A stretch of DNA of 64,000 nt from an uncultured Candidatus Puniceispirillum sp. (GTDB taxonomy: Bacteria > Pseudomonadota > Alphaproteobacteria > Puniceispirillales > Puniceispirillaceae). Under the pieces are notes generated by a model that searched no databases, was not told where the DNA came from, and worked only from the letters and a program-made list of their open reading frames with translations. Both the position numbers and the translations under genes were made by a program. Below are positions 1 to 64,000 of this stretch, piece by piece. Numbering within the stretch: position 1 is the stretch's first letter; each line of letters begins with the position of its first letter. The stretch is from the NCBI GenBank assembly GCA_905182545.1, contig CAJJBY010000002.1:1-64000 (forward strand). The letters run 5' to 3'.

Positions 1-59
1 ACTGTCAAAGCAAATATATTGAAAACAGTGATGAGTATTTTTCATCTCTTTGAATAGAA

Positions 60-1592
60 TCATTTTACTTGATGACGTTGATGTAAATACTGGGACGCGC
101 CTAATCCAGCGATCCTTCCAAAAACTAGACCTGACGTAAGTCCTGAACCACCTGGGTATCCATTATAGAAAACTCCGCCAACGAGTTCACCACAGGCATA
201 CAAACCAAGTATTGGATTTTCATCTTCATCTAAAACAGACCCATTTTCAGATATCTTCAAACCTCCGTAAGTAAAAGTAATCCCTCCCGTAACAGGGTAC
301 GCTCGAAAGGGAGGCTCAGAAATGGTTTGTGCCCAATTAGATTTAGGCAGCGCTAACCCAGAGGTCTTTTTTCCATCTAAAGTTGTTGGATCAAATGGTT
401 TGTTAGAAGAGCAGGCATTGTTAAAATCAATTATCGTTTGTAAAGCCATTTTCTTATCTAAACCATGAGTCTTCTCCATAAGACTGTTTAGCGTTGAAGC
501 TTCAACAAAAGTCGCCTTTTCGAAATGATACTCATCGTATAAAAGTTCAATAACTTTATTATCAAATATTTGCCACGCTTGGCTCTTGGGTTGTTCGATA
601 ACTTTTTTACCAAATTGAGCATAGGTGTAATTTCTAAAATTTTCACCTTCATCAACAAATCGCTTTCCCTCAATATTGATCATTAACCCCAAAAAATAGC
701 ATATCTTCCGATAAAGTTTCCGTTGTATTGGGGGCAAATCCAAGCCCCCCAAAGTCTGGCACGTTTAAGTCCATAGGAGTGGCGTGGCAACCATCATAAA
801 CCCCATATTTTTTTGCTCCCAGGGAAAATGCCATTCTTAGACCATCGCCTGTATTATGGGGAGTACCTCGGACCTTAGCATCGCGCCAGTTCTCGCCAAC
901 AAATTTCGCACGCATTTCCCTACTGGCCTCAAACCCCCCACTGGCGAGGACAACTGCGTCAGCGGCAAAATACTCGTTCCCTACGTAAACGCCATTTACT
1001 TGCCCTTCAGCATATGACAGAGAGGTAACCTCTTTGTCATAGAAGAATCACACCTCCAAGGCTTAAGAAAGCATCTCTTTCTTGCTCAAACAAACCTATT
1101 CCCTCATTTGCAGCTGATAGAGCAAGCCCGCCCCAAAAAACGTGTTTGCCCTCTTTTTGACAAAAGGATTGCCGATTCGTAGATAGGTTCAAATTTTACA
1201 TTATGGCTGGATAGCCATCTGATCGCATCATAGGAATGTCCGAACCAAAACTGTTTGTTCATCACTCAGCGGTTGGCCATTGTTAAAAGACAAAAGATCA
1301 TTTGCAAATTGTGTCTCTGAGTAGCAGCCAAATTCGGTGCGTTCCAGTCTAGAGTCATTTGGATCCATGAAGAAGAGGAATGAGGTCTTCCATCCCATTA
1401 AAACAAAACCTCATCGCGCCTGCCGTGTATTTTGTATTGCCGCCTGAAAGAGTTTCAGAAGCTTTTTCAAGCATCATCACGTCACTGCCATTCTCTAACG
1501 CCGCAATACCAGCTGCACATCGCAGCATTGCCAGAGCCAATTATTAATATCTTATTTTTCAAAGTTAATCCATTACTCACCACCATGGTCAT
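60..1592 (-). pseudogene. broken TcuA-like FAD-dependent dehydrogenase (fumarate reductase flavoprotein family)
   Basis: Pieces in different frames line up end to end with FAD-dependent tricarballylate dehydrogenase (TcuA), an oxidoreductase of the fumarate reductase/succinate dehydrogenase flavoprotein family. The N-terminal piece has an FAD-binding Rossmann start (ILIIGSGNAA) and SGGNTKYTAGAMRF. The middle has VVLASGGFEASREMRAKF and GENWRDAKVRG. The C-terminal piece has INIEGKRFVDEG and ends in YACGELVGG and NGYPGGSGLTSGLVFGRIAG, so both termini of a roughly 500-residue protein are present. Reading is interrupted by a shift near 1530 inside the GxGxxA motif, an in-frame TGA at 1048-1050, further breaks between about 1060 and 1355, and a shift in a T/G homopolymer run at 690-699. 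The region is AT-rich. Substrate is uncertain within the family. More breaks than in any other gene here make real decay plausible, but sequencing error near the contig edge is not excluded. Confidence 0.7.
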
Positions 1593-1661
1593 TAACACAG
1601 GTTAAGCTGTGCAACCGAGTTGGTCCACCTAGCTTATCTGACCTATCTCAGCACCAGGTTT

Positions 1662-2474
1662 TTAACCCACAAAAGCTCTCTCAAGCACAAAGTCGCCAGG
1701 GCTGCTGATCGACCCCTCCTTCATCCCCTTTCCTTTCAGTATGCTGGCCATTTCCTTGTTAAATTCCATAGACCCGCAAACCATTGCTTTATCGGTATCA
1801 TAGGAGAAATCCCCAATGCCAGCATCACGGAAAAAATGCCCTGATGAAATCAGTGCAGTTATTCGACCAGTATTCACAAATTTTTCTCTTGTTAAGGTGG
1901 GAAAGTATTTTAACTTTTTTATATTTAAATCTCTGAGAAGGAGGTCTTTTTTTCGTAATTCTAATATAAGCTCACCAAAAGCCAGATCCCGCTTCATACG
2001 ACAAGTGTGCGTTAGGATAATGTGGTCAAAGTTCTCATAAATCATCGGATCGCGAATAATTGATGCGAACGGTGCTATTCCAGTTCCCGTTGCAAATAGA
2101 AACAATCTTTTGCCACGACGCAATGCGTCGAGTACCAGTGTGCCTGTTGGTTTTCGTTTTAATATTACACGATCACCAGGATTTATTTTTGAGAGAATTG
2201 AGGTAAGCGGACCATCTTTTACGGAAATAGAATAAAACAAAAGAGCATCATCCCAACTAGGGCTTGCTATCGAATACGCTCTTAAGATCAATGTTTCAGT
2301 TGTATCTCGCAAACCGATAAGTACAAATTCCCCAGACTTAAAACGAAAACTCTTGGGTCTTTTAAGCTGAAAAGAGAATAGACTATCAGTCCAGTGGGTT
2401 ATTGAAATTACCTCAACTGTCTCGTCCGATGGATCCAAATTACTTTTTGCCACACTTTTTAAAGAGGTTTTCAT
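1662..2474 (-). CDS. fpr: ferredoxin-NADP+ reductase (Fpr type)
   Basis: A 270-residue FAD flavoenzyme moving electrons between NADPH and ferredoxin or flavodoxin in the cytoplasm. The FAD-binding RAYS motif is at residues 65-68, the NADP-binding GTGIAP at 130-135, VCGSMEF at 232-238, and the chain ends in ERAFVG, close to the C-terminus usual in bacterial Fpr. I chose the ATG at 2474 over an upstream one at 2507 because AGGAAA sits 4 bases before it and because homology begins there. It is divergent from the haem monooxygenase-like gene at 2642, with palindromic sites between them. That arrangement suggests it supplies electrons for iron release from haem (inference). Base composition is AT-rich, unlike the chromosome to the right. 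Confidence 0.9.
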   Translation of the reverse strand: MKTSLKSVAKSNLDPSDETVEVISITHWTDSLFSFQLKRPKSFRFKSGEFVLIGLRDTTETLILRAYSIASPSWDDALLFYSISVKDGPLTSILSKINPGDRVILKRKPTGTLVLDALRRGKRLFLFATGTGIAPFASIIRDPMIYENFDHIILTHTCRMKRDLAFGELILELRKKDLLLRDLNIKKLKYFPTLTREKFVNTGRITALISSGHFFRDAGIGDFSYDTDKAMVCGSMEFNKEMASILKGKGMKEGSISSPGDFVLERAFVG

Positions 2475-2527
2475 AATTTCCTTTCTAAAATAAAAACAAA
2501 ACGTCACAACTGTAACGGCCTTTATTA

Positions 2528-2567
2528 TTAAGAATGATTCTTATATTTATTGCAATTAAGAATGATT
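2528..2567. promoter_or_regulatory. candidate iron-responsive operator (Irr/Fur-like palindrome plus repeat)
   Basis: A perfect 7-1-7 palindrome, TAAGAATGATTCTTA, lies at 2529-2543. The 12-base string TTAAGAATGATT (2528-2539) recurs exactly at 2556-2567, about 28 bases further on. The core AGAA-N3-TTCT matches the core of the alphaproteobacterial Irr/ICE box, though the flanks differ. It sits midway between the divergent fpr and haem-monooxygenase genes, so it could control both. That it binds Irr or Fur is inference. Confidence 0.45.
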
Positions 2568-2641
2568 AACATTTACTTTTTTCAATTAACAAATTATTTT
2601 TCATTTAAAATGATAAATAAATAAAATCAGAGGGAAAATTT

Positions 2642-2923
2642 ATGTTTATCGCGATGAACCGATTTAAGATAGTTCCAGGCCACGAGGAAGCGTTCGAAAA
2701 ATTATGGAGGGAACGCGATACTCACTTGAACGGCGTTTCGGGGTTTAAGACATTTAATCTTGTCAAGGGAGAAGAGAATAATGAGTACACACTATATGCC
2801 TCACATACCGTTTGGAATTCTCGGGAAAGTTTTGAGGATTGGACAAAATCCCCTGCATTTCGCGCGGCTCACAAAAATGCTGGAGAAAACAGTCACCTTT
2901 ACTTAGGACCATCCAAACTTTGA
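2642..2923 (+). CDS. IsdG/HmoA-like haem-degrading monooxygenase (ABM superfamily)
   Basis: A 93-residue protein of the antibiotic-biosynthesis-monooxygenase fold. It opens with MFIAMNRFKI, typical of HmoA/IsdG proteins. The three residues that bind and cleave haem in IsdG appear to be kept: Asn6 (family Asn7), Trp67 in FEDW and His77 in RAAH. Such enzymes open the haem ring to release iron without the canonical haem-oxygenase fold, and they need an electron donor. The divergent fpr is an obvious candidate. The start is the ATG at 2642, preceded by AGAGGGAAAATTT. No haem importer gene is visible here, although the window edge is close. A generic ABM protein with another substrate is the alternative, but the triad favours haem. 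Confidence 0.75.
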   Translation: MFIAMNRFKIVPGHEEAFEKLWRERDTHLNGVSGFKTFNLVKGEENNEYTLYASHTVWNSRESFEDWTKSPAFRAAHKNAGENSHLYLGPSKL

Positions 2924-3009
2924 AGGTTTTGACGTTGTGCTATGATGGAGTTAATCTACACAAGGTTTGTCTGATACAGTATTTAAAGTAAAGCTACAAC
3001 AAAACTACA

Positions 3010-3053
3010 ACAAACACAAAAAAACAGCCCCCAGCCTGGTAAGGACTGAGGGC
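3010..3053 (-). terminator. rho-independent terminator after tRNA-Glu
   Basis: The stem GCCCCCAG (3027-3034) pairs with CTGAGGGC (3046-3053) with one mismatch. On the minus strand it is followed by a run of seven T at 3024-3018. It lies 32 bases beyond the tRNA-Glu 3' end. A shorter T tract on the plus side means it may also end the haem-monooxygenase transcript. Confidence 0.7.
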
Positions 3054-3084
3054 TTGTTTTTGAAGCTATGCTTGGGTTGTAGGC

Positions 3085-3160
<76 letters not shown>

Positions 3161-3280
3161 ATCTTTAAAAGCAAAGCCATTGACGCTTGTATTAGTCAAA
3201 ACCGCCAACCAAATCAAGCCGCTTTTATCATCAATTTGTGTTTTTCCGCAAAACAGGCAAAACCGGGAGAAATTCTAGGC

Positions 3281-5092
3281 CTAGCGCGCAAATGCCAGTG
3301 GCGGAACAGCAACATCATCAATTTCAAACTGCATGGCATTGCCGCCACGAAACCGGTCGCGCCGCACCCGACCAAGAATATGCAGATAGTGACCATCGCG
3401 GGCATCGGCTACCGCCTGACCAAGCGGCGTACCGCCTGCCTGAAACGCAATTGCATTCAAGGTGCCGCTGCCATCATCCAACTGGCAGGATAAATGCGCA
3501 CCCGCCTCGCCCACGAATTTTGCCGATTTGATTCGGCAATCTGGAATGACAAATCGTGGTTCAGGATTGCCGCTGCCAAACGGGCCAAGCCGGTCAAGCC
3601 AATCGGCAATATCAGGCTTGCAGCCGGCAACGCTCAACAGACCACTGGCTTTATGCATTGTTTGCGGAATAACCCCATTCAGATCAGTCATCAGCCGGTC
3701 ATTCAAAAATTGCTGAAGATCATCAATTTTATCAGCCCTGACGGTAAAGCCTGCGGCCATATCATGCCCGCCGCCACCTTCTAGAATCTCGGCCTGATGC
3801 GCGGCGATAATGGCGTTGCCAAGCCGAAAACCAGCTATACTGCGCCCTGATCCTTTGCCAATGCCATCATCATTCATGGCAATCACCAAAGCAGGCTTGC
3901 CAAAACGTTCGCGAACCCTGCCAGCAACAATACCAATCACGCCTTCATGCCAAGATGGATCATGCATGATCAAAACAGGATGGTTTATTTCGGCAGCCCG
4001 ATCAATGGCGGCGATGCGGATGCCTTCTTCAATCTGCTTGCGCTCGCGGTTCATTTCATCAAGCCGAAGCGCCAGGCCGGCCGCCTCGTCACCATTATTG
4101 CAGGCAAGCAGCTTTACCCCAAGGCCAGATCCGCCAATCCGGCCAGCGGCATTGATTCGCGGGCCGAGCAAAAACCCAAAGGCATAAACATTGGGTGCCG
4201 TGTTCATGCCGGCAACATCGGCAAGCTTGGTAAGCCCAGGATGACGACGTTCGGCCATCACCTTTAACCCTTGGCGGACAAAAGCGCGGTTTAATCCGAC
4301 CAGCGGCACCACATCACAAACAGTGGCCAGCGCAACAATATCAAGATAGGCCATCAAATCAGGCGGGGTGCGGCCTTCGGCAAAATGGCCGCGTTCACGC
4401 AATTCGCGAACCATGCCAACAAGCACAATAAAAACAACACCAGCAGCGCAAAGATAGCCATATTGTCCATCTTCATCCAGCCGGTTGGGATTCACCACCG
4501 ATTGTGCGCGCGGCAATTCGGGTCCGGCGATATGATGGTCGATCACAATGACATCAAGCCCTATTTCGGCCACTGCCGCCAACGGCGCATGCGCCGTGAT
4601 GCCGCAATCGACCGTGACCAATAGCTGTGCGCCTTTTTCTTTTAAGGCGAGCAAAGCGGCCGTGTTGGGGCCATAGCCCTCGGTAAAGCGATCAGGAATA
4701 TGAACATCACAAACCACATCAAGATCGCGCATCGCCGAAATCAACAGCGCCGCCGCCGCCGCACCATCAACATCATAATCACCAAAAACACCAATTGGAG
4801 TTTTGCTCATAACCGCATCGGCTAGCCGTTTGGCCGCCTTGTCTAAATCTTTAAATCGTGACGGGTTGGGCAGTAAATCACGGATTTTCGGATCAACATA
4901 ATGCGATGCTGTTTCGGCTGTTAAGCCCATACCAGCCATAATGCGTGCCAAGGGAATGGGTAGATCATCAAAAACATCCATCAAGGCGGCGGCAAGCCGA
5001 TCCTGATTTGGCCCTGATAATTGCGTTGACGCCTCGATCCAACGGGCGCCGCTTGTCGAATGGGTTATGCCAAGGAAAGCGTCCTCAGCCAT
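3281..5092 (-). CDS. recJ: single-stranded-DNA-specific exonuclease RecJ
   Basis: A 603-residue 5'-3' single-strand exonuclease acting in recombinational and mismatch repair. It has the DHH-family metal motifs: GDYDVDG (104-110), VDCGI (161-165), DHH (185-187) and NPNR (201-204), then the DHHA1 region with GGGGHDMAAGF, and a C-terminal OB-like part. Length is normal. Its ATG shares one base with the TAA of hom (TAATG), so the two genes are probably cotranscribed and translationally coupled, hom first. The order hom-recJ is common in alphaproteobacteria. Confidence 0.96.
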   Translation of the reverse strand: MAEDAFLGITHSTSGARWIEASTQLSGPNQDRLAAALMDVFDDLPIPLARIMAGMGLTAETASHYVDPKIRDLLPNPSRFKDLDKAAKRLADAVMSKTPIGVFGDYDVDGAAAAALLISAMRDLDVVCDVHIPDRFTEGYGPNTAALLALKEKGAQLLVTVDCGITAHAPLAAVAEIGLDVIVIDHHIAGPELPRAQSVVNPNRLDEDGQYGYLCAAGVVFIVLVGMVRELRERGHFAEGRTPPDLMAYLDIVALATVCDVVPLVGLNRAFVRQGLKVMAERRHPGLTKLADVAGMNTAPNVYAFGFLLGPRINAAGRIGGSGLGVKLLACNNGDEAAGLALRLDEMNRERKQIEEGIRIAAIDRAAEINHPVLIMHDPSWHEGVIGIVAGRVRERFGKPALVIAMNDDGIGKGSGRSIAGFRLGNAIIAAHQAEILEGGGGHDMAAGFTVRADKIDDLQQFLNDRLMTDLNGVIPQTMHKASGLLSVAGCKPDIADWLDRLGPFGSGNPEPRFVIPDCRIKSAKFVGEAGAHLSCQLDDGSGTLNAIAFQAGGTPLGQAVADARDGHYLHILGRVRRDRFRGGNAMQFEIDDVAVPPLAFAR

Positions 5093-6399
5093 TACCCCTC
5101 CAAATCTGCCAGCAAGATTGGCATAGCAACCGGCTTGGCTTTAACAATCGGCAAGTCTTCCATCTCGTCCAAAGCTTTTTTCAGGCTGTTAACTGGGGTT
5201 TCATGCGTTGTCATGACAAGTGCCACAACATCGCCCGGTGCGCGTCCTTGTTGCAGCAAGCCTTCAACCGAAATGTCATGCTTTTGCAAAATCGCGGTTA
5301 CAGTCGCCAAAACGCCCGGTTGATCAACAACCATCAAACGCACATAAAATGGTTTATCTGGCCCTGCCCCGTTTTTCACCGCGCCGGAATCGGCAAGCTG
5401 GCTTACCGGCTTGCCAAAGGCAAGACCACCACGACCAGCGGCAATATCAATCAAATCGGACAAAACCGCCGATGAGGTTGGCCCCCCACCAGCACCCGGC
5501 CCAACAGTCAGAACGCTTCCAACCGGCGTGCCATGAAATTCAACAGCATTCAAAACACCATTCACCTTAGCAAGCTGGCTGCTAAGGGGCAATAAACAGG
5601 TTTGCATCCGCGGCATTAATCCGGGCTCGGCAACGCCGACAAGTTTAATGCGAAAACCCAATTGATTGGCATAGGCAAAATCAACCGATGACACATCACG
5701 GATACCTTGGATCGACACCGCGTTAAAATCAGGCTGATGCCCAAATGCAATGGCGGCCAAAATGGTCAGTTTATGCGCGGCATCAATGCCATCAACATCA
5801 AAGCTTGGCTCAGCTTCGGCATAGCCAAGGCGCTGCGCGTCGGCCAGCACTTCGTCAAAATCGCGCCCCGTAGTTTCCATCGTTGATAGAATATAATTGC
5901 AAGTACCGTTTAAAATACCGGCAACGCGGTTAATCTGGTTTCCGGCAAGCCCTTCGCGAAGCGTTTTCACCGCTGGAATGCCGCCAGCAACCGCCGCTTC
6001 AAACATAAGATGCGCGTTATTGGCCTCGGCAAGCGTAGCCAGTTCGGTTCCGTGATGCGCGATCATCGCTTTATTGGCCGTGACGAAATGTTTTCCTGAC
6101 GACAGTGACGCGCGGGCAAGATCCAATGCCACACCTTCGCTGCCGCCAATCATTTCAACGATAATGTCAACATCATCACGCGTGGCAAGCTGGGCTGCAT
6201 CATCATACCAGTCAATGCCGTTAAGCGAAAAGGCGCGGTCTGCTGACCGATCGCGCGCACTAACGGCAACAATGTCAAGCGATTGCCCTGCGGCGATCGC
6301 CAAATCGTCATTTCGATTGATTAGCTGGCGGGCAACTTCAGATCCAACAACGCCAAGGCCAGCGATTGCAATTTTTAAACCGGACTTTGCTTTTGTCAT
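5092..6399 (-). CDS. hom: homoserine dehydrogenase
   Basis: NAD(P)H-dependent reduction of aspartate semialdehyde to homoserine, the branch point to threonine and methionine. The protein is 435 residues. An N-terminal Rossmann motif GLGVVG (14-19) is followed by the catalytic domain with GGIPAVKTLREGL, GILNGTCNYIL and EAEPSFDVDGIDAAHK. A C-terminal ACT domain begins at PFYVRLMVVDQPGVLATV and probably senses threonine. An in-frame GTG lies one codon upstream at 6402. I prefer the ATG at 6399. It is upstream of and overlaps recJ. With ilvA at 45722 and dapA at 61488 it covers several aspartate-family steps in this window. Confidence 0.96.
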   Translation of the reverse strand: MTKAKSGLKIAIAGLGVVGSEVARQLINRNDDLAIAAGQSLDIVAVSARDRSADRAFSLNGIDWYDDAAQLATRDDVDIIVEMIGGSEGVALDLARASLSSGKHFVTANKAMIAHHGTELATLAEANNAHLMFEAAVAGGIPAVKTLREGLAGNQINRVAGILNGTCNYILSTMETTGRDFDEVLADAQRLGYAEAEPSFDVDGIDAAHKLTILAAIAFGHQPDFNAVSIQGIRDVSSVDFAYANQLGFRIKLVGVAEPGLMPRMQTCLLPLSSQLAKVNGVLNAVEFHGTPVGSVLTVGPGAGGGPTSSAVLSDLIDIAAGRGGLAFGKPVSQLADSGAVKNGAGPDKPFYVRLMVVDQPGVLATVTAILQKHDISVEGLLQQGRAPGDVVALVMTTHETPVNSLKKALDEMEDLPIVKAKPVAMPILLADLEG

Positions 6400-6529
6400 C
6401 ACAAATTCACTTTTTCACACATTTTAGTTTCTGCCAGTAACAAGCGGCTTTGCAATGGTGTAAACATTTGCCCGATTTCTGGCAAGGCTCCTGCCGGTCA
6501 TTCTCGCAGATTTACCATGTTTTCTTGGC

Positions 6530-7090
6530 CTACAGATTGGTCGCGCTTCGCGCAGCCTGATCATAAAGACCCGATAACAGCCGTAATTGACGCGCCACCT
6601 CACCAAGCTCGGCGCCACTGCCACCGTCAAAAGGCATAAAGCCATCAACAAGACAGGCCTCGCGGACAGCGCGATAACGAAGGCACAGATCAATTCCCAA
6701 ATCTGTTGTGGCGTAAAGCACTTCCTTGCCATGTTTTTCGCTGCTGACAAGACCAGCCTTGATCAATTTTTTCAGCGCGTAATTGACCGTATGGCTGTCA
6801 TCGACATTCAATTTGAAACAGATATCGGCCAGCTTTTTTGGCCGCGCCCGATGATTTACCGAATGAAGGCATAGAATATCAAGAACGTTAAGATCAGTGC
6901 CACTACTAACGCTTATGCCAGCCTCGGCAACCGCGGTTGCCATTGCTTTTACCATCCATTTGCCAAAGGCGTTCCACGCGACAATCAGGCCATATTCGAC
7001 CTCGCTTAACTCAGCCGCCTTTTCCGAAACCAAATGCGATGACGAAACAATCCTTTTGGCATCAGAGGTTTTAGACTTTTCTTGTGCCAT
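6530..7090 (-). CDS. MarR-like winged-helix transcriptional regulator
   Basis: About 186 residues with a central winged-helix DNA-binding region. NVLDILCLHSVNHRARPKKL precedes a recognition segment (VDDSHTVNYALKKLIKAGLV) and a wing (SEKHGKEVLYATT), matching predicted MarR-family proteins. The start is placed at the ATG at 7090 because GGAGA lies 6 bases before it. An in-frame ATG at 7108 has no such site. It lies 42 bases downstream of the large oxoprolinase gene on the same strand, so it is likely in its transcript and may regulate it (inference). The effector is unknown. Confidence 0.8.
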   Translation of the reverse strand: MAQEKSKTSDAKRIVSSSHLVSEKAAELSEVEYGLIVAWNAFGKWMVKAMATAVAEAGISVSSGTDLNVLDILCLHSVNHRARPKKLADICFKLNVDDSHTVNYALKKLIKAGLVSSEKHGKEVLYATTDLGIDLCLRYRAVREACLVDGFMPFDGGSGAELGEVARQLRLLSGLYDQAARSATNL

Positions 7091-7132
7091 CAAATCTCCT
7101 GTCATCATAAGCGGTTTTGGTTGCTAAAGAGG

Positions 7133-10100
7133 TTATTTCGCCAGTTTGTCACTTTTGCCAAAACCGCCACCGCCAGGCGTTTCGATCACGAAAACATCGC
7201 CAACACCCATTTTGCGAATATCGGTTGCGGTTAAGCTTTCGGACGTGCCATCGGTTCGTTCAACCCAATTGCGCCCAAGCGCCGCTTCGCCGCCACCATC
7301 CATGCCGTAAGGCGGGATAATACGGTGATTGGCAAGAATTACAGCTTCCATTTCCTCAAGAAAGCGCAACCGGCGGCGAACACCATTACCGCCATTATGC
7401 CGGCCAATGCCACCTGACCCATGCCTGATCTCAAAGCTTTCCAGCAAAACCGGATAGCGCCATTCCAAAATTTCAGGATCGGTCAAGCGGCTGTTGGTCA
7501 TATGGGTATGAACCGCGTCGGTACCGTCAAAATCAGGCCCTGCGCCTGATCCGCCGCACAAAGTTTCATAATATTGATAGGTTGCGTTCCCATAAAAGAA
7601 ATTATTCATTGTGCCTTGCGCTGCAGCCATGACACCAAGCGCGCCATAAAGTGTGTCTGTGACGATCTGCGAGGTTTCAACATTACCAGCAATGACCGCC
7701 GCAGGATATTGCGCTTTTAACATGCAATCATCGGGAAGAATAATCTGAACAGGTTTTAAACAGCCTTCATTCATTGGAATATCATCGGCCACTAAAGTTC
7801 TGAAAACATACAAAACCGCGGCACGACAAACAGCAGCAGGCGCATTGAAATTATTCGCACCCTGCTTGCTTGTGCCGGTGAAATCAACAATTGCCGACCG
7901 GTCGGATTTATTGATTGAAATCGCAACCTTGACCTGCTGTCCATTATCCATTGGATAGGTAAAGCTGCCATCTTTGAGAACATCAATGACGCGGCGAACC
8001 GATTCTTCGGCATTATCCTGAACATGGCCCATATAGGCGATAACCGTTGCCAGCCCGTAATGCGTGACCATTTTATGGAGTTCGCGAACGCCTTTTTCAT
8101 TGGCCGCTAACTGGGCACGAAGATCGGCGATATTTTGATCAGTGTTGCGCGCTGGATATTTTGCCGAATCCAGAAAGGCGCGCATTTCTGTTTCACGATA
8201 GTTTCCGCCATCGACAAGCTTGAAATTATCGATCAAAACGCCTTCTTCTTCGATATGTTTTGAATCTGGCGGTGCCGAACCGGGTGTGCGGCCGCCAACA
8301 TCGGGGTGATGCCCGCGCGAGGCGACAAAGAACAAGATATCCTTGCCAGCATCATCAAAAACCGGCGTGATAACGGTGATATCCGGAAGATGCGTTCCGC
8401 CATTATAGGGGTTGTTCAGAACAAAGGCGTCACCAGCATTGATATTGTCCTGATTCCCGCGGATAACGGCGCGAACTGATTCGCCCATTGATCCAAGATG
8501 AACCGGCATATGCGGGGCATTGGCGATCAACGCACCAGCCGGATCAAAAATGGCACAAGAGAAATCCAGCCTTTCTTTAACATTGACCGAAAGCGCGGTG
8601 TTTTGCAGCGTATAGCCCATCTGTTCGGCAATCGACATAAACAGGTTATTGAACACTTCCAGCATTACCGGATCGCAATTTGTGCCAATCGCCACCCGCG
8701 GTGCAACAGCCACGACACGCCGAACGACAAGATTGCCAATCGCGGTCATTTCGGCCTGCCAACCAGGTTCGATTACATTGGTTCCGGTGGCTTCGGTGAT
8801 CAGGGCTGGCCCCATGATCCGTTGCCCTGCGGCGATTGTGCTGCGAGCATAGACCGGTGCCGTTACAAATTGGTCATCCATATAGCATTGAACATGATCC
8901 AGAATATCCAGCGGCGCGTCAGGTGCTGCGGTGACAGTGGTTTCAACATCAAAATTCCGGCCAATTGACTCAACCGAAATCGTGGCGGCAACAAGTGCCT
9001 TACCCGGCATCAAAAAACCAAAGCGCGATTGATAGGCAGCCTCAAAATCAGCCGTCATAGCAGCAATCGAGCCAAACGGCACGGCAAGCGCGGTATCCGA
9101 TCCATCATAGCGAAGATGGACATAACGATTTGTTTCAATGCGCACGCTGGCAATATCCTGACCCGCAAGTTCAGCCTCACTTTGCTTGGCGAGATCATCA
9201 AGCTCGCTTTGCAGCCTTGGCGTCAGATTTTCATGGAACCCGGCTTCAAGCGTGCGTTCGCGAAGCGCCGTCACATCGGCCAGCCCCATGCCATAGGCCG
9301 ATAAAACACCAGCAAAAGGATGAATCAAAACCGTTTTCATGCCCAGAACATCGGCAATCAGACAGGCATGCTGGCCACCTGCCCCGCCAAAACATTGAAG
9401 CGCATATTCAGTGACATCATAACCGCGCTGAACCGAAATTTTCTTGATCGCATTGGCCATGTTTTCAACCGCAATACGCAAAAAGCCGCTGGCAATTTCT
9501 TCTTCGCTTCGTTTGATACCGGTTTCCGCTTCAACCTGCGCCGCCAGCGCGGCAAAACCGGCGCGTACCGGTGCAACGTCAAGCGCCTCATCCTGATTGG
9601 GGCCAAAAACATGCGGGAAATATTGTGGCTGTAGCTTGCCAAGCATGGCGTTGCAATCGGTCACGGCAAGCGGGCCACCCCGGCGATAGCAAGCAGGCCC
9701 CGGATTGGCACCGGCGCTTTCCGGCCCGACTTGGAACCGGCCATGTTCAAACCGGCAAATTGACCCACCACCAGCGGCAACCGTATGGATCAGCAACATT
9801 GGCGCATGAATCCGCACGCCAGCAACAATCGTGTCAAACACGCGCTCATAGGCATTTTCATAATGCGCAACATCGGTTGAGGTGCCGCCCATATCAAAGG
9901 TGATAACCTTGTCAAACCCTGCCTGTTTAGCGGTTTTCACAGCGCCAACAATGCCGCCAGCAGGACCTGATAAAATGGCATCCTTGCCCTGAAACAGGCT
10001 GGCATCGGTCAGGCCGCCATTTGATTGCATCAATTGCAGCTTGGTGCCTTTGGATTGGTCAATATCGCGGGCAAGACGGTCAATATAACGCCGCAAAATA

Positions 10101-10789
10101 GGCGACAGATAAGCATCAGCAACCGTGGTATCGCCGCGCCCAACAAATTTGATCATCGGGCTGGTGCCATGGCTTGTTGAAATTTGCGTAAAGCCAATTT
10201 CGTGGGCGCGTTCTGCAATTGCCAATTCATGCGCCGGCACGCGGTAGCCATGCATCAAAACAATAGCAATGGCACGGATGCCATCATCAAAGGCGGCCTG
10301 CAACCGCGGCGTTACATTATCAAGATCAAGCGGCGTAATAATCTTGTCACGCGCATCAACGCGTTCGATCACCTCTTCAATACGGTCATACAGCATTTCA
10401 GGAAGGATGATTTCCTTGTCAAACAGGCGTGGCCGTGCCTGATAGGCAATGCGAAGCTGGTCACGAAACCCCTTGGTCACGACCAGCAGGGTTTTATCGC
10501 CCTTGCGCTCAAGAAGCGCGTTAGTCGCCACAGTTGTTCCCATTTTCACAGCATCAATGGCATCGGCTGGCAATGGCGCATCTTTGGCGATATGCATCAG
10601 ATCGCGCATGCCCTGCAAAGCGGCATCTTCATAGGCTTCGGGATTTTCGGACAGTAATTTATGCGTTAGCAAATCGCCATCGGGCGTCCGCGCCACAAGA
10701 TCGGTAAATGTGCCGCCACGATCAACCCAGAATTGCCATCCTGATTTATCATTGGTTTTGCTGTGTTTATTGTGATCGGGCTTGGCCAT
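7133..10789 (-). CDS. 5-oxoprolinase / hydantoinase, fused HyuA-HyuB
   Basis: A 1218-residue fusion of the two hydantoinase/oxoprolinase halves, the usual length for ATP-dependent 5-oxoprolinase, which opens 5-oxo-L-proline to glutamate. The HyuA half starts with WVDRGGTFTDLVARTPDG and holds the actin-like ATPase motif ITFDMGGTSTDVAHYE near residue 300. The HyuB half begins near residue 700 (VMLEVFNNLFMSIAEQMG), with PHMPVHLGSMGESV and a glycine-rich C-terminus (ETPGGGGFGKSDKL). The frame is unbroken across 3.6 kb. Substrate could be another cyclic amide, since family members also act on hydantoins. The downstream MarR-like gene suggests inducible control. Confidence 0.9.
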   Translation of the reverse strand: MAKPDHNKHSKTNDKSGWQFWVDRGGTFTDLVARTPDGDLLTHKLLSENPEAYEDAALQGMRDLMHIAKDAPLPADAIDAVKMGTTVATNALLERKGDKTLLVVTKGFRDQLRIAYQARPRLFDKEIILPEMLYDRIEEVIERVDARDKIITPLDLDNVTPRLQAAFDDGIRAIAIVLMHGYRVPAHELAIAERAHEIGFTQISTSHGTSPMIKFVGRGDTTVADAYLSPILRRYIDRLARDIDQSKGTKLQLMQSNGGLTDASLFQGKDAILSGPAGGIVGAVKTAKQAGFDKVITFDMGGTSTDVAHYENAYERVFDTIVAGVRIHAPMLLIHTVAAGGGSICRFEHGRFQVGPESAGANPGPACYRRGGPLAVTDCNAMLGKLQPQYFPHVFGPNQDEALDVAPVRAGFAALAAQVEAETGIKRSEEEIASGFLRIAVENMANAIKKISVQRGYDVTEYALQCFGGAGGQHACLIADVLGMKTVLIHPFAGVLSAYGMGLADVTALRERTLEAGFHENLTPRLQSELDDLAKQSEAELAGQDIASVRIETNRYVHLRYDGSDTALAVPFGSIAAMTADFEAAYQSRFGFLMPGKALVAATISVESIGRNFDVETTVTAAPDAPLDILDHVQCYMDDQFVTAPVYARSTIAAGQRIMGPALITEATGTNVIEPGWQAEMTAIGNLVVRRVVAVAPRVAIGTNCDPVMLEVFNNLFMSIAEQMGYTLQNTALSVNVKERLDFSCAIFDPAGALIANAPHMPVHLGSMGESVRAVIRGNQDNINAGDAFVLNNPYNGGTHLPDITVITPVFDDAGKDILFFVASRGHHPDVGGRTPGSAPPDSKHIEEEGVLIDNFKLVDGGNYRETEMRAFLDSAKYPARNTDQNIADLRAQLAANEKGVRELHKMVTHYGLATVIAYMGHVQDNAEESVRRVIDVLKDGSFTYPMDNGQQVKVAISINKSDRSAIVDFTGTSKQGANNFNAPAAVCRAAVLYVFRTLVADDIPMNEGCLKPVQIILPDDCMLKAQYPAAVIAGNVETSQIVTDTLYGALGVMAAAQGTMNNFFYGNATYQYYETLCGGSGAGPDFDGTDAVHTHMTNSRLTDPEILEWRYPVLLESFEIRHGSGGIGRHNGGNGVRRRLRFLEEMEAVILANHRIIPPYGMDGGGEAALGRNWVERTDGTSESLTATDIRKMGVGDVFVIETPGGGGFGKSDKLAK

Positions 10790-10920
10790 TTATCGTCATC
10801 CGTTAAACTGGCGTGATGCGACAACGTTTATAAATTGTCAACAAAATGTCAATGTTAGAATGATCCACCTCTTCAGCAAAGCCCGCTAAGCGATCCCTTT
10901 CTAAATCAAAGTCACGCCAC

Positions 10921-10951
10921 AAAAAAAGGGCCGGCAAAAGCCAGCCCTTTT
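10921..10951 (-). terminator. rho-independent terminator of rplM-rpsI
   Basis: GGGCCGGC (10928-10935) pairs with GCCAGCCC (10940-10947) around an AAAA loop, with one wobble. On the minus strand it is followed by seven T. It lies about 80 bases past the rpsI stop codon. A shorter T run follows on the plus strand. Confidence 0.85.
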
Positions 10952-11027
10952 CAAAATAGAAATTATCCAGCACCGGAGCAACCCAATACTTAAACCTCAA
11001 GAACTGGAGTAATTGTAACGTGTCATA

Positions 11028-11537
11028 TTAACGCTTGGAGAACTGGAAGCTACGGCGGGCTTTCGCCTTACCATATTTCTTACGCTCAACAACGCGTGAG
11101 TCACGTGTCAGGAACCCACCAGCTTTCAAAACTGGACGAAGACCCGGCTCAAACAGGGTTAGCGCGCGGCTGATGCCATGACGAACCGCACCGGCCTGAC
11201 CAGATAGGCCACCACCACGAACTGTTGCAATCACATCAAATTCGCCAGTGCGCTCGGTTGCATCAAATGGCTGTGCCAAAATCATCTGCAAAACAGGGCG
11301 GGCAAAATAAACCTCAACCTTGCGGCCATTGATTGTGACCTGACCTGTGCCGCGCTTTACCCATACGCGGGCAGCGGCATCTTTCCGGCGACCTGTTGCA
11401 TATGAACGGCCAAGATTGTCGATTTTCGGCTCAGCCGGTGCTGCTGGAGCTTCGGCAACAGGTGCGTCTGCACTGATTGCTCCTAATGCTGCCATACCTT
11501 CGGCCTGTGTGTCGGTGTTTTGTGTATCTTCGGCCAT
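11028..11537 (-). CDS. rpsI: 30S ribosomal protein S9
   Basis: S9 of the small subunit head, whose C-terminal tail reaches the P-site tRNA. The core starts at [15 protein letters not shown] and the chain ends in the canonical [10 protein letters not shown]. At 169 residues it is longer than the roughly 130 of E. coli because of a leader of about 45 residues rich in Ala, Pro and Glu ([13 protein letters not shown]). Such leaders are common in alphaproteobacteria. This one resembles the tail of S2 at 35282. It lies 2 bases after the rplM stop and forms the standard rplM-rpsI operon, closed by the terminator at 10921-10951. Confidence 0.97.
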
Positions 11538-11539
11538 GA

Positions 11540-12007
11540 CTACCTCACATTCTTTGAGTTCATGCTAGCAATATCCAGCGCGACCGGCTGTTGTGCTTCA
11601 TGCGGGTGGCTTGGGCCTGCATAGATATGCAGGTTGCGCATTGCTTGACGGCCAAGCGGTCCGCGCGGAATCATGCGCTCAACAGCTTTTTCAATCACGC
11701 GGGTTGGAAAGCGACCGTCAAGAATCTTGTCGGCAGTCCGCTCTTTAATGCCGCCTGGATGGCCTGTATGCCAATAATAGGTCTTGGCGCTACGCTTGTT
11801 ACCGGTCAAATGCACCTTTTCGGCATTGACGATGATGATGTGATCACCGCAATCCATATTTGGTGTGTAGGTTGGCTTGTGCTTTCCGCGTACGCGCATC
11901 GCAACAAGTGAAGCAAGACGCCCAAGAACTAGATCGGCTGCGTCAATGACGAACCAGTTTTTCTCGATGTCTTTTGGCGTTGCAACATAGGTCCTTGGCA
12001 AAGGCAT
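11540..12007 (-). CDS. rplM: 50S ribosomal protein L13
   Basis: L13, an early-assembling 50S protein, 155 residues. [34 protein letters not shown] and [13 protein letters not shown] are family signatures. The ATG at 12007 is chosen because TGGAGA stands 8-9 bases before it and homology begins at MPLPRTY. An upstream ATG at 12055 would add 16 unconserved residues. First gene of the rplM-rpsI pair. Confidence 0.97.
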
Positions 12008-12411
12008 GTTATCATCTCCAGAAAAAAATAAGCCTGTTAGATCATGGCACGCCATGCATCACAAGCTATCAATGCCGTGGTTTATAGGCAGTTTCGGCAA
12101 TAGCGTCAAATATTATTTTCTCGCGAAAAATAGAATTACTTCATGTTTACAATGTGTTATTTATGCGGTAATATTTTACCACATATTTTTTCGTTGTTTT
12201 TTCGGGTTTTACCACCCTTTGCCCTTCGCATTTGCCAAACGCATTTGCCACGGGTCTGCGGTTTGGGCTCGTCGCCGAATTCGCAGTGCGGGTTTAATCG
12301 AGATGATAGCAAGCTTGGCAGCTTTGGCAAAAGCCTGTAAGAACGTGAATATAAACAAATAAGTGATATAAAATCTTGGTATCGCTAACCTGCTGGCAAA
12401 AGGGCATTATC
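12008..12411. other. divergent promoter region between rplM and trpG
   Basis: About 400 bases without a convincing gene, AT-rich in its middle (12110-12215). It must hold the outward promoters for rplM-rpsI and trpG. I looked for a Trp-rich leader peptide with an attenuator before trpG and found none. The rplM side probably contains a 5' leader of about 50-100 bases, but no clear structure was identified. Confidence 0.5.
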
Positions 12412-13086
12412 TTGTTCGTTCTGATCGATAATTACGACAGCTTCACATGGAATTTGTGGCATTTTCTGTCTGATCTTGGTGCAGAGGTCGATATTCTGCG
12501 CAATGACGCGATGTCGGCTGATAGAGTGATTGCCCGCGATCTGGAAGGGATTATCATTTCACCCGGCCCGGGAACGCCGCAAAATGCCGGCATAACCATA
12601 GATCTGATACGTGCTGCCAAAGATGCTGGAACACCGCTTCTTGGGGTTTGTCTCGGTCATCAGGCGCTTGCCGCGGCCTTTGGTGCCTGTATCAAACGCG
12701 TTGATCCGCCGGTTCATGGCAAATTATCGATAGTCGAAAAAACCCGAAGCAATGCTGTGAAAAGCGATGTTCTTGCGTTATGCCCTGATGCGTTTCCCGT
12801 GACGCGCTATCATTCGCTGGTGGTTGACGAGGCCACCCTTCCCACCGAATTGACCGTAACTGCCCGCACCAAAGCGGGGGCAATCATGGGGATTTCGCAT
12901 AATAATGCCGAACTTCACGGCGTTCAATTCCATCCAGAATCTGTCGCCTCGGTTGCTGGCTATAGAATTTTGGCGCAATTTCTCGATATTTGCGGTCACG
13001 GCATCACGTCGGGCGAAATGCTTGATCGGCTTGAGGCGCAAATTCTGCGGCTTGACCAGCGCTTTCCCGATCAGATGCACGCCTAG
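12412..13086 (+). CDS. trpG: anthranilate synthase glutamine amidotransferase subunit
   Basis: Supplies ammonia from glutamine to TrpE for anthranilate formation. Class I amidotransferase motifs are present: IDNYDSFTWNL at the start, PGPGTP (51-56), nucleophile Cys80 in GVCLGHQ, and His174/Glu176 in FHPES. I start at TTG 12412 (LFVLIDNYDS), with AAAGGG a few bases before it. The length is 224 residues, about 25-30 more than usual because of a C-terminal helix-like tail (SGEMLDRLEAQILRLDQRF). trpE is not in the window. A cupin gene on the other strand separates it from trpD. Confidence 0.93.
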   Translation: MFVLIDNYDSFTWNLWHFLSDLGAEVDILRNDAMSADRVIARDLEGIIISPGPGTPQNAGITIDLIRAAKDAGTPLLGVCLGHQALAAAFGACIKRVDPPVHGKLSIVEKTRSNAVKSDVLALCPDAFPVTRYHSLVVDEATLPTELTVTARTKAGAIMGISHNNAELHGVQFHPESVASVAGYRILAQFLDICGHGITSGEMLDRLEAQILRLDQRFPDQMHA

Positions 13087-13126
13087 GTTTTTTACCCAAG
13101 ATTTGTGGCATGAGATTGACGGCTGG

Positions 13127-13588
13127 TTATTGGCGGGAAACAATCATCGCCATATCGACAAGATCGCCATTTGCGCGATCGAGCCGCCGTGCCTGTTCAG
13201 AATAGTCGACAATATCAAAATCCAGCCGCTGGCCGACGATGGTGCATTTTACAATGTGGAATCCAGTATTGCGAAGGTCATGCGCCTCGCTGCCGGCGGG
13301 GCAGGCAGTAAAATCACCGGCTTCGACCTGCAAAACCGTCGCCCCAATGCGCGCCGTTCCGGCACCTTCAAGAATGTAAATGCATTCTTCTTCGCAAATA
13401 TGCCGCTCAAAGGCACATGATGCCGACCCGATTGGCACCTTAATCAGTTGAAAACCCAATTTGGTCAATCCAGCAATGTCACCAAGCGGTTTTTTCAGAT
13501 GTTGCGCGTTACGGTTCAAAAAATGCCGTTTGTCCTGACCGGCCATTTTGGCATTTTCGGTTCTTGTTTCGAGTTGTTTTCGTGTCAT
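13127..13588 (-). CDS. cupin-domain protein of unknown function
   Basis: A 153-residue single-domain cupin. Motif 1 is FERHICEEECIYILEGAG with His63 and Glu66-68. Motif 2 is GDFTACPAGSEAHDLRN with Pro97, Gly99 and His103. These are the usual metal-binding positions, so a metal-dependent enzyme or sugar/ligand-binding role is possible, but no substrate can be assigned. It lies antisense inside what is normally a continuous trpG-trpD run, convergent with trpG and divergent from trpD. Confidence 0.8.
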   Translation of the reverse strand: MTRKQLETRTENAKMAGQDKRHFLNRNAQHLKKPLGDIAGLTKLGFQLIKVPIGSASCAFERHICEEECIYILEGAGTARIGATVLQVEAGDFTACPAGSEAHDLRNTGFHIVKCTIVGQRLDFDIVDYSEQARRLDRANGDLVDMAMIVSRQ

Positions 13589-13828
13589 GATGCCGTCTCT
13601 TCATGGAAATCACCTGACCAATTCAACATGTTCAAGGGTTTTCAATGCGCGGCCGGATCTACGCCACCTTTGCCCCTTGATAATCAGCCACGCCAAATTG
13701 GCAGCCATGCCTTGCATTGCGCAGCCCTGAACAATATAGTCTGGCACAAGAAATGGTGCCTTCCTCAAGGCTTCACTGGCACAAACCGCCCCGATACAGG
13801 AAATCTCCAATAAAGGAAATTATGGGTC

Positions 13829-14852
13829 ATGTCTGACATTGTGAAATCATCTTTAACAGCGCTTATCGCTGGCGAACGGCCAAGCCCAAGCGCCATTCAG
13901 GCCTGTTTTACTGCAATCATGGATGGTGATGTTGGCCAAGCCCAGATGGCCGCCTTTCTGATCGCGCTGAAAATGCGCGGTGAGCAGGTCGATGATATCG
14001 CCGCGGCGGCAGGCGTCATGCGCGACAAGGCACTGAAGATTCATGCAAGTGACGATGCGATGGATATTGTCGGCACTGGCGGCGATGGGTTTGGCACTTA
14101 TAATATTTCGACAGCTAGCGCCTTTGTCATTGCAGGATGCGGTATTCCTGTTGCCAAACATGGCAATAAGGCCGTGTCGTCAAAAAGTGGTGCAGCCGAT
14201 GTTTTATCGGCGCTCGGGATCAAGCTTGATTGCGATATGGCGCTTGTTGAACGCGCTTTGGCTAAAAACCAATATTACCTTTTTGATGGCACCGCGCCAT
14301 CACGCAGCGATGCGTCATGTTGCGCCTGTTCGGGCGGCACTTGGCGTGCGGACAATTTTCAATCTGCTAGGCCCCTTATCCAATCCAGCGCTTGTCAAAC
14401 GCATCATGGTCGGTGTTTTTGACCAAAGCTATTGCGCGCCCTTTGCCCATGTTCTAGCACGTCTTGGCACCAACCATGCCTGGGTGGTTCATGGCGCCGA
14501 CGGGCTTGACGAGGTTAGCACAACCGGCAAAACGCATGTTGCCGCCCTTGTTGATGGCAAAGTAAGCGAATTCACCATTTCGCCTGAAGATATAGGCTTG
14601 CCAACCGCCCAACTTGACCAGCTTCGCGGTGGTGATGGCGAACATAATGCACGCTATCTTCGCGCCCTTCTTGAGGGCGAAACTGGCCCTTATCACGATA
14701 TCGTTTTATTTAACGCTGCCGCGGCATTGGTTGCCGGCGGGCATGTAACTGATTTACAGCAGGGGGCAAAAATGGCCAAGGCGTCAATTGACTCGGGCAA
14801 GGCACTTGCCGCGCTTGATGGTTTGATCGCCATCACCAATGGAAAGGCCTGA
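13829..14852 (+). CDS. trpD: anthranilate phosphoribosyltransferase (frameshifted)
   Basis: Transfers phosphoribose from PRPP to anthranilate, the second tryptophan step. The first frame has the PRPP-binding signature DIVGTGGDGFGTYNISTASA, KHGNKAVSSKSGAADVL, and ends correctly at KNQYYLF. The rest (LMAPRHHAAMRHVAPVR, TIFNLLGPLSNPA, DEVSTTGKTHV) is in the next frame. The break sits in a run of five T at 14280-14284, and one added T restores a normal protein of about 340 residues. The start ATG at 13829 has AAAGGAAA upstream. It ends 4 bases before trpC. A sequencing deletion is the simplest explanation. Confidence 0.9.
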
Positions 14853-14856
14853 TCTG

Positions 14857-15657
14857 ATGGAAAATGTATTGGCCACCATCATTGACGAAAAACATAATGA
14901 GGTTCGCGTGCTTGCCGGTGCGAACAGCTTTGCCGCGCTTGATCAGGCGGCCAAGGCAGCGTCGCCGGTTCGTGGCTTTGCCGCGGCTTTGGCGCGTGAC
15001 AGTGCCGATGGCTATGGGTTGATTGCCGAGCTGAAAAAAGCCTCACCATCAAAAGGGTTGATCCGCGCCGATTTCGATCCGGCAAGCCTGGCAAAAGCTT
15101 ATGAAGATGGCGGCGCAAGCTGTCTTTCGGTTTTGACCGACCGCAAATGGTTTCAGGGCGCACCCGAATTTTTGGTTGCGGCGCGCGATGCGGTCACCCT
15201 TCCCGTTCTGCGCAAAGATTTTATGATCGATCCTTTGCAGATCGTTGAATCGCGTGCGCTGGGCGCTGACTGCATTTTGCTGATCATGGCCGCGCTTGAT
15301 GATGCGCTGGCGGCCGAGCTGGAATCGGTTGCCCTTGATTATGGGATGGATGTTCTGATCGAATGCCATGATTCGGCTGAACTAGTGCGGGCGGCGAAAT
15401 TACGATCGCCTTTGATGGGGATTAATAACCGCAATCTAAAAACAATGGACATATCGCTTGATGTTGGCGCGGCGATGCTTCCTGACTTGCCAAAAGACCG
15501 GATTGCGATTGCTGAAAGTGGCTTGTTCAAACCAGCAGATCTCGAAAGGATGGCGGCTGTTGGCGCACGCTGTTTCTTGATTGGCGAATCTTTAATGCGT
15601 GCCGATAATGTTTCCGCGGCAACAAAAACCATTCTGGCCAATCCTGTTGCCGGTTAA
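14857..15657 (+). CDS. trpC: indole-3-glycerol phosphate synthase
   Basis: Ring closure and decarboxylation of carboxyphenylamino-deoxyribulose phosphate in tryptophan synthesis. A TIM barrel of 266 residues, monofunctional (no TrpF fusion). Signature AELKKASPSKG at 58-68, then VLRKDFMIDPLQI, GINNRNLKTM and AESGLF follow in order. The start at ATG 14857 is chosen over an in-frame ATG at 14839 inside trpD, since homology begins at MENVLATI. It is likely coupled to trpD. Confidence 0.96.
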   Translation: MENVLATIIDEKHNEVRVLAGANSFAALDQAAKAASPVRGFAAALARDSADGYGLIAELKKASPSKGLIRADFDPASLAKAYEDGGASCLSVLTDRKWFQGAPEFLVAARDAVTLPVLRKDFMIDPLQIVESRALGADCILLIMAALDDALAAELESVALDYGMDVLIECHDSAELVRAAKLRSPLMGINNRNLKTMDISLDVGAAMLPDLPKDRIAIAESGLFKPADLERMAAVGARCFLIGESLMRADNVSAATKTILANPVAG

Positions 15658-15683
15658 AATGCGCTTTGATGTGAAGGAAGAAA

Positions 15684-16165
15684 ATGGCTATGGCTGAATT
15701 TACCCATTTCGATATTCCCATAATGCACACATGGTTGATGTTGGCAGCAAAGCCGACACCAAACGCATTGCCATTGTAAAAGGGCATATCCGGATGCAGC
15801 ATGAAACTTTGGCCATGATTAACGATGGAACTGCCAAAAAAGGCGATGTTCTGGGGGTTGCGCGGTTGGCTGGCATCATGGGGGCAAAACAAACCTCAAA
15901 TCTGATCCCGCTATGCCACCCGCTTGGGCTTGACCATGTTCATCTTGATCTAGTGCCAGACGCAGCCTTGCCCGGCGTGCAAATCACCGCAACCTGCGCC
16001 GTATCGGGACCAACCGGTGTGGAAATGGAGGCGATGGCCGCCGTTTCGACGGCCGCGCTGACCGTTTATGATATGTGCAAGGCGGTTGATCGCGGGATGG
16101 AAATTGGCAATATTCGGCTGACCCATAAATCAGGCGGCAAATCGGGCGTTTATGATGCCGAATAG
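15684..16165 (+). CDS. moaC: cyclic pyranopterin monophosphate synthase MoaC (frameshifted)
   Basis: Second enzyme of molybdenum cofactor synthesis. Family residues are clear: [54 protein letters not shown] and [12 protein letters not shown]. The natural N-terminus ([12 protein letters not shown]) lies in another frame starting at ATG 15684, which has AAGGAAG just upstream. It should join NAHMVDVG after a one-base loss near 15718 in a CCC run. Without correction only the part from 15731 reads. It overlaps moeA by 14 bases and follows trpC, as in many alphaproteobacteria. Confidence 0.92.
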
Positions 16166-17416
16166 GCCAGACGACGCAAGGTCAGACAAAAAACCGCCCC
16201 TTTTGCCGGTTGATCAGGCCTTGGCCGCCATCTTGGCGCTATTACCGCAAACGATGGCCGTAACAAAGCCGCTTGATCAGGCACTTGGGCTTCACCCTTG
16301 CCGAGGACCTTTTTGCGGTTCTTACCTTGCCACCACAAGCAGTATCGGCGATGGATGGCTATGCGGTTCGGGCTGCCGATGTGAAATCATTCCCCTGTAA
16401 ATTGACCCGCATTGCCGAATCCGCTGCCGGTCACCCTTGGACAGGTAAAATCGTTGCTGGACAGGCGGTTCGTGTTTTTACCGGCGCGGCGATACCTGAT
16501 GGCGCCGATACAATCGTCATTCAAGAAGATGTCGATCCGGTCGCCGAACAGGACAATGTTGAGATTACCGTTCGCAGTGCAGAAATTGCCGGTCGCTATA
16601 TCCGCCCTGCCGGTCTTGATATTACAGCAGGTCAGGTGATTTTACCCGCCGGAACATTATTGTCGGCACGGGCAATTGGATTGGCCATTGCCGCCGGTCT
16701 TACCCATGCATCGGTTCGATTGCGCCCGCGTGTTGGGGTTTTATCGACTGGTGACGAATTGGTTTCCCCCGGCGAATTGCCAGGCCCCGGTCAAATTATC
16801 AGCTCAAACGCCAGCTTTCTTGCCAATTTTGTAAGTGCATGCGGTGCCGAAGCGGTCGATCTTGGCATTGCCCGCGATGTGCCGGGTGCCATGCTTGATG
16901 CAGTGCGGCGTGCCAGCAACCTTGATCTTGTTGTGACCACTGGCGGCGCATCGGTTGGCACGCATGACCATATTGTATCAGATCTCGGAAGCAGTGGGCA
17001 AAATGCGCTTCATTTCTGGAAAATTGCCATGCGCCCGGGAAAACCACTTATTTCGGGTAATGTTGATGGCATCCCACTTATTGGTTTACCTGGCAATCCG
17101 GTATCAACTGCCGTCTGCGCCTTGGTGTTTTTACGGCCAGCCGTTGCCCATATGGCTGGTGGCACCGCATCATCATTACAGTTTTTAATGCCGCTCGCTG
17201 TTGATCTTGGCATCAATGATCAACGCCAAGATTATATTCGCGCACAAATCACCACCAAAGATGGCGTTCAGGTGATTATGCCAGCACCACGGCAAGACAG
17301 TTCAATGATGTCGGTTCTGGCAACGTCGAATGCGCTGATTGTCTCGCCCACCTTTTGACCCTGCCAAAGCTGCAGGTGAATTTGTATCCGTCATTCCTTT
17401 ACCCGATTTAGGCTAA
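16152..17416 (+). CDS. moeA: molybdopterin molybdenumtransferase MoeA (two frameshifts)
   Basis: Inserts molybdate into adenylated molybdopterin. The first frame (from ATG 16152 or 16155) gives the N-terminal stretch up to PLDQALG. The second carries [53 protein letters not shown] and [16 protein letters not shown]. The break is at a GGG near 16287. A second break near 17352 would otherwise cut the tail. Restoring it gives [18 protein letters not shown] and a stop at 17414-17416. The corrected length of about 420 residues fits the family. Confidence 0.9.
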
Positions 17417-17503
17417 CGCTTTTGCGCTGACAAGGTTTCGATCCAAAGCCGGTCGTTCCACGCCAGCATTTGTTTTGTTCAATTTGGGCTTGCGCCGGCA
17501 TCA

Positions 17504-17539
17504 GAACATTGATAGAACATATATAGAACGAAATAGAAC
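17504..17539. promoter_or_regulatory. LexA operator array before lexA
   Basis: Four GAAC tetramers occur at 17504-17507, 17515-17518, 17526-17529 and 17536-17539, with gaps of 7, 7 and 6 bases. GAAC-N7-GAAC is the reverse complement of the alphaproteobacterial SOS box GTTC-N7-GTTC, so two overlapping perfect boxes and one imperfect box lie in front of lexA. This supports autoregulation. Confidence 0.85.
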
Positions 17540-17554
17540 AGGCGGGTATTGGAG

Positions 17555-18196
17555 ATGCTTACACGTAAACAAAGTGAGCTTTTGACCTATCTTAGCGATC
17601 ATATGCAGCAGCATGATGTGCCACCTTCTTTTGATGAGATGCGTGACGCGCTTGGCCTTGCGTCAAAATCGGGGGTTCATCGCCTTGTCTCCGGTCTCGA
17701 AGAACGCGGCTACATAAGGCGGCTTGCCAATCGGGCGCGTGCCATTGAAATTTTAAAGCCAGTAACGGCGGCGGCTGGCGGTGTTGTCACGCGTGCCGTT
17801 GAGACAGCGTCTAATCTGGTTAGCCTTCCCCTTTTGGGGCGGATTGCGGCTGGCACGCCGATTGAAGCGCTAAGCGACCCGACAAATCATCTGGAAATTC
17901 CAGCAAGCATGATTGGCAGCGGCGAACATTTTGCGCTTGAAATTGTCGGCGATTCAATGGTTGGCGCTGGTATTTTAGATGGTGACACTGTGGTGATCCA
18001 ACGCGCCGAAACCGCGCGGCATGGCGAAATTGTCGTCGCCCTGATCAATCAGCAAGAAGCAACGCTCAAAACCTTGTTAAAAGAACCGGGGCGTGTTGGA
18101 TTGGAAGCGGCTAACCCGCGTTATGAAACGCGTTATTTCAGCACAGGTGAGGTTGAAGTGCAGGGCAAGCTTGCCGGCTTGATCCGAAATTATTAA
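17555..18196 (+). CDS. lexA: LexA repressor
   Basis: SOS repressor with autocleavage, about 213 residues. An N-terminal winged helix (MLTRKQSELLTYLSDH; SFDEMRDALGLASKSGVHRL) is joined to an S24 peptidase-like domain. The cleavage site is Ala99-Gly100 in GRIAAGTP. Catalytic Ser134 is in VGDSMV and Lys172 in EATLKTL, matching the known dyad. The start is ambiguous: ATG 17555 matches the family N-terminus but has GGAG touching it, while a TTG at 17549 would give better spacing. Preceded by the operator array at 17504-17539. Confidence 0.96.
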   Translation: MLTRKQSELLTYLSDHMQQHDVPPSFDEMRDALGLASKSGVHRLVSGLEERGYIRRLANRARAIEILKPVTAAAGGVVTRAVETASNLVSLPLLGRIAAGTPIEALSDPTNHLEIPASMIGSGEHFALEIVGDSMVGAGILDGDTVVIQRAETARHGEIVVALINQQEATLKTLLKEPGRVGLEAANPRYETRYFSTGEVEVQGKLAGLIRNY

Positions 18197-18626
18197 TTAG
18201 CTGTAATTTATTTTTATTATTGAAGATCAGATAATTATATCCTGTTTTTTGACCAATATTATAAATTGGTTTCCTGCTGTAGCAAGGATAGCGCGGCGTT
18301 ACGCTTGTCAAAACAAACGCCGTTTCCAAATCCATGCACGCTGCGGTCAGACCTTTTGCTTTCAAAACAATGCTGGCGCTGATGCCTTTTGATAATTCAA
18401 GTTTGCAGTTTGGCAAACATCGCGCCTGTTCAGCCGGTTCAATGCCCTTCCCCATCCGCAATTCAGCCATTGATGCCAAAAAATTGGAAAGTGGCGCATA
18501 GGACAGTGCCGTGCCATTATTCCCTGCCAACACCAATTGCGGCGTGCGACCAACCGCGAACAAAACCCCGTCAGGAACTGGCCGCCGGCGTTCGAGAGCG
18601 ATCAGGGGTGCAATTTGCAAAGCCAT
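18138..18626 (-). pseudogene. comEC: C-terminal remnant of comEC (DNA uptake channel)
   Basis: About 160 codons on the strand opposite lexA and gltX. Its middle resembles the very C-terminus of alphaproteobacterial ComEC: PDGVLFAVGRTPQL, a Cys pair in RCLPNCKLELSKG, TAACMDLETAFVLTSV and a closing YPCYSRKPIYNIGQKTGYNY. In relatives a comEC of about 700 codons occupies exactly this position, antisense between lexA and gltX. Here the competence membrane domain and most of the metallo-beta-lactamase-like domain are missing, with only 64 bases left before gltX. The last 20 or so codons run over the lexA end and are probably not native. The assignment rests on position plus weak motif likeness. Confidence 0.55.
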
Positions 18627-18690
18627 TAGTGTAGCATGCGCGCGTCAAAGGTAATCCGCTGTCAGCCTAGCAGGAAGGGCTTAAGAAATT

Positions 18691-20091
18691 ATGAGTGTCG
18701 TCACAAGATTTGCGCCTTCACCAACCGGTTATCTTCATATTGGCGGGGCAAGAACCGCCCTTTTCAACTGGCTGTTTGCACGCCATCATGGCGGCACTTA
18801 TCTTTTGCGGATCGAAGATACCGATAAGGCTCGTTCAACCGACGCCGCGATTGCTGCGATCCATGATGGGCTTGATTGGCTTGGGCTTGGCGGAGATAAG
18901 CCCGCGATCAGCCAGTCAGCACAAAGCGAACGCCACCAAGAAGTTGCCCATGCGCTGATTGACGCCGGCGCTGCATATCAATGTTATCTAACTGTTGATG
19001 AATTAACCGCGATCCGTGAAGACAGCAAAAAAACCGGTGACGCGGTGCGTTCACCATGGCGCAACCGTGATCCGGCGGAGGCGCCATCAGATACACCCTA
19101 TGTTGTCAGAATGAAAATGCCCGATAGCGGCAGCACAACGATTGCTGATGCCGTTCAAGGGTCGGTTACCGTGCAAAACCATGTTTTGGATGATATGGTG
19201 GTTTTACGCGCTGATGGATCACCAACCTATATGCTTGCTGTTGTTGTTGATGATCATGATATGGGCATCACGCATGTTATCCGCGGAGATGACCATCTGA
19301 ATAACGCCTTTCGGCAATATATGGTTTACAAAGGCATGGGGTGGGATATTCCGGTCTTTGCCCATATCCCGCTTATTCATGGCAGTGACGGGGCAAAGCT
19401 ATCCAAACGACATGGCGCGCTTGGCGTTGATGCCTATCGTGATATGGGGTTTCTACCCGATGCCATGTTCAGCTATTTGCTTCGACTTGGCTGGAGCCAT
19501 GGCGATATGGATATCATTCCTCGCGATGAAGCCATTGATTTGTTTGATCTTAGCCGTATTGGTAAATCACCTGCCCGCTTTGACAGCGATAAATTGCGCG
19601 ATGTGAACGCATATTTCATCAAAATCATGGATGATGACGCGCTTTATGAATTGATTGCCGCCTCAATCGGCAACAGCGCCAACAAGCAGCGCCGCAAAAT
19701 CGCGGATTATCAAGCTGTTGCCATTGTTAAAGGAACGCGCCAAAACCCATCTTGATATCGCCGGGTCAATTGGCTATCTGCTGGTCGATGGCGCGGTTGA
19801 TATCGACGATGATGCCGCCAACCTTCTTACCGATGACGCCAAGGCAATTTTGCGTGATTTAGATATTTCATTGGCGACTGCCAATTGGGATCTGGACGGG
19901 TTAAAGGCGGCTATCAACGCCTATCTTGCCGAAAAAGGCCTGAAAATGCGCGATATTGGCCTGCCATTGCGCGCTGCTGTCACGGGTACAAAACAAACCC
20001 CGTCTATTATTGATATCATGGTTGCTTTGGGGCAATCTGAAACAAGCGAGCGATTGCAGATTCGCTTGCAAATAGCTGTAATCTGCGCTAA
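18691..20091 (+). CDS. gltX: glutamate-tRNA ligase (frameshifted)
   Basis: Class I aminoacyl-tRNA synthetase charging tRNA-Glu. The N-terminus has [16 protein letters not shown] (HIGH-type motif), [10 protein letters not shown], and SKRHGALGV (KMSKS-type motif). The anticodon-binding part ([48 protein letters not shown]) lies one frame over, after a slip near 19708. A second slip near 20065 would give the end [10 protein letters not shown] and a stop at 20089-20091. Without it the frame runs on into gltA to 20209. An essential gene, so sequencing indels are likely. It is 84 bases before gltA. Confidence 0.92.
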
Positions 20092-20175
20092 AAATCGAGA
20101 TCCCATTGCTGCTGACACAGTTGCCGGTCGCGCCGAGCTGTATCCGTCAAATAACTTTTACCATGAGGTCCGCAG

Positions 20176-21484
20176 ATGGCAGAAAATTCGCCTTCCGAGA
20201 AATCAGTGACAATCACTGACAACGCATCAGGAAAATCAACAATTCTTCCAGTTACTTCGGGAACCATCGGACCAGATGTTATTGATATCCGCAAACTCTA
20301 TGCCGAAACCGGCATGTTCACCTTTGACCCCGGTTATGGGGCAACGGGATCTTGTGTTTCGGGCCTGACCTATATTGATGGTGATGAGGGCGTTTTGCTG
20401 CATCGCGGCTACGCGATCGAAGACCTTGCCGAAAAAGCCGATTTTCTAGAGCTGGCCTATTTGCTGCTTGAAGGCGAATTACCAAAGCCTGATGAGAAAG
20501 AAGCTTTCGATACCATAATCACGCGCCACACAATGGTGCATGAACAGCTATCGATCTTTCTTCGCGGCTTTCGCCGTGACGCGCATCCAATGGCCATTCT
20601 TTGTGGTGCTACCGGCGCGCTTTCGGCTTTTTACCATGACTCGACCGATATTCATGACCCCTTGCAGCGCATGATCGCATCTCGGCGTCTGATCGCCAAA
20701 ATGCCAACCTTGGCATCAATGGCCTATAAATATTCGCTTGGACAGCCATTTAACTATCCACGCAACAATCTGAAATATGCTGAAAACTTCTTGCATATGT
20801 GTTTTGCCGTGCCAGCTGAAGACTATCATGTCGACCCGACTCTGGCGGATGCGATGAACAAAATCTTTATTCTTCATGCTGACCATGAACAGAATGCGTC
20901 AACCTCAACAGTGCGTCTTGCCGGCTCATCAGGGGCAAACCCATTTGCCTGTATTGCCGCGGGCATTGCCTCTTTATGGGGGCCTGCTCATGGCGGCGCG
21001 AACGAAGCTGTTTTGAATATGCTAACCCAGATTGGCCATAAGAAAAACATTCCCGAATTCATCAATAAAGCCCGCGACAAGGACGATCCGTTCCGGTTGA
21101 TTGGGCTTTGGGCATCGGGTTTACAAGAATTTTGATCCACGCGCCAAGGTTCTGCGCAAGGCCTGCCATGATGTTCTTGGCAAGCTTGGGATCAATGATC
21201 CGCTTCTTGAATTGGCGATGGAGCTTGAAGAACTGGCCGTCAATGACAGCTATTTCATCGAAAAGAAGCTATATCCGAATGTGGATTTCTATTCAGGCAT
21301 CATTTTGAAGGCGATGGGTTTCCCAACGTCAATGTTCACCGTGCTGTTTGCCGTTGCGCGGACAACCGGCTGGATTGCGCAATGGAACGAAATGATTACC
21401 GACCCGACCCAGCGGATTGGCCGCCCTCGCCAGCTCTATACAGGGCCTGCCGAGCGTCCTTATAAAGATTTGCAATCGCGTTAG
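20176..21484 (+). CDS. gltA: citrate synthase (frameshifted)
   Basis: Condenses acetyl-CoA and oxaloacetate at the entry of the TCA cycle. It is the type II (hexameric) form of about 435 residues. The first frame carries [31 protein letters not shown] and [12 protein letters not shown] (first catalytic His). The second carries [15 protein letters not shown] (second His) and [16 protein letters not shown] (catalytic Asp region). An extra T near 21101 (CGGTTGATTGGGC instead of CGGTTGATGGGC) makes the break. GAGG lies 7 bases before the ATG. A strong terminator follows. Confidence 0.94.
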
Positions 21485-21514
21485 GCTTTCATCAAATTTT
21501 ACCACATAAATCAA

Positions 21515-21545
21515 ACTGGCTTGGTTTTAATCAAGCCAGTTTTTT
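21515..21545 (+). terminator. rho-independent terminator after gltA
   Basis: ACTGGCTTG (21515-21523) pairs perfectly with CAAGCCAGT (21532-21540) around an 8-base loop and is followed by six T. It overlaps the lpxB stop codon on the other strand, so it may separate the two convergent transcripts in both directions. Confidence 0.9.
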
Positions 21546-22677
21546 AACGCGCTAATTACCAATTCATCAAATGATTGCGCCCCGCCAGTCAGCAGGCTTT
21601 TCAGCTCGATCGCGGCCTGTCTTGCGCTGGATTTTGCGTTGGCGTCATAAAGACAGTCCAATGTCGCAGCAGCAAGGGCTTTGCCCGTTGCCGCCTCTTG
21701 AAAGTAAAAGGGATAAAGCGGACGGCCAAGAATGGCATTTGGTAAAATCACCTTATCCAGATCAACCAACCGGCGGCCGATAAAGCCACTGAACGCGCCG
21801 GTACGATAACAGGTCACCCCAACGGTGCCAGCACAAAGCCGCCTGCAAAGTGATCGTCCCTGATGTCGCTATCATCGCATCACTTGTTTGCAATGCGGGT
21901 ATTAAATCTTCTGGCTGGTCAAGAATGGTGACGCCACTTCCCTCAACAAGACTCTGGATCAGTGGCAAAAGATGCGGCACGGCTGGCAACACAAAGTTCA
22001 AATTTGGATCATGCCGTTTGATGATCGCTGTTGCGGCAAGCATTTCTGGCAGAATAAGGCTGATTTCGCTTCGCCGACTTCCCGGTAATAATATGATTTT
22101 ATTGAATTTTATTCTTGGTTCTTTGATCGGTTCTATCAGCTGGCTTGGCGGGTAAAAACTCACCAAAGGCTTCGGGATGTCCAATGAAATGCGCATCAAG
22201 CCCGAATGGTTTGAAATAATCAGGTTCAAATGGAAACAGACATAAAAGACCATCCATAACAGTGGCAATTTTTTTTGCCCGCCACCTGCCCCAGGCCCAT
22301 ACCGTCGGGGCAACACAATGGATGATCGGCACTGACCAGCCAACGGCCTTCATACGGCGTTTTAACCGCGATGCGAACCTTACGGCAAACCCTTTATTAT
22401 CAACGGCTAAGATTTAGACCGTGCCTTTATCACCTGTTCAACAAGATCATCAGCAAGGCTGGATAGCCGCCGATAGGCTTTTAACGCGCCGCCAAACCCC
22501 ATAGACCGATAGCGTTTCCATATCCACCCAAGATTCAAGCCCTTCGGCCTGCATTAACCTGCCACCAACCCCAATCCAGTCGGGGTTTTCATAAGCGTTA
22601 TTCACCGCCCGCATGAGATGAGCCGCCAATTGATCGCCCGATGCCTCACCTGCAAGGATGAAAATTGGCGCTGTCAT
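21527..22677 (-). CDS. lpxB: lipid-A-disaccharide synthase (several frameshifts)
   Basis: Joins UDP-2,3-diacylglucosamine and lipid X to form the lipid A disaccharide at the inner membrane. Pieces in order are PIFILAGEASGDQLAAHLM at the N-terminus, then GFGGALKAYRRLSSLADDL, AVDNKGFAVRFASRLKRRM, HCVAPTVWAWG, HFIGHPEAFGEFL, KIILLPGSRRSEI and SGTITLQAAL. The C-terminal piece has GFIGRRLVDLDKVILPNAI. Frame changes fall near 22490 (GGGG run), 22410, 22100 (AAAA run) and 21820. Corrected length is about 380 residues, normal. Its ATG overlaps the corrected lpxI stop (ATGA). The most fragmented core gene here, but every conserved block survives. Confidence 0.88.
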
Positions 22678-23496
22678 GATGTGATGCTGCTATCAATGCC
22701 GATCAAGGTAACGCCATGTGTCTTACATAGCGCTTTGATTGCCGACAATATCATCGGCGAGCAGCACAGAATCTGCCTCAATTGCCAAAAGTGACAGGCC
22801 AGCATTTGCCGCTGACAAAATGGTGTTACAACCCATCACCGGCATATCAAGGCGGGAATCTTGTGCGCTTTTGCGCATTTTAACAAGGCAGGCAATGCCG
22901 CCAGCCGGATCAAGAAGCGCGGCGGCGCGTGCGATCATGCCATCACTGCCTTCAGCCGCTTCAATTGCAATCACACGGCCATTCTGGACGATCACTGACT
23001 GTCCAACATCATGCGTTCCCAGTGCGGCAAGAATGGCGGCACCAAGGGCGATCGATACCATAGATTGCGCATCAGGCTTAGCACCGGCGACAAGACCCAA
23101 CGGCATTTTGCGATGTGGCAGAAAGGCGTCAACCGCCATGGTTTCAACCCCTTTTTCGGCAAAATACGTCGCCACATGGCGAAGCGCATTATCATCACCC
23201 TTGGTCATCATCTTACCAAGCAGTTTCACCCCGTCAAAATCGGGTCTTAACGCCGCCATTGAAGGCCAAGAAACCTTGCCAACCATGACCAGTTTTTCGA
23301 TTTTATGCTGAACCATGATGGTGCGGGTTTCGCCAATCGCACCAAGCCGAATTGGCATGGTTAGATAAGCGGTGAAATCAGCGTCGGCCTGTCCTTTTAT
23401 CGGTAGGATCAGAACATCAAAACCGCCAGCGGTTGCCGCCGCGGCAACCTCAACCGGCAATTGGCCCTTTCCGGCGATAATAGCAAGCCCTGTCAT
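22674..23496 (-). CDS. lpxI: UDP-2,3-diacylglucosamine diphosphatase LpxI (frameshift at 3' end)
   Basis: LpxI (DUF1009) hydrolyses UDP-2,3-diacylglucosamine to lipid X, replacing LpxH in most alphaproteobacteria. It begins GLAIIAGKGQLPVEVA. VGKVSWPSMAALRPDFDG and VVAGAKPDAQS-like segments plus KMRKSAQDSRLDMPVMG follow, as in the family. The frame stops early at 22723. A slip near 22730 would continue as ALCKTHGVTLIGIDSS and end at 22674, overlapping the lpxB ATG. I prefer the start at ATG 23496 (MTGLAIIAG) to the one at 23520. Confidence 0.92.
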
Positions 23497-23541
23497 GTCC
23501 TTGGTGAACCCTTTTGGCAATCCTGCCGCGCTTATGCCCTT

Positions 23542-24336
23542 TTAGCGTTTGAATGACTGGCAAACACCATTGCGGCCAGCATTATCAATAAAATCAAACA
23601 GAAGATCAATTTCTGGCTGGCCAGCAAAATGAGCCTTTACATCCTGTAACCGGCTAGCAAAAAGCCCATTTCCCCGAATCAACTGGCGAAAAAGATCGCG
23701 CAATGCAGTGACGTCGCTGGGGCAAAGCCGCGCCGATCCAGCCCAATGACATTGACTCCCGCTAAGCCGCGCCCGATTTCCGGCAGCGATGCAATAAGGG
23801 ATAATATCGGCATCAACAAGACTATGCGCGCCAACCATCGCATGCGGGCCAACACGGCACCATTGCTGAACCGCTGCAAAACCGCCAAGCATGACATGAT
23901 CGCCAATTTTTACATGCCCGCCAAGCGAGGCGTTATTGGCAAAAATAACATTATTGCCAATGACACAATCATGCGCCACATGTGCCCCCGCAAAAAACAA
24001 ACCATGATCACCAACAGTTGTTTCCATGGCATCAATGGCAGTTCCCGGATGCATGGTCACATGCTCGCGAATGACGCAATTGTTACCAATAACCAATCGT
24101 GAAGCTTCATTTTCATAACGCGTATGCTGCGGCGCACAACCAAGCGCGGCAAAAGGATAAACCTCGCAGCCTGCCCCAAGCGATGTATGCCCCTCAATCA
24201 CAACATGACTATGAAGATGAGCCCCATCACCAATGACGGCGTCTTCACCAATCATACAATAAGGCCCAATCTTTACATCAGCGCCAATTTTGGCCTTTGC
24301 TGAAATGATTGCAGTTGAATGAATTGTTTGCGTCAT
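23542..24336 (-). CDS. lpxA: UDP-N-acetylglucosamine acyltransferase (hidden double frameshift)
   Basis: First enzyme of lipid A synthesis, a left-handed beta-helix of hexapeptide repeats, 264 residues. IHSTAIISAKAKIGADVKIG, the APQHTRYENE region and IREHVTMHPGT are present, with the catalytic His expected in GAHVAHDCVIGNN. The frame looks open, but the stretch SQCHWAGSARLCP after NRARLSG is out of frame. Reading one base over gives GVNVIGLDRRGFAP, the true family sequence. The compensating slips lie in GGG at 23757-23759 and CCCC at 23717-23720. It ends just after fabZ in the lpxD-fabZ-lpxA-lpxI-lpxB run. Confidence 0.95.
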   Translation of the reverse strand: MTQTIHSTAIISAKAKIGADVKIGPYCMIGEDAVIGDGAHLHSHVVIEGHTSLGAGCEVYPFAALGCAPQHTRYENEASRLVIGNNCVIREHVTMHPGTAIDAMETTVGDHGLFFAGAHVAHDCVIGNNVIFANNASLGGHVKIGDHVMLGGFAAVQQWCRVGPHAMVGAHSLVDADIIPYCIAAGNRARLSGSQCHWAGSARLCPSDVTALRDLFRQLIRGNGLFASRLQDVKAHFAGQPEIDLLFDFIDNAGRNGVCQSFKR

Positions 24337-24339
24337 TGC

Positions 24340-24798
24340 CTAGCGATCCGGATCAACGATCATCGCGCCAAATTCGGCTTCGGCAACAAGCTTGCCAGCC
24401 ACTTTAGCCGTGCCGGTAAATTTCCAAAGTGGGCCTTTGGCTGCGGTTTTAACAACACGCATTTCAATAACGTCACCAGGTCTTACCGGCTGGCGAAAAC
24501 GGGCTTTTTCAATGGTTGTGAAAAACACCAATTTACCCGCGGTGAAATCAGGCGTTGTTGCGGCAACCATAACCGATGCTGTTTGCGCGATGGCTTCAAC
24601 AATCAACACCCCGGGCATAACCGGAAAATCGGGAAAATGACCGGCAAAATAGGGCTCATTGCCACTAACGGCTTTGATTCCTGTCGCTTCGGTATCAGGG
24701 ATGATGTTTTCAACCCGATCAATCAACAAAATTGGCGCTCGATGGGGAATCAGTTTTTTGATCTCATCAATATTCAAAACATCAATCGTTTCCGCCAT
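24340..24798 (-). CDS. fabZ: 3-hydroxyacyl-ACP dehydratase FabZ
   Basis: Dehydrates beta-hydroxyacyl-ACP in fatty acid elongation. A 152-residue hot-dog protein with catalytic His54 in AGHFPDFPVMPG and Glu68 in LIVEAIAQ. RPVRPGDVIEMRVV is also typical. Sits between lpxD and lpxA, where it balances hydroxyacyl-ACP supply between fatty acids and lipid A. Frame intact, usual length. Confidence 0.97.
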   Translation of the reverse strand: MAETIDVLNIDEIKKLIPHRAPILLIDRVENIIPDTEATGIKAVSGNEPYFAGHFPDFPVMPGVLIVEAIAQTASVMVAATTPDFTAGKLVFFTTIEKARFRQPVRPGDVIEMRVVKTAAKGPLWKFTGTAKVAGKLVAEAEFGAMIVDPDR

Positions 24799-24865
24799 TA
24801 CCCTGTCCTTTTGCGATCTTCAGTGATCCATGCATAGTATAAATCTTGTTCAACTTCACTGCTTA

Positions 24866-25883
24866 TTATGATTTGGACGCTTTCGGCGTGCCAAGCCGTC
24901 TTAGCGCTGCCTGTTCGCGCCAGAACTGGCGTTTTGACATGGCTGGAAAGCCTGCGACCTGATCACCGTCTTCGATATCTTTTGTGACGCCGCTTCGCGC
25001 TGTTAACACGGCACCATCACCAATCTTCACATGCGGGGCAATGCCAACCTGTCCCCCCATTGCAACGCCTTCTCCAACCGTAACACTTCCCGAAATGCCG
25101 CATTGACCGGCAATGATCGATCTTGCACCGATTGTTACGTTATGGGCGATGTGACATAAATTATCCATCATCACATGCGCGCCAATATAGGTATTGCCAA
25201 GGCTGCCACGGTCAATTGCGCAGCCACTGCCGATTGAGACAAAATCATCAATCACAACAAGGCCGATATGCGGCAATTTAACAACCCCATCATCGGTCAT
25301 TTCAAAACCAAAACCGGCCGCGCCAAGAACGCTGCAAGCATCAATATCAACCCCATTACCAATCAGACAATGCGACAGAACGCTGTTTGACCGGATATGA
25401 CAATTCTCACCAACCGCAACCCCAGCATGCAAGACAGCACCAGCTTCGACCACGGTTCCCGCCCCAATCACAACTTGCGGCATGATGGTCGCCGATGGGT
25501 GAATGATGGCAGTGTTGGCAATTTCTGCCAGTGGCGAGATACCAATAGTGCCATGATCGATCGGCGCAGCCGTAACAAGATGCGCCAAAGCATGGGCAAA
25601 TCCGATCCGCGGTGATGCAACGATCAAACAGCAATTGGCCGGATCAATCAGTGGCAAACAGGCTTCATTCGTAATCACAATAGCCGATTCGACTGCCAGT
25701 GTTTTGGCCAGATCCGGATCAGACTGATAGATCAATGAAAATGGTTTTGCCGCGTCAAAGGATTCAATATCATTGATCACAATCTGAGCAGGCCCACACC
25801 AGATCGGTCGCGCCAATGATTTTTGCAAGACCGGCGGCCGTCACATCTTTGGCAATTTGGTAAAATACAGTGTTGATGGACAT
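24866..25883 (-). CDS. lpxD: UDP-3-O-acylglucosamine N-acyltransferase (frameshifted)
   Basis: Third lipid A step, adding the N-linked hydroxyacyl chain. Hexapeptide repeats run from HPSATIMPQVVIGAGTVVEAG. The active-site region (CHIAHNVTIGARSIIAGQCG) and the C-terminal helix (SKRQFWREQAALRRL) are present. The natural N-terminus MSINTVFYQIAKDVTAAGLA starts at ATG 25883 in another frame and joins the main frame after a slip near 25800. The main frame alone would begin at 25828. It lies 9 bases after ompH. Confidence 0.93.
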
Positions 25884-25892
25884 GAAAATATC

Positions 25893-26500
25893 CTATTGCG
25901 CAGCCGGTTTCTTGATTTCAACCTCGATGCGGGCGTTTTTGGTGCGTTCATTCAGGCGCGTCAACACCTCATCCGAAATATTTAGATGCGGTAAAAAAAT
26001 CACACTCGAATCACGATTTAAGATCAGGTCAATTTTGCGTTCACTGGCAATTTTTGTAATCACTTCGATCGCCAGGCCACGGATATCGCCAATGCTTTTT
26101 GATAGGCGTTATCAATTGACTGTCTTTTATATTGGATTTCTTTCTGCACCGATGAAACGCGCGCCTGAAACGCGGTAACAAGCTTGTCATATTCGTCTTT
26201 TGCCATAAGCTCGCGCTTGGCGAGAAGGTCACGTTCGCTTTGCTGTAAACCCACCTCAATCGCCCGAAACTCTTCTTGAAATTTTGCGCGCTGACCATCT
26301 AGCAATTCACGAACGCGGTTATTGGCATCAGCGGCGCGTAAAACACCATCTAGGTCAACAAGGGCAATCCGTTTCACCTCCATTGATTTTTCAGCTGCTG
26401 GCGTGGTTGCGTCAGTCTGCGCAAAGCTAGCAGGCGCAAAACCAATAAACGCCATCATACAAATCAACAGGCTGATCGGGGTGAAACGTATTTTTTTCAT
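25893..26500 (-). CDS. ompH: OmpH/Skp periplasmic chaperone (frameshifted)
   Basis: Periplasmic chaperone that holds outer-membrane proteins for BamA. A signal peptide covers residues 1-27 (hydrophobic LLICMMAFIGFAPASFA, cleavage before QTD). A long charged helical region follows. After about residue 138 a slip near 26090 moves the frame. The other frame continues IRGLAIEVITKIASERK, LILNRDSSVIFLPHLN and ends VEIKKPAAQ with a TAG at 25893-25895. Length about 200 residues, normal. Standard position between bamA and lpxD. Confidence 0.9.
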
Positions 26501-26505
26501 GATGC

Positions 26506-28787
26506 CTACAGCCTAGTTCCAATATTGAACTGGAAGGTTTTTGGCGTGTCATGCGCCATTTTTGATAGTGGTTTTGCCCAAGAGAATGACAATGGACCGA
26601 TGGCTGTACTCCAGAAAATACCAACACCCGCACTGACCCGCATATTCGCCGTATTTGGCTTGGTTACGCCTGATGGATAGTCGGTGCCCCATAATGATCC
26701 AAAATCGGTAAAGACCGTCCAGCGAACACCAGTGTCCTTATCAAGGCCAAGGCTTGAAACCACCTCAAAGGAACCAGCATACATCTTGTTGCCGCCAACA
26801 GCGTCAGACGATCCCGTTGTCCCGCGGGCCGATACCACCCGACCCAAAACCACGAACATCACGTCCACCAAGATTGAAACGCTGCGATTGCGTTACCTTA
26901 TCGCCAAGACCAGTGACATAACCAACCTTGCCAGACACACCAAGAATAACGGATTTAAACAATAACGGTTTGTAATAGGCAGCCGATAGCTTTGTTCGCA
27001 AAAACTTAACATCACCGCCAAAGCCAGCCAATGTTTCATCCATTTCCAAGAAATAGCCTTCATTCGGATCAAACCGGTTATCTCTTGTGTCTTTCGACAG
27101 AACATAATTTAGCGAAGAGCGAAGACGGGTTTCGCCCGCCTCGCCGGTAATCGATGTGGCTGTGGTCGAAGACACCGTTGTTTTGGACTGGCTTAGCTCA
27201 TAGTCCAAACGATGGAACACATCGCGTGCCGCTGAAAAGCCAACACCAAGCGAGAAACCTGTTCGATTGATGGTCGTCTTATCCGATTTGGTCTTTGTGT
27301 TAAAGACATCAAAACTGCCGGTTAAATTCCGTCCAAGTAGGTAAGGCTCGGTTAGGCCTAAATTGAAATTAGTTTTGGCTCCCGAAGTTGAAATAGACGC
27401 GCTGGCCCTGCGGCCCGTGCCAAGGAAATTACGTTCGTTAATACCAAATGACACACTCGATTTGTCCAATGATGAATAACCGAGGCCAATTGAGAAATCA
27501 CCGGTTGATTGCTCTTCGACAGTGACTCTTGTAATCGTCTGATCGGGGCTTGACCCTTGAAGGGTGGCAACCTTCACATCTCTGAAATATCCAAGATTTC
27601 TGACATTTCGGACAGAACGGTCAATTTTTAGCTGGTTATAGGCATCACCTTCGACAATTTCAAATTCGCGTCTAATCACACGATCCATTGTGCGCGCATT
27701 ATCGACAAATTCGATCCGCTCGATAAAATTCCGGCGTGCCTTATCAATCGTGATGGCAATGTCTAATGTCGCTGTTTCTGGGTTCGTCTTGATTTCAGGC
27801 GTTACATTCACAAATGCATAGCCGAATGACCCCAACCGGCTTGAAATATCAAGAAGACCCTGCTCAAGAGCCCGAACATCATACCATTTATCATCGCCGA
27901 ATTCGATGACTTGCCGCAATTCATCTGTATCAACGCCACTAATCTCACTGGCGACGCTGACCGTGCCAACTTGATAGCGTATGCCCTCATTCACAAAAAA
28001 GCTTATGGCAAAACCACTGCGGTCGGGCAGTAGACCGCCGCGAACACGATCAACGGTAATATCGGCATAGCCACGCGCTAAATAGAATTGCCGCAACAGG
28101 CGGACATCATAATCAAGGCGCCCCTCATCATATTTGTCATTGGACGCAAGAAACGCCCACCAGCGCGACTCACGGCTGGCAATTGCCTGACGCAATGTCC
28201 TGATCGCTAAATGATTTATTGCCCGAAAATGCAATCGAGTTGATTTTGATTAGCGGCCCTTCATTTACCTCAAACACCAGATCAACACGGTTTTCATCAA
28301 GCTGAATGATTTTGGGTTCGATTACAGCAGCAAAACGTCCACCAGCGCGATAAACGTCAATCAACTGACGTGTCGCATCAATAGCCACTTTTCGGTTATA
28401 AACGCGCCGCGGCTGTACATCGATGATTTCAAGCAATCGTTCATCCGAAATAGCGTCATTGCCCTCAATATTCACCCGATTAATAATCGGGTTTTCAACA
28501 ACGCGGACAATAAGAACGCTTCCGTCCATATCCAGCTTGATATCTTGAAATAAATTAGTGTCATAAAGCCGCGCAAGCGCATTGCTTAATGACCCGGGCG
28601 ATGTCAGATCACCAACCCGAACCGGTAAATAGGATTGCACGGTACCAGACGCAACACGGCGGTTTCCGTCTACCCGAATCTCTGTGATGCGAACAGGGTC
28701 TTGTGACACCTGCGCCACACTGGATTGGATTGTAGTGAAAACAAGGAATAACCCCAGTATAAAACCACATAGATCATGACGAAACAT
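26506..28787 (-). CDS. bamA: outer-membrane assembly factor BamA (two frameshifts)
   Basis: Central subunit of the BAM complex that inserts beta-barrel proteins. A signal peptide runs to about residue 25 (start ATG 28787; MFRHDLCGFILGLF...SSVA). POTRA repeats follow (ITEIRVDGNRRVASGTVQSY; INRVNIEGNDAISDERL; INSIAFSGNKSFSDQDI), then a barrel with NLTGSFDVFNTKTKS and FNLGGRDVRGFGSGGIGPRD. Slips near 28205 and 26830 split it into three frames. The corrected length is about 760 residues. The chain ends in FNIGTRL, with a final Leu where most outer-membrane proteins have Phe. An essential gene, so indel error is likely. Confidence 0.93.
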
Positions 28788-28931
28788 AAATTTTTCCGAT
28801 CCCAAGCAAGACAAGGCAAGAAAACTATAGACAGCCTGACGGCTTAGCGGAAGTCTAACAATGCCCTAATTGTCAATTAAATCGCCAATTTTACCTTTTA
28901 AACCAGAGAGAAGCACGCCATTTTGCCAGCA

Positions 28932-30015
28932 TTATTGAAATAGACGTATTACATCGGTAACGACAAGAAACAGCGTTAACCCCATTAAAATGGCGATCCC
29001 GCCCCGCATTAATACCGCCTGAAACCAGATCGGCAACGGTTTACCGCGAAGCGCCTCAAGGAAAAAGAAGGTAAGGTGACCACCATCAAGCGCCGGAACA
29101 GGCAAGAGGTTGATCAGTCCAAGATTAATTGAAATGACCGCTGTCAGCAGGATAAAGGGAGCAAGCCCCTGATTCAAAACTGCACCCGAAATTTCGGCAA
29201 TCCGAACCGGTCCACCTACCTCGCCCTGTTGCATATTGCCGGTGACAGCGCGGCCAAGACTGCGCAAAATCACCACAGACATATGAAACGCGTCAGATGA
29301 TGCCGCCACCACTGCCGCTGTCGGGCCGAGTTTTTGAATTTCACCAACCGGCGGCGATTTCACCCCTAAAACGCCAATATCAATCTGCAATTGTTCGTTA
29401 AATTGCGCTGCAGGTGTAATATTTAGATTGAGTTCACGACCGTCACGAAGAATGACAAACCGTAAATCCTTATTCGGGCTTTCAACAACAAGCCCGCGCA
29501 TATCATTAAAATCCCGAACACCAACACCATCGACTTCGATCACCTTATCACCCGGCTTTAGGCCGGCGCTGGCCGCTGGCATATTTGGCATCACATCGCC
29601 AATCACCGCTGGCAGAATTTGTTTACCAACCGCCATATAGACAACCGCAAAAAGGAAGATGCCAAGAATGAAATTGGCAATCGGCCCCGCCGCAACAATC
29701 GCCATACGCCAATAAAGTCCGGCATTGCTGAAACTACCCTCAACGCCTGCTACCATCTGCAGATGGTGTGCTGGCGGCATCATCATCACCGCGCATCTTG
29801 ACATAACCACCAAGCGGAATGGCTGAAATGCGCCATCTTGTTCCAGTTTTGGCCGTCCAACCATAAATTTCAGGGCCAAAGCCGATTGAAAACACATCAA
29901 CCACGACACCGGCTTTTCGCGCCACCCAATAGTGACCAAGCTCGTGGAAATAGACCACCGGCGTGATTAACAGTAAAAAGCCAAGAATAAGATCGGTAAA
30001 GCCGAGTTCGGGCAT
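28932..30015 (-). CDS. rseP: RIP metalloprotease RseP (frameshifted)
   Basis: Site-2 intramembrane zinc protease that cleaves anti-sigma factors within the membrane. The zinc motif HELGH is at residues 24-28 after the first membrane segment. A segment with GPIANFILGIFLFAVVYMA follows, then a PDZ domain (AGLKPGDKVIEVDG). The second metal site NLLPVPALDGGHL and a last membrane helix close it. A slip near 29760 joins the N-terminal frame (start ATG 30015, MPELGFTDL) to the rest. Lies between bamA and dxr as in most proteobacteria. Confidence 0.93.
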
Positions 30016-30098
30016 AAAATATCCTGTCGTGAGCGATTGCAAAACTGTGTATGTAAGCGTATTGTTTTAATCTACTCAGTTTAGTCTATTTTGAAAAC

Positions 30099-31292
30099 TT
30101 AACGCGATGCCACAATTTGCCGCGCATATTCGCGGGCGGTTTGATCAATCGCGCAAACCGCCTCGATCGTTTTCAAATCACCAACCAAATCTTTAGAAAG
30201 GCAGGAATCGACGATGCTGGCAATATCCAAAAACTCAATCTTTCCAGTTAAAAAGGCATCAACCGCCACTTCATTTGCAGCGTTCAGAACAGCGGGAGCA
30301 ATCCCCCCTGCCTCAAGCGCCTGACGCGCCAGCATGAAACAGGGAAACCGGTCAGGATCAACCTGCGCGAAGGTCAGATTGGCAATCGCCGCAAGATCAA
30401 GCGGTTCTGGCCCCCAATCAAGCCGGTCAGGCCACGCCATAGCATAGGAAATCGGCGTTCGCATATCAGCCCCACCCATTTGCGCAATGATTGATCCATC
30501 ACGAAAATAGACAAGCCCATGAACCGCTTGCTGGGGGTGGATTAGCACATCAATCTGGTTTGGCTTGAGGTCAAAAAGCCAACGCGCCTCGATAACCTCC
30601 AGCCCTTTATTCATCATGGTGGCGCTATCAACCGAAATTTTCTGCCCCATTTCCCAATTCGGATGTTTTACCGCAGCAGCCGGTGTGATTGCGGCAAATT
30701 CACCGATCGGCAATGTCAAAAATGGCCCGCCTGACGCGGTTAGGCAAATATGACTTAATTCGGTCATCTTGCCATTTGTCTTGTCGGTTGATTGATGCCC
30801 TTTCCAGCCATTCCAGCACTGGAAAACAGCATTATGCTCACTATCAATCGGCAGAATATGGGCGCCTGACAAGATGGCTTGGCGGGTGACAACCGCACCT
30901 GCCGAAACCAGCGATTCCTTATTGGCAATCGCAACTGTCTGACCAGCACTTACCGCCGCCATCACCGAAGGCAATCCGGCAAGACCGCTGATACCGGCAA
31001 TCACCAGATCAACAGGCATCGCCGCAATCTCGCTGCAGGCCGCCTCGCCAGCCACCAACTGGCAATCAATTGTTGAAACCAATTCTTTCAGGGCTGGCAG
31101 ATTTGTCTGGTCATGGATACCAATGATTTTAGGTTTGAATTCATGCGCCAAGACAGCCAGACGATTAAAATCCTTGCCAGCGACCAATCCATGAATCGCA
31201 AAACGGTCAGGATGTTGACGCACCAAGGCAAGGCTGCTTTGACCAATTGACCCTGTTGCCCCCAAAACCGTGATTTGTTTTACGCCAGCCAT
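30099..31292 (-). CDS. dxr: 1-deoxy-D-xylulose 5-phosphate reductoisomerase
   Basis: Second step of the MEP isoprenoid pathway, NADPH- and metal-dependent. NADPH-binding GATGSIGQSSL is near the start, and SEHNAVFQ, NWEMGQKISVDSATMMNKG and EVIEARWLF are catalytic-region signatures. About 397 residues from ATG 31292 (MAGVKQITVLG). A TTG four codons upstream at 31304 is possible. No clear ribosome-binding site precedes either, so translation may be coupled to cdsA, whose stop is 12 bases before the ATG. Confidence 0.96.
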   Translation of the reverse strand: MAGVKQITVLGATGSIGQSSLALVRQHPDRFAIHGLVAGKDFNRLAVLAHEFKPKIIGIHDQTNLPALKELVSTIDCQLVAGEAACSEIAAMPVDLVIAGISGLAGLPSVMAAVSAGQTVAIANKESLVSAGAVVTRQAILSGAHILPIDSEHNAVFQCWNGWKGHQSTDKTNGKMTELSHICLTASGGPFLTLPIGEFAAITPAAAVKHPNWEMGQKISVDSATMMNKGLEVIEARWLFDLKPNQIDVLIHPQQAVHGLVYFRDGSIIAQMGGADMRTPISYAMAWPDRLDWGPEPLDLAAIANLTFAQVDPDRFPCFMLARQALEAGGIAPAVLNAANEVAVDAFLTGKIEFLDIASIVDSCLSKDLVGDLKTIEAVCAIDQTAREYARQIVASR

Positions 31293-31304
31293 ATTCAAAA
31301 CCAA

Positions 31305-32090
31305 TTAAAAACCAAAAATATAAAGATAGACTGCAGGAATAACAAAAATATAGCCATCAAAACGGTCAAGCATGCCGCCATGGCCGGGCAGAATAGACCC
31401 GCTATCTTTGACATCTAGCTGGCGCTTTACCGACGATTCCACCAGATCACCAGCCTGTGAGAGTCCGCCAATCAACAGCCCCATAATCAAAGCATCTACC
31501 AAATCATCAATACCAAATATCGATGCGACCAAAGATGTTACTGCCATTGCCGCAACAAGCCCGCCAATACTTCCCGAAATGGTTTTATTGGGGCTGACAC
31601 GCGGCCATAATTTTGGCCCGCCAAGGCAGCGGCCAACGAAATAGGCGGCGCTGTCACAAGCGGCAATGATGGCCGCTAGCGCGACCAGCATAATATGACC
31701 CGATGGCTGGGATAACAACAAACCGCCACTGGCAAGGCAAAGACATAGCAAACCAACAAACAGACCAGCCAGACGATTGCTAAAAACACCAACGATGATT
31801 GCCGCGACAAGGCCGGCAACCAAGAGGGTCAAACCAACATCCATGGTCAAAGAAAGGCCAAGCATCCAATGGGGAAATGATTGAACGGTAATCAAAGCCA
31901 GAACAACCAAACCAGCAAAAAATGGCAGGCCGGTAATGCGTTTGATCTCAAGCCCCATCAAACAGCCAAGACAGGCAAGGATAACACCAGCAGCCATCTG
32001 ATCAAACCAGACCAGCGCAACAACAGGAACCAATAACAACGCGCCATAAACTCGACGCAGCGTTCCTGATGATTTGGCTAAATCGGTCAA
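31305..32090 (-). CDS. cdsA: phosphatidate cytidylyltransferase
   Basis: Integral membrane enzyme making CDP-diacylglycerol for all phospholipids. 261 residues with about seven hydrophobic segments and the family signature near the C-terminus (SVKRQLDVKDSGSILPGHGG then MLDRFDGYIFV). The start is a TTG at 32090 that overlaps the uppS stop (TTGA), suggesting coupled translation. Normal length. Confidence 0.95.
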   Translation of the reverse strand: MTDLAKSSGTLRRVYGALLLVPVVALVWFDQMAAGVILACLGCLMGLEIKRITGLPFFAGLVVLALITVQSFPHWMLGLSLTMDVGLTLLVAGLVAAIIVGVFSNRLAGLFVGLLCLCLASGGLLLSQPSGHIMLVALAAIIAACDSAAYFVGRCLGGPKLWPRVSPNKTISGSIGGLVAAMAVTSLVASIFGIDDLVDALIMGLLIGGLSQAGDLVESSVKRQLDVKDSGSILPGHGGMLDRFDGYIFVIPAVYLYIFGF

Positions 32091-32832
32091 GCTAAATCAC
32101 TTTTCACCATATGAAGCTGATGAATTTCGCCTGAATCTCCGCCAAAACGGCGCTCGCGCTTGGTATAATCACTAATAGCCACGGCCAAATCCTGTGCGGT
32201 GAATTCCGGCCAATATTGATCGCTGAAATGCAATTCGGCGTATGACAAATCCCACAAAAGAAAATTCGAAATACGCTGCTCGCCGCCTGTCCGGATCAAC
32301 AGGTCAACCGGCGGCAATACTCTTGTCGAAAGGCGTGATTTCAGCAAATCATCATTCACCTGACTGGCTTTTAGCAAACCGGACTCGACCTCATGTGCAA
32401 TTTGCGCGGCTGCCGCCGTTAGATCCTGACGCCCACCATAATCAAGCGCAACGGTCAAATTCAGGCCAGTATTTATTGCCGAAGATTTTTCGACATCATC
32501 AATAGCAACTTGAAGATCATCCGAGAACCGGTCGCGCCGCCCAATGATTCTAAGCCGGATATTATTATCGATCAGCTCTTTTGACCGGGTCAGGATAAAT
32601 TGTTTCATCAAAGACATAAGCCCCTTGACCTCGCCGGCCGGACGCTGCCAATTTTCCGATGAGAAGGCAAATACCGTCAACCATTCAATCTTTTGGTCAA
32701 TGGCGGCGCGGCTAATGGCCTCAAGCGTATCCGCGCCATGGTGATGGCCTTTCAGCACCTCAAATCCATGCGCATCGCCCAGCGGCGATTGCCATCCATG
32801 ATGATTGCCAGATGATGTAAATTTTTTTGCAT
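32087..32832 (-). CDS. uppS: isoprenyl (undecaprenyl) diphosphate synthase (frameshifted)
   Basis: Cis-prenyltransferase making the C55 lipid carrier for peptidoglycan. The real N-terminus MQKNLHHLAIIMDGNRRWA (catalytic Asp13) starts at ATG 32832. After a slip near 32785 it continues in the next frame as DAHGFEVLKGHHHGADTL. Downstream signatures are FAFSSENWQRP, DYGGRQDL and LLIRTGGEQRISNFLLWD. Corrected length about 248 residues. It overlaps cdsA by 4 bases and follows frr. Confidence 0.94.
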
Positions 32833-32866
32833 CTTCTCACCCCTCGAAAACTAAATCACGCGCAAC

Positions 32867-33424
32867 TTATACTTGCGTTATTTCTTTTTCCTTATGGGAA
32901 AGCGCATCATCGACTTTTTTGACAAATTCATCGGTTAATTTTTGAACCTGATTTTCCTGCGTATGGCGATCATCCTCGGAAATCAGCCCTTCTTTTTCGG
33001 CTTTGCGCGCGGTTTCAATACCATCGCGGCGAATGTTGCGGATGGCGACACGGCACGCCTCGGCATAGCGACCGGCGACTTTCACCATATCTTTGCGGCG
33101 CTCTTCTGACAGATCAGGGATCGGCACCCGGATAAGATTGCCTTCAGTTGACGGGTTGAGGCCCAGATCAGACTCGCGGATCGCCTTTTCAACCGAAGAT
33201 GCCATGCCAGCATCCCAAACCGAAACCGTCAAAAGCCGTGGCTCGGGTGCTGAAATATTACCAACCTGATTCATTGGCATCTTTGACCCATAGGCATCAA
33301 CCATGATTGGCTCAAGCATCCCAGTTGACGCACGGCCAGCCCGAAGCCCCATAAATTCGGTGTGAAGGCTTGCCAGACTTGCGTCCATGCGGCGCTGAAT
33401 ATCATCAATATCAAGTTCTGCCAT
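32867..33424 (-). CDS. frr: ribosome recycling factor
   Basis: Splits post-termination ribosomes together with EF-G. 185 residues. LRAGRASTGMLEPI, NPSTEGNLIRVPIPDLSEER, KDMVKVAGRYAEACRVAIRN and the C-terminal helix are family hallmarks. Start at ATG 33424 (MAELDIDDIQ), with AAAGGAT 8 bases upstream. An in-frame ATG at 33472 would add 16 unconserved residues. Part of the pyrH-frr-uppS run. Confidence 0.97.
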   Translation of the reverse strand: MAELDIDDIQRRMDASLASLHTEFMGLRAGRASTGMLEPIMVDAYGSKMPMNQVGNISAPEPRLLTVSVWDAGMASSVEKAIRESDLGLNPSTEGNLIRVPIPDLSEERRKDMVKVAGRYAEACRVAIRNIRRDGIETARKAEKEGLISEDDRHTQENQVQKLTDEFVKKVDDALSHKEKEITQV

Positions 33425-33481
33425 GGTTATATCCTTTATTCTTGATCGGGTGGGCTTGCCCGCGTTAATCAATAATTTAAC

Positions 33482-34216
33482 TTAGAAAACGATGGTGAAT
33501 CGTCCTTCATGTTTGACGACGCGCTCAAACTCACCAGGCGTTTCAATGGAAAACACCAGAATGGGAATATTATTTTCGCGTGACAAGGCAATGGCTGATG
33601 CGTCCATCACGCGCAAATCATCGGTTAGCACCTGCATATAGCTAACCCGATCATAGCGTTTGGCATCTTTATTCTTTTCCGGATCATCGGAATAAACACC
33701 ATCGACTCTGGTGCCTTTCAACAAGGCCTGACAATTCATCTCGGATGCGCGCAACGCCGCTGCCGTGTCGGTGGTGAAAAACGGATTGCCAGTTCCTGCC
33801 GCAAAAATAACCACCCGTCCCTTTTCAAGATGGCGGGTGGCACGGCGGCGAATATAAGGCTCACATACGGCACTAATCGTCAGGGCGGATTGGACGCGAA
33901 CCGGAACATCAATCTGTTCAAGCGCGTTTTGCATGGCAAGCGCATTCATCACTGTTGCCAGCATGCCCATATAATCGCCAGTGGCACGTTCCATACCGGC
34001 AGCGGCACCTGACATGCCGCGGAAAATATTGCCGCCACCAATGACGAGACATACCTCGACACCTGTGGCGACAACGTCTTTGACCTGCTGTGCAACGGTT
34101 CCGACCATTTCGGGATCAATGCCATAGGGAAGCTTTCCCATAAGCGATTCACCGGAAATTTTCAGCATCACCCTGCTGTAGACATGTGGCGATGCAGGTT
34201 TGGACGGTTTTGTCAC
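33482..34216 (-). CDS. pyrH: uridylate kinase
   Basis: Phosphorylates UMP to UDP. A 244-residue bacterial-type hexameric UMP kinase, unrelated to eukaryotic UMP kinase. [12 protein letters not shown] at the start binds phosphate, and [41 protein letters not shown] and [10 protein letters not shown] follow in family order. The start is a GTG at 34216 with GGGAGT about 10 bases before it. Standard tsf-pyrH-frr order. Confidence 0.97.
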
Positions 34217-34258
34217 TGGCAGATTACTCCCTTTGATAGGTTGATATCCGAACCTAAT

Positions 34259-35176
34259 CTATGAAAGCTGCGCAGCAACCTCGGCAGCAAAATCAGATTC
34301 TTCACGCTCGACACCTTCACCAAGATTAAACCGGACAAATGCCTTTAGCGCAATATCAGCGCCTGCATCTTTTCCAGCTTTTGCAATCACGTCAGCAATG
34401 CGTGTTTCGCCATCGATCACCGATGTCTGCTCAAGAAGCACAACTTCTTGATAATATTTCTTCATCCGGCCTTCGACCATTTTTTCAGCGATTTCTTGTG
34501 GCTTGCCAGATGCTTTGGCCTGCTCGATCAACACATCGCGTTCGCGCGCGACAGAATCGGCATCCAGATCTTCAACTGACAGGCTGGCAGGTGACGTCGC
34601 GGCAATATGCATCGCAATCTGTTTGCCAAGTGCGATAAGAGCCGCCTCATCAGCGGTTGATTCCAACGCGACAAGAACGCCAATACGGCCAAGGCCTTCC
34701 GCTGTTGCATTATGCATGTAAGGGACAACCGCACCATTGCTGACTTCAAGCAGCTGCATACGGCGCAACGACATATTCTCGCCAATGGTTGCAATCTTCT
34801 GTGTCAATTCATCAGCAACATTACGGCCAGTTCCCGGAAATTCGAGTGTTTTCAGACCGTCAATATCAGTCGCGTTCAGCGCCAATTCGGCAAGGGCTGA
34901 TACAAAACCCTGAAATTCACTGTTCCGCGCAACAAAATCTGTTTCAGCGTTCAATTCAACAACCGCACCCTTGGTGCCAGCAACCGAAATACCGACAAGG
35001 CCTTCAGCCGCAACACGGCCCGACTTCTTGGCAGCAGCGGCAAGCCCCTTTGTCCGCAGCCAATCAATCGCCGCATCCATATCGCCACCAGTCTCACCAA
35101 GGGCTTTTTTACAATCCATCATGCCCGCGCCAGATTTCTCGCGCAGTTCTTTTACCAGAGCAGCAGTCACACTCAT
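34259..35176 (-). CDS. tsf: elongation factor Ts
   Basis: Guanine nucleotide exchange factor for EF-Tu, 305 residues. The N-terminal UBA-like domain has [20 protein letters not shown]. The EF-Tu contact motif AETDFVARN and the C-terminal VALESTAD and [18 protein letters not shown] regions follow. Start at ATG 35176, with AAGGAACG upstream. The longer frame from 35239 adds 21 unlikely residues. Follows rpsB by about 105 bases. Confidence 0.97.
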
Positions 35177-35281
35177 CTCATCGTTCCTTATATCAAAGAC
35201 AAAATTGATGGCGTTTGACCGCCATGTTGTAAGTTGCAAACCCGGCCAACAGTGCGCATGCCCTGCTGGCTGGATTGTGAT

Positions 35282-36190
35282 TTAGGCGCTCGCTGGCGCG
35301 TCGTCGACTGGTGCAGCTTCGGCTGGTGCAGCTTCGGCTGGTGCAGCTTCGGCTGGTGCAGCTTCGGCTGGTGCAGCTTCGGCTGGTGCAGCTTCGGCTG
35401 GTGCAGCTTCGGCTGGTGCAGCTTCGGCTGGTGCAGCTTCAAGCGCAGGCTCGGCTGGTGCCTCAAGGGCTTCACCAGCGTCACCGCCTGTTTTCATCAG
35501 CTCGGTTTGCAAACCATCCAGAACCGCAGCTTGAACAAGTTCACAATAAAACGTAATGGCACGCATAGCGTCATCATTGCCCGGAATTAGATAATCAACG
35601 CCATCAGGATTGGCATTGCTATCAACAACCGCCACAACAGGAATGCCAAGACGATTGGCTTCTTGAACAGCGATGGCTTCTTTATTTGTGTCGAGGATAA
35701 ACAGCATATCAGGAATGCCGCCCATTTCCTTGATTCCACCAAGCGTACGCTCAAGCTTTTCCTGCTCACGGGTGATTTGCAGCGCCTCTTTTTTGGTCAA
35801 CTGGTTGATTTCACCACTTTCAGAACGGCTTTCAAGCTCACGCAAACGGCGGATTGATTGTGAAACAGTTGTCCAGTTGGTCAACATGCCGCCAAGCCAG
35901 CGATGGTTAACGAAATACTGGCCACAATTCTGGGCTGTTTCAGCAATTTTTTCAGCAGCCGCACGCTTTGTTCCGACAAACAGTACCCGGCCACCGCGTG
36001 ATGTGACATCACTCAATGCTTTCAATGCCGCATGCAGCATTGGCTGGGTTTGCTGAAGATCAAGGATATGCGTCTTGTTACGCTCGCCAAAGATGAATGT
36101 TTCCATCTTCGGGTTCCAACGGCGTGTGCTGTGACCAAAATGAACGCCTGCTTCAAGCATTTGGCGCATTGTAAATGAGGGGAGAGCCAT
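35282..36190 (-). CDS. rpsB: 30S ribosomal protein S2 with Ala/Pro/Glu repeat tail
   Basis: S2 binds the back of the 30S subunit near S1. The core ([54 protein letters not shown]) ends near residue 240. The 302-residue chain then has a tail of about 60 residues made largely of EAAPA units, encoded by a 15-bp tandem repeat, ending VDDAPASA. Tails of this kind occur in alphaproteobacterial S2 but their length varies. AGGAG lies 8 bases before the ATG. Heads the rpsB-tsf-pyrH-frr run. Two hairpins lie in the leader. Confidence 0.97.
35311..35440. repeat. 15-bp tandem repeat, 9 near-perfect copies, in rpsB
   Basis: GTGCAGCTTCGGCTG recurs every 15 bases from 35311 to 35440. The copies start at 35311, 35326, 35341, 35356, 35371, 35386, 35401, 35416 and 35431, the last one partial. 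The unit keeps the frame and encodes EAAPA on the minus strand. The identity at synonymous sites shows recent expansion by slippage, not selection on the protein alone. Confidence 0.97.
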
Positions 36191-36265
36191 TAAATTTACT
36201 CCTGTTCTCCGGTTGAACCTCCATGGGGAAATGAAAGGCTAGCGCCCTCACCGGATGGCTCATCA

Positions 36266-36295
36266 CGCAGAAGTTGCTGCGCGGGGGCCGCCCCC
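36266..36295 (-). promoter_or_regulatory. paired hairpins in the rpsB 5' leader
   Basis: On the minus strand, GGGGG-CGG-CCCCC (36295-36283) is directly followed by CGCAG-N6-CTGCG (36281-36266), about 75-105 bases before the rpsB ATG. No T tract follows, so this is not a terminator. S2 represses its own operon in other bacteria through a leader structure. A similar role here is only inferred. Confidence 0.3.
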
Positions 36296-36401
36296 ATGTG
36301 TGAATTAGGTTGGGTGATACTATCAACCTGCCGAAAAATCAAGCCTTACCCGCCAAAAATAACGATATTTCGCAACCGAACCAATTGCCAACAAAATGCC
36401 A

Positions 36402-39400
36402 TTACAATTCGCGAACATTTAAAATTCCGGGCATGCGCCGCAATTCCTGCCGCAAATCGCCGCTTAGCTTGAAACGACCCGGAATCCCGATACAAATTTC
36501 CTGTCCTTTTACAATCAGTTGGATCTTGACCTCAGCCTTGCCGGGCCCATCTGATTTTAAGGCTTCTTTCAGTGATTTCAACGGCTTTGCATCCTGCACC
36601 CACAAAGCCACACCACCATGCCACGCGGCAATGGCATCATCAAGAAGTTGAACGCGGGCAGCCAGCAGGCGCGGCCCGTTATCTTCCACCTTCAAATTGG
36701 CTGAAATCAACAATGGCTTTTCGGAATCAAGAAGATCATTTGCTTCGGCAAGAACATCTGAAAAGAAGGTCACTTCAAAAACGCCGGTCTGATCGGTAAA
36801 TTGAATAAAGGCAAACCGATTACCGCGTTGCGAGACACGCACCTGTTTTGCCGTCACCGAACCAGCAAGATAAACGCGTTGCGGTGCCTGTCCTGCCGTC
36901 ACCAAATCATTTAACGCCGCATGCGATGTAACCCGAAGCCGCCCAAGCTGGCTTGCATAGCTATCAAGCGGGTGCGCTGATAAATAGAGACCAAGCGCGT
37001 CAAATTCTTCTTTCAGCCGATCCATACCCACCCAATCATTGGTTTCACGAAGGCGGATACTGTCATCAATCACATCAGAATCACCACCAAACAGACTAAC
37101 CTGATTTGATTCGGCTTCGCGGCGCATCGCATCGGCATGCGATAGGATTAAATCCATATTTTCGATCAATTCGCGGCGATTGCCGTGAATTTTATCAAGT
37201 GCCCCTGCCCGCACAAGATTTTCCATCTGGCGCCGGTTAACCACCTCACGCGGTAATCTTTGCAAAAGATCCTTCAATGAGGTGAAAGCGCCATCGGTTT
37301 CTCGGATTTCGGTCAGACGGCTCATCGCCTCGGCGCCAACATTTTTAATCGCCGACAAGGCATAGCGAACCGCTAATTCTGGCGCACCATCAGCCACGGC
37401 GACCTCTTCAACAGCAAATCCTGATGATGATTTATTGATATCAGGCGGCAGAACGCCAATGTTCTTTTGCTGACATTCTTGCCGGAATACCGCCAGCTTT
37501 TCGGTATGACCCGCATCAAGTGCCATTGAGGCAGCGAGGAACTCGACAGGATAATTCGCCTTCAGATAGGCCGTTTGATAGGACACCAGCGCATAGGCCG
37601 CCGCGTGCGATTTGTTAAAGCCATAACCAGCAAAAGCCGCGATCTGCTCAAACACATCCGATGCCAATTGTTCGGACAAGCCATGTTTTGTCGCGCCAGT
37701 GATGAAAATCTGGCGCTGCTCATCCATTTCCTCTTTGATCTTTTTTCCCATCGCACGGCGCAGAATATCGGCTGCACCAAGCGTGTAATCAGCAAGAACA
37801 CGCGCCGCCTGCTGCACCTGCTCTTGATAGATCATAATGCCATAGGTTTCGGCCAGAACCGGTTCTAGATCGGGATGCATGTAGGTAATTTGTGATGGAT
37901 CATGCTTTCGCGCGACATAATCTTTGATATTTTCCATCGGGCCCGGTCGATAAAGTGCCACAACCGCGATGATATCTTCAAACCGGTCAGGCTTTAGCCC
38001 CCGAAGCACGTCGCGCATGCCGCTGGATTCCAGCTGGAACACGCCAACTGTGTCACCATTTGACAGCATGTCAAAGGTCAGCTTGTCATCAAGCGGGATT
38101 GCGCCAAGATCAAGTTCAATGACCCGATTGCCGATAAATTCAACAGCTCTTTGCAAAACGGTCAGGGTTTTCAGACCCAGAAAGTCAAATTTGACAAGCC
38201 CGGCCTTTTCAACCCATTTCATGTTGAATTGCGTTACCGGCATATCCGATCGTGGGTCACGATAAAGCGGCACCAACTCGGCAAGAGGCCGGTCACCAAT
38301 CACCAAACCCGCCGCATGAGTCGAGGCGTGCCGATAAAGCCCTTCAAGCTTCATTGATACATCAATCAAATCAGCAACCTGCTCATCTTCACGACGCTGT
38401 TTGCGTAATTCATTTTCAGAGGCAACCGCTTGTGCAATCGTCGTTGGTTTGGCGGGATTATTGGGAATCAGCTTTGCAATCCGGTCTACCTGACCATAGG
38501 GCATTTCAAGAACACGCCCCACATCGCGAAGCGCGGCACGCGCCTGCAATGATCCAAAGGTGATGATTTGCGCAACCTTGTCATGTCCATATTTTTCCTG
38601 AACATAGCTAATCACCTCGTCGCGCCGATCCTGACAAAAATCGATATCAAAATCAGGCATTGAAACACGTTCAGGGTTCAAAAACCGTTCAAACAGCAAG
38701 CCCCATTTCAACGGGTCAAGATCGGTAATCAACAGCGCCCATGCCACCACCGAACCCGCACCCGAACCACGACCGGGCCCAACCGGAATATTCTGTGCCT
38801 TCGCCCATTGAATAAAATTGGCAACGATCAGAAAATAGCCCGGAAAGCCCATTTGTTTGATCACATTCAATTCAAAGGCCAACCGGTCAAAATAGGGCTT
38901 TGCAATCATCTCACACGCCGCCTCATCTATGCCATCTTCATAAACATGGCGCAGCAAGCGACTTTGCAATCCAGCTTCAGCCTGCGCGGTTAATTCATCT
39001 TCTTCACTGCGGCCATCGGCTGACACAAAAGGCGGCAAAATCGGATCGCGCTGCCTTGCCATTGTGCTACAGCGTTTGGCGATCACCAATGTGTTTGAAA
39101 TTGCCTCAGGAATATCTTGAAATAATTCAGACATTTGAGCAGAAGTTTTAAAGTAATGCTCAGGCGAGAAACGCGGTCTGCTTGTTTCGGAAAATTTACG
39201 GCCAGTGCCAATACAAACCAGCGTGTCATGCGGCTGGCTCATAGCTGCATTTTCAAACCGGCAGTCATTCGTCGCCACTAATGGCAGATTTAACCGATCG
39301 GCAATTTCAAGAAGATGCGGCTCGGCCGTGCGTTCAATGCCAAGGCCGTGACGCTGTAATTCAATATAAAACCGATCACCAAAAATTGCCGCAAGCCGGT

Positions 39401-39857
39401 CTGCGCGTGCTGCCGCCAATGCCGGCCTGCCATCACCGGCAGGCGCACCGACAAAACCGGCCAAGGCGCCGCCACTAAGAAGAATTATCCCCTCGGCATG
39501 CGCTTCAAGATCATCAAGCGAACATGACGGGTCATGAACCGCATCAGCGTCAAGTAATGTTTTAGACAATAATTTTGAAAGATTGGTATAGCCAACGTCG
39601 GTTTGAGCCAGAAGCACGATTTCGCCCTGCCCTTGCGTGTCTTCGAGATTTAGCTGGGTTCCCATGATTGGCTGGATGCCAGCACCGATAAGCGTTTGGG
39701 CAAATTCCAGCGCGCCAAACATATTATTGGTATCGGTAATCGCCGCGGCGGGCTGGTGATCATCGGCAATCAGCCCCGACAGGCTTTTGATACGCAATGT
39801 CGATTCGGCCAGCGAATAGGCGCTATGCAGTCTAAGATGGACAAAATTGGCTGGCAT
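36402..39857 (-). CDS. dnaE: DNA polymerase III alpha subunit
   Basis: Replicative polymerase catalytic subunit, 1151 residues, frame intact. An N-terminal PHP domain (FVHLRLHSAYSLAEST) is followed by the palm with SMPDFDIDFCQDRRDEVI (catalytic Asp residues), PGRGSGAGSVVAWAL and YQEQVQQAARVLADYTLG. Then comes a fingers/beta-binding region and an OB fold near the C-terminus (RVYLAGSVTAKQVRVSQRGN). It ends in PGILNVREL. Start at ATG 39857. A GTG one codon earlier is less likely. Downstream of lolCD on the same strand. Confidence 0.97.
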   Translation of the reverse strand: MPANFVHLRLHSAYSLAESTLRIKSLSGLIADDHQPAAAITDTNNMFGALEFAQTLIGAGIQPIMGTQLNLEDTQGQGEIVLLAQTDVGYTNLSKLLSKTLLDADAVHDPSCSLDDLEAHAEGIILLSGGALAGFVGAPAGDGRPALAAARADRLAAIFGDRFYIELQRHGLGIERTAEPHLLEIADRLNLPLVATNDCRFENAAMSQPHDTLVCIGTGRKFSETSRPRFSPEHYFKTSAQMSELFQDIPEAISNTLVIAKRCSTMARQRDPILPPFVSADGRSEEDELTAQAEAGLQSRLLRHVYEDGIDEAACEMIAKPYFDRLAFELNVIKQMGFPGYFLIVANFIQWAKAQNIPVGPGRGSGAGSVVAWALLITDLDPLKWGLLFERFLNPERVSMPDFDIDFCQDRRDEVISYVQEKYGHDKVAQIITFGSLQARAALRDVGRVLEMPYGQVDRIAKLIPNNPAKPTTIAQAVASENELRKQRREDEQVADLIDVSMKLEGLYRHASTHAAGLVIGDRPLAELVPLYRDPRSDMPVTQFNMKWVEKAGLVKFDFLGLKTLTVLQRAVEFIGNRVIELDLGAIPLDDKLTFDMLSNGDTVGVFQLESSGMRDVLRGLKPDRFEDIIAVVALYRPGPMENIKDYVARKHDPSQITYMHPDLEPVLAETYGIMIYQEQVQQAARVLADYTLGAADILRRAMGKKIKEEMDEQRQIFITGATKHGLSEQLASDVFEQIAAFAGYGFNKSHAAAYALVSYQTAYLKANYPVEFLAASMALDAGHTEKLAVFRQECQQKNIGVLPPDINKSSSGFAVEEVAVADGAPELAVRYALSAIKNVGAEAMSRLTEIRETDGAFTSLKDLLQRLPREVVNRRQMENLVRAGALDKIHGNRRELIENMDLILSHADAMRREAESNQVSLFGGDSDVIDDSIRLRETNDWVGMDRLKEEFDALGLYLSAHPLDSYASQLGRLRVTSHAALNDLVTAGQAPQRVYLAGSVTAKQVRVSQRGNRFAFIQFTDQTGVFEVTFFSDVLAEANDLLDSEKPLLISANLKVEDNGPRLLAARVQLLDDAIAAWHGGVALWVQDAKPLKSLKEALKSDGPGKAEVKIQLIVKGQEICIGIPGRFKLSGDLRQELRRMPGILNVREL

Positions 39858-39918
39858 CACGGGCTTTCAGCAATGAATCAGGCGTACCCAAACACTACCC
39901 TGAACGCAGCAGTGAAAG

Positions 39919-40626
39919 CTAGCCAATTGAGACGATTTTACCGTCACTGATGGTCAGAATTGAATCCATATTCAAGGCCAATTGCTGGTTATGCGTTACC
40001 ACCAATGCCGCCGTGCCGGTTGCCCGCGTAATCGTCGACAAATGATGAAACACGTCCTTTGCCGTATCAGGGTCTAGATTGCCGGTCGGCTCGTCAGCAA
40101 GCAATACCCGCGGCGCATTTGCCACTGATCTGGCAATGGCAACACGTTGCTGCTCACCACCAGATAACAGCCCGGGCCGATGATCGGCGCGCGCTTGCAA
40201 TCCAACCATTGCCAGTAACTGTTCAGCGCGTGTTGCCGCCTCATTCCGATCAAGCCCATTAAGCATTTGCGGAATCATCACATTTTCAAGTGCCGAAAAT
40301 TCCGGCAAAAGACGGTGAAATTGAAACACAAATCCGATATGGCTTCGGCGCAGATTGCCCCGCTTGCCGCGGCCAAGCTTGCCAGCACCGACCCCATCAA
40401 TCAAAACTTCACCTCCATCCGGACGTTCCAAAAGGCCGGCGATATTCAACAGCGTTGATTTTCCCGAACCTGACGGGCCAACAAGCGCTTTCATTTCACC
40501 CGCACGAACCGAAAGGCTGGCATTATTCAGCACATCCAGCTTGATCGTGCCTTGAAGATAGCTTCGCCGAACATCGCGTAATTCCAATAAAGGCGTAGGT
40601 GCTGTCATCTCTAATGGGTTATTCAT
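39919..40626 (-). CDS. lolD: lipoprotein-releasing ABC transporter ATP-binding protein LolD
   Basis: ATPase of the LolCDE complex that extracts lipoproteins from the inner membrane. Walker [11 protein letters not shown]-loop [12 protein letters not shown], signature [14 protein letters not shown] and Walker [13 protein letters not shown] are all present, 235 residues. The ATG at 40626 overlaps the lolC stop (ATGAATAA). An ATG at 40608 is an alternative start. Forms a pair with lolC. Confidence 0.95.
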
Positions 40627-41875
40627 AGCGCAATGCCTCAGCCGGTGCGATCCGCGATGCCCGCCATGCCGGATATAGGCTGGCAAGGAAAGACAGACCA
40701 AGTGCCATCAGCACCACCATCAATACTTCTTGTGGATCAACCTTGGCTGGTAGGTTCGACAGGAAATAGATTTCAGCAGCAAATAATTCAGCTCCTGACA
40801 GGCTTTCAATAGCCTGTTTAATCGTATCAATATTCCAACAAAACAGAATCCCAACGACGGTTCCGGCAAATGTGCCAACAATGCCAATGCTTGCCCCTGT
40901 CATCAAAAAGATCCGGATAATACTGCCGCCGCTGGCGCCCATTGTGCGCAAAACCGCAATATCGGCATTTTTTGACCGCACGAGCATGATCATTGAGGAA
41001 ATGATGTTAAAGGCCGCAACAAGGATAATCAGCGTCAGAATCAAAAACATCACATTGCGTTCAACCCGAAGCGCATTCAAGAAACTGCGATTTCGGTCGA
41101 TCCAGTCGAAAACCCGCAAATCAGACCCGACAATTTGCGAAACCGATTGACGAAGCGTTGCAATCTGTTCTGGGGCTGAAACATAGATTTCAAGACCGGA
41201 TACGCTTTTTTCATAACCAAGAAAGGCCGCTGACAGATCAAGTGGCATAAACACAAAGCTGGAGTCATATTCATACATGCCAACATGAAACACGCCGACA
41301 ATTTTGAATTTGCGCCTTGTTGGCACCGTGCCAAAAGCCGTGGCCTTGCCCTTGGCGGTTGTTAGCGTCACACTATCACCTGCCTTCACCCCAAGCTTTA
41401 ACGCCATCTCACGGCCAATCAGTACGCCATTTTCATCGCGAAACCGGTTGATATCAGCTTCATCAAGCGAATCCCAAAGCGGTTTACGAACCGCCAAATC
41501 TGACCAACGCACGCCGCGCACCACCGCGCCAATGCTAACCCGGTTCTGGGTTGCCATAACCTGTCCTTCGATTTGCGGTGTAACCGCAATCACATCAGAC
41601 ATATCGGTGATTTTTAGAGCAAGCTGGTCAAAATCAGCAATGCCGCCTGCCTGTTTCGAATAAACGGCAACATGACCATTCAGCCCTAAAATGCGGCCAA
41701 CCAATTCAGCGCGAAACCCGTTCATCACTGACATGACAATAATCAATGTGGCAACGCCAAGCGTGATACCGGCAAGTGAAAACCAGGCAATGACGGAAAT
41801 AAAGCCTTCGGCGCGGCGCGATCGCATATAGCGAAACGCCAGCATCCGTTCAACCGGAGAGAAAAAATACCGCAT
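40619..41875 (-). CDS. lolC: lipoprotein-releasing ABC transporter permease LolC/LolE
   Basis: Permease of the Lol system, 418 residues. One N-terminal membrane helix (FSLAGITLGVATLIIVMSVM) is followed by a large periplasmic domain (about 50-265) and three C-terminal helices starting near FLILTLIILVAAFNIISSMI. It has the family motif RSKNADIAVLRTMGAS and ends [17 protein letters not shown]. Only one permease gene is present, so it may work as a LolC/E homodimer (LolF type), as in other bacteria with a single gene. That is inference. Confidence 0.94.
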   Translation of the reverse strand: MRYFFSPVERMLAFRYMRSRRAEGFISVIAWFSLAGITLGVATLIIVMSVMNGFRAELVGRILGLNGHVAVYSKQAGGIADFDQLALKITDMSDVIAVTPQIEGQVMATQNRVSIGAVVRGVRWSDLAVRKPLWDSLDEADINRFRDENGVLIGREMALKLGVKAGDSVTLTTAKGKATAFGTVPTRRKFKIVGVFHVGMYEYDSSFVFMPLDLSAAFLGYEKSVSGLEIYVSAPEQIATLRQSVSQIVGSDLRVFDWIDRNRSFLNALRVERNVMFLILTLIILVAAFNIISSMIMLVRSKNADIAVLRTMGASGGSIIRIFLMTGASIGIVGTFAGTVVGILFCWNIDTIKQAIESLSGAELFAAEIYFLSNLPAKVDPQEVLMVVLMALGLSFLASLYPAWRASRIAPAEALRYE

Positions 41876-41932
41876 TAAACTGCCCTTTTCGACTTTATTA
41901 GGTTCCTGCCAATTTTAACCTTATAGCTTGGC

Positions 41933-43249
41933 CTAAGATTTGGCACAAACCCTGGTCAAGGCAGCCTCAGGAGAAACTTCGCTGGTTTCACCAGTTTTAC
42001 GCCGCTTCACCTCAACCAGGCCATTACCCATACCGCGAGGCCCAACAACAATCTGCCACGGAATACCAATCAAATCCATGGCCGCAAGCTTTGCCCCCGG
42101 CCGTTCATCACGGTCATCAATCAGCGGATCACATCCTGCCGCGGCAAGCTGGTCATATAATGACTGGCTGGCGGCATCGCAAACCGCATCGCCCGGCTTT
42201 AGATTAACCACGGCAACACCGAATGGCGCAACAGAGTCAGGCCAGATAATGCCTTTATCATCGTGACTTGCCTCGATAATGCCGCCAACAAGGCGCGAAA
42301 CGCCAATGCCGTAAGACCCCATATGAACCGGAACATTTTTGCCATCGGGCCCCAAGACCACCGCGCCCATTGCCGCCGAATATTTGGTGCCGAAATAAAA
42401 GATATGGCCAATTTCAATGCCGCGCATGGTAATTAAATCAGCATCGTCTACCGGACAGGTTGCCGGATCATGCTTTTCATCGGCCCGCGCATAGATTGAT
42501 GTGAATTTATCAACAAAGGGCTGCAAATCGGCGTCATAATCGATTTCGGCAAGCAGATCGGACTTTAACCAGTCTTTGTGAAAATAAACGCCGCTTTCGC
42601 CGGTTTCGGCCAGAATGATGAATTCATGGCTCATATCACCCCCAATTGGGCCAGTGTCGGCCTCCATCGGAATCGCCGTCAGCCCCATCCGCGCAAAGGT
42701 TTTCAGATAGGAAACAAACATTTTGTTATAGGCTGTGCGTGCGCCATCAGCATCAAGATCAAAAGAATAAGCATCTTTCATCAAGAATTCACGGCCACGC
42801 ATAATGCCAAAACGCGGCCGAACCTCATCGCGGAATTTCCACTGGATATGATACAGGTTCAGCGGCAATGCCTTATAGCTTCGGACATGCGACCGGAAAA
42901 TATCAGTGACCTGTTCTTCATTGGTTGGCCCATAGAGCATATCACGATCATGCCGGTCTTTGACGCGAAGCATTTCCGCACCATAATCGTCATAACGCCC
43001 TGATTCCTGCCAGATTTCGGCTGGTTGCAAAGTTGGCATCAAGATTTCCAGTGCGCCGGAACGATCCTGTTCTTCGCGAACAATCATGGCAATCTTGTCA
43101 AGAACGCGCTTGCCAAGTGGCAACCATGAATAGATTCCGGCACTCGATTGCTGAATCATCCCAGCGCGAAGCATCAGGCGATGCGAGGCAATCTGTGCCT
43201 CTTTCGGGGTTTCTTTTAGAACCGGCAAAAAATACTGACTTAAACGCAT
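41933..43249 (-). CDS. proS: proline-tRNA ligase, short alphaproteobacterial type
   Basis: Class II aminoacyl-tRNA synthetase of 438 residues. It lacks the large INS editing domain of E. coli ProS, as expected for alphaproteobacteria. [50 protein letters not shown] and [10 protein letters not shown] form the catalytic core. The anticodon domain holds [25 protein letters not shown] precedes the ATG. Upstream of lolCD in the usual order. Confidence 0.96.
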
Positions 43250-43350
43250 CGGGTTTCCTTTAATGAAGATGGCACAATCACATTTAACGGTTTGGCCTAA
43301 CCGATATCCTGATTATGACATAGACGGGTCAAGCTAGAATGAGAATATCT

Positions 43351-44412
43351 TTAACACAAGGGCGGCAAGCCGTCTTCGTCAAAAAGCGTATCCAATAAAG
43401 CCTTATCAACAAGCGCAAGGCTGTTTGGCGACCATTTCGGCGCATTATCCCGGTCAACCAGAACCGCACGAACCCCTTCGACATAATCGCCGCGCCGAAT
43501 CATGCGCATAGCAAGATGGTAATCAAGTTTCAGCGCCGCGCCAATATCGGTGATGCCATCGGCCATTTGCAATAAACGCCAAAACAGCTTGATCGAGACA
43601 GGGCAACGCGTGGAAAAGGCCGTTACAACATGGCTAACCAATTTATCATTCGGCCGCATTAGCGCCAGATTTTCGGCGCGTTCCTGCATCTGTTCAGGGG
43701 TCGCATCACCGCCAAAAATACGGTCAACGACCGGCATATGATGATTTAGGGCTGGCACCCCCGGATCCATCTTAAAGTCAGCAATAACTTGATCAATTTC
43801 AGATACGGTGCAATCCAGAAGTGATTGTTTTAATTTTGCTATCTGTTCAGATGCAACCATTGCTGTGGCAAGGCCAAGCATCATGCAATCAGCGCCATGA
43901 ATGATATATCCCGTCATGCCAAGCAATCGGGCAACTGGCAAAGGACAACGGCCAAGAAACAGGCTTGCCCCCACATCAGGAAACAGGCCAATGCTGGTTT
44001 CTGGCATCGCAAAGCGTGTCGTCTCACTCATGATGATATGGCTGCAATGTTCGGCAAGACCAGCGCCGCCACCCATGACAACACCATCGCAAAGGGCGAT
44101 AATCGGCTTGCCAAATTCGGCAATCGCCAGATCAACGAGATACTCACCCCGAAAAAAGGCATCTGCCTCGTCAAAACTGTTGGCGATAATGGTTTCGCGA
44201 GCCTGCCTGATGTCACCACCAGCGCAAAAGGCACGCGGCGCACTGCTGGCAATCACCACATGGCTAATCGCTGGATCATAACCCCAACCAAGCAGAATCT
44301 GCCTTAAATCAGTGACCATCTCGACTGTCAGCGCATTCAACGCCTTTGGACGATCAAGCGTGACAAGACCAGCACCATTAATAACGTCGAAATGAATATG
44401 CGCCTGTGGCAT
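43351..44412 (-). CDS. enoyl-CoA hydratase/isomerase family, probably 3-hydroxyisobutyryl-CoA hydrolase
   Basis: Crotonase fold, 353 residues. PRAFCAGGD and GGGAGLAEHC form the oxyanion hole. MPETSIGLFPDVGASLFLGR and a C-terminal part with DYHLAMRMIRRGDYVEGVRA and VDRDNAPKW are characteristic of HIBYL-CoA hydrolases, which act in valine breakdown, rather than simple hydratases. No other valine-degradation gene is adjacent, so pathway assignment is by family only. Divergent from hemB. Confidence 0.85.
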   Translation of the reverse strand: MPQAHIHFDVINGAGLVTLDRPKALNALTVEMVTDLRQILLGWGYDPAISHVVIASSAPRAFCAGGDIRQARETIIANSFDEADAFFRGEYLVDLAIAEFGKPIIALCDGVVMGGGAGLAEHCSHIIMSETTRFAMPETSIGLFPDVGASLFLGRCPLPVARLLGMTGYIIHGADCMMLGLATAMVASEQIAKLKQSLLDCTVSEIDQVIADFKMDPGVPALNHHMPVVDRIFGGDATPEQMQERAENLALMRPNDKLVSHVVTAFSTRCPVSIKLFWRLLQMADGITDIGAALKLDYHLAMRMIRRGDYVEGVRAVLVDRDNAPKWSPNSLALVDKALLDTLFDEDGLPPLC

Positions 44413-44478
44413 TGCGGAAATCTTCCCAAATCGTTATAAATAGGTGGTTTTTCAGATCAACTACGGATTAGACAGCCC

Positions 44479-45474
44479 ATGAGCCGAGGTCAATACCCTT
44501 CCACAAGGATGCGGCGCAACCGGATGACTGCATTTTCGCGTCGTCTTATTGCCGAAACCCGCCTTGATACCGCTGATCTTATCTGGCCTCTTTTTGTGAT
44601 TGAGGGACAGAACATGGCCGAGCCAATTGATGCCATGCCCGGGGTTTTCCGCTATTCGATTGATCTGCTTTTGCAGCAGGCGGCCAAAGCGGTTGAATTA
44701 ACAATTCCCGCAATCGCCATTTTTCCGTCAATTGATGCGGCATTAAAGGATGAAACCGGGAGCCTTGCCCGCGATGGCGATAATCTTGTTTGCCGTGCGG
44801 TCAGCGCTGTCAAAGCCGCCTTTCCCGATCTTGGCATTATCTGTGATGTTGCGCTTGATCCCTTTACCTCGCATGGCCATGACGGTTTGCTGGTTGGGGA
44901 CGAAATTTTAAATGACGAAACCATTACGGATTTATGTGAACAGGCAGTGCATCAGGCCAATGCCGGATGCGATATCATCGCCCCTTCAGATATGATGGAT
45001 GGCCGCGTTGGCGAAATTCGCGCTGCGCTTGATGCTGCCGGGCATCACAATGTGCAAATCATGGCCTATGCCGCGAAATATGCATCTGGGTTTTATGGGC
45101 CGTTCCGCGATGCGGTGCGGGCTAGTGCCTCGCTTGGCAAGGCTGGCAAATCAACCTATCAAATGGATCCGGCCAATAGCGATGAAGCGATGCATGAAAT
45201 CGCGCTCGACCTTGCTGAAGGCGCTGACATGGTTATTGTCAAGCCTGGGATGCCCTATCTGGATATTCTGGCGCGCGCCAAGGCCGAATTTGGTGTGCCA
45301 TGCATTGCCTATCAGGTGTCCGGCGAATATTCGATGCTATGCGCGTCATTCGAAAAGGGCTGGCTTGATCGTGAACGCACCATTCTTGAAGCCATGATCT
45401 GTTTCAAACGCGCTGGTGCCGATGCTGTTTTAACCTATTTTGCGCCTGAAATTGCGTTGATGATTCGGCGCTGA
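44479..45474 (+). CDS. hemB: delta-aminolevulinic acid dehydratase (porphobilinogen synthase)
   Basis: Condenses two 5-aminolevulinate molecules to porphobilinogen in haem and cobalamin synthesis. 331 residues. Schiff-base lysines are expected at Lys200 (YAAKYASGFYGPFR) and Lys255 (VIVKPGMPYLDI). The metal-site region reads CDVALDPFTSHGHDG, without the three-cysteine zinc cluster, fitting the magnesium-type enzyme of alphaproteobacteria. In that group Irr often controls hemB, but I see no clear AGAA-N3-TTCT site upstream of this copy. Confidence 0.97.
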   Translation: MSRGQYPSTRMRRNRMTAFSRRLIAETRLDTADLIWPLFVIEGQNMAEPIDAMPGVFRYSIDLLLQQAAKAVELTIPAIAIFPSIDAALKDETGSLARDGDNLVCRAVSAVKAAFPDLGIICDVALDPFTSHGHDGLLVGDEILNDETITDLCEQAVHQANAGCDIIAPSDMMDGRVGEIRAALDAAGHHNVQIMAYAAKYASGFYGPFRDAVRASASLGKAGKSTYQMDPANSDEAMHEIALDLAEGADMVIVKPGMPYLDILARAKAEFGVPCIAYQVSGEYSMLCASFEKGWLDRERTILEAMICFKRAGADAVLTYFAPEIALMIRR

Positions 45475-45721
45475 GGGCGCTTGATCCCCCATCAAAAACC
45501 AGTGACGAACCCGACCATGGCAAAACTTACTTATAATTGGTCGTTGTCAGGCCATCACCGCCCAGCCTATCCAGATAGACAACGGCAATCATCCAGTTTT
45601 ACTGGTACAAATATGCAAATGAAGGTCATAATATCGGCAGTGTCAGAAGGTGGCAGTGGTCAATTTCACAATGCGTTGAAATGCATGACGAGATTGGGAT
45701 TGCCATGAGGAGGATTACATT

Positions 45722-46939
45722 ATGGCGATAACAGCCGATCAGATCAGAGACACAGCCGTCCGGCTGGACGGGCAAATCATCCGCACGCCAATGCTTGAAG
45801 CGCCAATGTTGTCGCGCAATTTGGGCTGCGATCTGTTTTTGAAACTGGAATGTTTGCAGCATACATCATCATTCAAGGCGCGTGGCGCGCTGAATGCAAT
45901 GCTTGGCTTAAACGATCAACAACGCCAGCTTGGCGTCATTGCCATGTCGGCAGGCAATCATGCCCAAGCCGTGGCCTATCACGCCGAACATATGGGCATT
46001 CCTGCAACCATTGTCATGCCAGCACAAACCCCCTTTGCCAAAGTGGCGCGCACCCGTGCCTTTGGTGCCAAGGTTGTTCTTGAGGGGCGCAACCTCAATG
46101 AATGCGAAGGCACGGTAAATGCGCTTATTCAGGAACATGGCCTGACCCTGATTCATCCCTATGACAATGAATTGGTGATGATGGGACAAGGCACTGCCGG
46201 TCTGGAAATGCTGATTGACCTGCCCGACCTTGATATTCTTGTTGTGCCAATTGGCGGTGGTGGCCTGATGGGCGGCATTGCCACAATCGCACGCGATATG
46301 CGCCCTAATATTAAAATTTATGGTGTGCAGACCGAACTTTACCCAAGCATGAAACTGGCGGTCGAAGGCAAGGAAATCACCTGTGGTGGTGAAACCTTGG
46401 CCGAAGGCATTGCGGTGAAAAAACCGGGCGGTGTCACGCTTCCTGTTGTTGATGCGTTGGTTGACGAGATTTTACTGGTCAATGAGCGCGAACTTGAATG
46501 GGCTGTTGGTGCCTTGATCGAACAGCAACGTGTCGTGTCTGAAGGTGCCGGTGCTGCGGGCATTGCCGCCATTCATGCAAAGCCGGCAATGTTTGCTGGT
46601 AAAAAGGTTGGCGTGGTGATTTGCGGCGGTAATATTGACCCGCGCCTGCTAGCGTCGATCTTAAATCGCAACATGGCCGTCGATGGCCGAATTGCGCGGT
46701 TGCGTATCGATATTTCCGATGAACCGGGGATGTTGGCGGCGATTTCAACAACGATTGGCAAATGTGGTGGCAATATTGTCGAGATCTATCATCAGCGTCT
46801 TTTCTATGACGTACCGGCCAAGCTGGCCAAGATTGATGCGGTGGTCGAAACGCGCGGGCCAGATCATGTTGACGAAATTATCGCGGCGCTTCGGGCCGCG
46901 CATTTTCAGGTTCGCCAGCTCAACGATAGCGCCAGTTAG
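45722..46939 (+). CDS. ilvA: threonine ammonia-lyase with C-terminal ACT domain
   Basis: PLP enzyme converting threonine to 2-oxobutyrate, the entry to isoleucine synthesis. Lys52 in TSSFKARGALNAM should carry PLP. SAGNHAQAVAYHA and PIGGGGLMGGIATI bind substrate and phosphate. One ACT domain follows from about residue 325 (LRIDISDEPGMLAAISTTIG), the 405-residue TdcB-plus-ACT form. AGGAGG lies 9 bases before the ATG, the best ribosome-binding site in the window. A second lyase without ACT is at 61733. Confidence 0.94.
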   Translation: MAITADQIRDTAVRLDGQIIRTPMLEAPMLSRNLGCDLFLKLECLQHTSSFKARGALNAMLGLNDQQRQLGVIAMSAGNHAQAVAYHAEHMGIPATIVMPAQTPFAKVARTRAFGAKVVLEGRNLNECEGTVNALIQEHGLTLIHPYDNELVMMGQGTAGLEMLIDLPDLDILVVPIGGGGLMGGIATIARDMRPNIKIYGVQTELYPSMKLAVEGKEITCGGETLAEGIAVKKPGGVTLPVVDALVDEILLVNERELEWAVGALIEQQRVVSEGAGAAGIAAIHAKPAMFAGKKVGVVICGGNIDPRLLASILNRNMAVDGRIARLRIDISDEPGMLAAISTTIGKCGGNIVEIYHQRLFYDVPAKLAKIDAVVETRGPDHVDEIIAALRAAHFQVRQLNDSAS

Positions 46940-47006
46940 GAAAAATTACCTGATTTGCATATGATTGACCTTGATTTGGGCTTGGCCTTTTGGGCAATCT
47001 AGATAG

Positions 47007-47747
47007 ATGGATCAAGACAAACGACTTCATCGCAAAATTCCGCTGCCCATGCGCCTTAGCATGCGAAGTGACTGCCCCTATATTGTGGGGCAAACTGAAC
47101 AGCGTATTGCTGTTGATATTTCCCTTGATCCACAGTGCCATGATGGGCTTGCCCGCGCCGGATTCCGCCGTGTTGAAAATTGGGTCTATCGACCAGCCTG
47201 CCCCAATTGCAATGCCTGTTTGCCTTGGCGCGTGAATGTTGCGGCGTTTAAAGCCAGCCGAAATATGACGCGCATTCTCAAGAAAAATAGCGATCTTGCC
47301 CGCAGCATCACAAGACCCGATCCAAGCAACGCGCATTACCGGCTATTCAAAGCCTATGTCACCAGCAGGCATGATGATGGCCAGATGGCGCGGATGGATC
47401 ATGATGATTTTACCAGCATGATTAACAACAGCCCGATCGAGACGGTTCTGGTTAGCCATTATGATGAAAAAGACCGCCTTGTCGGCAGCGTTCTGGCCGA
47501 TTTCCAATCTGATGGGTTGAGCGCCGTTTACAGTTTCTTTGATACCGAACAGGCCGAACGTTCATTGGGAACCTATATAGTTCTTGATCTTCTGGCGATT
47601 GCCAAGGAATTATCACTTGATTGGCTGTATCTTGGCTATTTTGTGAAGGGAAGCCGGAAAATGGCCTATAAAGAACGTTTCAAGCCTGCCGAAATTTTTG
47701 ATGCTGGCATCTGGAAGCCTGCCGATGACGTTATTCGCAACCCATGA
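47007..47747 (+). CDS. bpt: aspartate/glutamate leucyltransferase (Bpt/Ate)
   Basis: Transfers leucine or a related residue from aminoacyl-tRNA to N-terminal Asp or Glu, marking proteins for ClpS-ClpAP degradation. 246 residues. Cys23 in SDCPYIVGQTEQR and the cysteine cluster CPNCNACLPWRV (65-76), then YLGYFVKGSRKMAYKERF, identify the family. The weak region before ATG 47007 suggests low expression. It stands 29 bases before the DUF1445 gene, probably in one transcript. Confidence 0.93.
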   Translation: MDQDKRLHRKIPLPMRLSMRSDCPYIVGQTEQRIAVDISLDPQCHDGLARAGFRRVENWVYRPACPNCNACLPWRVNVAAFKASRNMTRILKKNSDLARSITRPDPSNAHYRLFKAYVTSRHDDGQMARMDHDDFTSMINNSPIETVLVSHYDEKDRLVGSVLADFQSDGLSAVYSFFDTEQAERSLGTYIVLDLLAIAKELSLDWLYLGYFVKGSRKMAYKERFKPAEIFDAGIWKPADDVIRNP

Positions 47748-47776
47748 ATGGTTGCGTCCAACAATAGGAGACCATT

Positions 47777-48595
47777 GTGGCAACATCTTTTGAACAATTG
47801 CGCCAAGACGACCAGTTTGCCGTTCGTGCCAAAATCCGGTCAGGTATCTATTGCGATCATACATCAGGGCTGGCCAATGGCTTTTTGCAGGCAAATCTTG
47901 TTATCCTTGAGCAGTCATATGCGCTTGATTTCATGCGGTTTTGCCAGCGCAATCCAAAGCCCTGCCCGCTTGTTGGCGTTACCGATACCGGATCGCCCTA
48001 TATGCGGACATTAGGCGCCGATATCGATATCAGGTCAGATGTGCCGTCCTATCATATTTATCATCATGGCGTTCTGGATGGCACCGTTAGCGATATTACC
48101 GATTTGTGGAATGACCAGATGGTTGGTTTTGCGCTTGGATGCTCATTTACCTTTGAACATGCCTTGATCCGCGCTGGGATTCCAGTTTGGCATATTGATA
48201 ATGACCAGACGGTACCGATGTTCAAAACCAACATCAAAACCATTGAGTCCGGTCCGTTTTCAGGGCCAATGGTGGTCAGCATGCGCGCTATCCCAATTGA
48301 CAAGCTGGATATGGTTCGCGCAATTTCGGCCAATTTTCCAATGGCTCATGGCGCACCGGTTCATTGGGGTGATCCTGCCGATATTGGCATTGCCGATCTT
48401 AACGCGCCCGATTGGGGCGACGCATCGCCGGTTCATGACGGCGAAATTGCGGTTTTCTGGGCTTGTGGCGTGACACCGCAAGCGGCAATTCTTCATGCAA
48501 AACCGTCAATGTCCATAACGCATAAGCCGGGTCAGATGCTGATTACGGATGTTGCTGAAAACGCCGAAATTCCGATTATAAATCCAGCAGATTAA
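47777..48595 (+). CDS. DUF1445 family putative hydro-lyase (D-glutamate cyclase-like)
   Basis: 272 residues of the YcsI-like DUF1445 family. RSGIYCDHTSGLANGFLQAN, DFMRFCQRNPKPCPL, GVTDTGSPYMRTLG and HPTPGHM-type C-terminal chemistry (ITHKPGQMLITD) match. A mammalian member is D-glutamate cyclase, making 5-oxo-D-proline. Bacterial members are only called putative hydro-lyases. The start is a GTG at 47777 with GGAG 6 bases before it. Convergent with parC, separated by a strong hairpin. A link to the 5-oxoprolinase at 7133 is speculation. Confidence 0.88.
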   Translation: MATSFEQLRQDDQFAVRAKIRSGIYCDHTSGLANGFLQANLVILEQSYALDFMRFCQRNPKPCPLVGVTDTGSPYMRTLGADIDIRSDVPSYHIYHHGVLDGTVSDITDLWNDQMVGFALGCSFTFEHALIRAGIPVWHIDNDQTVPMFKTNIKTIESGPFSGPMVVSMRAIPIDKLDMVRAISANFPMAHGAPVHWGDPADIGIADLNAPDWGDASPVHDGEIAVFWACGVTPQAAILHAKPSMSITHKPGQMLITDVAENAEIPIINPAD

Positions 48596-48630
48596 TCACC
48601 AAAGACATTGGCATGGCCTGTCTTTGGTGA
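48596..48630. terminator. 12-bp hairpin between convergent genes
   Basis: TCACCAAAGACA (48596-48607) pairs perfectly with TGTCTTTGGTGA (48619-48630) around an 11-base loop, immediately after the DUF1445 stop codon. The T tract is weak (AGTTTT), so it may be a terminator or an mRNA 3' stabiliser serving either transcript. Confidence 0.7.
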
Positions 48631-48654
48631 AGTTTTGGCGTCTATTTTCCGGCC

Positions 48655-48718
48655 ATTAGCTGAATTTAGCCTTGGGAAAGTCTAGCCTTAGGTAAATCTG
48701 GCTTTAGGTGAATTTAGC
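48655..48718. repeat. four degenerate 16-bp tandem repeats spanning the parC stop
   Basis: On the minus strand four consecutive 16-mers read GCTAAATTCACCTAAA, GCCAGATTTACCTAAG, GCTAGACTTTCCCAAG and GCTAAATTCAGCTAAT (48718 down to 48655). The parC stop TAA is inside the first unit and the rest are untranslated. Confidence 0.85.
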
Positions 48719-50926
48719 TGGGCGCGGAAACCCGTTTGGCGGCAATTTGCCCGAACCGCCACGCCGTGCCAACCATGTCGACAAGTCAGGTTCGGTGCGA
48801 ACACGCCCACCACCAGCCTGCCAGCCAAGGCCTTTGGCTTTGTCAAATACCGTAATATCGGCAAGACCACCATCTTTGAACCGCTGCAGAATGACGCCTT
48901 TGCCGCGTCCCATTTCCGGCACTTCTTCAAGATCGAAAACAATCAATTTCCGGTTCACACCAACCGATGCCACCATATCACCAGCAACGATTGCACAAGC
49001 AACAGCCCTCGCTGATCCAGAAAGATTTAGCACCTGTTTGCCATTACGCGTTTGCGCCAAAGCCCCCTGCATATCAACAACAAGACCATGGCCAGTGCTC
49101 GCCGCGACAAGCATTTTGCCATCACCAGCACGAACCATCTTGACGATATCGCTATCTGCCGGAAGATCGACCATCAAACTAACCGGCTCGCCGAAACCGC
49201 GCCCACGCGGTAATTTATCGCCTGAAAGCGTGTAAAAGCGACCATTATCGGCAAAAAGCAGGATTTTATCAATGGTTTCAGCATGCAAAACATGCCCTGC
49301 TGAATCGCCTTCTTTATATTTGAAATCGCTGTCGATATCCTGGTGGCCGCGCATGGCTCTGATCCAGCCATTTGCGGAACAGATGACCGTAATTGCTTCA
49401 CGCTCAACCAGAATTTCGGTTGGATCAAAATCAATCTTAGGTGCCTCGGCAAGAATGGTCTTGCGATGATCAGCCTTGATAAAGGTATCTTTCATATCTT
49501 TGATTTGGCTGGTGATGAATGACCATTGTCTTGCCTCATCACCAAGAAGCGCGTTCAAATCATCCTGTTCAGCCACCAGCTTGTCACGCTCGGTACGAAG
49601 CGCCATTTCTTCAAGCCGCCGCAAAGAACGAAGCCGCATATCAAGAACGGCATTGGCCTGATTTTCATTCAGACCAAACCGGCGCATCAATTCATCCCGC
49701 GGATGATCGGCCTCACGAATGATCGAAATCACTTCGTCAATATTCAAAAAGACGATCAAATAGCCTTCAAGCACTTCAAGGCGGCTAGCAATTTTTCCAA
49801 GACGATGATGTGATCTGCGCTGCAATACGACACGGCGATGCGCAAGCCATGCATTTAATGCCTCACGCAAATTCATCACCACCGGACGGCCATCCGCATC
49901 CAGAACATTCAGGTTCAGCGGAACCCGCACTTCAAAATCAGTTAGTTTGAACAGGCTTTCCATCACCACTTTGGCTTCAAGTCGGCGTGATTTCGGTTCA
50001 AGAACAATGCGGATATCTTCGGCCGACTCGTCACGAATATCGGTCAGCACCGGCAGGCGCTTGGCCTGCAACATTTCGGCAAGACGTTCAATCAGGCGTG
50101 ATTTTTGAACCTGATAAGGAATTTCGGTTACGATAATTTGCCATGCACCACCCTTTTCCGTTTCAACTTCCCATTTCGCCCGCACCCGAAAGCCACCACG
50201 CCCCGTTGAATAGGCTTCTTTGATCGAATCTTCAGGTTCAATCAACAGGCCACCAGTTGGAAAATCGGGGCCTTTGACGTAATTCAGCAAGGTTTCAATC
50301 GATGCGTTGGGATGTTTGATAAGATGCAATGATGCATCAGCAAGCTCGATAATATTATGCGGCGGAATTGATGTTGCCATGCCAACCGCAATACCCTGCG
50401 CACCATTGGCAAGAAGATTTGGAATGCCCGCAGGAAGCAAGGTCGGTTCTTCAGACTCGCCATCATAAGTTGGCCGGAAATCAACCGCATCCTCGTCAAT
50501 ACCATCCAGCAACAGACGCGCAACTTCGGTCATGCGTGCCTCGGTATAGCGCATCGCTGCGGCGTTATCGCCATCGATATTACCGAAATTCCCCTGCCCT
50601 TCGACAAGGCAATAGCGCATGGCAAATTCCTGTGCTAACCGAACCATCGCATCATAAATCGCTGCATCGCCATGTGGATGAAATTTACCCATCACGTCAC
50701 CAACAACACGCGCTGATTTCTTGAAACCCTGACCTGGATCAAGCTTTAGCTGGCGCATCGCAAATAACAGACGGCGGTGAACCGGCTTTAACCCATCCCT
50801 GACATCGGGAAGCGACCGCGATGTGATGGTTGACAGCGCATAGGCAAGATAGCGTTCCGACAAGGCGTCAGAAAACGCGGTCGGTTCAATGCGCCCACCT
50901 GCGGGAATTTCAACATCATCATGCAT
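48704..50926 (-). CDS. parC: DNA topoisomerase IV subunit A
   Basis: DNA-cleaving subunit of topoisomerase IV, which decatenates daughter chromosomes. 740 residues, frame intact. RSLPDVRDGLKPVHRRLLFA, catalytic Tyr127 in AAMRYTEARM, and a beta-pinwheel C-terminal domain (GFGEPVSLMVDL, GKGVILQRFKDGGL) identify ParC rather than GyrA. At the quinolone-contact position of E. coli Ser80 there is Ala88 (HPHGDAAIYDA), with Asp92 at the Glu84 position. It begins 20 bases after the recO stop. Short tandem repeats span the stop codon. Confidence 0.96.
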   Translation of the reverse strand: MHDDVEIPAGGRIEPTAFSDALSERYLAYALSTITSRSLPDVRDGLKPVHRRLLFAMRQLKLDPGQGFKKSARVVGDVMGKFHPHGDAAIYDAMVRLAQEFAMRYCLVEGQGNFGNIDGDNAAAMRYTEARMTEVARLLLDGIDEDAVDFRPTYDGESEEPTLLPAGIPNLLANGAQGIAVGMATSIPPHNIIELADASLHLIKHPNASIETLLNYVKGPDFPTGGLLIEPEDSIKEAYSTGRGGFRVRAKWEVETEKGGAWQIIVTEIPYQVQKSRLIERLAEMLQAKRLPVLTDIRDESAEDIRIVLEPKSRRLEAKVVMESLFKLTDFEVRVPLNLNVLDADGRPVVMNLREALNAWLAHRRVVLQRRSHHRLGKIASRLEVLEGYLIVFLNIDEVISIIREADHPRDELMRRFGLNENQANAVLDMRLRSLRRLEEMALRTERDKLVAEQDDLNALLGDEARQWSFITSQIKDMKDTFIKADHRKTILAEAPKIDFDPTEILVEREAITVICSANGWIRAMRGHQDIDSDFKYKEGDSAGHVLHAETIDKILLFADNGRFYTLSGDKLPRGRGFGEPVSLMVDLPADSDIVKMVRAGDGKMLVAASTGHGLVVDMQGALAQTRNGKQVLNLSGSARAVACAIVAGDMVASVGVNRKLIVFDLEEVPEMGRGKGVILQRFKDGGLADITVFDKAKGLGWQAGGGRVRTEPDLSTWLARRGGSGKLPPNGFPRPAKFT

Positions 50927-50946
50927 AAAACAGCCTCATCACTTCA

Positions 50947-51687
50947 TCATTTGCCGTTATAGCGACTATCAACCATATCGGCTAGACGTTTACGCTGGGC
51001 TGGCAGGTCTAAATTATGCGCTGCGAAAACACGCTTGGACAAAAAATGACCGGTCAAATCCAAACCGGCAATCCAATCATGTTTGCCGCAGGAGACACCG
51101 CCTAAAAATATCGGCAAAGCCAGCATCCGGCTGGCAAAGCTGCCAGCTTGATGGCGTGCTACCGCGCCACCTGATTTCGGGCTGACAAACGCCAGATCAC
51201 TGGTCTGGCCGCTGGCAACGCATCTGGCAAGATCAAGCCGGAACCCAACCGCCGCCAACAGCCCCAATTCCCAGCGAACATAACCTTCAACCCAGCCTTT
51301 ATTATCATCATCTAGCACAATCACATCCAAAAGTGCCGCGCTACCTTCAAAAAGCCCCGGTTGCGCCTCACGTTCGGGAAGCGCCCCATCAAGCAAGGCA
51401 CACATTGACGCCACGCCGGATAACCGCAAAGGCGAATCTAGCAAAAGCGCTGGCACTGACTGAATTAGTTCAATCTGCATTTGGCCAAGCTGCTCGCTTA
51501 GCCGCGCCCGCCAGCTAACCCGAACCCGATTACCGGGCTGCATAATGCCGCGCATCTTTGATGACGCACCACCACGAACCAATCCAGCATGCCGACCATA
51601 ATCGGCGGTCAGAACCGATACAACAGCACTACCCTCGCCATGCGGGCGAACTAACAGAATGATGGCTTCGGCTTGCCAATCAGGCAT
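50947..51687 (-). CDS. recO: DNA repair protein RecO
   Basis: Loads RecA onto gapped DNA with RecR. 246 residues with an N-terminal OB fold (PDWQAEAIILLVRPHGEGSA, VSVLTADYGRHAGLVRGGAS) and a C-terminal zinc/helix domain containing GVSCGKHDWI. The ATG at 51687 (MPDWQAEA) overlaps the era end by 8 bases, so an upstream ATG at 51726 is rejected. Standard rnc-era-recO order. Confidence 0.94.
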   Translation of the reverse strand: MPDWQAEAIILLVRPHGEGSAVVSVLTADYGRHAGLVRGGASSKMRGIMQPGNRVRVSWRARLSEQLGQMQIELIQSVPALLLDSPLRLSGVASMCALLDGALPEREAQPGLFEGSAALLDVIVLDDDNKGWVEGYVRWELGLLAAVGFRLDLARCVASGQTSDLAFVSPKSGGAVARHQAGSFASRMLALPIFLGGVSCGKHDWIAGLDLTGHFLSKRVFAAHNLDLPAQRKRLADMVDSRYNGK

Positions 51688-52639
51688 TATAATCAAGATC
51701 CCACAGATTATAACGCGCCGAATCATCCATCCAGTCTTTGCGATATTTTACATGCGCGAACAGATGCACGCGGCGATCAAGCGCTTCTTCCAGCTCTTTG
51801 CGCGCTGCCGTGCCAATGCGGCGCATGGTTTGCCCGCCTTTGCCAAGGATGATGCCGCGATGCCCTTCACGCGCAACATAGATGGACAGATGCACTTCAA
51901 CACTGCCATCGTCGCGATCCTGCCAATTTTCGGATTCAACAGTCAATTGATAAGGTAATTCCTGATGAAGATTCAAAAACAATTTTTCGCGCAAGGTTTC
52001 CGCCGCCAAAAGCCGTAGCGGCATATCTGACAAATCATCAGGATCAAACAGAAATGGGCTTTTGGGCATTTTGCCAGCAAGCCATGATTTCAGATCAGCA
52101 ACACCATTACCGGTTTCGGCCGACACCATGAAAATACGCTCAAATTCGTAGATTTTGGACATTTCATCAGCGCGTTCCAGCAACCGTTCCTGCGGTGCCA
52201 GATCGATTTTATTCAAAACCAATGATGCCCGCCGTCGTGATGCGGCAAGCTTGGTCAGGATATTACTTGTATCCTCATCAATCAACCGCCGTGCGCAATC
52301 ATGCAATAGCAGCAATACATCACCATCTTCCGCGCCCTGCCAAGCGGCCTGTACCATTGCCCGATCAAGCCGCCGCTTTGGTGTAAAGATACCCGGCGTA
52401 TCAACAAAAATCATCTGCACATTCTGATGCATACCAATGCCCCGAATACGGCTTCGGGTGGTTTGTACCTTTGGCGTTACGATCGACACTTTATGCCCGA
52501 CCATCGCATTCATCAACGTTGATTTCCCCGCGTTAGGCGCACCGATCAAAGCGACAAATCCGGCTTTGGTTTCGGGGTGTATAAAATCGGTTGCCGGTGT
52601 GGTTTCGTTCGTCTCATTGGTTTCATTATGATCGGTCAT
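51680..52639 (-). CDS. era: GTPase Era
   Basis: Ras-like GTPase for 16S rRNA maturation and 30S assembly. 319 residues. GAPNAGKST (G1), DTPGIF (G3) and NKIDL (G4) are followed by a KH domain with GHRGIILGKGGQTMRRIG, where bacteria usually have a GxxG loop. A charged leader of about 20 residues (TDHNETNETNETTPATD) precedes the G domain and contains a small NET repeat. The ATG overlaps the rnc stop by 4 bases. Confidence 0.97.
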   Translation of the reverse strand: MTDHNETNETNETTPATDFIHPETKAGFVALIGAPNAGKSTLMNAMVGHKVSIVTPKVQTTRSRIRGIGMHQNVQMIFVDTPGIFTPKRRLDRAMVQAAWQGAEDGDVLLLLHDCARRLIDEDTSNILTKLAASRRRASLVLNKIDLAPQERLLERADEMSKIYEFERIFMVSAETGNGVADLKSWLAGKMPKSPFLFDPDDLSDMPLRLLAAETLREKLFLNLHQELPYQLTVESENWQDRDDGSVEVHLSIYVAREGHRGIILGKGGQTMRRIGTAARKELEEALDRRVHLFAHVKYRKDWMDDSARYNLWDLDYNA

Positions 52640-53316
52640 GAACCCGAAGTCCTCTCTTGCAGCAATTCCAGCAAGGATGCTGCTGCGGTTTGTTCGGCAA
52701 TTTTACGGCTGCCAGCGGTGGCCACGACCGCGTCATAACCCTCAATTTTCACTTCATATGTCATTTGTGGTGCGTGATCAGGGCCAGATTTTGCCAATTG
52801 GCGATAGGCTGGCAATCCCAGACCATGTTGCAAGCTCCATTCTTGCAATTTCGATTTGGCATCTTTTCCATTTTGGGCATCAGCGCGGCTGTTTAACGGC
52901 CAATGCCGATGCAAAAACCCCCGCGCCGCCTCTGATCCCGCATCAAGATAGATTGCCGCCATCAGGCTTTCAACAACATCGGCCATTACGCCATCATTGC
53001 CAGCAATATCCAGCCCGCTTTGCGATTTTATATAATCGGCAAGCTGTAAATTCTTGGCAACAATCGCCAAAGTCGACATCCGCGCCTCGCCATGAAGCCG
53101 CAAGGATAACGCGCCTTCATCATCTTGTGGAAAAGCAGCATAGAAATGATCCGCCAGCAAAAGCCCTAGCACGCGATCGCCAAGAAATTCGAGACGTTCA
53201 TAGCTATGCTCGGAATCGATGTGACTTGAATGGCTTAATGCCTCATGCAGGATATTGCGGTCGGCAAATTGATGACCTATCGATGTTTCAAGCGTTGCAA
53301 GCGGGTCAACAGTCAT
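52636..53316 (-). CDS. rnc: ribonuclease III
   Basis: Double-strand-specific endonuclease for rRNA and mRNA processing. 226 residues. The nuclease domain has YERLEFLGDRVLGLLLAD and DVVESLMAAIYLDAG (metal-binding acids). A C-terminal double-strand RNA-binding domain has KSKLQEWSLQHGLGLPAY and ASLLELLQ. The ATG at 53316 shares a base with the lepB TAA. The longer frame from 53370 is not supported. Confidence 0.97.
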   Translation of the reverse strand: MTVDPLATLETSIGHQFADRNILHEALSHSSHIDSEHSYERLEFLGDRVLGLLLADHFYAAFPQDDEGALSLRLHGEARMSTLAIVAKNLQLADYIKSQSGLDIAGNDGVMADVVESLMAAIYLDAGSEAARGFLHRHWPLNSRADAQNGKDAKSKLQEWSLQHGLGLPAYRQLAKSGPDHAPQMTYEVKIEGYDAVVATAGSRKIAEQTAAASLLELLQERTSGS

Positions 53317-54050
53317 TAAATAATGCCATCTCCAATGCGGCCATAACGAATTGCGAAAGGCCATTTCCAAATTTCCCAGATGCGGGCGTTGCCATTATGG
53401 CTGAAAAACAGACGATCGGCTCGACCAACCATATTTTCAGCAGGCACCATTCCAACAGAGGTTGTGCGGCTATCGCGCGAATTGTCACGATTGTCGCCCA
53501 TCATGAAATAATGCCCTTCAGGCACCTGATAAACGGCCGTGTTATCGTAAGAATCGTTATCTGAACGTTCTTGGATTAAATGCCGCGATCCGTTTGGCAA
53601 GGTTTCTTCATAAACCTTGAAATTCATCATTGAATAGCCGTCCGTTGCGGTTGCTTGGCCTAGATAGGTGCGCTCGACTGGCACGTTATTGACATGCAGA
53701 ATACCGCCCTGAACCTGAATTTGATCACCAGGAAGGCCAACAACGCGTTTGATAAAGGCAATCGATGGATCCGTTGGCTGGCGGAATACCGCAACATCGC
53801 CGCGTTCTGGCTTTTCTTCAAAAATCCGGCCAGAAAAAGGCGCAAACCCGAACGGAAAGGAATAGCGTGAATAGCCATAGGAAAATTTCGAGACAAACAA
53901 ATAATCGCCAACAAGTAGGGTTGGCACCATTGATCCTGAAGGGATATTGAATGGCTCGAAAAGGAATGACCGAAAGCCAAGCGCAATCACGCCAGCGATC
54001 AGAACAGTTTTCAAAAGCTCGAACTTGCTTTCTTTTTGCTTTTTAGCCAT
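53316..54050 (-). CDS. lepB: signal peptidase I
   Basis: Membrane serine protease that removes Sec and Tat signal peptides. 244 residues. One N-terminal membrane helix (about 12-30) leads to catalytic Ser40 in IPSGSMVPTL and Lys101 in FIKRVVGLPGD. The box GHYFMMGDNRDNSRDSR is also present. ATG 54050 (MAKKQKES) overlaps the acpS stop in TAATG. An ATG five codons upstream is inside acpS. Confidence 0.96.
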   Translation of the reverse strand: MAKKQKESKFELLKTVLIAGVIALGFRSFLFEPFNIPSGSMVPTLLVGDYLFVSKFSYGYSRYSFPFGFAPFSGRIFEEKPERGDVAVFRQPTDPSIAFIKRVVGLPGDQIQVQGGILHVNNVPVERTYLGQATATDGYSMMNFKVYEETLPNGSRHLIQERSDNDSYDNTAVYQVPEGHYFMMGDNRDNSRDSRTTSVGMVPAENMVGRADRLFFSHNGNARIWEIWKWPFAIRYGRIGDGII

Positions 54051-54463
54051 TAGGGTTTGATCCATTCAGCCGGTACGGCGCTAATCACGATAAATGCCAA
54101 GGCATAGGGAGCCTCGTCGCTTAGCGACACTGACAGACTTGCCTTATACCCATCCGGCGTCATTGTCTCAAGCGCCGTTTTGCAGCGACCGGTCAAATTG
54201 ACCATTGGTGCCCCATTTGGTGCCGATAAGATTTCTGCCTCACGCCAGCCACAGCCAGACACACCCGAAACGCTAAGCGCCTTATAGACTGCCTCTTTCA
54301 CCGCAAAACGCTTGGCAAAATAGTTGGCTTGATTGCTGGATTCTTTGGCGGCGGTTATTTCAGCATCGGAAAAAATGCGCTTGGCAAATTTATCGGGATG
54401 CCGATCCATCGCGGCTTGAATGCGTCGCGCATCGACAATATCAGTACCTATACCAAGGATCAT
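54050..54463 (-). CDS. acpS: holo-[acyl-carrier-protein] synthase
   Basis: Transfers phosphopantetheine from CoA to acyl carrier protein. 137 residues, with ILGIGTDIVDARRI at the N-terminus and FAKRFAVKEAVYKALS as the second metal/CoA motif. Overlaps pdxJ by 4 bases (ATGA) and lepB by 1. Length and order (pdxJ-acpS-lepB-rnc-era) are typical. Confidence 0.95.
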   Translation of the reverse strand: MILGIGTDIVDARRIQAAMDRHPDKFAKRIFSDAEITAAKESSNQANYFAKRFAVKEAVYKALSVSGVSGCGWREAEILSAPNGAPMVNLTGRCKTALETMTPDGYKASLSVSLSDEAPYALAFIVISAVPAEWIKP

Positions 54464-55221
54464 GCGGTTTTCCGGTGACGATCATCATTGCGGGCAGCAT
54501 CCATCAATTGACGCATTTTGACGATCGCGGCCTCTAACCCGCAAAAAACACTTTCGCCAATCAAGAAATGGCCAATATTCAATTCTTCCATTTCCGCAAT
54601 CGCCGCAATCGGCCCAACCGTGTCAAAGCCAAGACCATGACCAGCATGAGTTTCGATGCCAAGGCTGGCGCTATAGCGCGCGGCAAGTTGGATTCGGATT
54701 AATTCGGCTTCACGGCCAGCAACATCATGGCAATAGCGGCCTGTGTGAAGCTCGACAATATCTGCGCCAATCTGTTTTGCCGCGTCAATATCAGCCGGAT
54801 TTGCCTCGATGAATAGCGACAGGCGAATGCCCGCAGCCTTCAACGGTGCCAACATATCAGCAAGCCGGTCTTCCTGCCCGACAACCGACAGCCCGCCTTC
54901 GGTGGTCACTTCGGTACGGCGTTCGGGAACAATGCAAGCGGCGTTTGGTTTTGTTTTCAGGGCAATGGCCACCATTTCGCTTGTTGCCGCCATTTCAAAA
55001 TTCAACGGCACGTCAATTGCCTTGCGGATTGCGGCAATATCTTCATCACGGATATGACGGCGGTCCTCGCGAAGATGCGCCGTAATGCCGTCAGCGCCCG
55101 CCTTGATAGCTAATTCTGCCGCGGCAACCGGATCAGGATGCGCCCCACCCCGCGCATTGCGCAAGGTTGCAACATGATCAATATTCACACCAAGGCGTAA
55201 TGGCTTTAAACTGTCTGACAA
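54460..55221 (-). CDS. pdxJ: pyridoxine 5'-phosphate synthase
   Basis: Closes the pyridoxine ring in the DXP-dependent vitamin B6 pathway. A TIM barrel of 253 residues with LGVNIDHVATLRNARGG, DGITAHLREDRRHI, CIVPERRTEVTTEGGL and ELHTGRYCHD. It heads a tightly overlapping run of pdxJ, acpS, lepB, rnc, era and recO. Confidence 0.97.
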   Translation of the reverse strand: MSDSLKPLRLGVNIDHVATLRNARGGAHPDPVAAAELAIKAGADGITAHLREDRRHIRDEDIAAIRKAIDVPLNFEMAATSEMVAIALKTKPNAACIVPERRTEVTTEGGLSVVGQEDRLADMLAPLKAAGIRLSLFIEANPADIDAAKQIGADIVELHTGRYCHDVAGREAELIRIQLAARYSASLGIETHAGHGLGFDTVGPIAAIAEMEELNIGHFLIGESVFCGLEAAIVKMRQLMDAARNDDRHRKTA

Positions 55222-55260
55222 AATATCCTCATCATTCCCAAATCATGTAAACAACCGCAT

Positions 55261-55896
55261 TTAGCGGTCTAAATCAGCCACTTTTTTGGCATCGGCTGCG
55301 CGTTGTACCGCTTTTAACAACCGTTTTGCCCGATGTAGCCGCCAGCCCTTTACCGCCCATAAGGTTAGTAAAAACGAGGTGACCCACGCAATCGCACCAA
55401 GAACCGTACCACCAATCAGAATTGGCATGAACACTTGTTCAATATCGCGCAATAAATCCGCCCAAGATATATTTCTAGTAAAAGACAGAAACCGCATGAC
55501 ATTGCCCATGATGGCAACAAGTTCGTCAATCGACAGAACATCCAGATCAGTACCATAGCCAAAGGCATTGATAACCCTCAAACCAACTTCGTAATCGGCA
55601 AGCCAGATCAGAATAAAGGTCCATGGATTGCCAAAAAATGTGCCAATCGCCGAAGCCAGAACATTTCCACGAAACAACATCGCAAGCGCGCCAGCAAGAA
55701 TAAAATGCAGCCCCAAAAACGGCGTGAAAGACGCGGCAACACCGCTGGCAAAACCGCTGGCAATCGAAGCTGGCGTTCCGGGAAGTCTGATAATCCGTTG
55801 AAAAAGATAAGAAAAGAGACGCCGAAACCCACGATTTGGCCAAATCACAGCGCGCAATTGTTTTAAAACACTCAATGGTTTACGCCGTCGAAACAT
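55261..55896 (-). CDS. DUF2062 family membrane protein
   Basis: 211 residues with several hydrophobic segments (ASFTPFLGLHFILAGALAML, AIGTFFGNPWTFILIWL, VFMPILIGGTVLGAIAWVTS). The pattern PxxIAxGFAxGVxxxFTPFxGLH and GNPWT are diagnostic of DUF2062, an inner-membrane family of unknown function. The start is set at ATG 55896 (MFRRRKPLS) by a basic N-terminus. An ATG at 55926 is possible. Between spoT and pdxJ, as in many alphaproteobacteria. Confidence 0.85.
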   Translation of the reverse strand: MFRRRKPLSVLKQLRAVIWPNRGFRRLFSYLFQRIIRLPGTPASIASGFASGVAASFTPFLGLHFILAGALAMLFRGNVLASAIGTFFGNPWTFILIWLADYEVGLRVINAFGYGTDLDVLSIDELVAIMGNVMRFLSFTRNISWADLLRDIEQVFMPILIGGTVLGAIAWVTSFLLTLWAVKGWRLHRAKRLLKAVQRAADAKKVADLDR

Positions 55897-55928
55897 CTTA
55901 GCTACCCATAAAATTAGCAAGCCCAAGC

Positions 55929-58098
55929 CTAGATATTGCTTGTCCGCTCGACACGTTCCACGAAATTATTTGCCTGAAGCACAGCGATAACAGTCCGCAT
56001 ATGCTCAACATCCTTGACCTCAAGATCAAGTTGAAAACTGAAAAAATCAGCATTGCGGTCAGTTAGATGAATATTGGAAATATTACCACCTTGCTGGCCG
56101 ATTATGGTGGCAACCGCGGCCAAGGCGCCAGGTTCATTGGACAGAACCGTATTCAAACGTCCCATAACCCGTTTTGGCCCTTCATGTTCCCAGCCAACAT
56201 CCATCCATAATTCAGGCATATCATTAAAATCAACAAGGGTGGCGCATTCGGCGCGATGAACCGTAACCCCCTTGCCAGTGGTGAAGATGCCAACAATTTC
56301 TTCACCCGGCAAAGGATGACAGCAGCGCGCCATCGTAATCGCAACTCCCGGGTTAACTCCTTGAATTTTTAATAATGGCTTGCGCGATTTAGACCGGTCA
56401 CGGTCGGTTTCACCGGTTGGCCTGACGCGTTTTTTGCTTTTCGCCAAATCGGGGAACATTTTTTCGATCACCAATTCAGACTGCATGCGCCCCTCACCAA
56501 CAAGCGCAAATAGATCTTCAGGTTTTTGCACGCCAAAAATCTGCGGGATCTTTTCCATTGCCCGCTTTTTCAGCGGTTTATTCACTTCGGAAAATGCCTT
56601 TTGCAAAATCGATTTACCAACCCGGCTAAAATCAACCGCGCGTTCGGCGCGCACTGCCCGCCTGATGCCCGATTTTGCCCGCCCCGTTTTGACAAAATTT
56701 TCCCATTCGGCAAGTGGGCGCGCTGTTGCCTTGGTGATGATGTCAATCTGGTCACCATTTTCCAGCTCGGTCGCCAATTGACGGTTTTTACCGTTAATCC
56801 GGACACCGCAACATTTTTGGCCAATTTTGGAATGAACCGCATAGGCAAAATCAACCGCCGTTGCGCCCTTTGGCAAGGCAATCAAATCCCCGCGCGGGGT
56901 AAAACAAAACACCTGATCATGATAGAGATCCATTTTGGTATGTTCGAGGAATTCTTCAGCGCCAGCTTCTTCATCCAAAATTCCAACTAATTCTTGAATC
57001 CATCTGAATTTACGAAGATTTTTATCAGATGAAGGGTCTTTGTAATTCCAATGTGCCGCCACACCATATTCGGCAATTTTATGCATTTCTGGGGTGCGAA
57101 CCTGAATTTCAATCTTGTGATTTTCCGGCCCAATAACCCCTGTATGAAGCGATTGATAGCCATTGCGCTTGGGGGTCGATATGATAATCTTTAAACCGCC
57201 CCATCACATTGGGATAGGCAGCATGGATACTACCAAGCGCCTGATAGCAATCGGCTGTTGACGGCACCAGAATACGAAATGCCATGATATCTGATAGCTG
57301 ATCCATGGTGACTTTTTTACGCTGCATTTTCCGCCAGATTGAATAGGGCGATTTCAACCGTCCGCTAACGCTGCATTCAACCCCACCGCGTTCAACAACA
57401 TCCTGCAATTCAACGCTAATCATCGGAATGATGATTTCGGATTCATGAACCATGTAATCTAGTCTTGCGGTAATGGTTTGCGCCATTTCATCCTGCAAAA
57501 CCCCAAAGGCGGCATTTTCCAGTGCATGCTGAAAATTGGTCACGCCTATCCGTTCGGCAAGCGGCGCATAGATTTCCAGCGTTTCACGGGCAATGCGGGT
57601 CCGTTTTTCTGCCTTTGGGATATGGTCAATCGTGTTCATATTATGCGTGCGGTCGGCCAGCTTGACCAACAATACCCGAACATCTTCGCTCATGGCCAAC
57701 AATAATTTGCGGAAATTTTCAGCCTGAAGGCTGCTTTGCCCTGCCTGCAATCCAATCCGGCTAAGTTTTGTGACCCCATCAACAAGCCGGGCAATGTTTG
57801 GGCCAAAAGCCGCGCCAAGCGCATCAAGCGTTACGTCACAATCTTCGACCGTGTCATGCAATAGTGCCGTGATAACCGTATCAAGGTCAAGCCGCATATC
57901 TGCAAGAATATTGGCAACAGCAATCGGATGAATGTAATAAGGTTCGCCAGAGGCGCGGGTCTGGCCGTCATGCGCTTCCATGCCAAAGATGAAGGCGCGC
58001 TTCAACTTGTCACCGTCTACTGACGGATCATAAGCATGTATTTTGTTAAAGAGTGCGTCCGCTGCTTCAATCATCTCGCTGCCAAGCCGATTAGCCAA
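55929..58098 (-). CDS. spoT: bifunctional (p)ppGpp synthetase/hydrolase, RelA/SpoT type (frameshifted)
   Basis: Makes and degrades the stringent alarmone. Order: HD hydrolase (HPIAVANILADMRLDLDT, LLHDTVEDC, LADRTHNM), synthetase, TGS (PKGATAVDFAYAVHSKIG) and C-terminal ACT. An inserted C near 57184 breaks the synthetase. Removing it gives FKDYISTPKRNGYQSLHT, the intact active-site segment, followed by IEIQVRTPEMHKIAEYG. Corrected length about 722 residues. The start is uncertain: TTG 58098 or ATG 58074. As in most alphaproteobacteria only one long RSH is expected, and it lies next to rpoZ as usual. Confidence 0.93.
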
Positions 58099-58148
58099 TT
58101 CCAGCCGGCAGATCCCTGAACGGATATCGTGTCGTGCTGGTACTTTGT

Positions 58149-58562
58149 CTAATCTTCACCCTGCATTTCAGACAGGTCAACATCTTCAAAGCCTGTTGGC
58201 TCTAATTCTTCAGGGCTGGCAATCTGCATGCCGCTGGTTTCACCTTCGTCATCACCGTAATCACCAACCATTTCAGACAGATCAACCTCGGCAGCAATTG
58301 CCGCATCATCACGGATTTCCTGCTCTTCACGGATCGCAACGCGCTGCAGCTTCTTGATCAAGCCTTCGCCAAGGACGCCAAGATCAACAGTTTCGGCAGC
58401 AATCTCACGAAGCGCAACAACCGGATTTTTGTCGTTATCACGATCGATTGTTGGCAAATCGCCTTTCAAAATTCCGCGTGCGCGTTGGCTAGCCGTCAAC
58501 ACAAGGTCAAACCGGTTTGGGATTTTCTCGATGCAATCTTCAACGGTAACGCGTGCCATGAA
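58149..58562 (-). CDS. rpoZ: RNA polymerase omega subunit
   Basis: Small subunit that aids assembly and forms part of a ppGpp site on RNA polymerase. 137 residues. [20 protein letters not shown] and [11 protein letters not shown] start the core. An acidic C-terminal tail of about 60 residues (ending in [10 protein letters not shown], an element also seen earlier as [11 protein letters not shown]) is typical of alphaproteobacteria. AGGAGATATTC precedes the ATG at 58562. Confidence 0.95.
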
Positions 58563-58716
58563 TATCTCCTTGTCCTGATCGATAACTGGCAAATTCATCC
58601 AAAGATGACGCCATTTTTATGCAAACCACACTAGTTAGACTAGCAGGCATTACCATTCAATTCTAAAATGAGCAAAAACTAAGCGGGGTGTACCCTAAAT
58701 TCGAGGTCTGAACAAG

Positions 58717-58746
58717 CAAAAAGCGGCAGGCAAAACATCCCGCTTT
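58717..58746 (-). terminator. rho-independent terminator after folK
   Basis: AAAGCGG and CCGCTTT (58720-58726 and 58740-58746) pair around a 13-base loop. On the minus strand the stem runs into TTTTTG. It overlaps the folK stop codon. Confidence 0.6.
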
Positions 58747-59245
58747 ATCCAGCAAGCCTGATTTGCTGGTTGGCGGGAATCATCGCAATCAAATCTTGAA
58801 TCGCAATGCCGCTAACTGGATGCACCCAATCAGGGCACAACTCACCAAGCGGCAATAAAACAAAGGCTCGCTCATGCAACCGCGGATGCGGCAGCGCCAA
58901 GTAACTGGCATCACTTACCATGCCCGCAAAATCAAGCAAATCAAGATCAAGAACCCGCGCCGCGTTGCGTTCTGTTCTGACCCGGCCAAAGCGCCGTTCG
59001 ATATAGTGTAACGCCGCCAATGTCGATGAGGCATCCAGCTCGGTCGTCGCTTCGGCAACAGCGTTCAGATACCAAGGCTGGTCAGAGATCGGCACGGGCG
59101 CCGATTCATACCAATGTGACAGCGCCGACAAATGCACCCCCTCGTCAGCAAGTGCTGATACGGCCGCAACGCAGCCTTCGCGTGGGCTTGCATAGCCATC
59201 CGGTGTCAGATTTGCACCAAGTCCGATAAAAAGTCGAGAACCCAT
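58745..59245 (-). CDS. folK: 2-amino-4-hydroxy-6-hydroxymethyldihydropteridine pyrophosphokinase
   Basis: Transfers pyrophosphate to the pterin in folate synthesis. About 166 residues. FIGLGANLTPDGYASP, YESAPVPISDQPWYLNAV, RVLDLDLLDF (metal-binding Asp) and LPHPRLHERAFVLLPL are family blocks. ATG 59245 (MGSRLFIGLG) is preferred by homology. ATGs at 59257 and 59326 give unconserved extensions. Confidence 0.93.
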   Translation of the reverse strand: MGSRLFIGLGANLTPDGYASPREGCVAAVSALADEGVHLSALSHWYESAPVPISDQPWYLNAVAEATTELDASSTLAALHYIERRFGRVRTERNAARVLDLDLLDFAGMVSDASYLALPHPRLHERAFVLLPLGELCPDWVHPVSGIAIQDLIAMIPANQQIRLAG

Positions 59246-59488
59246 GATTTCGTCCATATTAATGCCGCTTTTATCTCTGGAACGGGTGGTAGCATAATTT
59301 GCTACAATTATCAGCCAAACAAACATGCAGCCGCCTGAAAAACATATCTTGACCCGCCATTTGGCGGCAAATTTTGAAAAAAACGGCCATTTAATGCGGT
59401 TTCATCTTGAAAAATGCCAGTCAGTTCTATTCGATAAAACTATAATGCTAAGTTAAATTTTGTAATTTATACCTTTTGGACATTTTTT

Positions 59489-60038
59489 ATGAGACTTGAA
59501 AAAACCGCACTTTTTATTGATGGTTCGAATTTTTATGCAGCGACACGATTGCTAAATATGGACGTCGACTATGCCAAGCTTCATGCCCATTTTAGCCAAA
59601 ACGCAAATTTGATCCGCGCCTATTACTACACCGCCCTTCCCGAAGATCAGGAATTTTCGCCGCTACGGCCATTGATTGACTGGCTGGATTACAATGGGTT
59701 TGCCGTTGTCAGCAAGTTAACCCGTGAATTCACTGATCCTGAAACCGGCAAAAAACGCACCAAGGGCAATATGGATATGGAACTTGCCCTCGATATGTTG
59801 AAACTGGCACCACATATCGATCACGCCATTTTGTTTTCGGGTGATGGCGATTTTTGCCGCCTTCTTGAAGATGTGCACGCCCACGGGCGTTCGGGTGTCG
59901 GTGGTATCAACAACCAAAACCTCGCCGCCAATGGCAGCCGATTCATTGCGCCGGATGGCTGATATTTTTATCGAGATGGATCAACTTCGCAACCAGATTG
60001 CGCGGCCATTACGTCAAGCCGACACTGTGTCTGTCTAG
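59489..60038 (+). CDS. NYN (LabA/DUF88) domain putative ribonuclease (frameshifted)
   Basis: PIN-like nuclease of the LabA/DUF88 group. LFIDGSNFYAATRLL (Asp11), KGNMDMELALDMLK and LFSGDGDFCRLLE carry the acidic residues of the active site. After HAHG a slip near 59885 moves the frame. The other frame continues VRVSVVSTTKTSPPMAADSL and ends after IARPLRQADTVSV at 60038, giving about 183 residues. It is convergent with smpB, in a position seen in other alphaproteobacteria. The RNA target is unknown. A tandem 19-bp duplication covers the stop codon. Confidence 0.85.
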
Positions 60039-60061
60039 AATGACTGTGCCTGTCTAGAATA
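60024..60061. repeat. 19-bp tandem duplication at the NYN gene stop
   Basis: ACTGTGTCTGTCTAGAATG (60024-60042) is followed directly by ACTGTGCCTGTCTAGAATA (60043-60061), 17 of 19 identical. The stop TAG is in the first copy. Confidence 0.85.
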
Positions 60062-60074
60062 ACAGGGCAAATAC

Positions 60075-60545
60075 CTAGCTGTTACGGCTGCGCAGCAAAC
60101 GCGCCTTGTCACGGCTCCATGTCCGGTCTTTATCGGCCTGACGTTTGTCTTGCTTTTTGCGCCCCTTGGCCAGACCAATCTGGATTTTGGCAACACCACG
60201 ATCATTAAAATACATGGCCAATGGCACCAAAGTCATGCCTTCGCGCCGGATCATGCCAAGCATGCGGTTCCGTTCGCGTACCTTCACCAACAATTCGCGC
60301 GGCCGTTTTGGTTCGTGATTCACACGGGCTGGCTCATAAATTGGAATATTGGCATTGAACAGCACAAGACGGCCATTATTTTCGCCAGCATAGGATTCGG
60401 CGATGCTGGCGCGCCCGCTTCGCAGCGATTTGACCTCACTGCCTTGCAAAATCAGACCAGCTTCGATTTTTTCTTCGATTTGATATTCATGCCGCGCTTT
60501 GCGGTTTTCCGCAATTCGTCCAGTCGAGATAGTGCCTTTGGCCAT
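60075..60545 (-). CDS. smpB: SsrA-binding protein SmpB
   Basis: Partner of tmRNA in rescuing stalled ribosomes. 156 residues. ISTGRIAENRKARHEYQIEE, GLILQGSEVKSLRSGRASIA, NRMLGMIRREGMTLVPLAMY and the basic C-terminal tail (GRKKQDKRQADKDRTWSRDK) are standard. ATG 60545 (MAKGTIS) is chosen over ATG 60560 by homology. Downstream of dapA on the same strand. Confidence 0.97.
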   Translation of the reverse strand: MAKGTISTGRIAENRKARHEYQIEEKIEAGLILQGSEVKSLRSGRASIAESYAGENNGRLVLFNANIPIYEPARVNHEPKRPRELLVKVRERNRMLGMIRREGMTLVPLAMYFNDRGVAKIQIGLAKGRKKQDKRQADKDRTWSRDKARLLRSRNS

Positions 60546-60585
60546 GATATATCCAATCAAGCTGGCACAGGCGCCAGCAATATCC

Positions 60586-61488
60586 CTAATTCAGCAAACC
60601 CGCACTGCGCAGGGCGGCTTCAACACGGGCTTTGCTTGCCGGTGCAATCTCGCATAGCGGCAAACGCGTTTCGGCACTGCAAACCCCCAGCAATTCAGCA
60701 GCATATTTCACCGGACCCGGGCTTGCTTCGCAAAACATCGAATCATGAAGCGGCATCAGGCGTTCATTGATGCTTTGTGCAGTGGCGATATCACCAGCCG
60801 CCCAAGCGGCATGCATTTCGCTCAATAATTTTGGCGCGATATTCGCCGTAACCGAAATACAGCCATGCCCGCCTGCTGCCAGATATGGCAGGGCGGTTGC
60901 ATCTTCGCCAGATAATTGCGCAAAATCAGCCCCAAGAAGATTGCGAAGCCGTGTTGGACGCCCAACATCGGCAGTGGCATCCTTGATCCCCTTGATATTG
61001 GCATGATCAGCAGCCAGACGCGCCATAGTCGCGTCGTCAACCTTCACAATTGACCGGCCCGGAATATCATAGACGATAACCGGCACTGAAACGGCCTTGG
61101 CAATGGCTGAAAAATGCTGATACAGCCCTTCTTGGGTTGGCTTGTTATAATAGGGGCTGACGATCAGAACCGCATCCGCGCCAGCCACTACGCCAGTTTT
61201 GGCAAGCCGCACCGCTTCGGCCGTGCTGTTTGATCCGGCACCGGCAATAACCGGCACACGGCCAGCGGCCTGTTTGATACATAGTTCGACAACAAGATCA
61301 TGTTCTTCATGTGACAATGTCGGTGACTCGCCGGTCGTCCCAACAGGAATCAGCGCGGCAGTACCATTTTCAATTTGCCAATCAACCAGTTTGCAAAACG
61401 CGTCCTTGTCGATCTGCCCATTTTTAAAAGGCGTGACAAGAGCGGTGCAAGAACCGGAAAAAACAGCGTTTGTTGATGCTGGTGACAT
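60586..61488 (-). CDS. dapA: 4-hydroxy-tetrahydrodipicolinate synthase
   Basis: First committed step of lysine/diaminopimelate synthesis, a Schiff-base aldolase. 300 residues. Thr51-Thr52 in PVGTTGESPTL, Tyr140 in VYDIPGRS and Lys169 in GIKDATADV are the active-site residues. GGGAGATGAACA precedes the ATG. dapA-smpB order is common in alphaproteobacteria. Confidence 0.96.
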   Translation of the reverse strand: MSPASTNAVFSGSCTALVTPFKNGQIDKDAFCKLVDWQIENGTAALIPVGTTGESPTLSHEEHDLVVELCIKQAAGRVPVIAGAGSNSTAEAVRLAKTGVVAGADAVLIVSPYYNKPTQEGLYQHFSAIAKAVSVPVIVYDIPGRSIVKVDDATMARLAADHANIKGIKDATADVGRPTRLRNLLGADFAQLSGEDATALPYLAAGGHGCISVTANIAPKLLSEMHAAWAAGDIATAQSINERLMPLHDSMFCEASPGPVKYAAELLGVCSAETRLPLCEIAPASKARVEAALRSAGLLN

Positions 61489-61582
61489 TGTTCATCTCCC
61501 TACGGCACAAAGCCGATGACCATATTGCGGTAAAATAGGCATCCCGCAAGATAAACACAAGCCAACAATTTCTGTCATTTGC

Positions 61583-61619
61583 GTGCGGCAGGCTTGTGGC
61601 CGTAACCTGCCCCCCGCAC
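61583..61619. promoter_or_regulatory. inverted repeat in the dapA / threonine-dehydratase intergenic region
   Basis: GTGCGGCAGG (61583-61592) can pair with CCTG (61606-61609) and CCGCAC (61614-61619), leaving a 4-base bulge and a 13-base loop. It lies between divergent genes, about 95 bases before dapA and 115 before the next gene. No known family is recognised. Confidence 0.25.
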
Positions 61620-61732
61620 CGCCCAACAACATGCCCACCAATATACCCAAACAACATGTCCCAGCTTGATTGACCTTATTTCAGAAAGGATCTAATTTTG
61701 CGCGACTTAATCTTTGTTTGGAAACATCACAA

Positions 61733-62752
61733 ATGACTAATTCAACACCCCTGCCGCAAACCGCTGACGGCGCGCTTCAAATCGACCTTGCCACGATCCA
61801 AGCCGCTGCTGACCGGATACGGCCACATATTTTTAAAACGCCACTTTTGGAATCCCCGCGGCTGAATGATTTTTTGGGACGCCGCCTTCTGGTAAAAGCC
61901 GAAGCTTTGCAACATACTGGCTCATTCAAATTGCGCGGCGCAACCAATGCGGTTTGGAGCCTTGACGATGATGTTCGCCATGTTGTGGCCTTTTCCAGCG
62001 GCAATCACGCCCAAGGTGTTGCTCTCGCCGTTACCACACGCGGCCTGAAAGCCACCATCATCATGCCCGAAGATACGCCAGCGACCAAAATCGAAGGCAC
62101 AAAGGCCTATGGCGCCGATGTCGTGACCTATGATCGTTATACGGAATCACGCGAAGAGATTGGCGAGGCTCTAAGCCAGAAATATAATGCCAATCTGATC
62201 AAACCCTATGATGATGTTCGGGTGATTGCAGGACAAGGCACGGTTGGGCTGGAAATCGCCCGACAGGCAAGCGTGATGGGCGTTGTTCCCGATGCGTTGA
62301 TCTGTTGTTGTGGCGGCGGCGGCCTGATTGCAGGCACCAGCATCGCGCTTCATGCGCATTTTCCCGAAACCAAAATCTGGTGCGCCGAACCGGAATTTTA
62401 CGATGACACGAAACGATCACTAGAAACCGGCACAATTGAACGGGCGCAAACCGACAAATCATCAATTTGTGATGCAATTGTAACGCCGGAACCCGGGCAA
62501 TTGACCTTTCCGGTGAATCGCAAACATCTCACAGGCGGTGCCGTTGTCACCGACCAGCAGGTGTTACAAGCCATTGCAACGCTCTTCAAACATCTAAAAA
62601 TCATTGTTGAACCGGGCGGTGCTGTTGCTGTCGCTGCGATCTTGACCGGACAGGTTCCAGCCGGTGCCGATAACATTATCGCAGTGGCATCAGGCGGCAA
62701 TATTGATCGTGATATGTTCAAACGCGCGCTTGATGAAAAGCCGTTTTTCTAG
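61733..62752 (+). CDS. threonine/serine dehydratase-type PLP enzyme without ACT domain
   Basis: Fold-type II PLP enzyme of 339 residues. Lys66 is in HTGSFKLRGATNA, FSSGNHAQGVALA follows, and the phosphate loop is CCGGGGLIAGTSI. Unlike the enzyme at 45722 it has no regulatory ACT domain, so it is probably catabolic. Threonine or serine dehydratase, serine racemase or hydroxyaspartate ammonia-lyase are all possible within the group. ATG 61733 (MTNSTPLPQT) is preferred to 61670. Divergent from dapA, upstream of cobU. Confidence 0.85.
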   Translation: MTNSTPLPQTADGALQIDLATIQAAADRIRPHIFKTPLLESPRLNDFLGRRLLVKAEALQHTGSFKLRGATNAVWSLDDDVRHVVAFSSGNHAQGVALAVTTRGLKATIIMPEDTPATKIEGTKAYGADVVTYDRYTESREEIGEALSQKYNANLIKPYDDVRVIAGQGTVGLEIARQASVMGVVPDALICCCGGGGLIAGTSIALHAHFPETKIWCAEPEFYDDTKRSLETGTIERAQTDKSSICDAIVTPEPGQLTFPVNRKHLTGGAVVTDQQVLQAIATLFKHLKIIVEPGGAVAVAAILTGQVPAGADNIIAVASGGNIDRDMFKRALDEKPFF

Positions 62753-62793
62753 AGATCGCGTAAAATCGCCACAAACCGGGAAAAGGCCACAAA

Positions 62794-63342
62794 ATGACCA
62801 CTGAAAATATTCAATTTGTTCTGGGTGGTGCCCGCTCTGGAAAATCTGAATTTGCTGAAAATCTGGCGCTGACGTCTTTTGCTTCCATGCCAGCCAACAG
62901 CGCGCGGCTGGTCTATCTGGCAACCGCCGAGGCATTTGATAACGAAATGCAGGCGCGAATCGACCTCCACAAATCGCGGCGTAGTGCGGATTGGCTTCTT
63001 TGCGATGCCCCAATTGACCTGCCAGCAATGATACGGGTGCATGATAGGAAAGACGCAACCTTGTTGGTTGATTGCACAAGTGTCTGGATCACAAATCTGT
63101 TGATCAATGGAAAAGATATCCAACTCTATCGCGATGATTTTATTGACGCGCTAGGCACCGCATCTGGTAAAATTATTGTCGTTGCCAGCGAAACCGGTCT
63201 AGGCATTGTTCCTGATAATAAACTGTCGCGCCAGTTCCGCGATGCGAATGGAAAAACCAATCAGGCCATTGCCCAAATTGCCCATTGCGTATTTTTTCTG
63301 GTCGCAGGGATTGTCCAAAAGATTAAATCGACTGACAATTGA
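62794..63342 (+). CDS. cobU: adenosylcobinamide kinase / guanylyltransferase
   Basis: Phosphorylates adenosylcobinamide and then forms GDP-cobinamide in cobalamin synthesis. 182 residues. P-loop GGARSGKS at 11-18, LVYLATAEAFDNEMQARI, VDCTSVWITNLL and VASETGLGIVPDNKLSRQFR followed by NQAIAQIA match the family. AAAAGG lies upstream of the ATG. Followed 50 bases later by cobT. Confidence 0.94.
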   Translation: MTTENIQFVLGGARSGKSEFAENLALTSFASMPANSARLVYLATAEAFDNEMQARIDLHKSRRSADWLLCDAPIDLPAMIRVHDRKDATLLVDCTSVWITNLLINGKDIQLYRDDFIDALGTASGKIIVVASETGLGIVPDNKLSRQFRDANGKTNQAIAQIAHCVFFLVAGIVQKIKSTDN

Positions 63343-63392
63343 TCCGTTTAACGTGAATATTATTTTGCTATTTCAATCTAAGCGAGTTTTTA

Positions 63393-64000
63393 ATGCCCTA
63401 TTTTCAATCATCTAGCCAGATTAGCGACATTATCGCCGATCTTCCTTCCGTTGATGGCAAAACGCAAAACAAGGCCGCATCGCGCCAAGCAGAATTGACC
63501 AAGCCGCCCGGATCGCTTGGCAGGCTGGAAGAAGTTGCCATTTGGATGGCGGGCTGGCAACGGCGTGACCGCCCCGCAATTGAGCATGGTCAATGTTTGA
63601 TCTTTGCCGGTAATCATGGTGTTGTGGCGCAGGGCATATCGCCCTTCCCCGCCGAAGTGACCGCGCAGATGGTGGCCAATTTCGCCAATGGTGGCGCGGC
63701 AATTAACCAGCTATGCGATCTTGCCAACCTCAAGCTTGATGTTATTCCGCTTGAACTTGACCGGCCGACCAATGATTTGAGTCTTGGCCCAGCAATGCGC
63801 GAAGATGAAACCATTGCTGCAATGAATATCGGGGCTGATGCGCTGGATGATAATTGCGACTATTTGATTGTTGGCGAAATGGGCATTGGCAATACAACGG
63901 CTGCAGCGGCATTATGCCTTGGCCGGTTTGGTGCCGATGCCACCGGTTGGGTTGGTCCGGGGACCGGGCTTGACGATGATGGCGTCAAACATAAAGCCAA
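63393..64000 (+). CDS. cobT: nicotinate-nucleotide-dimethylbenzimidazole phosphoribosyltransferase (partial)
   Basis: Activates dimethylbenzimidazole for the lower ligand of cobalamin. The reading frame from ATG 63393 is open to the window edge (202 complete codons of about 340). TKPPGSLGRLEEVAIWMAG, FAGNHGVVAQGISPFPAEVT, NFANGGAAINQL, VGEMGIGNTTAAAALCLG and GPGTGLDDDGVKHKA are characteristic. It continues off the window. Confidence 0.95.
   Translation, partial: MPYFQSSSQISDIIADLPSVDGKTQNKAASRQAELTKPPGSLGRLEEVAIWMAGWQRRDRPAIEHGQCLIFAGNHGVVAQGISPFPAEVTAQMVANFANGGAAINQLCDLANLKLDVIPLELDRPTNDLSLGPAMREDETIAAMNIGADALDDNCDYLIVGEMGIGNTTAAAALCLGRFGADATGWVGPGTGLDDDGVKHKA

Follow-up and report, generated by a model that had tools for sequence, protein, structure and literature searches.

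The low-GC end of the window (the whole 64,000-nucleotide stretch analysed, taken from the start of contig C2 in a draft genome of 2.0 Mb, 13 contigs and 98.4% completeness) carries an HmuQ-like gene and, divergent from it, a gene for an extra ferredoxin/flavodoxin--NADP(H) reductase (FPR). Together the two genes form an accessory unit, probably gained horizontally, at a tRNA-Glu site that varies among relatives. The reading that best explains it, in which our confidence is about evenly balanced, is a unit for degrading the cell's own haem, present here in a copy that is possibly weakened. In an intact unit, the reductase would pass electrons from NADPH, directly or via ferredoxin, to haem bound by HmuQ; the haem would be held by His77, Trp67 and Asn6, O2 would open the ring, and the iron would be freed. 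Because no haem importer was found, haem from the cell itself would be the substrate (for turnover or iron sparing). Transcription may be set at a palindrome in the spacer by the Fur-family protein Irr or by Fur. The features of this region are:

1 to 3084, no strand: low-GC segment, probably an insert, between the contig end and tRNA-Glu (GC 0.36-0.43 against 0.504)
60 to 915, minus: broken tcuA-like gene (FAD-dependent tricarballylate dehydrogenase), with NF006130 matched on two pieces in different frames and more pieces up to about 1650
1662 to 2474, minus: fpr, ferredoxin/flavodoxin--NADP(H) reductase, 270 aa (Pfam FAD_binding_6 and NAD_binding_1 above cut-off; PDB 2bgi)
2529 to 2543, no strand: perfect 15-bp palindrome TAAGAATGATTCTTA, candidate Irr- or Fur-type operator
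2555 to 2567, no strand: 13-bp repeat of sequence from the left side of the palindrome region (other copy at 2527-2539), candidate half-site
2642 to 2923, plus: hmuQ-like gene, 93 codons, IsdG-type ABM protein with a frameshifted 3' end (NF053649; PF03992; IsdG/IsdI fold match)
2910 to 2945, plus: what is left of the conserved C-terminal tail, in a different frame, HPNFEGFDVVL-stop (frame comparison with relatives)
3085 to 3160, minus: tRNA-Glu(TTC), boundary of the low-GC segment

An earlier note had described fpr and a gene for an ABM protein as divergent across a 167-base spacer, and this layout holds (fpr from 2474 to 1662 on the minus strand, the ABM gene from 2642 to 2923 on the plus strand). 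The fpr gene starts at ATG 2474, with an in-frame GTG at 2507 as the alternative. Its product belongs with the bacterial FPRs, combining the FAD domain (PF00970, 25.4 bits against a cut-off of 21.1) and the NAD domain (PF00175, 30.6 against 22) with kinship to solved FPRs (PDB 2bgi, E 1.4e-87). Against the NCBIfam equivalog PRK10926 for ferredoxin--NADP(+) reductase it scores 122 bits with a cut-off of 390, which makes it kin to that family and not a member. A second FPR, 51% identical to that of the window, is encoded at C2:156426 and could serve housekeeping; in the FPR tree, the window FPR sits on a long branch. Purine-rich, ribosome-site-like sequence was read by eye ahead of both starts, that of fpr and that of hmuQ.

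HmuQ is a haem-degrading protein characterised in rhizobia. The 93-residue product of the divergent gene scores 141.5 bits against the HmuQ equivalog NF053649 (curated cut-off 130), with residues 1-92 matched, and is also matched by PF03992. Its Asn6, Trp67 and His77, singled out in the earlier note, do not vary across 33 aligned sequences, the window's among them. They match the IsdG triad, given as Asn7/Trp67/His77 in the available excerpt of PMC6018153. The profile search that the note had suggested, together with the IsdG fold match, supports an HmuQ/IsdG-type identity. The AlphaFold model (pLDDT 88.9) is closest to TT1380 of Thermus thermophilus (PDB 1iuj, Z 12.2), followed by Bacillus cereus IsdG (Z 11.8) and the IsdG/IsdI proteins of Staphylococcus aureus (PDB 1xbw, 2zdo, 2zdp; Z 10.2-10.6, 24-27% identity, the same Asn/Trp/His triad). 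TT1380 (E 5.2e-13) and staphylococcal IsdG/IsdI are likewise the nearest solved relatives by sequence; the TT1380 entry is titled hypothetical protein with no function stated. ABM proteins of other or unknown function score Z 10.2 and below, within 1 Z of the staphylococcal rows, and because of this tie the fold alone does not settle haem chemistry. We infer haem as the substrate of the hmuQ product; the HmuQ tree does not resolve the place of the window sequence. Unlike the HmuQ that it resembles in profile score and triad, the window gene has fpr as its neighbour instead of haem-uptake genes, lies in a genome in which no importer was found, and has a frameshifted tail.

Genomic neighbourhoods were compared across 117 relatives, comprising the top 80 out of 545 or more named relatives, the best 30 class loci and 7 family loci. 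Flanks reach at least 1 kb on both sides in 106 of the 117, and six kb for most of the 80 named loci; the 117 are not independent (L056/L001 and L123/L002 apparently come from the same genomes), and L007 and L008 are incomplete HmuQ copies under the cut-off. By best-match lists, and within the available flanks, FPR stands beside hmuQ in none of the 117, so that a single divergent arrangement carries the case for a functional pairing. Among the 29 genomes tested from the best 80 named relatives, 8 have any FPR match and 6 a strong one. All 13 Pelagibacteraceae and all 3 SAR86 genomes tested gave no FPR match (one SAR86 record is a complete chromosome; completeness is otherwise not given). With no FPR in these 16 SAR11/SAR86 genomes and none beside hmuQ in the 117 relatives, the notion of fpr-hmuQ as a conserved unit is not supported. 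FPR is not a general partner of HmuQ. The 60% FPR piece of G023 was rejected as an orthologue beside HmuQ: by eye, the next frame is enoyl-CoA hydratase-like, and G023 has no HmuQ match.

A nitroreductase gene lies directly ahead of hmuQ in 19 of the best 80 named loci, all of them Pelagibacteraceae (SAR11). The match to it stops, at the end of the last codon, 6-11 positions ahead of the hmuQ start, and PF00881 is present in the three nitroreductase proteins scanned. Within 700 bp of hmuQ, the same 80 loci also show DUF4149 downstream (31 loci), an alternative oxidase on the other strand (PF01786, 11 loci) and a flavodoxin-fold protein (6 loci), these loci being related, so that the counts are not independent events. 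The SAR11 adjacency suggests interchangeable reductases and counts for the own-haem reading as a second reductase-HmuQ linkage. Reductase genes as the usual hmuQ neighbours in the wider class were rejected after a neighbour-frame scan of the best 30 class loci: within 700 bp of hmuQ, nitroreductase and alternative oxidase occur in none and a flavodoxin-fold protein in one (L176), and among the 25 families listed, of 51 in 58 neighbour frames, none is of nitroreductase or FPR type.

The PigA/HemO fold differs from the ABM/IsdG type. Pseudomonas aeruginosa Fpr, an NADPH-dependent ferredoxin reductase as in the window, is named as the donor to the haem oxygenase PigA/HemO in the available excerpt of PMC6018153; its partner there is PigA/HemO, whereas the window partner is an ABM/IsdG-type protein. 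The proposal in the earlier note that the reductase drives the monooxygenase is loosely supported by this precedent from the same reductase class. The excerpt also gives IruO and the nitroreductase NtrA as likely donors for staphylococcal IsdG/IsdI, and states that for most bacterial enzymes that degrade haem the electron donor is unknown (PMC6018153). The window protein shares the ABM fold and triad with IsdG/IsdI but has FPR as its neighbour and lacks the last strand. Electron transfer from FPR to HmuQ, like regulation at the palindrome, is a putative step. The listings and available excerpts on HmuQ, ABM haem degradation, SAR11 and SAR116 show nothing on such an arrangement, although a published account may exist.

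The earlier note missed that the 3' end of hmuQ is frameshifted. The gene's own frame stops after PSKL, and the remnant of the conserved tail continues in another frame. Relatives end in a tail such as GHPNFEGFEVVL, kept as P-x-[F/L]-E in each of the 103 relatives whose reading frame is clean (117 were examined, 14 of them without a clean frame by the filter used). In the model of a full-length relative, this tail forms strand 92-97, with a pLDDT of 93 over the last ten residues, and the model of the window protein has the IsdG fold without this final strand. The frameshift, with its loss of the last strand, may mean that the copy is weakened or dead; alternatively, it may be an assembly error near the contig end and not real decay.

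Base composition and comparison with relatives define the site. GC per 500 bp is 36-43% over positions 1-3000 and 50.4% in the remaining window, with fpr at 0.401 and hmuQ at 0.434 against 0.504. All 9 genus relatives opened at the site keep recJ and tRNA-Glu. One of them (L235) ends at tRNA-Glu; in the 8 that continue beyond it, blastn similarity to the window begins exactly at 3085 in 5 and at 3011-3040 in 3. The DNA beyond tRNA-Glu differs in those 8, with nothing window-like further out by blastn apart from one 41-bp match in L234. RecJ is 97-98% identical to the window's in G024, G027 and G030, none of which has an HmuQ match; for FPR, nothing was matched in G024 and G030, and G027 gave a weak match only (E 3e-5, 34%). 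HmuQ is patchy more widely, with matches in 9 of 61 family genomes (6 over the cut-off) and 44 of 241 class genomes (33 over the cut-off), and 67 plasmid records carry an HmuQ relative. The pair probably arrived by transfer, an event that the trees do not trace: the HmuQ tree gives the window sequence no resolved place, and the FPR is on its long branch. SAR11 as the donor of both genes was rejected: this is unsupported for fpr, which the SAR11 genomes tested lack, and for hmuQ the tree gives no resolved placement.

Two minor observations were made in passing. The 41-bp match in L234 (G026) is to the 3' part of the tcuA-like pseudogene (window 100-140) and lies near the same tRNA site. In L035 (G042) and L036 (G039), peptide-ABC-like genes (read by eye) lie between two HmuQ-like genes, of which one exceeds the cut-off and the other falls below it.

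The pair might also be debris on a decaying insert with no present joint function, an account that we consider possible though doubtful. The tcuA-like gene lies in pieces in several frames, hmuQ is without its conserved tail and final strand, the pair recurs in 0 of the 117 relatives by best-match lists, and both genes are missing from the closest relatives; fpr and hmuQ may lie together by chance, on a segment that carries the broken tcuA as well, a point against the own-haem reading. Set against decay, fpr is intact over 270 aa, hmuQ is intact over about 90 of about 100 codons and keeps all residues invariant in the 33 rows, and both starts are preceded by the ribosome-site-like sequence seen by eye.

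That the ABM protein is a monooxygenase for a non-haem substrate, with HmuQ a misnomer in the marine branch, is unlikely. It would fit the make-up of the best 80 named relatives, mostly SAR11 contigs, of which 77 are without full hmuTUV in the available flank, and surveys that report, in their available excerpts, no haem uptake or transporters in SAR11 (PMC4771312, PMC5225302); the ABM fold also serves many substrates. Against it stand the invariant Asn/Trp/His triad, the high rank of haem-degrading IsdG-type structures among the fold matches, and the neighbourhoods of the family, which include hmuTUV in 3 of the best 80 named loci and hmuUV in 4 of the best 30 class loci.

The 98.4%-complete genome gave 0 matches to the TonB Plug domain (3 of 14 control genomes were positive), and its best FecCD permease match, in a zinc-ABC-like gene, reached 17.7 bits against a cut-off of 26.5 (13 of 14 controls were positive); a relative's HmuU as query had no match. 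HmuQ is thus accompanied by neither a TonB receptor nor a FecCD-type haem permease, an absence that holds for one draft genome and for known families, two of which were searched. The available excerpt of PMC5225302 lists SAR116, the alphaproteobacterial group to which the window very likely belongs, SAR86 and Pelagibacter among groups without haem transporters. A relative in the same genus, G018, nevertheless carries hmuTUV-like genes some 3-6 kb from its own hmuQ, so the lineage does not lack such genes entirely. Imported haem is an unlikely substrate in the window genome, and the iron-starvation use of outside haem implied by the earlier note finds no Plug domain and no FecCD above cut-off to serve it.

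More tentatively, and with some doubt, HmuQ in streamlined marine bacteria without haem import may be a self-haem recycler with interchangeable flavoprotein reductases, an open-ocean iron-sparing module. The reductase would be a ferredoxin-NADP reductase here and a nitroreductase in SAR11, in neighbourhoods that can also hold an alternative oxidase. Haem-degrading enzymes are mostly read as tools for imported haem; here the genome has no importer that was found, and most of the best 80 named marine relatives are without adjoining hmuTUV. If haem is what HmuQ relatives act on, recycling of endogenous haem iron would be at work in abundant bacteria of the ocean. The FPR and nitroreductase linked to hmuQ are concrete candidates for the electron donor.

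The spacer (2475-2641, 167 bp, 19.8% GC) contains the perfect 15-bp palindrome reported in the earlier note (TAAGAATGATTCTTA, 7-1-7, core AGAA-TGA-TTCT). The second copy of its left part is also present, at 13 bp and not the 12 bp given before (ATTAAGAATGATT, 2527-2539 and 2555-2567). When the spacer was shuffled 2000 times with its dinucleotides preserved, 10.5% of the shuffles contained a perfect 7-1-7 palindrome, 50% a perfect palindrome with 7-bp arms and any gap of 0-8, and 1.3% a 13-mer direct repeat; the palindrome is therefore weak evidence alone, and the repeat less weak. Between the palindrome and the fpr start, the fpr leader also holds a terminator-like hairpin followed by a T-rich stretch (window 2502-2517, minus strand).

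Scans of the 2.0-Mb genome and of the relatives do not reveal a regulon. The pattern TNAGAAYNRTTCTNA has one exact site, the window's, and 8 sites with one mismatch, where the reversed control has 22; of these 8, 4 lie inside reading frames, one between irr and katG, and another beside two more TTAATAATGATTATTAA copies ahead of a formate-dehydrogenase-like cluster (read by eye). A looser pattern (17 bp, up to 3 mismatches) gives 24 sites against 36 for the control pattern, and the irr-katG site is the only iron-related one by eye among the 16 of 24 opened. Upstream of the 117 hmuQ relatives, the motif occurs at chance level (8 with at least 13/15 against 8.5 in shuffles), and no common palindrome was seen in divergent spacers of SAR11. 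The same site was thus found neither at several iron genes nor conserved upstream of orthologues; the palindrome was rejected as a conserved operator, and the shared regulon element that the note had proposed to trace through the genome finds no support.

Candidate regulators are present. The genome encodes IrrA (NF045678, 175.4 bits against a cut-off of 150) beside katG, and two other FUR-family members: one best matched by Fur models, the other, behind zinc-ABC-like genes, by the Zur model, both under cut-off. The palindrome TAAGAATGATTCTTA is one position per arm off TTAGAAYNRTTCTAA and likewise off TGAGAATNATTCTCA, which we take to be the ICE/Irr box and the Fur-type box; the site between irr and katG is presumably ICE-like. 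As far as letters can tell, TAAGAATGATTCTTA appears equally close to both box types, which are indistinguishable there, and in contrast to such boxes it has no regulon around it. Irr regulation as the earlier note saw it thus keeps its regulator and the irr-katG site and loses the palindrome as a regulon element. In Rhodobacter sphaeroides, Irr has no major role in iron regulation according to the available excerpt of PMC3413700, which weakens the Irr step.

An iron-starvation unit freeing iron from imported haem and repressed by Irr or Fur at the palindrome, as we take the earlier note to read the pair, is very unlikely: the HmuQ identity, the presence of Irr, the ICE-like site at irr-katG in the same genome and the hmuTUV-like genes near hmuQ in G018, which show that the lineage can carry them, speak for it, but they meet the missing Plug and FecCD matches, the listing of SAR116 cited above and a palindrome unique in the genome and unconserved. 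From that reading, the gene identities and, loosely, the reductase partner stand, while imported haem and the conserved operator lack support.

Two other upstream elements were seen. In L040, at about 17250-17325 (G000:C2:114250-114319), three AT-rich palindromic boxes precede the formate-dehydrogenase-like cluster, two of them identical (TTAATAATGATTATTAA) and 30 bp apart. A shared TGCGACAA element, with no nitroreductase locus among its carriers (0 of 13), starts about 49-51 bases before the conserved Met of hmuQ in 13 of 75 loci scanned (L048, L054, L055, L057, L059, L061, L069, L071, L086, L099, L101, L102 and L107).
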